Positions 1 through 43,607 of a stretch of DNA of 43,607 bases are shown one piece after another. Position numbers and translations under genes: made by a program. Within the stretch, counting starts at the first letter, position 1; every line of letters begins with the position of its first letter. The notes below the pieces were generated by a model. That model made no database searches. It saw only the letters and a list, made by a program, of their open reading frames with translations, and had not been told where the DNA came from. This DNA comes from a virus, in the IMG/VR virus record IMGVR_UViG_3300034119_000305, positions 1 through 43,607 of that record; one strand, 5' to 3'.

Positions 1-9
1 GCCTTCGGT
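1..9. repeat. terminal direct repeat, left copy
   Basis: The first nine bases (GCCTTCGGT) are identical to the last nine bases of the window at 43599-43607. The repeat lies after the last tail gene and before the packaging genes if the molecule is closed. It could be a cohesive-end or terminase cut site recorded at both ends, or a very short assembly overlap. A chance match at both exact ends is unlikely. Confidence 0.5.
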
Positions 10-61
10 CGCGAATGGTATTGATTGATGCATGGAAGTACCTTTTGGTATGGGGGGGATG

Positions 62-208
62 TTATGTTGATCCGTTAACAGGTTGCTCGGAAAAAATCTT
101 CTCCAGCACTGGTATCAATAATCGCGCTGCGGCGATTGAGTCCTCACTTGCTTTCACAGCAGCATTGAAAGCTTTGTATGTAAGTTGCTTCTCTTCGTTT
201 GTAAGCAT
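62..208 (-). CDS. small hypothetical protein, 48 aa
   Basis: A 48-residue frame begins MLTNEEKQL and ends PVNGST. Its ATG at 208 follows the stop of the tail fibre gene by 8 bases and has an AGGA ribosome site 6 bases upstream. The product is predicted helical, with many Ala, Glu and Lys residues, and no signal or membrane segment. It is the last gene of the late block. I do not recognise a family. The good ribosome site and tight spacing are the only support, so it may be a small tail-fibre companion or a chance frame. Confidence 0.45.
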   Translation of the reverse strand: MLTNEEKQLTYKAFNAAVKASEDSIAAARLLIPVLEKIFSEQPVNGST

Positions 209-216
209 TTTTATTC

Positions 217-1467
217 CTAAGAAACAGTGAATGCAAATCGTCTGGTTGTTCCGTCTGCTCCGCGGTAGACGATGTTCCCAGCAGTGTTGCTCGTCATCTC
301 AATAGCCAGCTCGCGATTGGTTGTTAATGAAACAGATGAACCGCTGACAACTTGATGAATTGGGCCTGTAGTGTTTACTCTGCCGTACAAGGTTGTAGGC
401 CCAGCAGTTGCCTCGAACAGCATTCTTGGTGTACCTTCAAGGTCCGCATGATTGACGCCGTTTTGCAGAAATGTCCTTCCATCGTTTGTAAGTAGCCACA
501 GAGTAGCCGCTGACGATGTGTCTCGCATTTGTATTTGCGAATCAGACTCGATGAAAAGATTACCGCTAGCGCTCAATAGTCGCGTCGTCGCATTGCCGCC
601 GATCTCTACCGTTCCCCGAAGAATTGTTCGTTCGATCGACGAGTTTCCAATTGATACTGTGTTGCTTCCGGCACCTTCCGCTTCGTAGCCAAAAACATTT
701 TCATTTACAGCGTTATTTGATGCACTTTTAGTTCTAGAGCCTATATAAACGCTAGACTTCCCTCCGGTTTTTTCGTTGGAATCATTGAGCAATCGAGCTG
801 CCGTGTCGCCCACTGCGGTAATGCGGTGACCTGTACCAGAAGCGAAATTGCCGCTTCCGACGACGTGTTGCAAAGTACCATGCCCTATGGACACATTTTC
901 AGAACCTCCCGCAATAGATCGAAGTGCGTTAGCTCCAATTGCCGCGTTGTCCATAGCTGACGTAAGGTTCTGACCGCAATTTATACCGATGCAAGTGTTA
1001 TCTAATGCTCCACCATCGACCGTACCTCCAGCAGCACCTCCCGCGCTCCGTCCTACAAATGTGTTTCCTGTATTGCCTAATCCACCACCATCGTAGCTGT
1101 TTCCGAGGCCACTGCTCGTCATATATCGACCGCAGTCTCTTCCAATCAGCGTATTCGCTCTGCCAGTTGTAAGAGTTAGCCCTGCGTTTTCACCAATAGC
1201 AATATTGTCCCATCCGTCTTCACCGCTGACAAATGACAGACTTTGCAACCCTGCCCCAAACGCATAAGACCCGACAACACCAGACGCGGTAGATACGTAA
1301 GTTCGTGAGAATGAAGCCAACGAAGTCCAAGCCGTCACCCCATCCCCGACCTTCATCTGCTTCGTCGTACTGTCGTAGCCGATTTCCCCGTCCGCAAGTA
1401 TCGGATTAGCTGCACTCCACTGTGCAGAGCTACCTCGTCGTGATTGGATTGTATCTTTCACTGGCAT
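217..1467 (-). CDS. tail fibre protein with Mtd-type N-terminal domain
   Basis: Predicted receptor-binding fibre of 416 residues. Residues 1-50 (SRRGSSAQWSAANPILADGE, then VGDGVTAW) match the N-terminal domain family of the major tropism determinant Mtd. Residues about 65-270 contain repeated IG-N-A-G turns (IAIGENAG, LIGRDCG, FVGRSAG, IGINCG, IGANAL, SIGHGT) typical of a trimeric beta-helix or YadA-head-like stalk. The C-terminal 130 residues form a different, probably globular tip. The start at 1467 is chosen because AGGT lies about 7 bases upstream and because the Mtd domain begins there; a longer frame starts upstream at 1533. Fibre role is well supported, the exact receptor is unknown. 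Confidence 0.8.
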   Translation of the reverse strand: MPVKDTIQSRRGSSAQWSAANPILADGEIGYDSTTKQMKVGDGVTAWTSLASFSRTYVSTASGVVGSYAFGAGLQSLSFVSGEDGWDNIAIGENAGLTLTTGRANTLIGRDCGRYMTSSGLGNSYDGGGLGNTGNTFVGRSAGGAAGGTVDGGALDNTCIGINCGQNLTSAMDNAAIGANALRSIAGGSENVSIGHGTLQHVVGSGNFASGTGHRITAVGDTAARLLNDSNEKTGGKSSVYIGSRTKSASNNAVNENVFGYEAEGAGSNTVSIGNSSIERTILRGTVEIGGNATTRLLSASGNLFIESDSQIQMRDTSSAATLWLLTNDGRTFLQNGVNHADLEGTPRMLFEATAGPTTLYGRVNTTGPIHQVVSGSSVSLTTNRELAIEMTSNTAGNIVYRGADGTTRRFAFTVS

Positions 1468-1492
1468 GGTTTTACCTGACTTAGTGTGATCA

Positions 1493-3343
1493 TCATTCCC
1501 AAATACCTCCAACCTTAACGAACGGTGTTGCACTCTTCCAAGTGCCAGTTACCTTCACAAAAGCCATCGCATCTTTCCACTCACCCGCAACCTTCAGCCT
1601 GAAGCCACCCAGAGCAACATTGCCACTCTGCAAAGTTGCTGACGCAAGTTGAACAGATAGCGAACCAGTAGCACCGTTTGCGACTGTACCAGTTGACGAT
1701 ACAACGCACGAGTCGAGTGCTCGGTTGACTGACGCTGTTAGACCAGCACTGAACGAACCAGTGGAAGCTAACGTAGCACTTGCGAGTGTTCGAGTTACGA
1801 TACCTGATGCACCGGCAGCGACAGTGCCAGTTGCCGACAAAGTAACGCCTGCCAGTGTCCTGTTGACGCTACCACTTAGTCCAGCCGCAAGCGTTGCGGT
1901 TGCCGAGCACGTAACAGCCGCTAGTGTTGACGATACTGAACCAGTTACGGAACCAGCCGCACCACCTGTTGCTGATAGCGTTGCGTTGTCCAGTGTACGC
2001 GTTACCGTACCTGAAGCACCCGCAGTGACAGTTCCCGAAGACGATAGCGTTGCGTTTGCGAGTGTAGTATTCGTGCTACCAGTTAAGCCAGCCGCAAGCG
2101 TACCAGAAGCCGACAGCGTTGCCGCTGCTAGTGTAACAGATACTGTTGCCGTTACTCCACTTCCGACAGTGCCACTAGAAGCTAATGTTGCTGCATCTAG
2201 CGTGCGTGTTACCGTACCTGACGCACCAGCGGCAAGCGTACCTGCTGAAGACAACGTTGCATCGGCTAGCACTGCCGATACCGTACCAGACAACCCACTT
2301 GCCAACGTGCCCGACGAGGAAAGGGTGGCGTTGGCTAACGTGCTTGATACCGAACCAGTTGGAGCAGGAGCAGAAAATAAAGACAGCTTTCTACTTGCAC
2401 GCTCGTATGCGATGCCGCGACGACTCGCGAGCAGCCGCATTTCTTTACTCGATAAAACTCTGTTGTAAATGCGATAATCGTCACCCAGACCGGCTAATTG
2501 CACTGCCCCATCGTCTCGTCTACCAAGTCTAACAGGTGCACCTGAACCAGTCACTTGGCCAGAGAGAGAGCCTAAAAGTACGCTGCCGACAGTCGGAATT
2601 CCGTTTACGTAAAATACAGGGTCATCTGTAGCGACTCCAGTGGAAGTCACCCCAATATGTGTCCAAGTATTTACTGCTGGAATTACAGGCCCAGTGTGCA
2701 AGACATAGCCACCAGCATTCGCACGTACTAAGGCTAAATCGTTGCCAGAGGTATCGGTGCGAAAGTCGAATGGATTCGCAGTAGCTCCGTTGCCCGCGTG
2801 TTTTCCAAAAAAATGATGCAACGCAACAGACTTTACGTTTACCCATGCTGCCAGAGTGATAGCCCCTAAAACATTTGCATCCGACATGGGAATGTTTACG
2901 AAGTCATCTGTCTCGAAGTCTAGGCATAGCTTGCCCTGACTAACTAACCAGTCCGACGACTCCATATTCGTCAACGTACCGTGATTCTGGTACACCGAAT
3001 GATCGAACAGCCTCCCACCAGTCGCACCAAGACTAGGTGCCCACGCACCTACGCAACCATCCCACAGACTAGGATACTTCGGTGTCCCACCGCGTCTTGG
3101 CGAGTAGAACCCACTCCGGTAACTCGGGTTATTCGAGCTTGGGATAACAATTGCGGATAAAGTGCTAGGTCCGGTGCCTGTAGCCGACAGCGTTGCACTA
3201 CCAAGCGTCGCGGTCAGCGTACCCGTTACACCTGAAGCTGGCTCGACGAGCAATTCATCGACGTACCAGCCCGCAGGAATCAGTTCTGCTTCCCACCAAG
3301 CTAACGGTTCTAGATGTCGATCAAATGCACCGATCCGCGCCAT
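1493..3343 (-). CDS. LamG-like tail protein with tandem 23-residue repeats
   Basis: A 616-residue virion-surface protein. Residues about 90-322 look like a concanavalin A/LamG fold (LTLAAWVN-type strand, HHFFGKH, FYVNG, and the common closing motif DDYRIYNRVLSSKE), a fold often used for glycan binding. Residues 331-580 hold eleven repeats of about 23 residues of the form TLAAATLSASGTLAAGLSG, with a further copy near residues 40-60. The last 36 residues carry two xVxGxWKxAxxFVKV units followed by a terminal VGGIWE. ATG 3343 starts one base after the stop of the previous gene and has a G-rich ribosome site; a start at 3367 would overlap that gene. Likely a tail adhesin or fibre. Confidence 0.75.
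   Translation of the reverse strand: MARIGAFDRHLEPLAWWEAELIPAGWYVDELLVEPASGVTGTLTATLGSATLSATGTGPSTLSAIVIPSSNNPSYRSGFYSPRRGGTPKYPSLWDGCVGAWAPSLGATGGRLFDHSVYQNHGTLTNMESSDWLVSQGKLCLDFETDDFVNIPMSDANVLGAITLAAWVNVKSVALHHFFGKHAGNGATANPFDFRTDTSGNDLALVRANAGGYVLHTGPVIPAVNTWTHIGVTSTGVATDDPVFYVNGIPTVGSVLLGSLSGQVTGSGAPVRLGRRDDGAVQLAGLGDDYRIYNRVLSSKEMRLLASRRGIAYERASRKLSLFSAPAPTGSVSSTLANATLSSSGTLASGLSGTVSAVLADATLSSAGTLAAGASGTVTRTLDAATLASSGTVGSGVTATVSVTLAAATLSASGTLAAGLTGSTNTTLANATLSSSGTVTAGASGTVTRTLDNATLSATGGAAGSVTGSVSSTLAAVTCSATATLAAGLSGSVNRTLAGVTLSATGTVAAGASGIVTRTLASATLASTGSFSAGLTASVNRALDSCVVSSTGTVANGATGSLSVQLASATLQSGNVALGGFRLKVAGEWKDAMAFVKVTGTWKSATPFVKVGGIWE
1604..2353 (-). repeat. tandem 69-bp coding repeat, about 11 copies
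   Basis: The region encodes about eleven consecutive 23-residue units in frame within the LamG protein. The units differ at the base level but keep the pattern of small residues (Ala, Ser, Thr, Gly) and one leucine pair. The last unit is shortened. Repeats of this kind can change copy number by recombination and so alter the length of the spacer between the LamG head and the C-terminal tip. Confidence 0.85.
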
Positions 3344-3344
3344 T

Positions 3345-3542
3345 TTAGTCGCCCCCACCTTCTTCAACAGGAGGAGGAATCAAAGACCACTCCGAATCGA
3401 CGTATTGCCAACCAGGACCGGCGTAATCGGGACATTCAATAACAGTCAAATGGACCGGTGCAGTCCAAGCCTCAAGCCCATCCCAAACACACACGTTAAA
3501 GACTTGACCTGATGATGTCAGTAACGCCCAACGTGTCACCAT
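3345..3542 (-). CDS. small tail-fibre-associated protein, 65 aa
   Basis: A 65-residue protein starting MVTRWALL, with the motif FNVCVWDG near residue 15, GPGWQYVDSEW near residue 43 and a Pro/Gly-rich acidic tail. Small proteins with NVIVWDG and GW-Y elements are common next to phage tail fibre genes; their role is not settled, though fibre assembly is often suggested. The ATG overlaps the stop of the upstream adhesin gene by 7 bases (ATGGTGA). A much longer open frame upstream is out-of-frame translation of the glycine-rich gene and is not used. Confidence 0.6.
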   Translation of the reverse strand: MVTRWALLTSSGQVFNVCVWDGLEAWTAPVHLTVIECPDYAGPGWQYVDSEWSLIPPPVEEGGGD

Positions 3543-4834
3543 GATATTATGATCCCATAGCCGTCGCCTCCGTTGCCACCCCGGCCACCGACGCCGGGGT
3601 TCATGCCGCACCCGCCGCCGCCTCCGCCGCCGCCACCTTTGCCCCCGTTGCCGCCGTTTGCGCCCGCAGTAGATGCCGTGACAGTCGTTCCGCCACCACC
3701 TCCGCCTGTGCCGCCTACGATGCCGGTAGTGCCAATGCCGTTTGCGCCTGCCGTAGGCGATGCACCGCTCGTGCCCGCTGCACCGCCAAGCCCGCCCGCC
3801 GTAGCGCCAACGCTGTTGCCTGTGCCGCCGCCTGCCGATGCGTCTACTGTGGTCGGTGTACTGCTGTGGCACCCGCCAGAGCCGCCGCCACCGCCGCCCC
3901 AGCGGGCAGTGCCACCCGCAGTCACCAAGGGCACGGTTGCGCTGTTGCTGGACCCGCCACCGCCCGCGCCGCCTTCCCAAGTGGGACCAAACGCAGTCGA
4001 ATTGCTGCCGTTTGTTGGTTGCCCCGCAGCACCCGCGCTGCTTATGGTTCCCTGGGTGGCGCTATGAGTGCCCGCCCCGGTGCCGCCGTTGGAAGTCGCG
4101 GCGCTGATCGCACCACCAGTCCCCGCAGCCCCGCCATAGGCGAAAAGTAGCGTGTAAGTCGTGGCCCGAACATACGACGGAGATCCAAAAAGCGGATTCA
4201 AGCCCGCTGCGCCAGCCGTGCCGCCACCACCACCACCGCCGCCCAATCCGATCACGACAGTTAATTTTTCGGGCAGAGAATCGGTCGGGAAAATCTGACT
4301 GGCGCACAGCCCCCCGCCGCCGCCCGATCCACCTTTAGCGACAACGGCAGTTGCCAGAGACGCGCCGCCTCCGCCGCCGCCTCCACCGCCCCACAGCCGG
4401 ATAAGGGTCAGCCCGGTGCGAGGACCGGTCGGCTTGGTCCACGTTCCACCCGGGGCATCAAAAGTCTGAATGTCCGCCGAAGGGAACGGAGATGACACCT
4501 TCCACCCGCTTGCTTCGTCGAAAATCAATCCTGACTGGGCAGGAATGCTACCGCTCCACAAATCCGCCGTCGTTGTTCCATCCGTATGCAGCACTGTAAT
4601 TGTCTGAGCCGCTGAATTGTGGTCGTTCCATACCGATAGAAACTTTACGACTCGGCTATCGCTCCCACTAGGGCTGCCCACTACGTCAGTTGTGGTTGCC
4701 GCTGCTATGCTCGTGTTGAGCCTGTCAGGTGTAACCGTACTACCGGACAGGTCCACATAGGAAGCGTGAACTAGGACGCTGTTCGATGAACTTGTTGTGA
4801 CTCTGATTTTGTCGCTGGTTGACGTTAGGTACAT
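3536..4834 (-). CDS. glycine-rich tail adhesin, copy 2
   Basis: A 432-residue protein with an N-terminal domain of about 115 residues (begins MYLTSTSDKIRV; contains ASYVDLSGSTVTP and SVWND), then a short F-PGGTWTKP linker near residue 130, then about 290 residues dominated by poly-glycine runs. Glycine-rich tips of this kind are used as receptor-binding adhesins, as in gp38 of T-even phages. It is a paralogue of the next gene (4841-6151), with the same domain order and clear identity in the N-terminal domain. High local GC comes from the glycine codons. The ATG follows the stop of its paralogue by 6 bases. Confidence 0.75.
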   Translation of the reverse strand: MYLTSTSDKIRVTTSSSNSVLVHASYVDLSGSTVTPDRLNTSIAAATTTDVVGSPSGSDSRVVKFLSVWNDHNSAAQTITVLHTDGTTTADLWSGSIPAQSGLIFDEASGWKVSSPFPSADIQTFDAPGGTWTKPTGPRTGLTLIRLWGGGGGGGGGASLATAVVAKGGSGGGGGLCASQIFPTDSLPEKLTVVIGLGGGGGGGGTAGAAGLNPLFGSPSYVRATTYTLLFAYGGAAGTGGAISAATSNGGTGAGTHSATQGTISSAGAAGQPTNGSNSTAFGPTWEGGAGGGGSSNSATVPLVTAGGTARWGGGGGGSGGCHSSTPTTVDASAGGGTGNSVGATAGGLGGAAGTSGASPTAGANGIGTTGIVGGTGGGGGGTTVTASTAGANGGNGGKGGGGGGGGGCGMNPGVGGRGGNGGDGYGIIISW

Positions 4835-4840
4835 TTTTTA

Positions 4841-6151
4841 TTACCAAGAGATTACGACACAGTATCCAGCGCCACCAATGCCGCCAGCACCACCAAGACC
4901 CGGGTTGCTACCGCGACCACCACCACCGCCACCGCCGCCACCAAGCCCGCCCGCGCCGCCCGCTGCCCCACTCGCGTTTGCCTGCACAGTCGAGCCACCA
5001 CCTCCGCCGCCCGCGCCGCCCGTTGTGCCGTTGGTGGCCCCGCCCGCATCGCCGGGCAGAGGTGCCGGGCCGCTCGTGCCCGCTGAGACGCCCGCCGCGC
5101 CCCCGCCGCCAACAGACGAGCTAAAACCGCCGCCGGTCGTCGGGCTGGTTGCCGCAGGAACTGCGCTTGTTCCACCGCCCGAACCGCCGCCACCGCCGCC
5201 AAAAAGCGAGCCGCCGCCAGAGGTTGAAGCGGCAGCATTTGTCGAGCCGCCACCGCCGCCGCCGCCGAAGTGACCGTAATAACTATTACCCGAGCCAACC
5301 GCCCCCGTGACGCCTTGAATGTCGAAACCCGGCCCGGACGAAATTGGCTGCCCCCCGTTGCCGCCCACCGCTGCGGTGGCTGTTTGACCGGCAGAGTGCC
5401 CGCCGCCACCACCCCCGCCGCCAGTTGCAAGCGCAGAGTTTTGCCCGCCTCTTCCGCCGCCGCCGCCATAGCCGGTCAGCAGTGAGCCGAATGTCGTGTT
5501 GCCGCCGACGCCACCATCGCCGCCCGATCCACCAGCCGTTGCACCCGTGCCCGCCGAGCCACCTGCACCGATGGTCACCGATACGTCATTGGCAAGGTCC
5601 GAGGCCAAGAAAATCCGCTCGACAAAGCAACCACCGCCGCCTCCCCCGCCGCCCTTGGTAACGGTCGCAGTTGCCAGCGAAGAACCTCCACCGCCGCCAC
5701 CGCCCGCACCCCAGATGCGAACCATCACAACGCGCGGGTTAAAGCTGGTCGGCTTGTTCCAAGTGCCACTTGCGGAAAAGGTTTGAATGTTTGTCGGTCT
5801 AGAATTGCCCGTGACAGTCCAGCCTTGTCCATCGACGTAGGTCAAACCCGATTGGCTTGGCAGACTGACGACATAAATATCGACGACTGTCGTTCCGTCG
5901 GTGTGTTGCACTGTAACCGAATTGGTTGAACTGCTAGAGTCGTTCCAAATGGATACGTACTTTATTTTTCGTTGCGTGCTACTCGCAGGGCTTGCGACTA
6001 TATCGGTCGTCGTAGCTGTGCTGATAGAACTGTTAAGCCGTCCCGGTGTAACCGTACTACCAGAGAGGTCCACGTAGCTAGCTTGCACGCGAACATCACC
6101 AGCTACGGAAGTGACCAATCGGATTTTATCGCTGGTGGATGTCAGCAGCAT
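4841..6151 (-). CDS. glycine-rich tail adhesin, copy 1
   Basis: A 436-residue paralogue of the neighbouring adhesin. The N-terminal domain begins MLLTSTSDKIRL and shares ASYVDLSGSTVTP, a WND motif and an HTDGTT motif with copy 2. It is followed by TFSASGTWNKPT near residue 130 and then a glycine-rich part with runs of seven or more glycines separated by short Ala/Ser/Thr stretches. The start codon overlaps the stop of the preceding gene (TAATG). The N-terminal domain probably attaches to the tail, while the glycine-rich part contacts the host surface. Attachment and receptor are inference. Confidence 0.75.
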   Translation of the reverse strand: MLLTSTSDKIRLVTSVAGDVRVQASYVDLSGSTVTPGRLNSSISTATTTDIVASPASSTQRKIKYVSIWNDSSSSTNSVTVQHTDGTTVVDIYVVSLPSQSGLTYVDGQGWTVTGNSRPTNIQTFSASGTWNKPTSFNPRVVMVRIWGAGGGGGGGSSLATATVTKGGGGGGGGCFVERIFLASDLANDVSVTIGAGGSAGTGATAGGSGGDGGVGGNTTFGSLLTGYGGGGGRGGQNSALATGGGGGGGGHSAGQTATAAVGGNGGQPISSGPGFDIQGVTGAVGSGNSYYGHFGGGGGGGSTNAAASTSGGGSLFGGGGGGSGGGTSAVPAATSPTTGGGFSSSVGGGGAAGVSAGTSGPAPLPGDAGGATNGTTGGAGGGGGGSTVQANASGAAGGAGGLGGGGGGGGGRGSNPGLGGAGGIGGAGYCVVISW

Positions 6152-6642
6152 TATTGAGCCTCCGGCGGCATTGGTGTAACGATGACTCGTGAAGCGTTGG
6201 CTGTGTTCTCTAGATTGTCACCTGCCGATGCGTTCCAGACACCGATGGAATAGTATCGGCTGGTGATTGGTACGTTTTGAAAACGTGCGACTATATCCGT
6301 GGCTGTCGATGTCGTGTCTACAATCACAGCACCGATGAGTATCCCATTGCGTCTTTTGTCCGCTGTCAGTGCAGCGTCCGAAGTGCCCAGCGTTCCATCC
6401 ATGTAGGTTCCATCGGACTGGAACAAATACAACTCGACAGCTTCACCAAGTGCCGGTGCAGTTTCAAACTGAAAGACTCCAATCACTTCATGCGACTCTG
6501 CTAGGCTACCAGAACCTCGGTCATATTGTGCCGATACTCTACCCGCACCAAAGCCAAGATTCTGAAGCGTCAAAACACGGTCGCCACCGCTATCGCGAAA
6601 GACAATCGGAGTCTCGACTGCTCTATAAACTTTACTGGGCAT
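6151..6642 (-). CDS. putative tail protein, 163 aa
   Basis: A 163-residue protein (begins MPSKVYRAVETP) that is rich in beta-strand-forming residues, with no cysteines, signal peptide or membrane segment. Elements include FRDSGGDRVLTL near residue 15, LYLFQSDGTYMDG in the middle and YSIGVWNASAGDN near the end. I do not recognise a named family. It lies between fibre-type genes with an 11-base overlap to the upstream gene and TAATG coupling to the adhesin downstream, so a structural tail-tip role is likely. Confidence 0.6.
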   Translation of the reverse strand: MPSKVYRAVETPIVFRDSGGDRVLTLQNLGFGAGRVSAQYDRGSGSLAESHEVIGVFQFETAPALGEAVELYLFQSDGTYMDGTLGTSDAALTADKRRNGILIGAVIVDTTSTATDIVARFQNVPITSRYYSIGVWNASAGDNLENTANASRVIVTPMPPEAQ

Positions 6643-7102
6643 TGCGTGCCTCTCCTACGTGATGAGGACCAATATTCACCGCACCAACCGTCGAAACAAA
6701 CGCAACCGTTTCGCTGCCAAGTGCTGCTAATGATGTTGCTTGTGCTTGCGTCATCAATCCAGTCAGCACTAAACCACCCACAAGCGTTTGCACCGAAGCT
6801 AAAGCAAAATCGATTGTCGATATCTTTCCAGACGGATCGTCGATCCAATCTCTTGCCGCAATCGCTAGACCGCGAACCGTGACGAGACTTTCGGAAGGTA
6901 TCGCAAGCGGGTTTCCTGGCTCCGTTGCCATGACAATGGCAGACCAATACTGGTTTTCGATAGCATGCTTTTTGACTTCCCACGTTGGGATTAAACGACT
7001 ACGAGTAACCGTTTTTGCGTTTAACAAATCGGCAATAGCAGCATCGTTTAGGCCGTCATACTCAGGCTTGGCAATCTCTGTTTTAATAGCTGCCATGTCC
7101 AT
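6632..7102 (-). CDS. conserved phage protein, 156 aa
   Basis: A 156-residue, mostly helical protein. Its N-terminus (ATG, then IKTEIAKPEYDGLNDAAIADLLNAK in the order of a short helix, PEYDGL and a second helix) is a pattern seen in several phage proteins of unknown function encoded near tail fibres. The second half contains VRGLAIAARDWIDD and a hydrophobic helix LVGGLVLTGLM. The first ATG is used; a second in-frame ATG two codons later is equally possible. No catalytic motif is visible. Confidence 0.6.
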   Translation of the reverse strand: MDMAAIKTEIAKPEYDGLNDAAIADLLNAKTVTRSRLIPTWEVKKHAIENQYWSAIVMATEPGNPLAIPSESLVTVRGLAIAARDWIDDPSGKISTIDFALASVQTLVGGLVLTGLMTQAQATSLAALGSETVAFVSTVGAVNIGPHHVGEARNAQ

Positions 7103-7104
7103 AG

Positions 7105-7524
7105 TTAAGCGTTGCCGTCTGTCAGGGTAAACGTATTGACAGTGAAAGATTGACCTGCGGTGAATGAAGTTGAAGAAACTTCCATGTCACCACCGCCGCT
7201 AGTTGCTGTAACTGTTCCCTGGATAAAGCAAGTTGTTCCGTCCTTTGTCGATTGCGAGTTGTAGACGCAGAAATGACCTGCCGTACCAGTAGCATCCGCA
7301 CTCAAGTCTTGCCAAGTTCCCGCAATAGCTTTCGCACCCGATGACGCTGCGGCCATCCAATCGGATGGTAAGTTAATAGTTGCAAGCACTGTTCCAGTCC
7401 GTGTTGCTGCACAGTTTGCTGGAACAGTACCGCTCCGAATCTCCAGCGAACAGGACGTACCGTTCGTCGATTCGATTGTGTCAAGCCTTGCATTTCTTGT
7501 TGCTACGTTAAATTGAATCGCCAT
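7105..7524 (-). CDS. conserved phage structural protein, 139 aa
   Basis: A 139-residue protein with the arrangement VATRNARLDTIE at the start, LEIRSGTVP, LPSDWMAAASSGAKA, SADATGTAGHFCVY and a terminal FTAGQSFTVNTFTLTDGNA. This pattern recurs in many siphovirus and prophage tail-module proteins whose function has not been established. AAGGA lies about 10 bases before the ATG. Its position among fibre genes suggests a virion protein. Confidence 0.65.
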   Translation of the reverse strand: MAIQFNVATRNARLDTIESTNGTSCSLEIRSGTVPANCAATRTGTVLATINLPSDWMAAASSGAKAIAGTWQDLSADATGTAGHFCVYNSQSTKDGTTCFIQGTVTATSGGGDMEVSSTSFTAGQSFTVNTFTLTDGNA

Positions 7525-7536
7525 TTGTCTTTATCC

Positions 7537-7767
7537 TTATGGAGTGTACTGTAAATAGATATCACCATCGTTTCCGCCCGATGGTGCCGCTGTGCCAACT
7601 GTGATCTTAGGACTACTAAAAGCTAACCCGCTCCAAGCTGTCGATCCGTCTCCGTACTTGACTCGGTTCTCGGTGGTATCGATACCAGCTTCACCTTGCA
7701 GCAAAATAGGATTTGCAGCAGCCCATTGACTCGTCGTACCACGCTTTAGCTTGATCTTGTCGTTCAC
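7537..7767 (-). CDS. stand-alone Mtd-type N-terminal domain protein
   Basis: A 76-residue protein that consists almost entirely of the Mtd N-terminal domain: KLKRGTTSQWAAANPILLQG, then YGDGSTAWSGL, with a short GGNDGDIYLQYTP tail. The same domain begins the 416-residue fibre at 217-1467. Start is GTG at 7767, overlapping the upstream stop as GTGA, with GGAGG 6 bases before it. The missing C-terminal part means it is either a small fibre-base or adaptor subunit or the remnant of a longer fibre. Confidence 0.7.
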   Translation of the reverse strand: MNDKIKLKRGTTSQWAAANPILLQGEAGIDTTENRVKYGDGSTAWSGLAFSSPKITVGTAAPSGGNDGDIYLQYTP

Positions 7768-8219
7768 GGTGTGCCTCCGTCGTAGGTGTCTCCTGTCATT
7801 ACAGACTCAGGGAATCCACCATCAATCACCGAATAGATAAACTCACCGTCTGCGGTTGGCTTCGTCACAAACTGAACAGAACAATCGGAAAGAACTCTCG
7901 TCGTTTCGCGGTTGAGATGACGCACTTCAACGGAGTATCGATAACGGCCTGGCTCTAGTTCAATCGTGTCAGCTTGATAAAGTTCGAATCGAAGATACCA
8001 ATTGCCACCCGTCGCATCGATAACAGACCCTTGCACTAGGAACGCACTGTCTTTGTAGACGCCACCAAAGTAACACGTACAACCACCGATAGAGAATCCG
8101 CTGATCGCAGGTATCGTCCACTGAAACGAACGGCTTGGATGGAGGTAATCGTCTGCAATAACGACAGGTCCATTGATCGACCCATCAGCGTTAACCATCG
8201 TCGTTGCGGTGTACGTCAC
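7764..8219 (-). CDS. putative baseplate/upper tail-tip protein, 151 aa
   Basis: A 151-residue beta-rich protein. Elements such as WYLRFELYQADTIELEPGRYRYSVEV followed by SDCSVQFVT resemble the N-terminal domain seen in BppU-like baseplate proteins, where a polypeptide is described by D-T-L-PG-Y-Y strands; that assignment is by pattern only. The start is GTG at 8219, overlapping the previous stop by GTGA. Two cysteines (GGCTCYF) occur near residue 47. It is probably structural. Confidence 0.5.
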   Translation of the reverse strand: MTYTATTMVNADGSINGPVVIADDYLHPSRSFQWTIPAISGFSIGGCTCYFGGVYKDSAFLVQGSVIDATGGNWYLRFELYQADTIELEPGRYRYSVEVRHLNRETTRVLSDCSVQFVTKPTADGEFIYSVIDGGFPESVMTGDTYDGGTP

Positions 8220-8521
8220 TTTGTTTCGTTCCTGTGTGAGTACTTCGTACCAGTAACGTCAATCTTCGAAACTTTGCTTTCAAGCGTTTCCATCTTTGCT
8301 TCCAGCACCGCACACTTCGTGTACAGCTCCGCCCTGTCCTGCTCACACTGCTCCGAACGTTTTGATGAAGCTTGCAGATCTGACTTTAGTTCCTGGATGT
8401 TCTTTGCGTTTTCGTTTTCACGAAGCTTAAACAGAAACGCAACAGCAGAGGCAAGCGATGCGATGATCGTTGCAACCGAGGCCATTACCCAGCCTGTCAG
8501 ACCAACTTGCTCTTGCGTCAT
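8216..8521 (-). CDS. small membrane protein with coiled coil (holin/spanin-like)
   Basis: A 101-residue protein beginning MTQEQVGLTG, with one hydrophobic segment at residues about 12-31 and then a charged coiled coil of about 60 residues. One N-terminal membrane anchor and a long coil fit an inner-membrane spanin or a small holin-like protein, but no family signature is seen. The frame is open further upstream to 8704; the ATG at 8521 is chosen because it falls 14 bases after the upstream gene and removes an implausible overlap with that secreted protein gene. It sits next to exported proteins and near the protease, which fits a lysis region. Confidence 0.5.
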   Translation of the reverse strand: MTQEQVGLTGWVMASVATIIASLASAVAFLFKLRENENAKNIQELKSDLQASSKRSEQCEQDRAELYTKCAVLEAKMETLESKVSKIDVTGTKYSHRNETK

Positions 8522-8534
8522 GGATAGCACGGAT

Positions 8535-8792
8535 CTATCTACATTTGAGTCGTGAGAAGAAACGAACAATCTGCCTATGTTTCGTTTGTTTCGTTTGTGG
8601 ATTGTCTGAACTCCACAAATAATTTTGTGGAGCGTATTTTGCAATTTGCAAGCCAGTAACAACCGGAGCCACAGCAACCGATGCCACTTTACGAACAACG
8701 TCACAGCGTCCGTTCTGGCATTCGATTTCCTGCGAGTAGCTAATCGTACTAAGCACGACTAAAGCAATGAGCGTGTTGATAATTTTTAGCAT
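8535..8792 (-). CDS. small exported protein, 85 aa
   Basis: An 85-residue protein with a clear signal peptide (MLKIINTLIALVVLSTISYS, cleavage probably just after this segment) and two cysteines soon after (IECQNGRCDVV). The rest is basic, ending FFSRLKCR. The ATG overlaps the stop of the preceding gene as TAATG. The cysteine is not placed in a convincing lipobox, so it is probably secreted to the periplasm rather than a lipoprotein. Function unknown; together with its neighbours it could act in lysis or host envelope changes. Confidence 0.55.
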   Translation of the reverse strand: MLKIINTLIALVVLSTISYSQEIECQNGRCDVVRKVASVAVAPVVTGLQIAKYAPQNYLWSSDNPQTKQTKHRQIVRFFSRLKCR

Positions 8793-9499
8793 TATTCCAA
8801 TCCTTTCACGATTGCGTCATAGGCTTCGATGCCTTTCGCGACGCTGGTAATCTTCGAGTCAGAAATAAACTTAGCGTTCGGCAATCTCCAAACCTCTTCC
8901 CAATTTGCGTCTCTCGACTCACCTCTAGGACGAGCAAGCAGAACAGCTTCCATCGTGCCAATAAAGCGAGACTGTGCAGCCACCAGCGTTGGGCATTGAT
9001 TCGCATCACACAATGATTTGAGTTGTGCGACAACAGGCTTCAGCGATGCTAATAACGAAGCTCTAGTCTTCGGGTCATTCAATGCCAGACTGTTCGCTCG
9101 ACTGATTTGCGTCAGCTTCGAAAAGTCACCTGGTTGAGTAGGAGGTGGTACTGGTTGAATCGGGCCTGGTGTTGGAGGAGAAGCAGAATCACCAATAACC
9201 ACCGTATGCTTTGCATAGTCGATTGCTGCCGTCTTATCACTTACGATCAGATAAAACGTGTAGCTTCCAGCTCTCGGCGTTGCAAAGAACACTTGCGAGT
9301 CAATCGCAGTACATCCGGCTTGTGCCGTTGAGATTCCTTCCGGTGTAATCCACTTGTGATTGTCCCCCTTTGACTTCGACGAATTAAGCACCACCAGCTC
9401 TCCTGGCAGTGCTTTATCTGGTGCAACAATAATCGCTTCGACCTGCGCGAACGCAATCGAACAGAACGACCATATTGCAAAAGTCAAAAAGGGTTTCAT
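8792..9499 (-). CDS. secreted protein with PKD-like domain, 235 aa
   Basis: A 235-residue protein with a signal peptide at residues 1-18 (ends SIAFA). Residues about 20-100 look like a PKD or other immunoglobulin-like domain (ALPGELVVLNSSKSKG, KWITPEG, GSYTFYLIVSDKTA). A Pro-rich linker at about 112-127 leads to a helical C-terminal domain of about 100 residues with one short Cys pair (SLCDANQC). PKD domains commonly bind surface polymers or proteins. An exported phage protein with such a domain next to a subtilisin gene suggests work on the host envelope. Confidence 0.6.
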   Translation of the reverse strand: MKPFLTFAIWSFCSIAFAQVEAIIVAPDKALPGELVVLNSSKSKGDNHKWITPEGISTAQAGCTAIDSQVFFATPRAGSYTFYLIVSDKTAAIDYAKHTVVIGDSASPPTPGPIQPVPPPTQPGDFSKLTQISRANSLALNDPKTRASLLASLKPVVAQLKSLCDANQCPTLVAAQSRFIGTMEAVLLARPRGESRDANWEEVWRLPNAKFISDSKITSVAKGIEAYDAIVKGLE

Positions 9500-9504
9500 A
9501 GTGG

Positions 9505-10185
9505 TTACTTAACTGGAGTTGAGTTGCCAGAAGCTGGTACAGTTGAAGGAGTGTCAGGATAATCCTTGCTTGGAGTTCCGACCGATCCTGGGGATGGTTC
9601 AGAAATTTGCGCTTCGTGCATATTGATTGGTGGAATAACAACACCAAGATGCTCGTGAGCAGGAATAGAAATCCCAACATTCAACTCGGTTCCGTTACCG
9701 ACGTAGGTTAGCAACAACTCTTCGACGTAAAGCATGTGCTCTTCGAAACGTGTAATGTCTCGGTCACCAATGCCGTACTGAAGCTTGGCGGAATCGGAAA
9801 ACAAAATCTTTTGCATCAAAGTCGAAAGAGCTGTGATAACTCGACGGCACTTGACGTTGCCAGTCCTGAGTTGTTCGTTGTCTGTGATTGCAAGCACAGT
9901 CAAGAGCTTTTCTTGAGCCGCTGGAGCCAGGTTACGATACTTCTTAGCCAAATCCCATTCCAGCTTGGCACGTGTCCAATCGGAGTTGATAGCCTCGGAA
10001 TCAGCAACAACCATTTGACCTGTCGAGTTGTTCGAATCCATTTCCAAGATGGCCATTTGCAACCGCGACACGACATAGCAAAACTGTTGCAAATGTTGGT
10101 TGTTGAGTTGCCACTTGTGCACGGCGATTTTTTCTCCGCCGATGACAACTTGTTCCTGTAGGGATAGTTCTGTAATCATTCCCAC
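9505..10185 (-). CDS. hypothetical protein, 226 aa
   Basis: A 226-residue soluble protein; residues 1-175 are mainly helical and the last 45 residues are Pro/Ser/Thr-rich and likely disordered (EPSPGSVGTPSKD, STVPASGNSTPVK). No motif was recognised. The start is GTG 10185, placed 5 bases after AAGGTG; an in-frame ATG two codons later is the alternative. It lies between the protease and the exported proteins. Confidence 0.5.
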   Translation of the reverse strand: MGMITELSLQEQVVIGGEKIAVHKWQLNNQHLQQFCYVVSRLQMAILEMDSNNSTGQMVVADSEAINSDWTRAKLEWDLAKKYRNLAPAAQEKLLTVLAITDNEQLRTGNVKCRRVITALSTLMQKILFSDSAKLQYGIGDRDITRFEEHMLYVEELLLTYVGNGTELNVGISIPAHEHLGVVIPPINMHEAQISEPSPGSVGTPSKDYPDTPSTVPASGNSTPVK

Positions 10186-10215
10186 TTTTTCACCTTTTCA
10201 AAATAGAAGAAACAT

Positions 10216-11133
10216 TTAAGCGATTAACAATTCCAACCGAAGTAACGATTGGAGTAGTGAGTCAGCGACAGGAATGCCGTGACCAAATCTAGGATCGAAA
10301 CCTGGTGCTCCAGAGTCCTTTAGGTTCGCCTTAAAAAAATCATTGACGCTTTTCGCTGCCGTCCATTGCGGCTTGCCTTGGCGTCGCATGACTTCGACGA
10401 TGCACGCAAGCAGACCTGAACCGAAAGGAGTTGCCATGCTTGTGCCGCTCATCGAAGTGTAGCCACTTCCGTTTTTTGAAAACGAGATAATGTCTTGACC
10501 TGGACACGCCCAGTCAATCTCTCGTCCACCAGAAGAGAAGTTTGCTATCTGTCCGCTTGCTTGGTACGCACCACAGCAGATGCAACCTTCGTATTTTCCA
10601 GGCCACCCGATCGTATTCGCACCGTTGTAGCCAGCATTCCCAGCCGCAGCGTTGACAATACAACCTTTGGAAAATGCATAATCAATAGCCTGGTTTGTCG
10701 CAGCATCAGATCCACCACCACCCAGAGAAAGGCTGATGATATCGGCACCCTCGTCAGCAGCCCAGCGAATGCCGTTAGCGATACCAACAGATGACCCGCT
10801 ACCTTGATCCGAAAGACATTTAAAGACAATCAGATCCGCATCAGGAGCCACACCGATTCCGTTGCGTCCCAATGCCGTTCCAGCACAATGAGTGCCGTGT
10901 CCGTTGCCGTCACGAAGTGCAGACTGACCAGAGATGAACGACTTCGACGCAATCGGTTCAGGACCGTCTACGTGTTTTGTGTAGCCAGTATCGCCGATCG
11001 CAACCTTAATTCCTTTTCCAGTTGCAATCGACTTGACTTTTTCCGCAAGTTCAGATGGCCAGTGCCATAGCCTGGGAGCCATAGCATAGAGATCATTATT
11101 GTAGACGGTATCAGGTGGGATCGTGTAATCCAC
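10216..11133 (-). CDS. subtilisin-like serine protease (S8 family)
   Basis: A 305-residue subtilase with the full catalytic set: Asp48 in AIGDTGY, His79 in GNGHGTHCAGTA, the oxyanion Asn166 in NAAAGNAG and Ser232 in SMSGTSMATPF. It has no obvious signal peptide or I9-type propeptide, unlike most secreted subtilases, and its N-terminal 40 residues are short. The start is taken as GTG 11133, which overlaps the upstream stop (TAGTG) and has GAGG 6 bases before it; TTG 11157 is possible. It is followed by a group of exported or membrane proteins. It may cleave virion proteins, or act in place of a muralytic endolysin on a protein-rich host wall. Confidence 0.85.
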   Translation of the reverse strand: MDYTIPPDTVYNNDLYAMAPRLWHWPSELAEKVKSIATGKGIKVAIGDTGYTKHVDGPEPIASKSFISGQSALRDGNGHGTHCAGTALGRNGIGVAPDADLIVFKCLSDQGSGSSVGIANGIRWAADEGADIISLSLGGGGSDAATNQAIDYAFSKGCIVNAAAGNAGYNGANTIGWPGKYEGCICCGAYQASGQIANFSSGGREIDWACPGQDIISFSKNGSGYTSMSGTSMATPFGSGLLACIVEVMRRQGKPQWTAAKSVNDFFKANLKDSGAPGFDPRFGHGIPVADSLLQSLLRLELLIA

Positions 11134-11450
11134 TAGCCACCTCGACGAGCTAACCAAAGCTCAATCAATTTCAGAACAATCGGAATCAACAGCGAAGGAT
11201 CGATTGCTGTCGCTTGCGGATCTTCTGTCGTGATTGCATCGAGTGCATGAATGCATCCGCTGATCGTAGACGGCAACTCGTCTTCCGCACCTAGCGAGAT
11301 AACGAAACCAGTTTTTAAGAGTGCTCCGATCTCACCCGAGATAGCACCAACCAGCAAAAGATTGTCGCCGCGATCAAAATCTCCAGAGCGAAGATTCTTT
11401 ACCAACTGCAACACATGGTTGACTGGCAACCGTGCTTCGAAATCGTACAT
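11133..11450 (-). CDS. hypothetical protein, 105 aa
   Basis: A 105-residue protein (begins MYDFEARLPV) with a Gly/Leu-rich central stretch (LLLVGAISGEIGALLKTG) and a C-terminal amphipathic helix LIPIVLKLIELWLARRGG. GGAG is 8 bases before the ATG. It directly precedes the subtilase with a one-base stop/start overlap, so the two are translationally coupled. It could be a partner or inhibitor of the protease, or a small membrane-active protein; the sequence does not decide. Confidence 0.5.
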   Translation of the reverse strand: MYDFEARLPVNHVLQLVKNLRSGDFDRGDNLLLVGAISGEIGALLKTGFVISLGAEDELPSTISGCIHALDAITTEDPQATAIDPSLLIPIVLKLIELWLARRGG

Positions 11451-11516
11451 GCCAATACTCCAGCGGAATCGGGAAAGATAATCCGCTTTTAATCATGCAT
11501 GTATCGATGATGGTAG

Positions 11517-11720
11517 CTAGTTCGTTTCCGGTGTCGTGGTCCCAATTGGACTACTTTGGTCCAACCATACTTTTATTTGTCCATAGGTCCAATATGCCCG
11601 ACCGAATCCAGTTCTTGGCATTGGCAGGATGTTCTCTCGTCGCCAACGCTTAATGGTGCTTGGTGACTTGTCTAGTAGTTTTGCAAGTGCTTTTGTGTCT
11701 AACAACGTCACATCATCCAT
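11517..11720 (-). CDS. small helix-turn-helix protein (excisionase/MerR-type)
   Basis: A 67-residue DNA-binding protein with the layout of excisionase and AlpA-like winged helix proteins: LLDTKALAKLLDKSPSTIKRWRRENILP followed by GRAYWTYGQIKVWL. The helix-turn-helix covers residues about 8-28. AGGTG lies shortly before the ATG. No integrase gene is present, so a regulatory role, for example at the 66-base gap after it, is more likely than excision. Confidence 0.7.
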   Translation of the reverse strand: MDDVTLLDTKALAKLLDKSPSTIKRWRRENILPMPRTGFGRAYWTYGQIKVWLDQSSPIGTTTPETN

Positions 11721-11723
11721 GAA

Positions 11724-11813
11724 TCACCTGTTTCCCCAGTATCTTTTTGCCGTTTTTTCTCTAATGAATAACACCCCTTTTTCATTAAAAATGACACACT
11801 GTTTCTCACCCAT
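11724..11813 (-). CDS. possible 29-residue peptide gene
   Basis: A 29-residue frame (begins MGEKQCVIF, ends RYWGNR) fills the gap between two genes. It overlaps the upstream stop by 8 bases and has a strong GGAGG about 7 bases before its ATG. It ends 4 bases before the helix-turn-helix gene start. The A/T-rich stretch inside it could also be a promoter region, so coding status is uncertain. Confidence 0.4.
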   Translation of the reverse strand: MGEKQCVIFNEKGVLFIREKTAKRYWGNR

Positions 11814-12081
11814 TCTTCCTCCTCCGTGCCATGCGTTGCTGCCGCTTTTCCCGAAACACCTTATTGATAAACGTCGCTTTTTCAAACTCTTCGCTTATCG
11901 TCGCCAACACGCACTCGTCGTACTTGTGCCACAAAGGTTGGCCTAATCGAACACGTTCAGTAATCACAAATAGCTTTTCTAGACTGCCTGGCCGAGCGCC
12001 AGTCGGTTCGCATTCGTTGCGTGGTTCAAAGTCCTCGTCGTGTTGCTTTAGACGCAGTTCGCGGAAGATGTTGTTGTTCAT
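11806..12081 (-). CDS. hypothetical protein, 91 aa
   Basis: A 91-residue charged protein (begins MNNNIFREL) with a strongly basic C-terminus (REKRQQRMARRRKNG). No cysteines, membrane segment or known motif is seen. It has a weak ribosome site and follows the zinc-ribbon gene by 16 bases. The basic tail could bind nucleic acid. Confidence 0.5.
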   Translation of the reverse strand: MNNNIFRELRLKQHDEDFEPRNECEPTGARPGSLEKLFVITERVRLGQPLWHKYDECVLATISEEFEKATFINKVFREKRQQRMARRRKNG

Positions 12082-12097
12082 TGCTGCATCGTCGATT

Positions 12098-12421
12098 TTA
12101 CGTGTTAAATTCCGTCATCCAGTATGGGCAATCAACCATCTGTACAGATTCATCGTCGTCAATGGAATTTCGCTGCTTCACAGTCAAATTGAAATACAAA
12201 GGCTTCGCGATCGTGACATGCTGGCTACTCCACCTCTCAACGGTCCATTTTTCCCGGATTAAGGCAGACCGTTTATTTATTTCTTCCTTAGTTGGGACGC
12301 AATCCGCAAGTGTCAAAGCGTTACTTTTGCAAGCAGGGCAAGTTCCATAGTAAGTCCGAGAAAAGTGCTGGAGGTGAAAACCGCAATCTGAACATCCAAG
12401 TAGTATCTTCTTCATTGCCAT
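12098..12421 (-). CDS. zinc-ribbon protein, 107 aa
   Basis: A 107-residue protein whose first 40 residues hold two CxxC knuckles (GCSDCGFH and GTCPACKSN), typical of a zinc ribbon. The rest contains NKRSALIREKW, and no enzyme motif is visible. ATG 12421 overlaps the upstream TGA (TGATG); the frame is open to 12472 but that would overlap the preceding gene. A second ATG lies two codons in. Probably a small nucleic acid-binding or regulatory protein. Confidence 0.6.
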   Translation of the reverse strand: MAMKKILLGCSDCGFHLQHFSRTYYGTCPACKSNALTLADCVPTKEEINKRSALIREKWTVERWSSQHVTIAKPLYFNLTVKQRNSIDDDESVQMVDCPYWMTEFNT

Positions 12422-12633
12422 CACTTTTCTGGCACTAGAGGCAGTGCCATCCAATGTGTGCAAGGATACCATCCGTCGTGTGTTTCCATAACGATAGCAT
12501 CACCGTTTGTTTTGTGTCCTTCATACCAACCTAAATCAACGTCGCCAAATCCGTATTCTTCAATGTAGCAGCAGAACAAAACGAACTCGTTAATCGTTGG
12601 TAGTTTGTCGGAAATGTGTATCCAGTTGTTCAT
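12421..12633 (-). CDS. DUF551-like protein
   Basis: A 70-residue protein with the pattern of the DUF551 family found in many phages: WIHISDKLPTINEFVLF at the start, a central VDLGWYEG strand and the closing CTHWMALPLVP. The function of the family is unknown. ATGA coupling joins it to the upstream RusA-like gene. Confidence 0.7.
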   Translation of the reverse strand: MNNWIHISDKLPTINEFVLFCCYIEEYGFGDVDLGWYEGHKTNGDAIVMETHDGWYPCTHWMALPLVPEK

Positions 12634-12943
12634 ACTCTAACCACCGTGACGATTACTTTTTCTTCCGTCTTATTCTTGACCTTGGTTTGACTGTAGAGGA
12701 CTTCTTTGACTTCTTTTGTCGTGTCGTCTGCGATAATTTTGGCAAGCACCAATGCGTCAAGGACTGCCTTTCCACTAACCCCGTCAACGTCCGCCAAACG
12801 GATTCGGTACGAATCGATTCGAATACTAACTGGTGAATCGAATGCCGCACGTCCGCACGTCTCCAGCGATTCATTGCCAACAACGCGTTCCACGTCGGTA
12901 GCTTGCCGGGCAGGACGATCGTTAATGATTGAAGCTGTTCCAT
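12630..12943 (-). CDS. RusA-like Holliday junction resolvase, split across two frames
   Basis: The N-terminal half is in one frame from ATG 12943: LTIVLPGKLPTWNALLAMNR, then WRRADVRHSI, as in RusA-like proteins. The C-terminal half is in another frame that ends at 12630: RLADVDGVSGKAVLDAL, then ADDTTK. This matches the RusA catalytic pattern (D-x-D-N, K, L-D-A-L, D-D). The two halves meet near 12800-12825 if the ribosome moves back by one base. ATG 12943 has AAAGGA 6 bases upstream; the alternative start of the second frame at 12965 overlaps the previous stop but encodes a non-family N-terminus. It is a frameshifted gene, a sequence error, or an unusual recoding event; I see no canonical slippery heptamer. 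RusA resolves branched DNA before packaging. Confidence 0.65.
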
Positions 12944-12961
12944 AGAATCCTTTCTTGCGTT

Positions 12962-13426
12962 TCATTTCACCGAGCCCATTGCTTGTTGCTTTCGTTCCTC
13001 GACCTGCTTCGTAAGTTCTTCGTAGCTGATCTGTCCTAAATCATAACTTGCTTTGAGTCCCAACACATCTTTCATAAACGGACCACACACAGCGTTGTAA
13101 TTCCCTTTCGGCTGCTTTAGGTTCAACTGTTCGAAAACCTCGTCGCGGTGGCGAGCTGCATAGTTCTTCGATCGATCTTTCTGCACGACCGCAATCACAT
13201 GGTTGATGAACAACTCACGTTGGTAGCCTGACGGTGGCGGTATATCGTTTGCGTTCCATCGGTTTAGCACACTGATAGCTTCTGCTGTTGAGATCCGTTC
13301 AAGGTTCTTTGCCCAAAGCTGCAACGTCTGCTTCGGATCTGGTGAGTTATCTTTAACCCATTGCAGCACCCCAGGAAAAGCAATAAACGCTTCCCGTAGA
13401 AAACTGTTCGCTTCTTCGATCGTCAC
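12962..13426 (-). CDS. possible helicase loader/inhibitor-like protein
   Basis: A 154-residue helical protein with LQLWAKNLERISTAEAISVLNRW and NDIPPPSGYQRELFINHV. A helical domain with W and a PP motif before a DNA-replication region resembles G39P-type helicase loader/inhibitor proteins, but the match is by general pattern. The start is GTG 13426, overlapping the stop of the initiator-like gene by GTGA with GGAGG upstream. Coupling to the replication protein supports a replication role. Confidence 0.45.
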   Translation of the reverse strand: MTIEEANSFLREAFIAFPGVLQWVKDNSPDPKQTLQLWAKNLERISTAEAISVLNRWNANDIPPPSGYQRELFINHVIAVVQKDRSKNYAARHRDEVFEQLNLKQPKGNYNAVCGPFMKDVLGLKASYDLGQISYEELTKQVEERKQQAMGSVK

Positions 13427-14166
13427 AATCCCACCTCCTCAAAAGTTGTTTTCTGCCTGCGTCCGTTCGATCTCGTCTCAGGTGGTGGCCGATTGTGATC
13501 TCCACCCAGGTTGATGTTTGCCCAATTCTTTCCGATTGCGTATTCGATAGCCGCGATCCGATCGTCAACGTCTGGATAAGCCTGAGCCAGCTGCATCAGT
13601 TGCGTTTCCTCAGAGATCCCGTTGATCGATTTGCCTTTGTCCAGAGAGTGCATTTTCCACCGAGTCCATGATTTCGAAAAATCTTTTCCTGCGTCTTCTC
13701 TCTCTCTCTTTTCCTCTGTTCCCCTGTTCCCCTGTTCCCCTGTTCCTAAGGGATTCTCACTGCTTCCCGGTGAAGCACCCGAATGCTTCCCCGTTGCTTC
13801 ACCTGTTTCCACCAATGTTTTCGTTGGCTTTTTTGGTGGAGGTGGCAATCTGGAATCGAAACTAGCTTCCTTTCCTGAGAGTCGTTGATGCTTCTTGAAA
13901 TTGCAGATTTCAACGTATCGCTTCCCATCGACTTCATAGTGAACGACATAGTTGCACTCGATTAGTTCACCGAGAAGCACCTCGATTTTCACCTCTGCTT
14001 CCCAGGGAAAGACTTGTGAATGAACCTGCATAGGAACCCAACGAAGCCGACCTTCGCAGTCGGCAAGAGTCAGTAGTCCGATCGCAAGCAAACGAGCATG
14101 AGCTGACTTCGCAGCTAGATCCTCGTGGCTGAAGAACTCTGGTTTGATCGTCCTGATACGTGGCAT
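13423..14166 (-). CDS. phage replication initiator-like protein
   Basis: A 247-residue protein starting MPRIRTIKPEFFSHEDLA. Residues 1-110 have the pattern common in phage replication organiser proteins: RLLAIGLLTLADCEGRLR, a two-helix region and YVEICNFKKHQRLSG, which is a winged-helix-type DNA-binding domain. A low-complexity linker of Gly/Glu/Ser follows (residues about 115-165; its DNA contains three tandem CAGGGGAA-like octamers). The C-terminal domain is helical (QLAQAYPDVDDRIAAIEYAI). AAGG precedes ATG 14166; a longer frame to 14247 lacks support. No polymerase or helicase gene is seen, so it probably recruits host replication enzymes. Confidence 0.7.
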   Translation of the reverse strand: MPRIRTIKPEFFSHEDLAAKSAHARLLAIGLLTLADCEGRLRWVPMQVHSQVFPWEAEVKIEVLLGELIECNYVVHYEVDGKRYVEICNFKKHQRLSGKEASFDSRLPPPPKKPTKTLVETGEATGKHSGASPGSSENPLGTGEQGNRGTEEKREREDAGKDFSKSWTRWKMHSLDKGKSINGISEETQLMQLAQAYPDVDDRIAAIEYAIGKNWANINLGGDHNRPPPETRSNGRRQKTTFEEVGL

Positions 14167-14197
14167 CGTGCTGACCTTAAAAGATTCCTGTTGCGTT

Positions 14198-14242
14198 AAA
14201 AAATTGCAGGGACGGCCCTTCCTCTGAGACCAGCCTCCCTGC
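14198..14242 (-). terminator. candidate intrinsic terminator or attenuator
   Basis: On the minus strand GCAGGGA-GGC pairs with GCC-G-TCCCTGC (one bulged base, 16-base loop) and is followed by AATTTTTT. It separates the accessory cassette block from the replication gene. Because only about 30 bases remain before ATG 14166, it may also act as an attenuator for that gene. Confidence 0.5.
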
Positions 14243-14286
14243 TGCACCGATTGCGATTATGAAAACTCGCGGCTCTAGTGCTCACC

Positions 14287-14375
14287 AGCGTTTTACGTCC
14301 CGTTTCAAGACGCACCGACGCCCTCGGATGTTTTGATAACCTGCGACGCGCAGGTTAATAAATTGTTCGTCGGAC
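14287..14375. repeat. attC-like repeat, copy 1
   Basis: An 89-base sequence about 92% identical to copy 2 at 15016-15105. It contains the inverted repeat AACCTGCG-ACG-CGCAGGTT. In the coding direction it lies at the 3' end of the 124-residue gene, which reads through it. The CCTAAC box of the other copies is changed to CGAAC here. A structured site at the end of each small gene is the arrangement of integron gene cassettes. Confidence 0.6.
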
Positions 14376-14679
14376 TACACCTGCAACCGTTGCCGTAGCC
14401 GTTGCATCTGTCCCAGCATTTCGGACAAACGAAACCTGCCTGAACGTACTCTTCATACACCACGGCCCGTAGCTGTGGCTCGATTTCGCGGGCAACCTCG
14501 ATTCCCAATCCGAGACAGCGAATCCACAAATTCACGTCCGCTGTCTTGGACTCAATGCACTCCGCCAACGTCTTCATTGCTGACAGCTTGCCAAGTAACG
14601 CCGTTGCGTAATCCTTGTCTAGCCGTAGAACAACGCGATCAACCGAAGTTCTCGATCCACCGTTTTCGATTTGTTCCAT
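14305..14679 (-). CDS. hypothetical protein with Cys-rich C-terminus, 124 aa
   Basis: A 124-residue protein. Residues 1-75 are helical (VVLRLDKDYATALLGKL); then comes a Cys cluster, CPKCWDRCNGYGNGCRC, which probably binds zinc. The last about 25 residues (from NNLL to the end) are encoded by the attC-like repeat, so the original stop seems to have been lost. A strong GAGGAG ribosome site stands just before ATG 14679; an upstream start at 14727 is not needed. The gene is part of the accessory block and its role is unknown. Confidence 0.6.
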   Translation of the reverse strand: MEQIENGGSRTSVDRVVLRLDKDYATALLGKLSAMKTLAECIESKTADVNLWIRCLGLGIEVAREIEPQLRAVVYEEYVQAGFVCPKCWDRCNGYGNGCRCSPTNNLLTCASQVIKTSEGVGAS

Positions 14680-14710
14680 GTCTTCTCCTCGCACTGGGTT
14701 ATCCTGTGCG

Positions 14711-14986
14711 TTAGCACGACGAATCAACGCCTGCCTTGATCGTCAGTACTTCGTAATTCCAAACATTCCCGTTTGCGTCCGTCGAAACTGTCGGATCGTC
14801 TTTTCGGTCGCTCGGATGAACCCACGCATTGCAGCACGTACAATCTGTTCCGCTGGGACTAAATCTGTCTCGTGTTGTTTCCCACCACTGCTGTCCGCAC
14901 TCTTCGCAATCGAAGTATCGCCAACCCGCTCGCGTGCTAACAACCGCATGCACGGGAGCACTCATCGACGTTTTTTCTGATTGCAT
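14711..14986 (-). CDS. zinc-ribbon-like protein, 91 aa
   Basis: A 91-residue protein with CEECGQQWWE near residue 28 and CTCCNAWVHPSD near residue 49, likely a single zinc ribbon. AAAGGA is 7 bases before ATG 14986. The longer frame to 15067 would be translated repeat sequence and is rejected. It lies between attC-like copies 1 and 2, so it could travel with the following gene as one cassette. No function can be given. Confidence 0.6.
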   Translation of the reverse strand: MQSEKTSMSAPVHAVVSTRAGWRYFDCEECGQQWWETTRDRFSPSGTDCTCCNAWVHPSDRKDDPTVSTDANGNVWNYEVLTIKAGVDSSC

Positions 14987-15015
14987 AGTTTTTCCTTTCG
15001 TGCCCCGTGATGCGG

Positions 15016-15105
15016 AGCGTTTTGCGTCCCGTTTCAAGACGCACCGACGCCATCGGATGTTTTGCATAACCTGCGCCGCGCAGGTTAATAAATTGTTAGG
15101 TGGAC
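15016..15105. repeat. attC-like repeat, copy 2
   Basis: A 90-base intergenic repeat directly after the stop of the cytosine methyltransferase. Read in the gene direction it starts with the box ACCTAAC (pattern RYYYAAC), then has the perfect inverted repeat AACCTGCGC-G-GCGCAGGTT, a GTTATGC box, and a second stem TGCGTC...GACGCA. It has no T-tract, which argues against a simple terminator. Copies 1 and 3 share it. Confidence 0.65.
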
Positions 15106-16029
15106 CTACGCCACGTTCTCTAACGCCGCTACGATGCAGCGTCCGATGTATTCTGCGACTTGTGGCACGACTGCGTTGCCGAGTCCTCTAATTCTGTCCA
15201 CCCGCTTGGGAACCCCATTAGCCACTCGACCCACTGAGGGTTCAGTAATCCACCACTCGCTTCTGCTAGGCTTGGGCCAGCAGACCTGCCTCGCTCCGCC
15301 TGCGTCTTTCCCTTGCCGCTCTTGTAATCCCTTGATGTGGGTGTTGGCCACATCGTTGGATTCGGGAACATTTCCTTTCCCCTTACGACCTGATCCCGCA
15401 AGTTGGCAAAATTGGTTCGCCCTTTCCTGGTTACAGTTCTTTCTTTCTCGATTGCCTTGTCTGTCTTTGGAGCCATACTGTCCATCGTCGTTGGAGTAGC
15501 CCAAAATGAAAACCCTGTCCCTGACATGCGGGGCACCAAAAGACGCAGCCGGTATGCAATGCCATTCCGCATCGTACCCGATCGAGGCCAGCGACCCGAG
15601 AACTTCATCCATCCCCCGAGTAAGCAGAGCTGCGACGTTCTCCAGAACAACGATTCTTGGTCCCATGTCGCCAACAATGCGGCAGACTTCAAAAAAGAGT
15701 CCGCTTCGCTCCCCTTGTAGTCCCGCTCCTTTTCCAGCGTAGGAAATATCTTGGCATGGGAAACCACCGGCGATGATGTCAACGTATTCGGTGTCTGGTT
15801 GTGGCCATGTTCTAACATCGTCATGTCTCCTTACTTCCGGCCAATGCTTGGCCAAAACCTTTTGCGAGTATGGTTCTATTTCTACTTGCCATTTGCATCG
15901 TAAACCCGCTCTCTCGAATCCAAGATCGATACCACCGATACCAGCGAATAGCGATCCAAACGTAAGAGGTGCGGCCACAGAACAAAGCGTTGTTCCGAAG
16001 TCCTCGACGGCGGTTTTTTGAATATTCAT
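15106..16029 (-). CDS. DNA cytosine-5 methyltransferase
   Basis: A 307-residue C5 methyltransferase with the expected motifs in order: motif I FGSLFAGIGGIDLGFE (residues 24-39), motif IV GGFPCQDIS with catalytic Cys92, motif VI ENV (130-132), motif VIII RDRV (170-173) and motif X RGLGNAVVPQVAE (about 281-293). It transfers a methyl group from SAM to carbon 5 of cytosine; the variable region between residues 180 and 260 should set the target. No restriction enzyme gene is adjacent, so protection from host restriction is likely. AAAGGA precedes ATG 16029. Most of its 3' two-thirds overlaps a second conserved frame (see 15129-15818). Confidence 0.9.
   Translation of the reverse strand: MNIQKTAVEDFGTTLCSVAAPLTFGSLFAGIGGIDLGFERAGLRCKWQVEIEPYSQKVLAKHWPEVRRHDDVRTWPQPDTEYVDIIAGGFPCQDISYAGKGAGLQGERSGLFFEVCRIVGDMGPRIVVLENVAALLTRGMDEVLGSLASIGYDAEWHCIPAASFGAPHVRDRVFILGYSNDDGQYGSKDRQGNRERKNCNQERANQFCQLAGSGRKGKGNVPESNDVANTHIKGLQERQGKDAGGARQVCWPKPSRSEWWITEPSVGRVANGVPKRVDRIRGLGNAVVPQVAEYIGRCIVAALENVA
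15129..15818 (-). CDS. overprinted protein inside the methyltransferase gene
   Basis: A 229-residue frame lies in the +1 frame of the methyltransferase gene on the same strand. It contains segments that I recognise from phage methyltransferase-associated proteins: LFWRTSQLCLLGGWMKFSG, WPRSGTMRNGIAYRL, WPTPTSRDYKSG, GPSLAEASGG and LNPQWVEWLMGFPSGWTEL. AAGGAG stands 8 bases before ATG 15818, inside the methyltransferase coding sequence, so internal initiation is plausible. Its end overlaps the DNA that encodes methyltransferase motif X. It may be a real overlapping gene whose product works with the enzyme; expression is not proved. Confidence 0.55.
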   Translation of the reverse strand: MLEHGHNQTPNTLTSSPVVSHAKIFPTLEKERDYKGSEADSFLKSAALLATWDQESLFWRTSQLCLLGGWMKFSGRWPRSGTMRNGIAYRLRLLVPRMSGTGFSFWATPTTMDSMAPKTDKAIEKERTVTRKGRTNFANLRDQVVRGKEMFPNPTMWPTPTSRDYKSGKGKTQAERGRSAGPSLAEASGGLLNPQWVEWLMGFPSGWTELEDSATQSCHKSQNTSDAAS

Positions 16030-16060
16030 AATTTCCTTTCTCGGACTCGGAAAACTTATA

Positions 16061-16108
16061 CGTTTTGCATAACCTGCGCCGCGCAGGTTAATAACTTGTT
16101 AGGTGGAC
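16061..16108. repeat. attC-like repeat, copy 3 (short)
   Basis: A 48-base copy, one base different from the matching part of copy 2. It keeps the ACCTAAC box, the inverted repeat AACCTGCGC-G-GCGCAGGTT and the GTTATGC box but lacks the outer second stem. The TAA stop of the preceding gene is the TAA of its ACCTAAC box, as in many integron cassettes. Confidence 0.6.
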
Positions 16109-16416
16109 GAAACACATCCACGCTCAAACTCTCTTGCGGCCCATGAGTGATCGCCACCGACACGCCCATGCTCCAGTTTTTTCACAAAATCCGCTCGACT
16201 CATAATCTCTGGCTGCGTTAACTCCCACGTCCACTTGTTGCCGCCCACGTCTTTTGTTTTGCGACATACCGTGACAAAATCCTTTGCTACTGCCAATACG
16301 ACCAGTACGGGGCAAAAATGATCCTCCCACCAGTAGTCGCCCTTTGTCGGATTGTTTCGTTTATGCTCGGACTCCGCTTCTCGGTATTCGCTTGCCTTAA
16401 ACAATCGCTCTGACAT
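16099..16416 (-). CDS. hypothetical cassette protein, 105 aa
   Basis: A 105-residue protein (begins MSERLFKASEY) containing WWEDHFCPVLVVLAVAKDFVTVCRKT and a Trp-rich WTWELTQPE segment. It looks soluble and mixed alpha/beta, with no familiar motif. A perfect AGGAGG lies 5 bases before ATG 16416 and is formed by the end of the upstream attC-like element; its stop is inside attC-like copy 3. Such one-gene, one-site packing is like an integron cassette. Confidence 0.6.
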   Translation of the reverse strand: MSERLFKASEYREAESEHKRNNPTKGDYWWEDHFCPVLVVLAVAKDFVTVCRKTKDVGGNKWTWELTQPEIMSRADFVKKLEHGRVGGDHSWAAREFERGCVSST

Positions 16417-16431
16417 ATCGCCTCCTAACAA

Positions 16432-16501
16432 TTGATTGGACCGAAGCCGCGTTCGACCCGTTTTCTGATGGTTAATCGACCGACGCGGCTCGGTCAATCA
16501 A
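16432..16501. repeat. attC-like imperfect palindrome, copy 4
   Basis: The arm at 16432-16452 (21 bases) pairs with 16483-16501 (19 bases) over 19 base pairs, leaving two single extra bases on one arm and a 30-base loop. The flanks carry CCTAAC next to the longer arm and GTT-CAT-type sequence on the other side. Two extrahelical bases on one arm of a hairpin that is flanked by TAAC/GTTA boxes is the known architecture of integron attC sites. Its sequence differs from copies 1-3. Confidence 0.55.
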
Positions 16502-16506
16502 AGCGT

Positions 16507-17196
16507 TCATGCTAACGTCTCATCATTTTGAACATCCCACGCTTCACTAAAGTCTCGGTCCTTGAACATCTCAGCGAGTCCGCTAATCTGAGCCAAACGA
16601 AGAACTTCATCGGCGTCCATACCTAGCTCTTTTCCGATCTTTTCATCAGACCAATTGCGTCGTTTTAGCTCTACAACGATCTCAGACATTGAATCGACCT
16701 TGTGTGCACCTCTAGCCCTGTTGTGTCTAATAGTTGCCGCCATTCGATCAGGCTTGTCTACTCGATCGCTTTTTATTCTGACTACCGGGAGGTAGCCTTG
16801 CACTCGATCCCGTACTAACTTGCTTTCTTTTCCAACTCGATTGCGATGGAACCCATCTACAACCTCGCTGCCAGAGCCAGTTGGCATCGTAACGATTGGT
16901 TGCGTGTAACCGTCTTGAAGTATGCTTAGTTCGAGCAACTTCATTTCTGTTGGTGCGACACTGTTTGGGTTGTAGTCGTTCGCGAAAACCGTAGTGTTCT
17001 TAACCCACAAAACACAATCAACAGGTTCACCAGAAAACGGGCTGACTTCATGCAACGCCGCCCTGATGATGTTCAGTGCAGAAACTCTATCGACTAACTG
17101 CATACAGGAAAGCTTTGCCACTAATGGAGCGATATCCGATTCTATTTTCTTCTCGAACTCATCGCCACCACCTTCGAATAGGTTAAGTTGATTCAT
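16507..17196 (-). CDS. ParB-like protein (IbrB-like)
   Basis: A 229-residue ParB/sulfiredoxin-fold protein. The core has LLELSILQDGYTQPIVTMP and VVDGFHRNRV, followed by a region with ATIRHNRARGAHKV and a helix-turn-helix-like helix RRNWSDEKIGKELGMDADEVLRL. This protein type is found beside IbrA-type PAPS-reductase-like enzymes, where it is called IbrB; the same order and a 14-base overlap are present here. Start at ATG 17196 is chosen for AGAGGA 6 bases upstream. It may bind nucleotide or DNA and act with its partner. Confidence 0.75.
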   Translation of the reverse strand: MNQLNLFEGGGDEFEKKIESDIAPLVAKLSCMQLVDRVSALNIIRAALHEVSPFSGEPVDCVLWVKNTTVFANDYNPNSVAPTEMKLLELSILQDGYTQPIVTMPTGSGSEVVDGFHRNRVGKESKLVRDRVQGYLPVVRIKSDRVDKPDRMAATIRHNRARGAHKVDSMSEIVVELKRRNWSDEKIGKELGMDADEVLRLAQISGLAEMFKDRDFSEAWDVQNDETLA

Positions 17197-18415
17197 TACC
17201 ATCCTCTTTGAATAGATTCCACTCAGCTCGTTTCTTACGCATGAGCTGTAGATATTTGTCGTATGCGTTGCTTTTGGTTGGGCTGAAACCTAGCGTCTTC
17301 AACCAGTAGTCATTCCTTAGCAGCGCTTTCGCAATGCGACGCCACGAGGGAACTAGATCTCTAGCCTCCAGGTCTTTATCCGCCGCGTCTGGTATCCCAT
17401 CTGGGTAGCCACGTTCCTTGTACCAAAAAATGTATTTGGCTAGCTTGTTCTTGTAGTGTTCTGCAGTCTTTGGCGGTATTGAACCGAGCAGGAATCGGCA
17501 AAACGATTCCCAGTTGTGACCGCTAGGAAGAGACACACTCCTGTTCCCAAGTATGTTTCCCGAATCCTCTCCATACATCCTGCCTGTGTTCGCTCCAGCG
17601 ACTCGGCAGGACATCTTCGCCCATAACTTTGGCTCGATGATTTGGTACATCCAAAGCCCTTTGCGTTGCGTGTCTCCGAAAGGTTCATCGATTCGCATTT
17701 GGTGCAAAGTCATCCCGGCTTTATGCATCAAGTCATATAGTTTGTTGTAGGACTTTCCGTACTTGCCGAGATACGTCCAATCGTCCTCAACAGTCCAATC
17801 GTAAATCGGATAAACGTTCCAGCATTCATCAACAACGTTAGTCGTGTACTGCCTGCCTTCTAAACCAATCTTGTCAGTCCTTGCTAGACTTCTAAATCTG
17901 TTTAGACTTTCCGCAGTTCTTATGCCTACAAAGCACGCGCAATCCTTTCCTGGCGAGTACCACTTAGCGAACAGTGGAGTAAATTCCTCAAACATCATCC
18001 CTTCCCAATAGAAAGGGAAAAACGAATTGTCTTTGATCGACATCGGGTGCTTGTCTCTAACCCAAATATCTTTCTTCGATTCATCCCACGCTGTCCATTC
18101 TGGCTCGTGCATAGAACATCCGTTCCATGTCTTCACAGGCAATGCCACCCAATACGGTTCGATGTTGTCTTTATACTCTTCGTACATTGCCGCAACGTGA
18201 TCTACAGTTAGGGAGAACTGGCACTCCCAATCAATAAACAAGCAACCTATTTTCCGACCACGCAACTTAGCTTCATCCATAACCAAGTGCATCATCACGG
18301 TAGAGTCTTTACCACCGGAAAACGAAATGTAAATCCGTTCGAACCTATCAAACGTCCATGCAATTCTCTCCTTTGCAGCATCAAGAACAGACTTACCCAA
18401 AAACCTTTTATGCAT
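17183..18415 (-). CDS. PAPS reductase-like protein (IbrA-like)
   Basis: A 410-residue PP-loop ATPase of the PAPS reductase/IbrA type. The nucleotide loop is SGGKDS at residues 33-38, followed by an FIDWECQF segment, GIRTAESLNR and, in the C-terminal half, a helical DUF3440-like region. Cysteines occur in CACFVGIR and elsewhere. PP-loop enzymes of this class include PAPS reductases and the DNA sulfur-modification protein DndC. Known IbrA proteins are coded on prophages with IbrB and affect expression of surface genes, but the reaction is unknown. ATG 18415 overlaps the preceding stop; TTG 18418 is the longer option. Confidence 0.8.
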   Translation of the reverse strand: MHKRFLGKSVLDAAKERIAWTFDRFERIYISFSGGKDSTVMMHLVMDEAKLRGRKIGCLFIDWECQFSLTVDHVAAMYEEYKDNIEPYWVALPVKTWNGCSMHEPEWTAWDESKKDIWVRDKHPMSIKDNSFFPFYWEGMMFEEFTPLFAKWYSPGKDCACFVGIRTAESLNRFRSLARTDKIGLEGRQYTTNVVDECWNVYPIYDWTVEDDWTYLGKYGKSYNKLYDLMHKAGMTLHQMRIDEPFGDTQRKGLWMYQIIEPKLWAKMSCRVAGANTGRMYGEDSGNILGNRSVSLPSGHNWESFCRFLLGSIPPKTAEHYKNKLAKYIFWYKERGYPDGIPDAADKDLEARDLVPSWRRIAKALLRNDYWLKTLGFSPTKSNAYDKYLQLMRKKRAEWNLFKEDGNEST

Positions 18416-18803
18416 CAAGCATCTCCCATTCTGTAATCACTGCGTCAGCAATATCATTTGCTAATTCTCTTTGACTTTCGGACAACTGCCACCAGGCTAA
18501 CCTAACGGCATCTTCTCTTGCTCCTGTAGCGACACAACAGCACGCACGACCCATCCAAGGCCTACGGTTTTTCGTGTTGTCTCGTAGGTTTTCTGCCGCC
18601 GCTATAGGCCAATCTTCAACGCATTTACGCATGGAGTCCAGGCACTTGTCGGGACAAGATAAGATTCCAACAGCCAAAGCTACCATTTGTGACAAAGATT
18701 CCTTTGGTGTCGGTTTATACATGCCAGCTAAAAAATCTTCCCATAACCAATACGGATAAAACTCTTGCCTCTTATCCTCCCAGAGTAGTTGCTGTTTTAG
18801 CAT
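18408..18803 (-). CDS. hypothetical protein next to IbrA-like gene, 131 aa
   Basis: A 131-residue protein rich in Trp and Cys (FYPYWLWEDFLAGMY near the start, RPWMGRACCCVATGAREDAVR in the second half, ITEWEMLDA at the end). It overlaps both neighbours (TAATG at its start, 8 bases at its end), which suggests joint translation with the IbrA-like gene. No family was recognised. A partner or substrate-binding subunit is possible. Confidence 0.55.
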   Translation of the reverse strand: MLKQQLLWEDKRQEFYPYWLWEDFLAGMYKPTPKESLSQMVALAVGILSCPDKCLDSMRKCVEDWPIAAAENLRDNTKNRRPWMGRACCCVATGAREDAVRLAWWQLSESQRELANDIADAVITEWEMLDA

Positions 18804-19468
18804 TACGCATCCTGTGGACTAGAGGCACGCGAATCACCAAGCGAGGGATTCTTTCTAAACGTTGCGACCTTCGGAGCGTCTTCAATGTCCGCCGACTCCT
18901 CGACCGTATGCAATCCCATCGCAAGCTCTGGAGCGTAAGCCCGAACAAACCAAGCAGCAGATCGATACATTAACATCTGTTGAGGCATCGTCTTCCATTT
19001 GCTGCCAGACTTGTCTACCCAACCCTCTTTCTTCGCCAGCTCCATCGTCACCACAGCACCTTGCAGCACTTCACCCGATGACAACTCGACCGCCGAAGCG
19101 TAGCAACCCCAATCGTCCTTGCCTTGCGTACCGACCCACTGGTAGCGAATCGAACTAAACCGACCGCAACTATTGAACGTAGCGATTAAAAACTGACTCG
19201 ACCAAGACGGGTTGCCATGAACCACGTAAAGGTTCTGCATCACCATTAGCGGATCTGCCCCGATCCTGTTTGCCATGTTCAAAGCTACAATACAGTTGGG
19301 AATGTTGCCCTGGTACTGCTTCGGAACAAGCGTTGACATCGACAACGCCTTGGCCACTCGCTGCATCATTTGAAACCCTTGCGAGGTTCCGAAACCAATA
19401 ATACCATCCGGTACTTCGACTTCAGTTGATACCGCTTGTTCCATCTTTTGTTCTGTTATTGCGTTCAT
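18803..19468 (-). CDS. recT: RecT-family single-strand annealing protein
   Basis: A 221-residue protein with the phage RecT-like pattern IIGFGTSQGFQMMQRVAKALSMS, VPKQYQGNIPNCIVALNMANRIG, PLMVMQNLYVVHGNPSWSSQFL and the C-terminal MPQQMLMYRSAAWFVRAYAPEL. RecT proteins anneal complementary single strands for recombination and concatemer repair. The gene follows a RecE-like nuclease with a 4-base overlap, the classical partner order. Confidence 0.75.
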   Translation of the reverse strand: MNAITEQKMEQAVSTEVEVPDGIIGFGTSQGFQMMQRVAKALSMSTLVPKQYQGNIPNCIVALNMANRIGADPLMVMQNLYVVHGNPSWSSQFLIATFNSCGRFSSIRYQWVGTQGKDDWGCYASAVELSSGEVLQGAVVTMELAKKEGWVDKSGSKWKTMPQQMLMYRSAAWFVRAYAPELAMGLHTVEESADIEDAPKVATFRKNPSLGDSRASSPQDA

Positions 19469-20286
19469 GCCGCCACCTCATCCACTTCGTACATTCCCGA
19501 TTTATAAAACTTTGGCAAGCTGACCGGAACAATACCAGTCGACCATACTTGCTCCCAGTTGTTCGATATCTTTCGCTTCCTGTGCTCGTCCAGTAACGAC
19601 AAGATTTCGAAATAGCCTTTACATAGATCATCCTGACCGAGTTCGTAAACTCCGCACTCCCACGGTTCTGTTTTCTGAATCGCAATGAACAAAAAACGAA
19701 ACGCCGATCCAAATTCTTGCTGACAAGCTTCAATGTAAAACGCCGCTTGCCTGTGGTATCCGTAGTCAGCAATCGACCTAGCGAACGCACCTGGCGAAGC
19801 ATCCTGCGTTGTCTTTATATCCCAAATAACTCGTTGTTCAGGACACACCATGTCGAGCTTTGACCGACACGCGTATCCGTTGATGTAGAAGTCGATACGC
19901 TTCTCAATGAGTTGCGGAGTTTTAGTGAATGGCTCGAACTCTGGATGAATACGAACGTAACCCGCAGCAGTAGCGGCCTGTTGAAATATCTCTTCAGATA
20001 CCGATTCCTTACCGATACTTGTGTCCATCAGTTGAGAAAACTTCTTCTTATTCTCCTTAAATCGCATGTCCATCTTCGGAACTACAACATAGCGATCAAA
20101 CACTTTCTCCGGTTCCAGCACCATGCAATGGAGCAGCGAACCAAACTTCATCGCTTGTGTTGCCTCGGCATACTGACCTAGTTCGTAGCGGTTGTAAAAC
20201 AGCCTTGGCGATTGCTTCAGCAATGACAGCATCGAGTTTGAAACACGCGAAACATCAGAGTGATAAGCGTCGTTTTCGTTACTCAT
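19465..20286 (-). CDS. RecE-like PD-(D/E)XK exonuclease
   Basis: A 273-residue nuclease that resembles the C-terminal domain of RecE (DUF3799 type). Visible features are FGSLLHCMVLEP (His53), Asp145 in RSKLDMV, Asp156 and Lys158 in IWDIKTT, and YGYHRQAAFYIEA. These form the metal-binding core of the PD-(D/E)XK fold. It would digest one strand of DNA ends and deliver the other to the RecT-like protein. ATGA coupling connects it to the upstream 60-residue gene. Confidence 0.8.
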   Translation of the reverse strand: MSNENDAYHSDVSRVSNSMLSLLKQSPRLFYNRYELGQYAEATQAMKFGSLLHCMVLEPEKVFDRYVVVPKMDMRFKENKKKFSQLMDTSIGKESVSEEIFQQAATAAGYVRIHPEFEPFTKTPQLIEKRIDFYINGYACRSKLDMVCPEQRVIWDIKTTQDASPGAFARSIADYGYHRQAAFYIEACQQEFGSAFRFLFIAIQKTEPWECGVYELGQDDLCKGYFEILSLLDEHRKRKISNNWEQVWSTGIVPVSLPKFYKSGMYEVDEVAA

Positions 20287-20465
20287 GCATCACCTTTCTT
20301 GATTTCTTCCAAAACAATATTTCTTGCATCCAATAAACCCATGACTCTTGCCATGTAATGCGCAGACCATTGGTGGTCCCTCTCCTTACTGCACTTTCTA
20401 GACTGTCGGTCTAGAAATCGCATTTTTTTCTCGATCGCTTCGACGATCTGTTTCAACTGACTCAT
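20283..20465 (-). CDS. small helical protein, 60 aa
   Basis: A 60-residue, highly charged helical protein (begins MSQLKQIVEAIEKK; ends VLEEIKKGDA). It has ATGA overlaps on both sides, so it is translated with the recombination genes. No motif is visible. It could be a small accessory subunit for the nuclease or the annealing protein. Confidence 0.5.
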   Translation of the reverse strand: MSQLKQIVEAIEKKMRFLDRQSRKCSKERDHQWSAHYMARVMGLLDARNIVLEEIKKGDA

Positions 20466-20695
20466 ACGTCACCCTTTCGTGGATTAAAAATTTCAGCGTG
20501 AATCGACGTTTGAACTTCAAACGTATCGATTGTTTCTGGTTCGGATTCGCAACGTACTTCAACAACCCATTTTGCTGGGCATAAGCTATTGCGTTGCGAT
20601 GTCAAAATAGCGTGCGTTTTAATTGCTTCAAAAAAAGTAACGTTGCCGTAGTCCGTCCATTGTTCTGAACCTTCTAGTCTTGCTTGTCTGTTCAT
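20462..20695 (-). CDS. hypothetical protein, 77 aa
   Basis: A 77-residue mixed alpha/beta protein (begins MNRQARLEG) with a central beta-hairpin-like AKWVVEVRCESEPETIDTF. Its start and stop overlap both neighbours (ATGA). No family recognised. Its place in the early operon suggests DNA metabolism or host take-over. Confidence 0.5.
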   Translation of the reverse strand: MNRQARLEGSEQWTDYGNVTFFEAIKTHAILTSQRNSLCPAKWVVEVRCESEPETIDTFEVQTSIHAEIFNPRKGDV

Positions 20696-21054
20696 TGATC
20701 CTTGCTCCTGATAATGTCTGGATGATCGAATTCCAACGGTTTAGTAATCGGTGGCCGTCCTTTCTTGACTACCTCGTAAGTTTCTGGCAGTTGCCTGCCT
20801 TCTTTCTTAATCTTTGCTCTAAGCTTGCAGGCTGCACAAACGTCGAGATGCTTCAAGTGGTAATACTTGTAATCGCAAACGCTGCACTTACCTTTCGGCT
20901 GTGTCGAACCGCGCTTACCACCAGTCGACAGAATCGAACGCTGAATTGTGTTGCGATCGAAACCGCGTGCTAGCAGTTCTTCGTCGGATAAGCCTGCCGC
21001 TTTCAGTAATCTGCATTCGCGCTGCAAAGAGTATTTGTCTGCTTTCTTACTCAT
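20692..21054 (-). CDS. zinc-finger protein, 120 aa
   Basis: A 120-residue basic protein. Residues 1-45 look like a helix-turn-helix (LLKAAGLSDEELLARGFDRNTIQRSI), followed by a zinc ribbon CSVCDYKYYHLKHLDVCAACKLRAK. The combination suggests a DNA-binding protein such as a regulator or recombination mediator. ATG 21054 is chosen because it overlaps the upstream TGA (ATGA); a GTG at 21063 is the longer alternative. Confidence 0.55.
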   Translation of the reverse strand: MSKKADKYSLQRECRLLKAAGLSDEELLARGFDRNTIQRSILSTGGKRGSTQPKGKCSVCDYKYYHLKHLDVCAACKLRAKIKKEGRQLPETYEVVKKGRPPITKPLEFDHPDIIRSKDQ

Positions 21055-21350
21055 GCCCTGCACTCCTCTCCCTTCAGTCTCTCGATCCCCTCCAGGTACT
21101 CATACTTGCGAATCGGCTTGACTTCCCACACCGCTGGTTGATGCCGAAACTTTTCCGACAGATCAGCCTTCAATTGTGCCAACGTCAACGCTTCATTGCC
21201 GACGATCTCCACCACCGCATAATGCGTTCGCGAATCGCTGAACCTGCCATCCGTAAAAGCATCGCTGTTCGGGTCAGCGTAAAACAAATAGTTGGCTGGC
21301 GAAGTCTGAAAAAACCAAGTGATCTTTACTTGAACGTACAAGTTAGCCAT
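21051..21350 (-). CDS. hypothetical protein, 99 aa
   Basis: A 99-residue protein (begins MANLYVQVK) with an N-terminal strand region containing TSPANYLFYADPNSDAF and a charged helical C-terminus ending GEECRA. It overlaps the acetyltransferase gene by 8 bases and the zinc-finger gene by ATGA. No family recognised. Confidence 0.5.
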   Translation of the reverse strand: MANLYVQVKITWFFQTSPANYLFYADPNSDAFTDGRFSDSRTHYAVVEIVGNEALTLAQLKADLSEKFRHQPAVWEVKPIRKYEYLEGIERLKGEECRA

Positions 21351-21825
21351 TTAGAAACTCTCCTGTACTGAACTGCATTCGATACGCAACGGACTCTTCT
21401 TCGACTGCATACCAACCGTGAAGAATCGACGTACACTTAAAACCAGCTTGGCGAAAAAATAGCTGTCCATCTAAGTTCCTTTCTCGCAGCTCCAGCGATA
21501 TCTTGTTCCGTCGTTCGTAAGCTAGTTTCGACTTCAACTTTTCGATCATCGCAGAACCAACGCCAAGCCGTTGCGACCTAGCACGGACTGCAAAGTTAAG
21601 CAACTCGATGCGTGTCTTGTGTAGTTCGTAGACCATATAGCCTACGACTTCGTCGTTGCGTTCTGCTACCATGCCGATGCAGTTTCGTTGACGCAGTGCG
21701 ATCAAGAACTCTTGTTGACTCCACGGGTAGTCGTATACGTCTTTCTCGATTGCGACGACTGAATCTAAGTCGCTTCGCACCATCCATCGGATGTAAGTCT
21801 GAGTCATTGAGATAATGTCGATCAC
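21343..21825 (-). CDS. GNAT-family N-acetyltransferase (RimI-like)
   Basis: A 160-residue GNAT protein with the acetyl-CoA loop RSQRLGVGSAM at residues 83-93 and the fold pattern VVGYMVYELHKTRIELLNFAV before it. It ends with RQAGFKCTSILHGWY, as in RimI-type enzymes. It is expected to transfer acetyl groups to a protein terminus or side chain; the target is unknown. GTG 21825 is chosen over ATG 21807 because AAGGAAG stands 7 bases before it. A phage acetyltransferase could modify host ribosomal, transcription or immunity proteins. Confidence 0.8.
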   Translation of the reverse strand: MIDIISMTQTYIRWMVRSDLDSVVAIEKDVYDYPWSQQEFLIALRQRNCIGMVAERNDEVVGYMVYELHKTRIELLNFAVRARSQRLGVGSAMIEKLKSKLAYERRNKISLELRERNLDGQLFFRQAGFKCTSILHGWYAVEEESVAYRMQFSTGEFLNG

Positions 21826-21829
21826 GGTA

Positions 21830-21997
21830 TCACTTCCTTCGACGACGCTCGCTCGTTGGATTGCTTGTGAATCCAGGTTCCAAAACTTTCCTGTAGTCCG
21901 CCGAGTAAAGCACTTTGTTAAGCAATACGGCCAACTGACCTGGGACCGTCTTTGCGGCTTTCTTGACGGTTTCGGGACCGACTGGGAATTTGCTCAT
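21830..21997 (-). CDS. small basic protein, 55 aa
   Basis: A 55-residue frame (begins MSKFPVGPETVKK, ends TSERRRRK) fills the space between the csrA and acetyltransferase genes. Its ATG overlaps the csrA stop (ATGA) and its stop lies just before the acetyltransferase start. The product is basic with an Arg-rich end. Its precise fit between neighbours supports a real gene. Confidence 0.55.
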   Translation of the reverse strand: MSKFPVGPETVKKAAKTVPGQLAVLLNKVLYSADYRKVLEPGFTSNPTSERRRRK

Positions 21998-22176
21998 GCT
22001 GCTTCCTTTCTCTTAACTAACTCCCCCCGCATGATCTTCAGATCCTTAGCCGCAGAAACTGCGATAGTCACGCGATTGCCAGAGATACGCTTTACCGTCA
22101 AGACAATCTCACCATCGGCAATAACAATCTGCTGATTGACTTGCCGTGTCAAAATCAAATTCCCATTCTTGTCCAT
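21994..22176 (-). CDS. csrA: CsrA-family RNA-binding regulator
   Basis: A 60-residue CsrA homologue. The usual N-terminus appears as LILTRQVNQQIVIADGEI, preceded by five extra residues, and the RNA-binding C-terminal edge as IMRGELVKR with the conserved Arg. CsrA dimers bind GGA-containing hairpins in mRNA leaders and change translation or stability. AAGGAG 7 bases before the ATG is itself a possible CsrA target, so autoregulation is plausible. A phage copy could redirect host carbon metabolism and motility or tune phage mRNAs. Confidence 0.85.
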   Translation of the reverse strand: MDKNGNLILTRQVNQQIVIADGEIVLTVKRISGNRVTIAVSAAKDLKIMRGELVKRKEAA

Positions 22177-22177
22177 G

Positions 22178-22255
22178 CTTTACTCCTTGCAGTTAGAATC
22201 CGTTACACTTAAATTTGCTTTACTTACGCACTGCGCGAGTAAAGTCTTCTTTACT
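22178..22255. promoter_or_regulatory. repeated CTTTACT motifs upstream of csrA
   Basis: The heptamer CTTTACT (AGTAAAG on the coding strand) occurs at 22178-22184, 22218-22224 and in a perfect palindrome 22238-22255 (AGTAAAG-tctt-CTTTACT). Four half-sites within 78 bases directly before csrA suggest an operator for a dimeric regulator. No strong promoter is seen next to them. Confidence 0.4.
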
Positions 22256-22270
22256 AATAACCTTGCCAAT

Positions 22271-22411
22271 CCTCGCCCCGCCATGCCGCGCCTTGCCGAG
22301 CCATGCCCCGCCTTGCCGCGAACAATACTTACTACGACTTATTCACCCGCAGTAAGCAAAACCCTGCCTTGCCATACCAAGCCATGCCGAGCCCTGCCAG
22401 GCCACGCCAAG
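22271..22411. repeat. two arrays of ten CCNNG pentamers
   Basis: 22271-22320 is exactly ten CCNNG units and 22362-22411 is ten more (one ends in A), separated by 41 bases. On the coding strand they read CNNGG. They lie in the 242-base gap between the 54-residue gene and csrA and do not code on the minus strand. The variable two bases and the fixed frame of five are unlike a slipped simple repeat. Function unknown; structure, protein binding or recombination are possible. Confidence 0.7.
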
Positions 22412-22418
22412 CGTGTAC

Positions 22419-22583
22419 CTATTTCGTTGCCGCAACCTTCTCACACAACTCAATCACTTCCAAAACTGTCTCATCCTTCACTATGTAGCCGGATCGTCGC
22501 ATCAGGCAGACGACCTCGACCGAGAGACGTATTGCCTCCATGTTTTGATTTGTGGTGGTGTTTTGTTCTGTTGTCGTGCTCAC
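22419..22583 (-). CDS. small hypothetical protein, 54 aa
   Basis: A 54-residue frame (GTG start; MSTTTEQNTTTNQ, then LSVEVVCLMRRSGY and a helix ending VAATK). The GTG overlaps the stop of the upstream winged-helix gene as GTGA, and GAGGT stands 7 bases before it. It ends 8 bases before the second pentamer array. An internal ATG at 22541 has no ribosome site. No family recognised. Confidence 0.5.
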   Translation of the reverse strand: MSTTTEQNTTTNQNMEAIRLSVEVVCLMRRSGYIVKDETVLEVIELCEKVAATK

Positions 22584-22882
22584 TCAATTACCTCGTAAAT
22601 CTGTGCCGTCCTACCTGTTACTTTGCATGCACGAGTCCCGATGACTCGCACTAAACCTAAAGCCTCGCACTCGCTAGCACGCTTGCGAACCGACTGTGCG
22701 TAATGATTGTTTTCAAATGACTCGACCGCTTCGTTCGCCGTGCATGGTCCGTGCTCTCTGACTTGATGCACGAAGACTAATCGCAAGCCGGTAGCTACTA
22801 GCTTTGTATCGATCGCTGATTCGCGGCTCGTTGCTGGATCGCAGGAGCGTGCGTAAGCGAAGAGGGGGAGGTCGTCGATCAT
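22580..22882 (-). CDS. winged-helix DNA-binding protein, 100 aa
   Basis: A 100-residue protein (begins MIDDLPLFAY) with the sequence SCDPATSRESAIDT, typical of small phage proteins with a winged helix, followed by VREHGPCTANEAVESF and SVRKRASECEALGLVRVIGTR, which form the helix-turn-helix and wing. ATG 22882 lies after a strong hairpin; the longer frame to 22945 would run through that hairpin. Probably a transcriptional regulator of the early region. Confidence 0.6.
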   Translation of the reverse strand: MIDDLPLFAYARSCDPATSRESAIDTKLVATGLRLVFVHQVREHGPCTANEAVESFENNHYAQSVRKRASECEALGLVRVIGTRACKVTGRTAQIYEVIE

Positions 22883-22900
22883 GGCAGTCCAATTATGAAA

Positions 22901-22932
22901 GGAGTGGGCATAGCTATTGCCGTGCCCACTCC
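22901..22932. terminator. perfect 10-bp hairpin between genes
   Basis: GGAGTGGGCA and TGCCCACTCC form a perfect 10-base-pair stem with a 12-base loop in the gap before the winged-helix gene. On the minus strand it is followed by TTTCATAATT, a weak T-tract. It could be a weak terminator, an mRNA-processing or stability element, or a translational control hairpin. The stem begins with GGA, the core of CsrA sites. Confidence 0.45.
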
Positions 22933-22944
22933 GAATAGAAAACA

Positions 22945-23256
22945 CTACGACGCAGTTAAAAGAAGTTGACGATCTGCAACTGACAATGTGTCCATTGCTT
23001 CCATCTTTTCCTTCAACTTGTAGTTGCGAACTTGCAATTCAAGATTTGCAATCCGAGCCTGATACTCTATGCACTTTTCTTGAGCTGCCATAGCTTTCTG
23101 ACTTGCTTCGTTCAAAGCGTCTTGAAAGCTAGCCTCCGCTGCTCGAACAGCATGAATCAGACGACTTACGTCCTTCTGAGTCCTACTACCTGCTGGTAGT
23201 GTGTTGTTGCTATCCAAAACAACGCCTGCTTTTTCCAAATGCTTGTCAATTGACAT
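22945..23256 (-). CDS. coiled-coil protein, 103 aa
   Basis: A 103-residue protein (begins MSIDKHLEKAG) that is almost all alpha-helix with heptad-like Ala/Leu pattern (RAAEASFQDALNEASQKAMAAQEK, then IANLELQVRNYKL). AGGAAG is placed well before ATG 23256; the open frame to 23310 overlaps the upstream gene. Likely a structural or regulatory coiled-coil dimer of unknown role. Confidence 0.55.
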   Translation of the reverse strand: MSIDKHLEKAGVVLDSNNTLPAGSRTQKDVSRLIHAVRAAEASFQDALNEASQKAMAAQEKCIEYQARIANLELQVRNYKLKEKMEAMDTLSVADRQLLLTAS

Positions 23257-23276
23257 AGCGACTTCCTTTTCTCGGT

Positions 23277-23981
23277 CTATGACCGCAACAATTCTGCTAG
23301 TTGATCGCACGCCGTGGCTAAACGCTCAGCCAAATGCGGGTCCGACTTCTCTAGCTGCTTCCACCCATCCGCTGGTACGTCTACCAACAGTTCGATGATT
23401 CCTTCCATCTGTCCAATCTTCTGTTTCAGATAGACAGGTAACTCGATACCAACCTGTTCTTGTGCAGGTTCGCGAGTCTTTGGTTTAATGCCTAGTTCTG
23501 CGTCTACAGCTCTGCGAACAATCGACGCAGTTAATGGCTTGCCTTCAGTTTTGGCTATCTCGACTGCTGCTTTCGCAACACGATGAACGTCTTGCTTCCT
23601 AAGAGAAGAAAGGTCTCTAGGAGAACCGTGTTTCGTCGAGTCTTGCGGCGCAAGCCTTGCAAATTCCTTAACAACAGTTGGCTTCCATTCAGTTACTGAC
23701 TCGCCCACTTTATTGGGCAAGATTTTCGGATCTGGTAGCTTTGGTCTAATGGTGGCAGCAGTTATTAAATTCAGAACCTGCTGCTTCTCGATGCAGAAAT
23801 CTTCACCAACTCTATTTTTCAAATACGCATCCCACGAATCAAATCCATCTTCGCGATACAGTTCATCATCGCGAATCTCTTTCAGAGCATTCCCTGTGTC
23901 GACAAATTGCTCCATCGTTCCGCGAATTGATTTTTCCAGCGTTCGCAATCGCTGCTTCCTGTCTACTGATAGCTCTGCCAT
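23277..23981 (-). CDS. hypothetical DNA-associated protein, 234 aa
   Basis: A 234-residue protein. The N-terminal part (LEKSIRGTMEQFVDTGNALKEIRDDELYREDGFDSWDAYL) is a pattern seen in phage and plasmid proteins with ParB-like helices, and the centre has LSSLRKQDVHRVAKAAVEIAKTEGKPLTASIVRRAVD, a likely helix-turn-helix. The C-terminus is helical and acidic. No ParB nuclease-type domain is visible. Start ATG 23981 or GTG 23984. It may bind DNA or control early genes. Confidence 0.55.
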   Translation of the reverse strand: MAELSVDRKQRLRTLEKSIRGTMEQFVDTGNALKEIRDDELYREDGFDSWDAYLKNRVGEDFCIEKQQVLNLITAATIRPKLPDPKILPNKVGESVTEWKPTVVKEFARLAPQDSTKHGSPRDLSSLRKQDVHRVAKAAVEIAKTEGKPLTASIVRRAVDAELGIKPKTREPAQEQVGIELPVYLKQKIGQMEGIIELLVDVPADGWKQLEKSDPHLAERLATACDQLAELLRS

Positions 23982-23984
23982 CAC

Positions 23985-24203
23985 TTATGCCTCTGTCTTA
24001 GATACCGATGAAGAAACACGCATCGGCTTCGTGCTTTTTTTAATCTCGTACTTGTGCCGTTGAAGCTTATCTTTGGCCGAAAGAAGCAACTCTAGACTTG
24101 TTTGCTTGTGACTTGCTTCTTGATGCGGATAATCTTTGATCCGCCTAATGGAGTACTGAAGCGACTCCAGTAAAGCGTCAATCTCGCGTGCTGTCAAAAG
24201 CAT
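23985..24203 (-). CDS. small helical protein, 72 aa
   Basis: A 72-residue helical basic protein (begins MLLTAREIDALLESLQ). GGAA lies 7 bases before ATG 24203; an upstream ATG at 24245 lacks a ribosome site. Its stop lies next to the GTG/ATG of the following gene. It is the first gene after the candidate promoter at 24350-24378. Function unknown. Confidence 0.5.
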   Translation of the reverse strand: MLLTAREIDALLESLQYSIRRIKDYPHQEASHKQTSLELLLSAKDKLQRHKYEIKKSTKPMRVSSSVSKTEA

Positions 24204-24349
24204 GTTGGTTCCGTTTTCCGTGCATCCGTTGGCGATACTCGCCATGCGCTTTTAAGTCGTTGAATACGACTTGGTGGATCAGCAGATCCAAGAAGTCGCT
24301 AGTTTGTTCATCGATTGATCACTTACTACAGTTTTCAATCGACGTGCTA

Positions 24350-24378
24350 GTTATTGCGACCTTGCAACCATTTGTCAA
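24350..24378 (-). promoter_or_regulatory. candidate sigma70-type promoter
   Basis: On the minus strand TTGACA (24378-24373) is followed after 17 bases by AATAAC (24355-24350), a perfect -35 and a 4/6 -10 element. It lies in a 171-base gap, with the -35 at the end of the helix-turn-helix gene, and would drive the early block from 24203 downwards. Confidence 0.45.
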
Positions 24379-24578
24379 GAGGATTTCTGATTTTTTCTCG
24401 GTCGTCCTGTTTTCGCTGGTGTTTTAGCCATCATCTCGGCTTGTTTTCGATCAACAAGCCAAACAGATCCGACCTTTTCGGAACGTATCTTGTTGTTCTT
24501 TGCCAAAAAACGCAGACGTTGACCTGAGCAACCGATTATCTCGGCTGCTTGCGAAACTGTTATCCATTTCTCTAGCAT
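24375..24578 (-). CDS. small helix-turn-helix protein (excisionase-type)
   Basis: A 67-residue protein with a MerR/excisionase-type helix-turn-helix: KWITVSQAAEIIGCSGQRLRFLAKNNKI, then KVGSVWLVDRKQAEMM and a basic C-terminal tail. GGAG stands 10 bases before ATG 24578; ATG 24587 is an alternative. Without an integrase it is more likely a regulator. The candidate promoter starts at its stop codon. Confidence 0.7.
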   Translation of the reverse strand: MLEKWITVSQAAEIIGCSGQRLRFLAKNNKIRSEKVGSVWLVDRKQAEMMAKTPAKTGRPRKNQKSS

Positions 24579-24643
24579 TGCAATCATGCTCCAATTATGC
24601 TACTTAGCAAGAACTAAAGCAAGTGAAAACGCAATGGGTAGGT

Positions 24644-24856
24644 TTACTTCCTCTTCCTCACCCGCAAATCCAACCCGAGCACATCGCAGATCTTAGAAAC
24701 ATGCTGCGTGCCAAGATGGCACCTCTTGGCAATATACCGCTTAACTGTTTCTTCGGTTGGACTGCCGTTGAGTAGCTTGGCGATTGCGTAAGCGGTCAGC
24801 CCTTGGGACTCGGCTGCGTTGGCAACCGAGTCACGTATCCAGTCGTTTAGTTCCAT
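24644..24856 (-). CDS. XRE/Cro-like repressor
   Basis: A 70-residue protein with a Cro/C1-type helix-turn-helix: LTAYAIAKLLNGSPTEETVKRYIAKR, then HVSKICDVLGLDLRV. The ATG overlaps the stop of a 42-residue frame (TAATG). Probably a transcription regulator of the early genes, since the candidate promoter lies downstream of the next gene. Confidence 0.7.
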   Translation of the reverse strand: MELNDWIRDSVANAAESQGLTAYAIAKLLNGSPTEETVKRYIAKRCHLGTQHVSKICDVLGLDLRVRKRK

Positions 24857-24984
24857 TATTCGTCACGTTCCCTGACTGTCACTGTTTTCAAGAGTCGCTC
24901 GCACTCTTCTTGACACTCTTCGTCTGTATCAAAAATGAGACTTTTTCGATGCGCCCACAGGCGGTGTTCAATTGGGTGAATCAT
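24856..24984 (-). CDS. small acidic protein, 42 aa
   Basis: A 42-residue frame (begins MIHPIEHRLWAHRKS; then FDTDEECQEECERLL) ends with TAATG overlapping the Cro-like gene. The product is acidic and helical with two cysteines. No strong ribosome site is seen, so support comes from the stop/start coupling and a length that fills the gap. Confidence 0.45.
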   Translation of the reverse strand: MIHPIEHRLWAHRKSLIFDTDEECQEECERLLKTVTVRERDE

Positions 24985-25013
24985 AGCAATGGTCTTTCTT
25001 GATGGGTTAGAGG

Positions 25014-25226
25014 TTAGAGGGAACGAAGCAGGGCACGGCGTACGGCGGAGACCACAGCTGGACTAGGCCATTTTTCGATCAGCCAGTCAGCGCGAGCAGC
25101 CCCAATGCCGGATGATTCGCGGAACGCGGTTTCGATGAATCGATCTGTCCCAGCTTGGCAATTCCCGGACGCTAGCGAATCGTCGCGAGTCACCCATATT
25201 CTAGCTGCTGTTTTCGGTGGGGTCAT
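25014..25226 (-). CDS. hypothetical protein, 70 aa
   Basis: A 70-residue basic protein (begins MTPPKTAARIWVTRDD) with a helical C-terminus ending VRRALLRSL. AAGGA lies before ATG 25226 and the gene starts 6 bases after the glycosyltransferase fusion. No family recognised. Confidence 0.5.
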   Translation of the reverse strand: MTPPKTAARIWVTRDDSLASGNCQAGTDRFIETAFRESSGIGAARADWLIEKWPSPAVVSAVRRALLRSL

Positions 25227-25232
25227 TGTTGT

Positions 25233-26411
25233 TCATTCCTTTTGCGGGTTCCGGCTTTTTGCAAACTCACACAGCTCTATGATTGTTCCAACTCGAAGCG
25301 AACCGTGACCGTTAGAAATGTGCAGATACGGACTTGGTTCCGTTAGGTTTTTCATTGCCATCAATCGAGGATCTAAAGACCATTGCTGGCTGTCGATCAT
25401 CAACACCGATGGATGGCTGCGACAGTGCAATAGCTCATCTAAAGCATTTTCCTCGCAGCAATACCGATTAGCCCAATGCTTCATTTTTAGAATCTCTTGG
25501 AGAATCTTTTTGTTGTTCTGATTGTTTTTCAACAACCAGTGACTTGTGTTTGGTCCGCCGTTGGGATGGAAAGCGTTGCGGACTCCCCCAAGAATCATTT
25601 CAAAACACGAATGGCAATGCTTATGTTGTGACTCAGTAAAATCAGTTACAACGAAATCAGCATCGAACCAGCAGATCCAAGGTTTGTCGGTCAAGTCCAT
25701 TGCGTCTAAGATTGCAAAAACTTTCATCCACGGACCAACATAGCCAGGAACAAAGTGATCTCCGTGCCTGTACTCATACCCCCAGTATTGGCAGTAGGCA
25801 GAATGATTTTCGATAACATGCTGCCTAGCTCCCCATTGTTGATGGCTGTCCGACAGTACTAGGATGTCTTCAGGTTTTGCAGTTTGCGATTTGATCGTCC
25901 ACCAATCCTGGAAGTCAACGCTATGGTAAATTGCTTGTTGATTGTTTTTAGCCCACAAATCCACCGCATCTTTAACCCGCATCCATAACGGCCAACAATG
26001 CTCGTGTGAGTAATCGTGACCGGCAAGGATTCCATTCGCTGAAACTGCTGGCCACCACGCATGTAGCTCCTTCGACACATGCGTGAACGAGTGTTCATCA
26101 TCCAAGTACACCCAATCGAAATACTGTGCGGGTGTTTGCTTTGCTTCAGATAAAGAATCATTCCGCACTACGTTGTAAGGTGGAGATGAAAACTTTTGAG
26201 ATACACGATCGAATCGTTCTTCAGTGTGCTGGTAGAAATCTGTTTCGATGTTTTGCCATCTATCTACCATGCGATACTCCGCCGCTGTTGGCCAAATACC
26301 TAAAGCATGTTCTGAGAAGTCACCTTCCAGAATACCAACCTCGACACCTCGTCCTTTAGGAGATAGCACGTTTGCGAGGTAAAGCGAGTCTCCGCGAAAT
26401 TCTGCGTACAT
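25233..26411 (-). CDS. methyltransferase-glycosyltransferase fusion protein
   Basis: A 392-residue two-domain protein. Residues 1-170 look like a class I SAM methyltransferase of the Methyltransf_24 type (GVEVGILEGDFSE near 22-34, FDWVYLDDEHSFTHVSKELHAWW near 98-120, GILAGHDY near 127-134). Residues 180-392 look like a nucleotide-sugar glycosyltransferase: ILVLSDSHQQWG, a GWxYxHGD-type segment, and a metal-binding DAD motif at 250-252 (WICWFDADFV). It would add a sugar and methylate a sugar or partner. It follows the family 25 enzyme directly. Target unknown; the nearby poly-Ser protein or host surface glycans are candidates. Confidence 0.75.
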   Translation of the reverse strand: MYAEFRGDSLYLANVLSPKGRGVEVGILEGDFSEHALGIWPTAAEYRMVDRWQNIETDFYQHTEERFDRVSQKFSSPPYNVVRNDSLSEAKQTPAQYFDWVYLDDEHSFTHVSKELHAWWPAVSANGILAGHDYSHEHCWPLWMRVKDAVDLWAKNNQQAIYHSVDFQDWWTIKSQTAKPEDILVLSDSHQQWGARQHVIENHSAYCQYWGYEYRHGDHFVPGYVGPWMKVFAILDAMDLTDKPWICWFDADFVVTDFTESQHKHCHSCFEMILGGVRNAFHPNGGPNTSHWLLKNNQNNKKILQEILKMKHWANRYCCEENALDELLHCRSHPSVLMIDSQQWSLDPRLMAMKNLTEPSPYLHISNGHGSLRVGTIIELCEFAKSRNPQKE

Positions 26412-27382
26412 TACACTTTGTCTTTCAGGTATTCGGAAATGTCTTCGATCTCAATGATATTCGGACAGGCTTTTGCTAAATCCTCTTTCTTTATTCGTGG
26501 ATGGTAGCAGCAAGGAATCGCGTCCATCTTGCCTCTCACAATCTCCGACCGCACCCAGTTGTACCACTGATAAATAGCAGGGACGGGATTAGCGAACTTG
26601 GAAGCATTCGACAAACCCATATCGTATCCGTGAGCATCGAGACTTCTGCCGCAATATAGATGTTGCTTTGCTGCCTTTAGCGGTCCAGATGGACCACGAT
26701 AGTAAGCACAAACAGGGTTGTCGTAAAGTTTATGCTTCAACGCCAAATCGACTGGATCAGTAAAGAACGTGATCGGTTCAACCCGGCCAGAGATGTTGGA
26801 GCTACAACCCATTTGGCCGACAATCCACTTGGGAGGACAGAACACTTTGCTTTCTGGATCTTCGTGCCACCGTCCCAAGTGGTGATCGATGTGCTCTGTG
26901 TTGTGGTACGGCAGATTACTAACGTGCTGGTAGATTGGCAGCATCCCAAGACTCGATACGGCAAAGCAATGAGTTCTATTTACGTTGTAGGGACGGTAAA
27001 CGTTTTCCGATATTTTCAACGGTGGGTGTGATCTCTCATGGACTAATTGACCACCTAGATAAATCTGTTGCCAATCGTCTGGCAATTCGTCGTAGAATGT
27101 TTTCAGTTGATCCATAAAGTTGGGACCAAATTTTGCATCGTCCTCAAATACAAGATAGGAACTAATGCCGTTATTCAAACAGTGCTCTAGAATCGATTGA
27201 TGACTTCGCATACAACCCCATGCACCGTTTCCAGCACACCATATATCTGGAGGCTGGCAAGTATCACCGTGAACGGCTTTCCAGACTTCGATCTCTGGGA
27301 AAAATAGTTTCGCTTGATTGAGAAACGTCGTTAGTCGATCGTGTCTAAAGTCTAAGGAAATAACGAATACCTTTTCAAACAT
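26411..27382 (-). CDS. glycosyltransferase family 25 protein
   Basis: A 323-residue protein with the GT25/LPS-biosynthesis pattern: VFVISLDFRHDRLTTFLNQ at the start, GAWGCMRSHQSILEHC in the middle and LVFEDDAKFG with the EDD motif near residue 85. GT25 enzymes transfer galactose or similar sugars to LPS or, as in procollagen enzymes, to protein. Starts at 27382 or 27385 are possible after AAAGGGG. The gene overlaps the previous one, and its stop is at the start of the fusion protein gene. Confidence 0.75.
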   Translation of the reverse strand: MFEKVFVISLDFRHDRLTTFLNQAKLFFPEIEVWKAVHGDTCQPPDIWCAGNGAWGCMRSHQSILEHCLNNGISSYLVFEDDAKFGPNFMDQLKTFYDELPDDWQQIYLGGQLVHERSHPPLKISENVYRPYNVNRTHCFAVSSLGMLPIYQHVSNLPYHNTEHIDHHLGRWHEDPESKVFCPPKWIVGQMGCSSNISGRVEPITFFTDPVDLALKHKLYDNPVCAYYRGPSGPLKAAKQHLYCGRSLDAHGYDMGLSNASKFANPVPAIYQWYNWVRSEIVRGKMDAIPCCYHPRIKKEDLAKACPNIIEIEDISEYLKDKV

Positions 27383-27878
27383 CATTGCCCCTTTGTGATG
27401 ACCAAAAAGCAAAAGCGTCGTCTAGACTCATGATCTTCTGACCTAGCTTTGCGTTGACTGCGTTCTTTAGTTTCCACTTCCAATTGAAAGATAATGGAAA
27501 CGCTGGTGGATTGTTTTTCTTCCAATCAAGGTAAAACCTTTTGCATTTCCCACCGCATTGGTAGTTTTGGATTCGAGACTCCCAGTATTCAAGTTGTGAT
27601 TGGCTTTCGATCGTCAGAAACAACTCACGCCACAAAGCTGGACCTAGTTCCGTGACTTGTGTTTTCGTTTTTGTTCCAGGTATCAACAACTCTAGTATTT
27701 TCTGCCTGTCTTTTTCGTTCGCATGATGAAAAGCCAGACCATACACGACTTTGTTTTCTTGCTGTGGCTTGCTTTCTTTATTGCACTGTTCACACGCTGC
27801 GAATGGTACTGTTATCTCTTTACCAGTTAAGCGATTAACTAACTCGCACTGATTCTTTTGAAGGTGTTTACAGATCAT
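27375..27878 (-). CDS. Cys-rich protein linked to glycosyltransferases, 167 aa
   Basis: A 167-residue protein with an N-terminal cluster that looks like a zinc site (CKHLQKNQC, then CEQCNKE), a middle segment LGPALWRELFLTIESQ, a CGGKC pair, and a C-terminal helical region rich in Trp, Phe and Asn. No enzymatic motif was found. It starts at ATG 27878, overlapping the poly-Ser gene stop as ATGA, and ends inside the glycosyltransferase start. It may hold the enzymes together or bind a substrate. Confidence 0.55.
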   Translation of the reverse strand: MICKHLQKNQCELVNRLTGKEITVPFAACEQCNKESKPQQENKVVYGLAFHHANEKDRQKILELLIPGTKTKTQVTELGPALWRELFLTIESQSQLEYWESRIQNYQCGGKCKRFYLDWKKNNPPAFPLSFNWKWKLKNAVNAKLGQKIMSLDDAFAFWSSQRGNDV

Positions 27879-28282
27879 GCTGGAACGCAATCCTCAGAAA
27901 CTAAAGTCCATTCAGTTCCGTTCCAAAGATATGTACACGTGCACTCTTCGATAGGTATATTGTCTTGGTCAGTTATGATACAGACTTGGACGACAACTTC
28001 TCCAGGGAAAGATCCTGGAATTCCTGGGGTGTTTTCTAAACAGCATCCTCCAAATACAGGAGCACTTGAACTACTGGAAGAGCTACTGGAAGAGCTACTG
28101 GAACTGCTCGACGAACTGCTCGACGAAGAGCTAGACGAACTCGATGACGAACTCGATGACGAACTTGACGATGACGAACTGCTAGACGAACTAGAGCTAA
28201 GTGACGAACTAGACGAAGAACTACTCGATGGAGAACTGCTGGAACTATCACAGCAACACGCTATAGACGCAGGAAGAGGCAC
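27875..28282 (-). CDS. poly-serine surface protein, 135 aa
   Basis: A 135-residue protein with a Cys-rich head (ASIACCCD), then 61 residues that are almost all Ser (59 Ser, one Pro and one Leu) and a 62-residue C-terminal domain with paired cysteines (GGCCLEN, CTCTYLWNG, EDCVPA). The Ser codons are mixed, which is typical of selection on the protein rather than slippage at the DNA level. GTG 28282 is used because it directly follows the upstream stop. Serine tracts are good sites for O-glycosylation, and glycosyltransferases follow. Probably a virion or distal-tail protein. Confidence 0.65.
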   Translation of the reverse strand: MPLPASIACCCDSSSSSPSSSSSSSSSLSSSSSSSSSSSSSSSSSSSSSSSSSSSSSSSSSSSSSSSSSSSSSAPVFGGCCLENTPGIPGSFPGEVVVQVCIITDQDNIPIEECTCTYLWNGTEWTLVSEDCVPA

Positions 28283-29125
28283 TTAGCACGTTCCTCCCTC
28301 AGTCCACGTTCCTCCGCTTTGTAAATCACAAGCTGCCTCTGTCATGATTGCACAGACGCTACCAGATTCAGGATCGTAGTAGTTGCATGCACCAAGCGGC
28401 TCAGACGGTGGCGAGTCTGGAGGACATGAGTATTCTTGTTGTAGTGGTATCCAGCGTCCGCCATCTTGCTCGACACGAACGACTGCACCAAGTGCTCCGT
28501 AGTCCCATTTGTACAGATTGACGACCCATTGACTACCTGTCGGCAAAACTCCGTCTAGTGCTTTTGTCGGTGTCACCCAAAAGCCACCTACAACACCATC
28601 GTAGCCGAGTGTTAAAGTCCCTAGCCAGTTGCGACGGCTTGCCATTCCTCCGCCGCCAAACGACATGGAAAGATAGCAACCGTTCGTTACAACATCCGTT
28701 GGCCCAAGGTAGATCAATCCAATACCAGACGAAACATTGAACGAGCCGTTTGTCCAACCGATGGAGTTTCCTGCGCTGAAGCTACTTCCGTCTGTCGTAG
28801 CAGTAAAAACAGGACCATCTTGTGCGGTTCCGTACTCGCCGTTTGCAACTGCAAAAGGTCCGTTGAACAACGGAACAAAAGCACCGCTGGCACTGACTGG
28901 ACGACCGACAGTAACGTAGGTAAAGACACCTGATTCAAACGTGCCAGTCGGTTGCAGGATCGCATACGGTGGAATCGTAAAGCCTGAATCGTTTCGGAAA
29001 AATATCGGTGTCGGCGGAGTTACCGTGTCAGTCGATTGTGAATCTGGCAAGCGTTCCCACCAGCGGACGAGCTCAATTAGCTTGTCTGCGAACGCTGGCT
29101 TTAGAACGCTATAAGTCTCAGACAT
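28283..29125 (-). CDS. putative distal tail protein, 280 aa
   Basis: A 280-residue protein with a large beta-rich region (residues about 45-220) and a Cys-rich C-terminus (CPPDSPPSEPLGACNYYDPESGSVCA, CDLQSGGTWTEGGTC). No known family was recognised. It is placed between tail genes and the poly-Ser gene, and its stop is one base before the GTG of that gene. Likely a tail-tip or virion-surface protein. Confidence 0.55.
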   Translation of the reverse strand: MSETYSVLKPAFADKLIELVRWWERLPDSQSTDTVTPPTPIFFRNDSGFTIPPYAILQPTGTFESGVFTYVTVGRPVSASGAFVPLFNGPFAVANGEYGTAQDGPVFTATTDGSSFSAGNSIGWTNGSFNVSSGIGLIYLGPTDVVTNGCYLSMSFGGGGMASRRNWLGTLTLGYDGVVGGFWVTPTKALDGVLPTGSQWVVNLYKWDYGALGAVVRVEQDGGRWIPLQQEYSCPPDSPPSEPLGACNYYDPESGSVCAIMTEAACDLQSGGTWTEGGTC

Positions 29126-29127
29126 GA

Positions 29128-29541
29128 TTAGATTGCAACGCCTACGGCACTGAATAGCGTGATGATCGTGCTAGTCGTGTTTGCGGTGCCAATCAAACAA
29201 GGAAAGTCACCTGTGGTTAAGTCTTCGACTGGACAGATTGCTCCCTTCGTTGCACTTACGGTGTACGTTTTACCACGCACTAAAGTCGCACCAAGGTTAA
29301 GCGTTAAGCCTGCACCTTCTGCAAACACAGAGTACCCGTTTGTAGAGGCTGGAGTCAGGAAGATACCAACAGCACCAGCTACGACAGCAGATACGTTTGC
29401 GTCCGCTTGATAGTATTTTCCATCAGAGGTTAGCAAGTAGCCGGGTTGCCCTTGCGTGACTGCTTCACCGACCTGTACCACTCTGACCCGTCCAGGCCCT
29501 GCCATTGCGACGTTCGCGGGGGTTTGACTTAAATTTGCCAT
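29128..29541 (-). CDS. conserved phage decoration-like protein, 137 aa
   Basis: A 137-residue protein with LSQTPANVAMAGPGRVRVVQVGEAVTQGQPGYLLTSDGKYYQADAN followed by a small-residue-rich beta region and GKTYTVSATKGAICPVEDLTTGDFP (the named stretches are separated by conserved Gly/Ala turns). Similar proteins occur in many siphoviruses and are probably virion decoration or tail proteins. The start is ATG 29541, overlapping TAA of the preceding gene. Confidence 0.6.
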   Translation of the reverse strand: MANLSQTPANVAMAGPGRVRVVQVGEAVTQGQPGYLLTSDGKYYQADANVSAVVAGAVGIFLTPASTNGYSVFAEGAGLTLNLGATLVRGKTYTVSATKGAICPVEDLTTGDFPCLIGTANTTSTIITLFSAVGVAI

Positions 29542-30464
29542 TAGATTAATCCTAGTGCGTTGTAAGGTAATGAACCGTATAGTTTCGTTTCGATCCAATA
29601 CGGTGTTGGTGTTGTTCCTGCCGGTGTTTTAATTTGTCGTCCGCTAGCGTTGAGATACTGCGGAGTAGTCGTCACGTGATTGTTATCGTCTGTGACTTCC
29701 ACAAGCTTTCCAGCGCTGTCCCGTTGCTTTAGGCCCATGCTGACGTATCGAGCGTACCAAGCTTTATCCGGTGTCGTGTTGTACGGAAAACGAAATTGAA
29801 ACACACCCGTAACGGTCCAGTAGCCAAAGGACGGCTCGTTTCCACCTGCGGATTGCGTGATCACGTTTTGTGCTGACAACTTCATCAGTTTACAGGTGCC
29901 TGGTGGCCAACCTAGGAACGTGTCGGAGTTTACCGATCTCCTGTAGACGGCTTGCGTGTAGGTGTTAAATACCAAGAAGTTACGCGTTACCGTCAGAAGC
30001 TGATCGGAGAACAAAGCTTTGACACCTTTTACGGGTTGCCCTGCGGTGTTGGTGATCGGATCTCCGTCAAAGTCTACGTCGATGTCTTCTGAGGTTTCCA
30101 CGTCGTCCCATGTGATGCGTGGAAGTGCGTAGAGTGGAGACGTAGGGTTCGATGGCTCGCTGCCTCCGCTCGTTTGTGCAATGCCTCCAATCTCTCCACG
30201 GTATTCAATTGTAGCCAACCAGAATATTGGAGACACTCGCTGGAGTTGTGCACCCTCTGCGACAACGAACGGGAATCCTGGGTAGGGTTGAGCCACTCCA
30301 GGCAATCCGGCCTGCGTGTAAACGTCTAACTCACCAGCGTCTGCGGAAGTCGTGATTTGGTAAGTTTCTGAAAATGTGACTTCTAGCTTGCGGAAGTTCT
30401 CCGATGTGGTTGCGTTAGAAGATTGGTTCGACCACATCTTGATAGCTGGATTGACTGTTGGCAT
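29541..30464 (-). CDS. putative tail structural protein, 307 aa
   Basis: A 307-residue protein, beta-rich with few cysteines. Elements are FRKLEVTFSETYQITTSADAGEL near the start, LYALPRITWDDVETSEDIDVDFDGDPITN in the middle and FGYWTVTGVFQFRFP in the second half. It directly follows the tape measure gene in the late operon, a position usually filled by distal tail or baseplate-hub proteins. No family was assigned. Confidence 0.6.
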   Translation of the reverse strand: MPTVNPAIKMWSNQSSNATTSENFRKLEVTFSETYQITTSADAGELDVYTQAGLPGVAQPYPGFPFVVAEGAQLQRVSPIFWLATIEYRGEIGGIAQTSGGSEPSNPTSPLYALPRITWDDVETSEDIDVDFDGDPITNTAGQPVKGVKALFSDQLLTVTRNFLVFNTYTQAVYRRSVNSDTFLGWPPGTCKLMKLSAQNVITQSAGGNEPSFGYWTVTGVFQFRFPYNTTPDKAWYARYVSMGLKQRDSAGKLVEVTDDNNHVTTTPQYLNASGRQIKTPAGTTPTPYWIETKLYGSLPYNALGLI

Positions 30465-32027
30465 TTAACCGACCACCTCCAATCGCACATCCTTGACGTT
30501 TACTGGTCGTGGTTTAGTGTTTTCACGAACTGACTCCAATAGCTTTTTGTGCTCTTCTGCCAATCGCGTTTGCTTCTCGGCTTCTTTCTCTAGTCGCTCG
30601 TTTGGATTCGATAGCGGTCCACGAGTCAGGAAACGAGACTGGAAAGCCTCTTGCGGCTGCATCAGAGTTTTGTTGACTTCCTCTCGGTTCTGCTTGTCTT
30701 TTTCTAGCTTACTGATTCGTTCGGATTCCGCTGCAAGTCGTTCCGCTTCGGTTTGGCTGACGCCTTGCTGGATGAATGCAATCGCTTTTGCTGCTTGCAA
30801 TCGTTCTGATTGCATTTGCGATTCTGTTCCGCGTTGACGATCCAGGTCTTGAAGTATCTTCGTCTGTATCTTTAGACGCTCGGCTTCCGATTGCGTTGTG
30901 GCTGGATCAGCCAGCTTCTTCTGCATTTCTGCAATAACATCTGTTCCGCGTCCAAGTAAAACTAGTCGCTCTTGGTTTTTTTGGTTTTCGTTTGCAATTA
31001 AATCAAGAATGCGTTTTCGACTTGTTTCCTCTTCTTTGATCTTCTGTTCTTTTTCTCGTGCGGCTTTGTTTGCTGCTTCGACGAGTTGCTTTTGTGCGTC
31101 TAGTTCTTTTAAGAGTCCGGCAGCCACGCTAACGTCAGTACCTTTTGCGGTCTTCTGTGCTTCGAGTTTGAACTTCTCGTCTCCAATGGCTTTTTCAATT
31201 GCAAGTTGTTCGCGTAGCGATGCGATGTAGTTTGATGATGCCTGAGTTTCTGCCGTTTGCTTTGCGACCTTAGCATTCTGCATCTCAAAATTTAGCTTGC
31301 GTTCTAATTCCACAGCTTGCTTTGAGATTGAGTTTGACAAGTCGTCTTGGAGTTTAATTTGTAGCTCTAGTTCGTCACGTCGTTGTTTTGCATTCGTCTC
31401 AACGCCGAGAGACCCGAAAATGTTTGCGTCGTCATCAAAAGTAGACATTGCCTTTAATTCTGCTCGGCTATCGGCTGATATCTTGGCCGCTTGTCGTGCT
31501 TGATCACGTAGACTCTCAACTAAAGCCGCCGTTGCTTTTTCCTGTTCCTCTGGACTGCCCAGAAGCGAGATAGACTGAATCTGATCACCTATACGAAGAT
31601 CAGAAAAACGAATCAGTTCAGCGTTTAGTTTCTTCGATGCTTCGGTAGCATCCTCCAGTTCTTTCTTCCAACGATCTGTTTCGAAGATTGCGTTTCCGAT
31701 CGCTTGCCCAAAACCGAAAGACATAGCACCGACTAGACCAACGATACCAGCCTTGAACGCAAAAGCTCCTGCTCCTCCGGCTTTTGATACTTCGGAGAAC
31801 TGACTTACCTTTTCCGTCAGTCCTGCTAATTGACCAGCAAAACCAGCGATCTCAGACCCACCAAGTTGATTAGCTAACTGACCTATGAACTCCGTTGACG
31901 CTTTTGCTTTCTGCCCAACGCTCTTGATATCCTTGACGTTCTGTTCGATCTTCTGCGACGCCTGAGCGATTTTGGCAGACGCTAAGTCCTCGGCTTCAAT
32001 TAAAATCTTAACGCTTTCACTCGCCAT
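30465..32027 (-). CDS. tape measure protein
   Basis: A 520-residue protein with long helical heptad-rich segments and a hydrophobic segment at about residues 80-115 (FAFKAGIVGLVGAMSFGFGQ), typical of tape measure proteins. It lies after the tail chaperone pair and is followed by distal tail genes. At about 0.15 nm per helical residue, the predicted tail would be near 75-80 nm. Position and composition are the main evidence; the C-terminus (RPVNVKDVRLEVVG) may face the tail tip. Confidence 0.8.
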   Translation of the reverse strand: MASESVKILIEAEDLASAKIAQASQKIEQNVKDIKSVGQKAKASTEFIGQLANQLGGSEIAGFAGQLAGLTEKVSQFSEVSKAGGAGAFAFKAGIVGLVGAMSFGFGQAIGNAIFETDRWKKELEDATEASKKLNAELIRFSDLRIGDQIQSISLLGSPEEQEKATAALVESLRDQARQAAKISADSRAELKAMSTFDDDANIFGSLGVETNAKQRRDELELQIKLQDDLSNSISKQAVELERKLNFEMQNAKVAKQTAETQASSNYIASLREQLAIEKAIGDEKFKLEAQKTAKGTDVSVAAGLLKELDAQKQLVEAANKAAREKEQKIKEEETSRKRILDLIANENQKNQERLVLLGRGTDVIAEMQKKLADPATTQSEAERLKIQTKILQDLDRQRGTESQMQSERLQAAKAIAFIQQGVSQTEAERLAAESERISKLEKDKQNREEVNKTLMQPQEAFQSRFLTRGPLSNPNERLEKEAEKQTRLAEEHKKLLESVRENTKPRPVNVKDVRLEVVG

Positions 32028-32714
32028 CTGATTTCGCCCTTAGTTGTGCTTCGTCGGATCGGAGGAAAGAGACCGCATCAAGAAACCAAGCCGACTGGTC
32101 AAGAGCACCACCAGCAATAGGTGGCATGCCTTTTTCAAACAAGTCAGCAAGCCGAGCAACGTAGGCCACATCTCCACATTGCACATTAGGACAGCCAACG
32201 ACATCGAGAGAGCCATCGCTACACTGGTCGCATCCGTTGCCATTGCAAGTTGGGCACTCGACTGTAATGGGTTCACTCTCAGTACCTTTATCCTTGCATG
32301 TCTTGATAGTGCAGTTGCGACAGAGCAGGCCATGCCGAATCATTGCCGCTAGTCTTAGCTTTTTTTTTCTTCGTGCTGAACTGCTTGGTTGTACGCAACC
32401 TTACGCAGTAACTCGCGAGCTTCGTTAAAGCTCAGGATGTCTTCGATTGCTTCGCGGCTGAACTGATGGTTTCCCATGTTTCTCCAACCGACCATGACTT
32501 TACAAAGCATGGTAATCGTCATTTCAAACATTTCGTTTACAGTCAGCGATTCGTTGGCTGCGTCTGTTGCTGCATCGAGCACGCGTAAAACTTCTCGTTG
32601 ACCTCGCATAGATTGCGATTTGACGAGAAATGTCGGTTGCGATTCTTTGGGTTTGTCTTTGTCGCAATCGAGCACGATCGGAAAAGACTGATCCGGTTCT
32701 AAAAAAACTGGCAT
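32017..32714 (-). CDS. tail assembly chaperone, -1 frameshift fusion (G-T type)
   Basis: A slip back by one base at the A-run (32367-32361) joins the 119-residue upstream frame to the downstream frame that ends at 32017, giving about 232 residues. The downstream frame stays open through the junction (KLRLAAMIRHG) and has no ribosome site at its own ATG 32343. Its product contains CRNCTIKTC and a CPTCNGNGCDQC zinc-binding motif like the DnaJ cysteine domain. In lambda and many siphoviruses G and G-T proteins bind the tape measure before tail assembly. Location between tail tube and tape measure is the classical one. Confidence 0.75.
32355..32714 (-). CDS. tail assembly chaperone, short form (G type)
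   Basis: A 119-residue helical protein (begins MPVFLEPDQSFPIVLD) with NEMFEMTITMLCKVMVGWRN and DILSFNEARELLRKV. It ends EEKKS, encoded by GAA GAA AAA AAA AGC TAA, which contains the slippery site. It directly follows the tail tube gene, as expected for the short tail chaperone. No family motif beyond position and frameshift structure is visible. Confidence 0.75.
   Translation of the reverse strand: MPVFLEPDQSFPIVLDCDKDKPKESQPTFLVKSQSMRGQREVLRVLDAATDAANESLTVNEMFEMTITMLCKVMVGWRNMGNHQFSREAIEDILSFNEARELLRKVAYNQAVQHEEKKS
32361..32367 (-). promoter_or_regulatory. programmed -1 frameshift slippery site
   Basis: The heptamer A AAA AAA in the reading frame of the short chaperone, within a run of nine A (32368-32360), three codons before the stop codon. 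It is one of the most efficient -1 slip sequences known in bacteria. It allows a fraction of ribosomes to make the long form. Confidence 0.75.
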
Positions 32715-33649
32715 TAGGTAGCTGCGGTAAACGTAAGAGAGATTTCTTGGTCAATGTTGCTTCCGTTTCGGTTGCATTGCCATGTGATTTCGTCAGTCAC
32801 AAACATGTTTCGATCACCTTCCTGGATGTCGATGATCTGGGCTTTCGGTGCGTTAAAGACTGCGACCGCGTTGGTTGGACCGTCGAGACTCCACGTGAGA
32901 ATGTCTTCGCTCATGGCAAGGTATTGACCAAAGCGATCTTGAGCCGCAACCAATCGAGCTTCTGGATTTCCTGCGACTGTAACTACTCGATTCGTGATAA
33001 GTCCGTGATCGTAACCAGACACGGTTGACGCGCATTCCTTCATCACGATTGTGTTACCGGAATCTAGAGTCAGATTCTCTAAACACAACGCACTACTTGC
33101 CCAAGTAGTCGTGGACGATGCGTAACGCAATCCTTTAGCAGTCGGATAGGTTGGAGCAAGAATCGAAACGTCTGTTGGTGATTGCCATATCCCTTGGAAG
33201 TCGAAATTGCAAACGGCTGTCCGTCCAGTCGGTGAAAGCATCTGGAAGTTTCCAACAGCACCGGCTAGGATCTTCCGCATCCCGTCTTGGTAGATCGCGA
33301 TCGTCAGTGTCTTGACGTTTGCCCCTACGTCCTCCGTGCGTGGAGTGAATACTTGACCAGACTTCACCCAACCGCATGCTGGTAAGAACGTATCGGCCCA
33401 CGATGGCTCGGTTGCTGTACCGTCCCAAGAGAAGTCGCAAGAGAACGTGATTCGTCCTTTGTAGCCACCTACGACCGAATTCAACATTCCGAAACCTCCC
33501 TGAGCTTCACGAGACTCAAGTTCAATTTCTTGTTGTGCCATAAGGTTGTATACGTTAAAGGAAGCGTCAGCACCGGCAAGCGTTTCTGCAGTGCCTGGTG
33601 TTGCTTCAATCTTTGCGGCCAATACTCGCTTGCGTTTCAGTAATGTCAT
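32714..33649 (-). CDS. major tail tube protein
   Basis: A 311-residue protein with the pattern of siphovirus tail tube proteins: LLKRKRVLAAKIEATPGTAETLAGADASFNV at the start, AQQEIELESREAQGGFGML, and a beta-rich remainder ending in DEITWQCNRNGSNIDQEISLTFTA (the segments quoted are short fragments of the full protein). It lies upstream of the chaperone pair. It is long for a tube protein, perhaps because of an extra surface domain at residues 150-260. Confidence 0.75.
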   Translation of the reverse strand: MTLLKRKRVLAAKIEATPGTAETLAGADASFNVYNLMAQQEIELESREAQGGFGMLNSVVGGYKGRITFSCDFSWDGTATEPSWADTFLPACGWVKSGQVFTPRTEDVGANVKTLTIAIYQDGMRKILAGAVGNFQMLSPTGRTAVCNFDFQGIWQSPTDVSILAPTYPTAKGLRYASSTTTWASSALCLENLTLDSGNTIVMKECASTVSGYDHGLITNRVVTVAGNPEARLVAAQDRFGQYLAMSEDILTWSLDGPTNAVAVFNAPKAQIIDIQEGDRNMFVTDEITWQCNRNGSNIDQEISLTFTAAT

Positions 33650-34218
33650 TTCTGTTTGCCTTTCAATTGGCCTTTAGCTTTAAGTGTTAGGAATCTGATT
33701 CGCTCGTTAATCTGCTTTGGCAGTTGGTCGCGAGCTGTATCTAGAGCTAGGTCTGTGACACCGGCAGATTGGTAGTAATTGCTTGGTGCTGGACCTTTTT
33801 GTTGTGTCAGTGGTCCGCGTGGCTTGCTTGATCGTTCGTAAACGTTACCGCGATACCTGTTAACGATGAACGCTCCAGGTAAATTCCCGCGTCCTTTATC
33901 TGGCCCTGACTTTTTATACGTCACGCCTTTTTTTGTTTGCTTGGCTCCGAAGTACCGCAAAGGAATCGGATAGCCTTTTATCATCAGGATCTCAGAAGTC
34001 AGATTCGCAACGTCGGACTTCTTGCTTACTGCAATTGCTTTCTTCAGCACCTTCACAGGCACAGGAATAACGCTTTTCAACTTGCGTGCTGCTTTGATTT
34101 TGACTTGACTTGCCGTCTTGTTGACGGCAACGTTTAACTCACGCTTGATGTTTGCACCGAGGCTTTCAATCGTCTTTCTGACTGCGGCTAGCGATTGCGA
34201 ATCGATGTTGATTTTCAT
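33646..34218 (-). CDS. gpZ-like minor tail protein
   Basis: A 190-residue basic protein of the prophage minor tail protein Z type: KRELNVAVNKTASQVKIKAARKLK near the start, VPVKVLKKAIAV, LRYFGAKQTKKGVTYK, and GAFIVNRYRGNVYER. In lambda gpZ helps to connect the head to the tail and to place the DNA end. It overlaps the tail tube gene by 4 bases. Confidence 0.75.
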   Translation of the reverse strand: MKINIDSQSLAAVRKTIESLGANIKRELNVAVNKTASQVKIKAARKLKSVIPVPVKVLKKAIAVSKKSDVANLTSEILMIKGYPIPLRYFGAKQTKKGVTYKKSGPDKGRGNLPGAFIVNRYRGNVYERSSKPRGPLTQQKGPAPSNYYQSAGVTDLALDTARDQLPKQINERIRFLTLKAKGQLKGKQK

Positions 34219-34219
34219 C

Positions 34220-34717
34220 TCACGCCCTCACGTTGTAAGGGTTGTTCTCGTCCTGCCTGTGAGTGACAGACAGAGACACAATCACACCGTTATGGCTTTC
34301 CGATTCTTCAAACGAACGGACCTCTATAATGTCAGAGATGATTGCGTTACTTGCGAACGTGTACCACATGCTGGGGTCGGTGGCTTCAGTCGTGATCGCT
34401 TTGATAATCTGAGCACCGCGATCGTTTTCGATGGACTCGTACTCTTTGCTGCAAAAGTCGCTAGTGCGAACGAAACCGCACAATTCGAACGTGGTGTCGA
34501 ATGCCATTGCTGGTGGATTACCTGGACAGCTTAACGATTCGTTCTTTGTCGAATCGCCTTGCTTGACAAGTATTAACCTATCTTCCGGTGTCCAAGTTGC
34601 GTTGCGATTTGGCCGTATAACACTTGTCACATTGAATGCATAGCCGTTTGCAATCTTGATTTGCTCAAGCCTGCTGACAATCTCTCTAGCTATGGATTCG
34701 ATGACTGTGTAAGCCAT
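34220..34717 (-). CDS. tail terminator-like protein, 165 aa
   Basis: A 165-residue mixed alpha/beta protein with IAREIVSRLEQIKIANGY near the start and a strand-rich centre (RLILVKQGD, FDTTFELCGFV), ending VIVSLSVTHRQDENNPY. The layout and position between the head-tail joining and gpZ-like genes match tail terminator (lambda gpU-like) proteins, which end the tail tube. Sequence identity to a specific family cannot be claimed. Confidence 0.6.
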   Translation of the reverse strand: MAYTVIESIAREIVSRLEQIKIANGYAFNVTSVIRPNRNATWTPEDRLILVKQGDSTKNESLSCPGNPPAMAFDTTFELCGFVRTSDFCSKEYESIENDRGAQIIKAITTEATDPSMWYTFASNAIISDIIEVRSFEESESHNGVIVSLSVTHRQDENNPYNVRA

Positions 34718-35062
34718 TTATTGCACCAGCAAACGTAGAAAACCATTAGCGTCCGATAACAGTTGAACAATGGAACGAAGTGAAGTATCACCACCACTTC
34801 GTAACGCAATTAGCAGCTTGTCGCCGCCGGTGTCTAACTCATCTGCCGTAATCCCATCGCTTGCGTTTTTGACACGAACGACAAGAGCATTTACCAGCAC
34901 TTCACCCACTTCGGAAGCAATTGACAACGGATCTCGAATCACCAAAACTTCGATGGCTCTAGACTCTCCATTGCAAGGAAAGTATTCCGCTGACTCGCCA
35001 AACTGCCGCACTAAATTTGGTACGACAGTCCTGCGTAAGTGCTGCTCGAAGCGGGTTGGCAT
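34718..35062 (-). CDS. head-tail joining protein, 114 aa
   Basis: A 114-residue beta-rich protein (begins MPTRFEQHLRR) with GESRAIEVLVIRDP and VLVNALVVRVKNASDGITADELDTGGD. Its size, position after the capsid gene and general layout match FII-type head-tail joining proteins. It follows the capsid gene by two bases. Confidence 0.6.
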   Translation of the reverse strand: MPTRFEQHLRRTVVPNLVRQFGESAEYFPCNGESRAIEVLVIRDPLSIASEVGEVLVNALVVRVKNASDGITADELDTGGDKLLIALRSGGDTSLRSIVQLLSDANGFLRLLVQ

Positions 35063-35064
35063 TA

Positions 35065-36042
35065 CTAGGCGATCTTCAGCAAGTGACCAGCCTGTGCGTA
35101 CAGAATCACCTCGTCCACGTCGTGGCGAACTCGGATGATATTTGCTCGCACTACTTCGTCACGGTAGCTTTCAATCGCACCGTCAATGCTCGAACCGTCA
35201 GCACCCCAATGGAATGTTCTTCCAATGCATGGCTCACGGAAATCGCTGGATGTTGCGACTCGGCAAACCATTGCGTAGGTGCTTGACCAGATTTGCCCAA
35301 CCGAAGCCGATTGACCTTCCTTGGCACTGTTGATGCTTCCACCTGCTACGATGATGTAGTCAAGGTCAAACGCCTGAGCCAGCATCTGCAAAGTAACATC
35401 GCTTGCCAGGTTACGATCGCCAGCACCGCTTGAAGCAATCCGGTCGATAACTTCAGGAGTGTTGCGAAGATTGCGGAAAACCTTCTTGTTGATAACAAGA
35501 GCGTTAGGCCACAATCCAGAACCGTCGTAAACCTTTTGCACTGCTGCTTCGACGTTTGTCAAAGGCTTAGCAGTAGCAATAGTTGCCCAAGGGACGCTGG
35601 ACACGTCCGTCGTTAGAGCGGAACCTGTCCAAGTGGAGGTGTTGAAAATAGCATCAGCAACTCGTTTTTCAGCGTTAGCCAAAACGGAGTTGTATGCCCT
35701 TTGAGAAGCGACCGTTTCCGCATCGAAATATTCTGCATACATCTTTGCTTCGCGATCGTCGATTGGCTCTTCTGCTCCGTGCTCTTCGCAGGAGTAAGTC
35801 GAGTCGTCGAAAGTGAAATTGCCGCGAGCGTACCCGCTACCTGGAGCACGCTTTGTATCGCGCTGCTGCAATAATTGTTCAAGAGGAATCTTTCCAAAGT
35901 TTCCTGCTTGCGAAGCTACGTCAACGGTCGTTAAAACCTTCCGTGCGATGTAGCCAGCCTTTTCTGCTTCAAGATCGAACGCTTCGAAACTTGCCGCTAA
36001 GTCTGGTCTTAGTGTTGCTAAACTTGTAACTGATGTTGGCAT
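35065..36042 (-). CDS. major capsid protein
   Basis: A 325-residue major capsid protein, probably with an HK97-type fold. Features are YIARKVLTTVDVASQAGNFGKIPLEQLLQ near residue 30, DDREAKMYAEYFDAETVAS near 100 and a C-terminal RNTPEVIDRIA, IIVAGGSINSAKEG and VRHDVDEVILY. The gene follows the decoration gene after a 100-base gap, with AAAGG about 8 bases before the ATG. It forms the shell together with the decoration protein. Confidence 0.8.
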   Translation of the reverse strand: MPTSVTSLATLRPDLAASFEAFDLEAEKAGYIARKVLTTVDVASQAGNFGKIPLEQLLQQRDTKRAPGSGYARGNFTFDDSTYSCEEHGAEEPIDDREAKMYAEYFDAETVASQRAYNSVLANAEKRVADAIFNTSTWTGSALTTDVSSVPWATIATAKPLTNVEAAVQKVYDGSGLWPNALVINKKVFRNLRNTPEVIDRIASSGAGDRNLASDVTLQMLAQAFDLDYIIVAGGSINSAKEGQSASVGQIWSSTYAMVCRVATSSDFREPCIGRTFHWGADGSSIDGAIESYRDEVVRANIIRVRHDVDEVILYAQAGHLLKIA

Positions 36043-36055
36043 TTGCTTTACCTTT

Positions 36056-36137
36056 CCCCAGGCAAAACAAACTACTGATTAAAAGTGACCGGGCTTTGCT
36101 GGTAGCTACTCCAACGCCGCCCAAGTCACGCCTGGGG
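36056..36137. other. 8-bp inverted repeat spanning the capsid gene leader
   Basis: CCCCAGGC (36056-36063) and GCCTGGGG (36130-36137) enclose almost the whole gap between the decoration and capsid genes. In the mRNA the two would close a 66-base loop next to the capsid ribosome site. Smaller GGGC/GCCC pairs lie inside. It may stabilise the message of the most abundant protein or control its translation. Confidence 0.35.
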
Positions 36138-36142
36138 TTTGG

Positions 36143-36520
36143 TTACGCTGCGGTGTCGCCGTGAGCGTTGTAAAGTACTTCAATAATGTCACCGTCTGCG
36201 GTTGCCGCTTCGAGTGCTGTGCCGATTTGAAAAGCAGTTGTGGCGGCTGTGTCTTGAACTTTACCGTCAGATTCTGTGTACAGAGTTGCGCCTGCTGCAA
36301 GAGCTTCAATAGCGATCATCTTATGAGTGCCCGTCGCAGTTCTTAGCCGAACGCTAATAACGTCACCGCTTACTGCGGGTTCCATTGCGGTTCCGATATC
36401 CTTAACCGCAAGTCCTGCTTCCGTGATCGTGCCACCGCTGCCGAGTGTTACGCGTGCGTATTGCTTGATCGTTCCCGCTGCGGTGAACGCTTTTGTGTTG
36501 CTGTCAACGTATTGACTCAT
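36143..36520 (-). CDS. capsid decoration protein, 125 aa
   Basis: A 125-residue protein rich in Ala, Gly and Thr (begins MSQYVDSNTKAF; TIKQYARVTLGSGGTITEAG; IEALAAGATLYTESDGKV; ends VLYNAHGDTAA). The pattern of small beta-rich repeats matches DUF2190-type or lambda gpD-like head-decoration proteins. It lies between the protease/scaffold and capsid genes, as in many siphoviruses. Confidence 0.7.
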   Translation of the reverse strand: MSQYVDSNTKAFTAAGTIKQYARVTLGSGGTITEAGLAVKDIGTAMEPAVSGDVISVRLRTATGTHKMIAIEALAAGATLYTESDGKVQDTAATTAFQIGTALEAATADGDIIEVLYNAHGDTAA

Positions 36521-36555
36521 TTTCTATTCCTTTAACTTTAAAGTTGTTGTTTGGT

Positions 36556-37011
36556 TTAGCAGTTGACTTCAGCAAGCATTTGCTCGCGTAGTCCTGGGTT
36601 TTCTTTGTTGACTGCGACGACTGCTTTGCTCTTAGCGTAGCCGGAAGCAACTTTGGCTTGAATCAAATCGGACCATCGAGCCTTTGCCGAAACACCGCCT
36701 ACAGACTTTGCCTTTGCGACTGGAGCCACGCCAGACTTAGCTTTAACTACAGGCTCCTCAACAGGCATCTCTGGCTCAACTTCTACTTCAACAGCAGCCT
36801 TGGCCTTCATCGCTGCCATCTCTGTTTCAAGTGCAGAGATTCGAGCCATGAGGGAATCGTTTTCGGCCATCGTTTCTTCGACTGCTGTGGCAGCAACTTG
36901 CGGCATAGGCATTTGCTGCTCCATGCACTTCACAATGAAATCGGCTTTCGCCTTTGGGAATGCTCGCTTGATTTCTTGAATCGTCGCGGCAACGGGTTGC
37001 GAATCGCTCAT
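36556..37011 (-). CDS. nested scaffold protein (in frame within the protease gene)
   Basis: An internal ATG at 37011, in the same frame as the protease gene, has a perfect AAAGGAG 8 bases upstream. It would make a 151-residue protein from MSDSQPVAAT to the shared C-terminus. The sequence is helical and charged (ENDSLMARISALETEMAAMKAK), with a Val/Glu/Pro-rich middle and a basic end, as expected of a capsid scaffold. This is the lambda C/Nu3 arrangement. Confidence 0.65.
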   Translation of the reverse strand: MSDSQPVAATIQEIKRAFPKAKADFIVKCMEQQMPMPQVAATAVEETMAENDSLMARISALETEMAAMKAKAAVEVEVEPEMPVEEPVVKAKSGVAPVAKAKSVGGVSAKARWSDLIQAKVASGYAKSKAVVAVNKENPGLREQMLAEVNC

Positions 37012-37614
37012 GGTATTTCTCCTTTGTAGCGGTTCCTTGTTGCCATCAACGTCTGCTTCGAACAACGAAGCAAACACACGTTGCGGCATGTTTCGTTTAC
37101 GTGCGAACGCTGTGGCTCGCACTGGTTTATTAGCGATTGAGTTGACTAGACCAAACGCTAAAGCTTCTTGAGCGTTGAAGAATGTTTCGTTCTTCATAAC
37201 GCTCAAAATGTCGTCTGCACTCTTGCCAGTTTTCTCAGTGTAGGCACCAACCATTGACTCTTTAAGTTTCGCTAGAAGCATTGCATTCTTTGCGTGTTCT
37301 GCATCGTCACCCTCGGTTACTGACCAGGGGTTGTGAATCATCAAATAGCCGTTGCTGGCAATCTCAACTTGATCGAATGCCATAGCGACATAAGAAGCAA
37401 TCGAGAACGCTGCGGACTCAATCACGCATTGTTTCTGCCCTGTGTAGTTTTTGAAAGCGTCGTACATTGCGAAGCCTTCGAATACTTCGCCGCCTTCACT
37501 GTGGATTCGTACCGTAATCGGCTTCATCGGATCGCAATTAGCTAGGAAGCTGCGAACATCCATTGCGGTTGTTCCTTCGCTTCCGATCTCTCCGATTGTG
37601 ATCTCGTTAGACAT
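36556..37614 (-). CDS. ClpP/SppA-type prohead protease
   Basis: A 352-residue protein. Residues 1-195 are the S14/S49 protease domain: HSEGGEVFEGFAMYDAF near 38-54, the nucleophile Ser71 in SAAFSIASYVAMA and His94 in LMIHNPW. Residues 202-352 form the scaffold part that is also made separately. The protease cleaves scaffold and capsid proteins during head maturation. The gene overlaps the portal gene by 8 bases. Confidence 0.8.
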   Translation of the reverse strand: MSNEITIGEIGSEGTTAMDVRSFLANCDPMKPITVRIHSEGGEVFEGFAMYDAFKNYTGQKQCVIESAAFSIASYVAMAFDQVEIASNGYLMIHNPWSVTEGDDAEHAKNAMLLAKLKESMVGAYTEKTGKSADDILSVMKNETFFNAQEALAFGLVNSIANKPVRATAFARKRNMPQRVFASLFEADVDGNKEPLQRRNTMSDSQPVAATIQEIKRAFPKAKADFIVKCMEQQMPMPQVAATAVEETMAENDSLMARISALETEMAAMKAKAAVEVEVEPEMPVEEPVVKAKSGVAPVAKAKSVGGVSAKARWSDLIQAKVASGYAKSKAVVAVNKENPGLREQMLAEVNC

Positions 37615-39385
37615 CTGCGAGCACCTCCGGTGTTTCTACAGCACCATCCATTGCGTCTGCGATCAATGCGTTTACGCTGGTTTCGGTCAGACCGATACCA
37701 CCTAGAAAAACTCGTGCTGCGGCCTCGCTTGTTTGACCGCTTGCAAGCTCCTGCAAAATTTTCTGAATAGCCTTGCGATTGCGATTCCATTGCAATGTGC
37801 TGATACCAGCAAACTCACCTGTCGGTACTGGTTCGCCAGACTCCGATGCTGCACTAGCTGCCTGCGACTCCATCAACGCTGGATCTTGTAGAGATATCGT
37901 CTGTCCTGCTGGCATGACCAACGGCATGAGATCACGCCAATTAATCGGTGGGCTTGTTGGGTTAGACTTGTTGAACTCATCAGCCTTTTTTGCGGCCTTG
38001 TCGATTGCGTAGAAGTTATCTTCGACAATCTCGTCCGCTGTCTCTTCCCAGTCACCACCGCGTGCATTGTGCAGCCTTCGTGGGCTTGTGAGTGCGTTGC
38101 GAAGCTGCGTTGCATCACCTTCTGCGTCTGCGACTGGCTCTATGTAGCTCCAGGTTGGTAAGTTCCAGTTATGGCTGTAGATCTTTACCTTTGGTTTCTG
38201 TGACCAATTGCGAATCTCTTTGTCGTCCTCGATTAGACGAGATAACCACCATTCATAGCCAGGCTTGTGGAGTCGTCGTACTAGATTCAACTGATCGGCA
38301 ACGAACCCTTTTCGTGCTTCGTCTACAGCACCACGCCACCCGCTGAAGTTTGTTTCGCTGCCATCCATCAGAACCAAGCAAAGAGGCAAACCGAAGTTGA
38401 CTCCAAGGACTTGCAGGATTAATTTGACCTGATCGAAGTACCCGCTATTGGGAACGTTTGGAGAAAACCCTTCTAACTCTTCACCAGGGTTGCCTATGAT
38501 CTCCATGCCAGGGCTAACGCCTTCAATTTGACGAGTTCCCGCTGGAGTTGTTTCAATCGAGGATTCTCCGTATCCTGCCATTTGCATCGCTGGAGTCAAA
38601 CCTTGCTTTCGGAAGATAGCGAAACACGACACGACTTGCTGCTGTACTAGCTTTGCAAAATTGATATCTTCTAACATGCCTGCGTATGCAAAGACGGGTG
38701 CTAATTGCGTAACACCTCTGGTTTGCAAAACTCTCTTGGGGTTGTAGACATGGAAAACTTGCCGTCTTCCGTTGGAATCTCTAACGTCAATTGGATTTGA
38801 CTGACCCTTGGTTCCAAATTCGTCTAACTCTTCTAGTACGTGGTACTGCGTCCTTTTCCCAAATCTGTCTGTTGTGACTCCCAGAAAAGTATCTTGCGTG
38901 GTTGTTTTTGTTTGAATCGAATGAGACTCAATAACCTGAAACGAACCTTCCTCGGTTCCAGTAACAACGATATCGCCATCGATTGATTCGGCTCTAGCAC
39001 AGTAGCGTTCGATTTCGGCCCAGGTAGATTCTCCTGCGATGTCGCATTGTTCTGGATCGTTTGCGTACTCGTTCCATCGGTTCCATAGTTCCAAATCCAG
39101 ACCTTTATCTCCAGTCTTCGGATCTAGCTTGAAACCGCTTTGGACGATGTTATCTACTCTGCGATCGGCAAGGATACCTATTACAGCATCGTTGCGATCC
39201 ATGTCGCGAGCTTGTTCGATTGCGTCGTAATACTTGGACTCGCTGCGGAAGTGGTAATCAGGACCGCTCCCTTGTGGTGCTACTCCGGTTCTGCGTCGAA
39301 CGAACCGACTCGACCGACTCATTTCATAGTCAGCACGGATGTCGTCAAACGTAGACTGAAGACTCTTTGGACCTCTCTTTATCAC
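37607..39385 (-). CDS. portal protein
   Basis: A 592-residue lambda-type portal protein. Features are SRFVRRRTG and ARDMDRNDAVIGILADRRVDNIV near residues 28-110, FHVYNPKRVLQTRGVTQLAPVFAYAGML near 210, and LPLCLVLMDGSETNFSGWRGAVDEARKGF near 335. It forms the dodecameric ring at the packaging vertex. The start is GTG 39385, overlapping the gpW-like stop as GTGA, with GGAGG 6 bases before it. Confidence 0.85.
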   Translation of the reverse strand: MIKRGPKSLQSTFDDIRADYEMSRSSRFVRRRTGVAPQGSGPDYHFRSESKYYDAIEQARDMDRNDAVIGILADRRVDNIVQSGFKLDPKTGDKGLDLELWNRWNEYANDPEQCDIAGESTWAEIERYCARAESIDGDIVVTGTEEGSFQVIESHSIQTKTTTQDTFLGVTTDRFGKRTQYHVLEELDEFGTKGQSNPIDVRDSNGRRQVFHVYNPKRVLQTRGVTQLAPVFAYAGMLEDINFAKLVQQQVVSCFAIFRKQGLTPAMQMAGYGESSIETTPAGTRQIEGVSPGMEIIGNPGEELEGFSPNVPNSGYFDQVKLILQVLGVNFGLPLCLVLMDGSETNFSGWRGAVDEARKGFVADQLNLVRRLHKPGYEWWLSRLIEDDKEIRNWSQKPKVKIYSHNWNLPTWSYIEPVADAEGDATQLRNALTSPRRLHNARGGDWEETADEIVEDNFYAIDKAAKKADEFNKSNPTSPPINWRDLMPLVMPAGQTISLQDPALMESQAASAASESGEPVPTGEFAGISTLQWNRNRKAIQKILQELASGQTSEAAARVFLGGIGLTETSVNALIADAMDGAVETPEVLADV

Positions 39386-39678
39386 CGGAATCCTCCAGAG
39401 ACAGAAAGGAATCGAACGGAACTGCCAGAGTTTGTACGATTCGCAGACACGAACGCACGAGCCCGATTAAGCAAGTTCTCGATTTGCGTTGCGCTGATCG
39501 CCATCGACGAGCCTTGGTCAGACTGGCTCTGTGGTGTCAGGATAAAGTATTGAGTTGCCGCAGTAACAAACGAAGCTGCTTTCGAAACGGATTGAGCCGC
39601 TTCAAAGTCTGCGTTGTCTAGAAGAGTGTCGATGACTTCATCGATTGTTGGTGCTGGCATGCAAAAACGATATGCCAT
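39382..39678 (-). CDS. gpW-like head completion protein
   Basis: A 98-residue protein (begins MAYRFCMPAPTIDEV) with two helices: TLLDNADFEAAQSVSKAASFV and TQIENLLNRARAFVSAN. Position between terminase and portal genes and size match lambda gpW. The first ATG is used (partial AGG site); an ATG at 39660 is the alternative. Confidence 0.6.
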   Translation of the reverse strand: MAYRFCMPAPTIDEVIDTLLDNADFEAAQSVSKAASFVTAATQYFILTPQSQSDQGSSMAISATQIENLLNRARAFVSANRTNSGSSVRFLSVSGGFR

Positions 39679-39693
39679 AGCACCTATTTTGTT

Positions 39694-39713
39694 ACCGTTT
39701 GCGGAAAAACGGT
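39694..39713. other. perfect 7-bp hairpin between genes
   Basis: ACCGTTT and AAACGGT form a perfect 7-base-pair stem with a 6-base loop in the 45-base gap between the gpW-like gene and the preceding 148-residue gene. There is no T-tract on the coding strand, so an intrinsic terminator is unlikely. It may help to separate or stabilise the messages. Confidence 0.3.
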
Positions 39714-39723
39714 TTTGCCGATT

Positions 39724-40170
39724 CTACAGGTTCTCCAGTAGCCACTTGATCGCATCCTGACCATTCGCTACTTCCTTGCCGTTCTTCAGCTTTGCGTAGC
39801 GTGCCTGCAATCCAAACTGCAGATAACGTAATGTCTTTTTTTGGTTAGAATCCAGACGGCAATCAACTCGCTCACTGTAGTATCCGTCGAAGATGTTTTG
39901 CAGCAAAGGAACTTCCAGATACGACACGACAACAAACGGATCGTCTTTTGGTTCCGGTGTCTGCGTGTACGATTCGATCGGTACTGTCACCGCTGGCTCG
40001 CTAGAAACGGACGACCATATTGGTCCGTGAACGGTTTCGGTTCTGGCTTGCGAATCTGCTGTCGGATCGGTTGCTGCCGAGGTATCACCTTGATTCCCAT
40101 GCAAGCTGCCGCGCAAATCGCTAGAGCTGTCGCGTCTAGCTTGTGATTGTTTCGACTTTTCACGACCCAT
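39724..40170 (-). CDS. hypothetical protein with conserved C-terminal domain, 148 aa
   Basis: A 148-residue protein. The first 60 residues are polar and low-complexity and overlap the terminase C-terminus by 184 bases. The last 85 residues look like a compact helical domain: VSYLEVPLLQNIFDGYYSERVDCRLDSNQKKTLRYLQFGLQARYAKLKNGKEVANGQDAIKWLLENL (only its fragments DGYYSERVD, TLRYLQFGL and DAIKWLLENL are diagnostic here). Similar domains seem to occur in bacterial chromosomes, so it may derive from a host gene. The start is ATG 40170 after AAAGGA; a later start cannot be excluded. Confidence 0.55.
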   Translation of the reverse strand: MGREKSKQSQARRDSSSDLRGSLHGNQGDTSAATDPTADSQARTETVHGPIWSSVSSEPAVTVPIESYTQTPEPKDDPFVVVSYLEVPLLQNIFDGYYSERVDCRLDSNQKKTLRYLQFGLQARYAKLKNGKEVANGQDAIKWLLENL

Positions 40171-42143
40171 TTTTTTTGTAATCCTTTCCCTTCGATAAAT
40201 ACCTCCTGCCGTTCCTCCGCGCAAATCTGCTGAGCGTATTGCAAGTGCTCTTTCGGATCTTTCGTACTCCATACCGATAAACTCCCGTCGTTGAATGTGT
40301 GGGCTTCGTCGAATGTGTTCGTTGCGAAGCGTTGCTGAACTTCCGATTTCCATTTGTGTGCGTTTACGTGGTACAACCACAGACGCTGCTCCAATTGAAA
40401 ATCCGCTCTGCACTCGTCGAAGAATCGCCGCTTCTCGGAACTTTCCCCGGTGTAGTTCATGCGGCCATCGTCGTGGCCTTTCGAAGCTACGAATGGTGTA
40501 CCTGTTTGACGGACGAACTCGTAGACTGCGTTCGTGAAATCTCCTGAGTCGATGAATCCAAACTCTGGTCTGTTCTGTGCTAGTGCGTACCGTCTGAGCT
40601 CGTGGAGTGCTCGTAGGATCGCTATCTCTGTCGCTTCGTCGCTGCTACGTGTGTCGGTGCCTATGACGCTCCATTCTCCGTAGTCGATTACGTGACCAAC
40701 GCAGTTTCCGTGGAAAGCGATCTTCACCCAGTCGAGTTTGTACTTGCCAACGTCGCAACCAAAAAATATCCTCGAGCCTGCTGGTACTTCGGCATGCGCC
40801 AAACCGCTCATGCGTGAAGCGACTGTCCCAGGTAGTAACCCAAGTCCCTCCGGTTCTTCCTCTTCTGCTGGTTCGTTTTGGAGCTCTGCTAAAACGCGAT
40901 CTAATCCCCAGTCTGACACGCGATTGTAAAACGCTTGAAGTGCGTCGAGCTCTAGCTGGTTGCCGTTCTCATCTAAGTCCGAAACGAACCTGTGAGGATT
41001 CGTGACGACAGCACCGAGATTCATCGCTTCATAGTTGTCTCGGTAGAACTGCGTAGCTAGCTTGCCGTCCTTGTCACCTTCGGATTGTGCTTTCTTACGC
41101 AGTGCAATGTATTCGTCCCAAAGTTCTTCACGTTCAGGCCAGCTTGAAAGAATTCCGTAGCGATCACCTGCGAAAGTAGGTTTGTGCTGTCTGGATGTCA
41201 CTCGATACGAATAGCATTTGCGGTTCTGAATAGTAGTCAGGACGACTCGGCTGATTCGTTTGTTTGGACCTGCTAAGCCCGCAACGTCGCTGTCGATCAT
41301 GTCCTCAATATCTTCGTGTCGATTCGTCGGTGAGAACGCAACGTCTCTAGTTTCAGGATCGTCGATGATCGCTAAGTCTGGCCTGTCCTCGTCGTCTCCT
41401 TCTCCTCGAATTGCCGCATCAAGTCCGAAGTAAACGCATAGCTTTCCACCAAACGGAGAACCAGGCACAAACGGAAGTCGGATCTTTTCCTGACTCCAAA
41501 TGATGTCGGTCTTGTGGCCGTCTACGTGTTGTTTTGCTGCTCGCTGTGGTGCGCCGTCGAGTGCTTTTACGCAAGCTGTTATCTCTGGAAAGTCTGCAAA
41601 GAACTCTGGGAACTTGCGTTCGTTGCTGAATTTCGTTTTGCATTGCTTAAATAGCTTCGATGCTTTTTTGGTTGTCTGTGCAATAAAGACCGGGAACCTA
41701 ATCGGAGTTGCAACAAGTGCATAAGCTACCATGCCGATCGTTACTTGACTCTTGCCGTCACCTCTCGGAGCTGCTACCGCTTTATCTCCACCACTGAAAC
41801 AGCGTTCGTAAATCGCGTCTATCATCGCAAGGTGATGCGTCGCAAACGGATTGTAGAAGATTGAACTAAAGTAAGTTCGAAGGAACCGTTCTGGATCTGC
41901 CAAGCACTTTTCACGACGAACGATGTCCGCAATCTCTGGAATGATTACGCGTGCAGACTCGCTGCGTGCTTCGCGCTTGCGTTCGATGTCGCGGCTAGCT
42001 ACGTCTTTCGACGGTAGATTCCTTAACCCCTTCAATGCCTCGATCTGTCTCGTTTGAGGCATCGACGATAAGACGCGGGTCAATTCCGAGATCGGCAGCG
42101 ATTGCAGATAGTTGAGTGTCCCGGGCTGTAGCATGCTCGACAT
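39987..42143 (-). CDS. terminase large subunit
   Basis: A 718-residue packaging motor. The ATPase has the Walker A AAPRGDGKS at residues 124-132 and the Walker B-type LAIIDDPE. The nuclease domain has FGCDVGKY, FIDSGDF and the closing HKLDATAL with acidic metal ligands. An extra helical N-terminal region of about 80 residues precedes the ATPase. It overlaps the small subunit gene by 149 bases. Cohesive-end or headful packaging cannot be told from the protein alone. Confidence 0.85.
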   Translation of the reverse strand: MSSMLQPGTLNYLQSLPISELTRVLSSMPQTRQIEALKGLRNLPSKDVASRDIERKREARSESARVIIPEIADIVRREKCLADPERFLRTYFSSIFYNPFATHHLAMIDAIYERCFSGGDKAVAAPRGDGKSQVTIGMVAYALVATPIRFPVFIAQTTKKASKLFKQCKTKFSNERKFPEFFADFPEITACVKALDGAPQRAAKQHVDGHKTDIIWSQEKIRLPFVPGSPFGGKLCVYFGLDAAIRGEGDDEDRPDLAIIDDPETRDVAFSPTNRHEDIEDMIDSDVAGLAGPNKRISRVVLTTIQNRKCYSYRVTSRQHKPTFAGDRYGILSSWPEREELWDEYIALRKKAQSEGDKDGKLATQFYRDNYEAMNLGAVVTNPHRFVSDLDENGNQLELDALQAFYNRVSDWGLDRVLAELQNEPAEEEEPEGLGLLPGTVASRMSGLAHAEVPAGSRIFFGCDVGKYKLDWVKIAFHGNCVGHVIDYGEWSVIGTDTRSSDEATEIAILRALHELRRYALAQNRPEFGFIDSGDFTNAVYEFVRQTGTPFVASKGHDDGRMNYTGESSEKRRFFDECRADFQLEQRLWLYHVNAHKWKSEVQQRFATNTFDEAHTFNDGSLSVWSTKDPKEHLQYAQQICAEERQEVFIEGKGLQKKWVVKSRNNHKLDATALAICAAACMGIKVIPRQQPIRQQIRKPEPKPFTDQYGRPFLASQR

Positions 42144-42345
42144 CTAAGACCTTATGTTCGTCGGATTGGTTTTGCGCTTCGGCACTCATCAGAGCACGAG
42201 CCGCCGCAGTCACCTCGCGAGGAGATGACTGCGGGTCTGCAATAACTCGCAGAAGTCTTCTTACGATAGCCTCTCGAATCTCTGGCTTAATCGGCCAGCG
42301 TTGCGTTAAGGCTTTAGCCATCATGCGGGTGTCGCGGATTGGCAT
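41995..42345 (-). CDS. terminase small subunit-like protein, 116 aa
   Basis: A 116-residue helical protein with the pattern RDTRMMAKALTQRW, KPEIREAIVRRLLRVIADPQSSPREVTAAARALMSAEAQN and a polar C-terminal tail. The helical, DNA-binding layout and position before the large subunit fit a small terminase. ATG 42345 is used; GTG 42375 would add ten residues that overlap the Mom-like gene. Confidence 0.65.
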   Translation of the reverse strand: MPIRDTRMMAKALTQRWPIKPEIREAIVRRLLRVIADPQSSPREVTAAARALMSAEAQNQSDEHKVLDVEHATARDTQLSAIAADLGIDPRLIVDASNETDRGIEGVKESTVERRS

Positions 42346-42349
42346 TTCA

Positions 42350-43039
42350 TTAAAGCGTCCGAGTCGGATTTGCACCGCTCTCTTCTACCTGGAGGGTAGA
42401 CGTGTCGCTATCAACACTTCGGACGCGCTTTGGATATGGTTTTCGTAGTGGCTCGATCTGCTTTCGCATTTCGTCGTCTAGCGGCATTAGGTAGCGGTGC
42501 TTGCCTGGCCTTTCCTCTTGCCTCAGTTTGCTTTTGCAGTATTTCTTAACTCCGGTTTTGTCGTAACCTGTTACCTTTCCGACATTCCTCGGGTGAACCT
42601 GTCTTCCTGCACTATCAAAATAAGCCAGGCCACTTGCTGTCTTTCCGGTATACACCCAGTTACCGCCCTGATAGATTCCGCCGTGATGCCCCTGGTAAGC
42701 ATCTGCAAATGACACAACCAGCCTTAGCCCTGGGTTCGTCTTTTTAAGAAATGCAAGCGAGATCGAAATCATTCTAGTTACTGGCGTTTTATGGTCTTTC
42801 ATTGCTACGCGTTGTAGTTCACAAACCTCTTGCCTCCCAATTCTATACGCAGAATTGATCGTGGCTCCGACGCCAACCGTGTAGATAATCACTCCAACAA
42901 ATACACCAGACTCCCAAGCACCAATCTTGAAAGGCTTTGAAAGTGGCGAAGGAACTGTTCCGCTGTAATGCCAATTCTCACAAGCATACTTTGCCGCTTC
43001 GTGGGTCGCCCAATCAATCCGCAAATCAGACTTGCTCAC
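42350..43039 (-). CDS. Mom-like DNA modification protein
   Basis: A 229-residue protein similar to the Mom family, which in phage Mu changes adenine to a carbamoylmethyl form and protects DNA from host restriction. Visible features are ENWHYSGTVPSPLSKPFKIGAWE, the GNAT-type segment RIGRQEVCELQRVAM, RMISISLAFLKK and the Gly-rich YQGHHGGIYQGGNWVYTGKT (fragments of a continuous domain). AAGGAG lies 10 bases before GTG 43039; the open frame to TTG 43048 is possible. It overlaps the ParB-like gene upstream and comes just before the small terminase. Confidence 0.75.
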   Translation of the reverse strand: MSKSDLRIDWATHEAAKYACENWHYSGTVPSPLSKPFKIGAWESGVFVGVIIYTVGVGATINSAYRIGRQEVCELQRVAMKDHKTPVTRMISISLAFLKKTNPGLRLVVSFADAYQGHHGGIYQGGNWVYTGKTASGLAYFDSAGRQVHPRNVGKVTGYDKTGVKKYCKSKLRQEERPGKHRYLMPLDDEMRKQIEPLRKPYPKRVRSVDSDTSTLQVEESGANPTRTL

Positions 43040-43535
43040 GGCAATCAAACTCCTTTTTGCAATTTGGACACGTCACCATCTTCGGCTCAAGTTGGTCGAG
43101 TTGGCCTTGGTCATCTTCGCTTCCTGGTGCAAACTCTGATGCTGATAACATCTCTTGCAACTCTTCATCACTAAACCCCGCTGCTAAAAGCAAATCAGGA
43201 TCGTCCGCAAGCAAACCGTTTAATTGCGCCGCTAGAACGTCGTCGTCCCACTCGGCTAGTTCAGCCGTCCGATTGTCTGCGATCGCATAAGCAATTGCGT
43301 CCGATCCTTTAAGTTGAGTTTCAACGCAATCGATATCTTTCCATCCTAGTCTTCGCGCTGCTTCGAGTGTTCCGTTGCCAGCTCTAACGACTCCGCTTAC
43401 GTCAACTACAATTGGCTTCTGCTGGCCGAACCTACGAAGACTGCCAACGATAGCTTCGATGTTTCGATCATCGTGCTTGCGTGCGTTCACTGGATCGTTG
43501 CTCAGTTTTTCTATAGATATTTTTTTGATTTGCAA
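43026..43535 (-). CDS. ParB-like protein with C-terminal zinc motif, 169 aa
   Basis: A 169-residue protein. Residues 1-95 look like a ParB/sulfiredoxin-fold domain: IEKLSNDPVNARKHDDRNI, then GSLRRFGQQKPIVVD, RAGNGTLEAARRLGW and IAYAIADNRTAE. A CPNCKKEFDC knuckle near the C-terminus suggests zinc binding. Proteins of this kind often sit next to DNA methyltransferase or terminase genes. No ATG is available; TTG 43535 is used, with a G-rich site upstream. It overlaps the Mom-like gene. Confidence 0.7.
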   Translation of the reverse strand: MQIKKISIEKLSNDPVNARKHDDRNIEAIVGSLRRFGQQKPIVVDVSGVVRAGNGTLEAARRLGWKDIDCVETQLKGSDAIAYAIADNRTAELAEWDDDVLAAQLNGLLADDPDLLLAAGFSDEELQEMLSASEFAPGSEDDQGQLDQLEPKMVTCPNCKKEFDCREQV

Positions 43536-43598
43536 AATTTGCCCCCAAACCCCCGTGTTTTTTTGGTTAGTCGATGGACTGTCTGTTTAGTTTTTGAG

Positions 43599-43607
43599 GC
43601 CTTCGGT
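43599..43607. repeat. terminal direct repeat, right copy
   Basis: The last nine bases (GCCTTCGGT) repeat the first nine bases of the window. They lie upstream of the first gene in the direction of transcription, next to the packaging genes. Confidence 0.5.

Follow-up and report, generated by a model that had tools for sequence, protein, structure and literature searches.

A probable two-subunit C5-cytosine methyltransferase with one subunit nested out of frame inside the other in a viral genome

Results

Two reading frames share one methyltransferase locus

The window analyzed here is the whole 43,607-nucleotide stretch of viral DNA from IMG/VR record IMGVR_UViG_3300034119_000305. Two open reading frames, A and B, overlap on its minus strand (Table 1); as the earlier note on this DNA had stated, B lies in the +1 frame of A. 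Frame A contains the catalytic motifs of C5-cytosine DNA methyltransferases (PF00145), namely I, IV (PCQ), VI (ENV), VIII (RxR), and X. The earlier note had called this methyltransferase complete, which is incorrect: the Pfam match (2.3e-48) covers only residues 23-187, i.e., motifs I-VIII, and neither a motif IX nor a TRD could be recognized in A, where a stretch of ca. 78 residues, referred to below as the linker, stands instead.

Frame B is open from ATG codons at 15824 and 15818, its 229 residues being counted from the latter, and the Shine-Dalgarno sequence described in the earlier note lies at the distance given there. An HMM search with B revealed a match to phrog_1008, a family labeled DNA methyltransferase, over most of the protein (residues 9-213, 4e-26), while searches of Pfam and NCBIfam returned none. 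The peptides from which the earlier note had recognized a protein family in this frame are present, and B does end inside the motif X region of A. What that note missed is that B, rather than being unrelated to A, is apparently the methyltransferase's own recognition half together with motif IX. The C-terminal block of B, LNPQWVEWLMGFPSGW, appears to behave as motif IX. The GNAV of motif X, in frame A, follows the start of this block by 65 nt, a spacing that is constant in most loci, and the order along the DNA (VIII in A, TRD-IX in B, X in A) is exactly that of a one-piece enzyme.

Table 1. Positions of frames A and B and of their motifs in the window
Feature	Position	Strand	Details
Frame A (alpha), C5-methyltransferase large domain	15106..16029	-	307 aa; motifs I-VIII and X
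Frame B (beta), putative TRD and motif IX	15129..15818	-	229 aa; +1 frame of A
Shine-Dalgarno sequence AAGGAG	15827..15832	-	8 nt before the B ATG at 15816-15818; from sequence
A motif I	15931..15951	-	LFAGIGG
A motif IV	15742..15765	-	GFPCQDIS; catalytic Cys92; P91, C92, and Q93 invariant
A motif VI	15622..15648	-	VLENVAALL; E130 and N131 invariant
A motif VIII	15502..15537	-	GAPHVRDRVFIL
A linker	15256..15489	-	A residues 181-258; occupied by the putative recognition region of B
B constrained core	15189..15644	-	B residues 59-210; constraint sets in around A motif VI
B motif IX-like block	15189..15245	-	LNPQWVEWLMGFPSGWTEL; from alignment; joined to X in relatives
A motif X	15142..15186	-	GLGNAVVPQVAEYIG; near-invariant

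A 47-nt element with a palindrome (AACCTGCGC/GCGCAGGTT) occurs three times between genes, at 14329-14375, 15059-15105, and 16062-16108, and its copies bracket the A/B gene in a cassette-like manner. Homology to a near-identical contig, L006, begins at 16020, right at the start of A. Next to the methyltransferase, inspection of translations by eye revealed a ParB-like ORF (16507-17202) and a PAPS-reductase-like ORF (17183-18418; SGGKDSTVMMHL) whose end the former overlaps, the two resembling an IbrA/IbrB-type pair. The ORF at 10216-11157 contains, also by eye, the subtilisin-like serine protease motifs GHGTHCAG and SGTSMATP.

When the codons of A were shuffled synonymously, the +1 frame was never open over 229 codons in 1000 trials (mean 5.2 stops), in agreement with the earlier note's suggestion that B may not be a chance frame. 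Canonical one-piece enzymes also match the first half of the B profile weakly, and therefore A itself accounts in part for the openness of B and its resemblance to relatives over A motifs IV-VIII. An open +1 frame was rejected as proof of B on its own, since some canonical relatives also contain long +1 frames. A group of long A homologues (L258-L264 and L266-L268), some with a canonical in-frame motif IX, has the +1 frame open over about 140-240 codons; the similarity of these frames to the B profile is limited to its first half, and they are possibly an echo of conserved A codons, possibly a remnant.

The overlap is widespread among relatives

A tblastn search with B matched 125 phage records, whose annotation varies: the locus is given as a hypothetical protein, as a DNA methyltransferase, or, in Paenibacillus phage Bloom, with both frames annotated. 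A B-like ORF is present at 175 loci from viral contigs, phage records, plasmids, and bacterial genomes. At 165 of them, B was judged to be in +1 overlap with an A that carries motif X, and inspection added two more (L110 and L159), for a total of about 167. The remaining loci are staggered, with I-VIII in one ORF and TRD-IX-X in the other (L091, L093, L105), frameshifted (L026/L027/L042, L115), or cut by the end of a contig (L078). Phages of cyanobacteria, mycobacteria, Paenibacillus, and enterics share the +1 nesting, as do many bacterial genomes. In two bacterial copies (L215 and L244) a stop interrupts frame A and B is still open; these may be decaying prophage copies or sequencing errors.

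Because the searches that yielded the 175 loci favor loci in which B peptides are conserved (WVEWLMG, for example), an unselected sample of genomes was added. The B profile matched 15 of 369 gammaproteobacterial genomes, in +1 overlap with A. The earlier note had named homologues with a broken B as the case that would speak against a conserved pair; such a break was seen in one weak homologue only (L209). With A as the query, all 26 homologues scoring at least 200 bits in 669 sampled genomes of two classes have B, and long one-piece enzymes make up most of the matches below 200 bits, some of these enzymes having a recognized in-frame motif IX. B start positions differ among relatives. Of 150 non-redundant loci, 77 have a Shine-Dalgarno sequence of at least 5 nt ahead of a B start, compared with 12-33 in background frames, a rough comparison made with windows of unequal length.

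The two frames are constrained in turn

Substitutions were sorted by their effect in both frames, giving dNN/dNS for B, which controls for A, and dNN/dSN for A. In the linker, six close pairs gave 0.145 for B (bootstrap 0.03-0.25) and 0.91 for A (0.24-1.55), with bootstraps taken over pairs and close pairs being few; over motifs IV-VIII, the values were 0.38 and 0.12, respectively. In a set of 21 pairs, B values were 0.62 over motifs IV-VIII, 0.56 in the linker, and 0.25 over IX-X, and those of A were 0.23, 0.80, and 0.62, the linker values being pulled towards 1 by unreliable alignments of distant pairs. Finer windows revealed that B is nearly unconstrained around A motif IV (0.81) and clearly constrained from near motif VI onwards (0.29), conservation in the first half of B having to be read with the echo from conserved A codons in mind. 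The first ca. 45 residues of B look nearly unconstrained and may be a leader sequence.

Since the constraint values of A and B alternate segment by segment, the two frames take turns under constraint, and the linker is near-neutral in A but conserved in B. The comparison of rates in both frames, which the earlier note had proposed as a check, thus reveals purifying selection on B after controlling for A. This selection, and the same +1 nesting across phages and many bacterial genomes, bear out that note's suggestion of a long-lived overprinted pair. Because the closest relative of the window, L006, is identical to it over the overlap, selection is demonstrated for the family rather than for the window's own lineage.

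In an AlphaFold2 model of A, the core (residues 23-190, pLDDT above 90) and the motif X segment are confident, and Foldseek matches the model to M.HhaI at 2e-17, the fold being that of the M.HhaI catalytic domain. Residues 210-279 have pLDDT below 50, a low confidence that is compatible with disorder and is no proof of it. The AlphaFold2 model of B, built from 39 relatives, was poor (pLDDT 58.7) and was left out of the evidence; a Foldseek search with it gave no meaningful match and no TRD fold.

Some relatives carry motifs IX and X in a single chain

In L253, from Bacilli, A ends after motif VIII and a single B ORF spans IX to X. Compared with Paenibacillus phage Bloom, this ORF shares 85% identity with B in its IX block and 55% identity with A in its X block; motif X can therefore pass from one subunit to the other by a frameshift between the two motifs. 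L252, L105, L091, and L093 likewise carry IX and X in B. A profile of the joined IX and X blocks reaches motifs IX-X of plant DRM only at E=0.3, and so the identity of motif IX is argued from position, pattern, and the chains that contain both motifs. Of 17 members, 7 reach PF00145 with the joined blocks and 4 with A alone, a difference that is suggestive only. Given the single IX-to-X ORF of L253, the most plausible interpretation is that A and B are parts of a single enzyme.

In Propionibacterium phage PFR1 (L092:1368-2531), which looks like a mosaic between the split and one-piece forms, the B frame ends halfway and the rest of the recognition region, IX, and X are in frame A. The PFR1 block LSARFVEWMMGLPDG lies inside a single PF00145 match that reaches profile position 312.

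Discussion

A two-subunit enzyme and its alternatives

Both frames are open, conserved, and constrained, the methyltransferase motifs are divided between them, and IX and X form one chain in relatives. We conclude that A and B very probably constitute a two-subunit C5-methyltransferase, in which beta, encoded out of frame within alpha, supplies motif IX and a putative TRD. Alpha would fold as the AdoMet-binding catalytic large domain, in which motif X, separated from motifs I-VIII by an unstructured spacer, would pack back onto the same domain. A separate ribosome-binding site within alpha would serve to initiate beta, which would provide the small domain, i.e., the target-recognition region and motif IX. 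Either subunit alone would be inactive, and the two together would methylate a specific site, most likely masking the phage genome from host restriction. Separate translation of B, its assembly with A, DNA recognition by B, and the anti-restriction role are what we infer from the arrangement of the locus.

It is improbable that A, with a short recognition region, is active as a methyltransferase by itself and that B is an unrelated overprinted protein, such as a regulator or a DNA-binding accessory. B lacks a Pfam or NCBIfam match and its model a fold match, which speaks for this reading, but the candidate recognition region of A is modeled with low confidence and is near-neutral, motif IX is absent from A and present in B at a constant distance from X, relatives have IX and X in one chain, and no close A homologue lacking B was found among the 26 scoring at least 200 bits in the 669 genomes.

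Programmed frameshifting that fuses the frames, from A into B after motif VIII and back into A before motif X, would account for the motif order exactly matching that of a one-piece enzyme. We consider it very improbable: it calls for two shifts, constraint on B (0.29) is already present over A motifs VI-VIII, a part that the frameshift product does not translate in frame B, and B has a Shine-Dalgarno sequence and ATG of its own in the window, a combination enriched in relatives. Finally, that B is a chance open frame echoing conserved A codons is scarcely credible, for although canonical one-piece relatives weakly match the first half of the B profile (16-51 bits) and can have the +1 frame open over 140-180 codons, they leave its second half, with motif IX, unmatched, B is strongly conserved in the linker where A is near-neutral, and dNN/dNS controls for A.

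A broader proposal, to which we give about even chances, concerns a large family of C5-methyltransferases from phages and prophages. Its members would carry the TRD and motif IX in a beta nested out of phase, and the corresponding alpha segment would be a neutrally drifting spacer, so that the frame of beta is free to diversify in recognition while that of alpha preserves catalysis; motif X would shift between subunits through single indels located between IX and X. If this is true, the TRD assignment of M.EcoHK31I would need revision. Annotations mostly give one frame, or count two methyltransferases, and thus many phage methyltransferases in databases are probably half-annotated; such enzymes, cloned as the annotated ORF, could test inactive. 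The A/B pair is also an unusually clean natural case of overlapping frames that share the selective load segment by segment, and could be used for testing ideas on the evolution of overlapping genes and the diversification of recognition domains.

Comparison with known systems

Among the papers searched, none described a phage methyltransferase pair in overlapping frames. The best reading, by analogy, is that the window pair belongs to a known kind of enzyme, that of M.EcoHK31I, and within it to a large phage branch that is under-annotated. The beta gene of M.EcoHK31I reportedly lies inside the alpha gene, in another frame (Lee et al. 1995). M.EcoHK31I, which recognizes YGGCCR, has motifs I-VIII and X in alpha and IX in beta, and a published prediction places its TRD in alpha (PMC3404938). 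The window pair shares this division of motifs and the reported nesting, a likeness judged from layout; it differs in being phage-borne and in that its TRD seems to lie in beta, because the alpha segment is near-neutral and modeled with low confidence while the beta segment is conserved. A plasmid search for M.EcoHK31I itself returned a one-piece enzyme only (E. coli plasmid match H129).

The ShiLan element likewise hides another protein, an HNH endonuclease, out of frame within a phage methylase (PMC11855218). That element is a mobile insertion and uses the third frame, whereas B is no insertion and looks like a part of the enzyme.

C5-methyltransferases fall naturally into a large domain (I-VIII, X) and a small domain (TRD, IX), and the halves of enzymes split between VIII and the TRD complement each other (PMC3404938, PMC5944983). 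The artificially split or circularly permuted M.SssI, M.MpeI, and M.HhaI are engineered and, unlike the window pair, involve no overlapping frames. M.AquI (CYCGRG) consists of two polypeptides, with I-VIII in alpha and IX-X in beta (PMC3404938), and so resembles the window pair in having I-VIII in one chain and IX in the other. In the window, however, motif X is in A and beta is fully nested; the M.AquI division, with X in beta, is the one seen in the relatives L252, L253, L105, L091, and L093.
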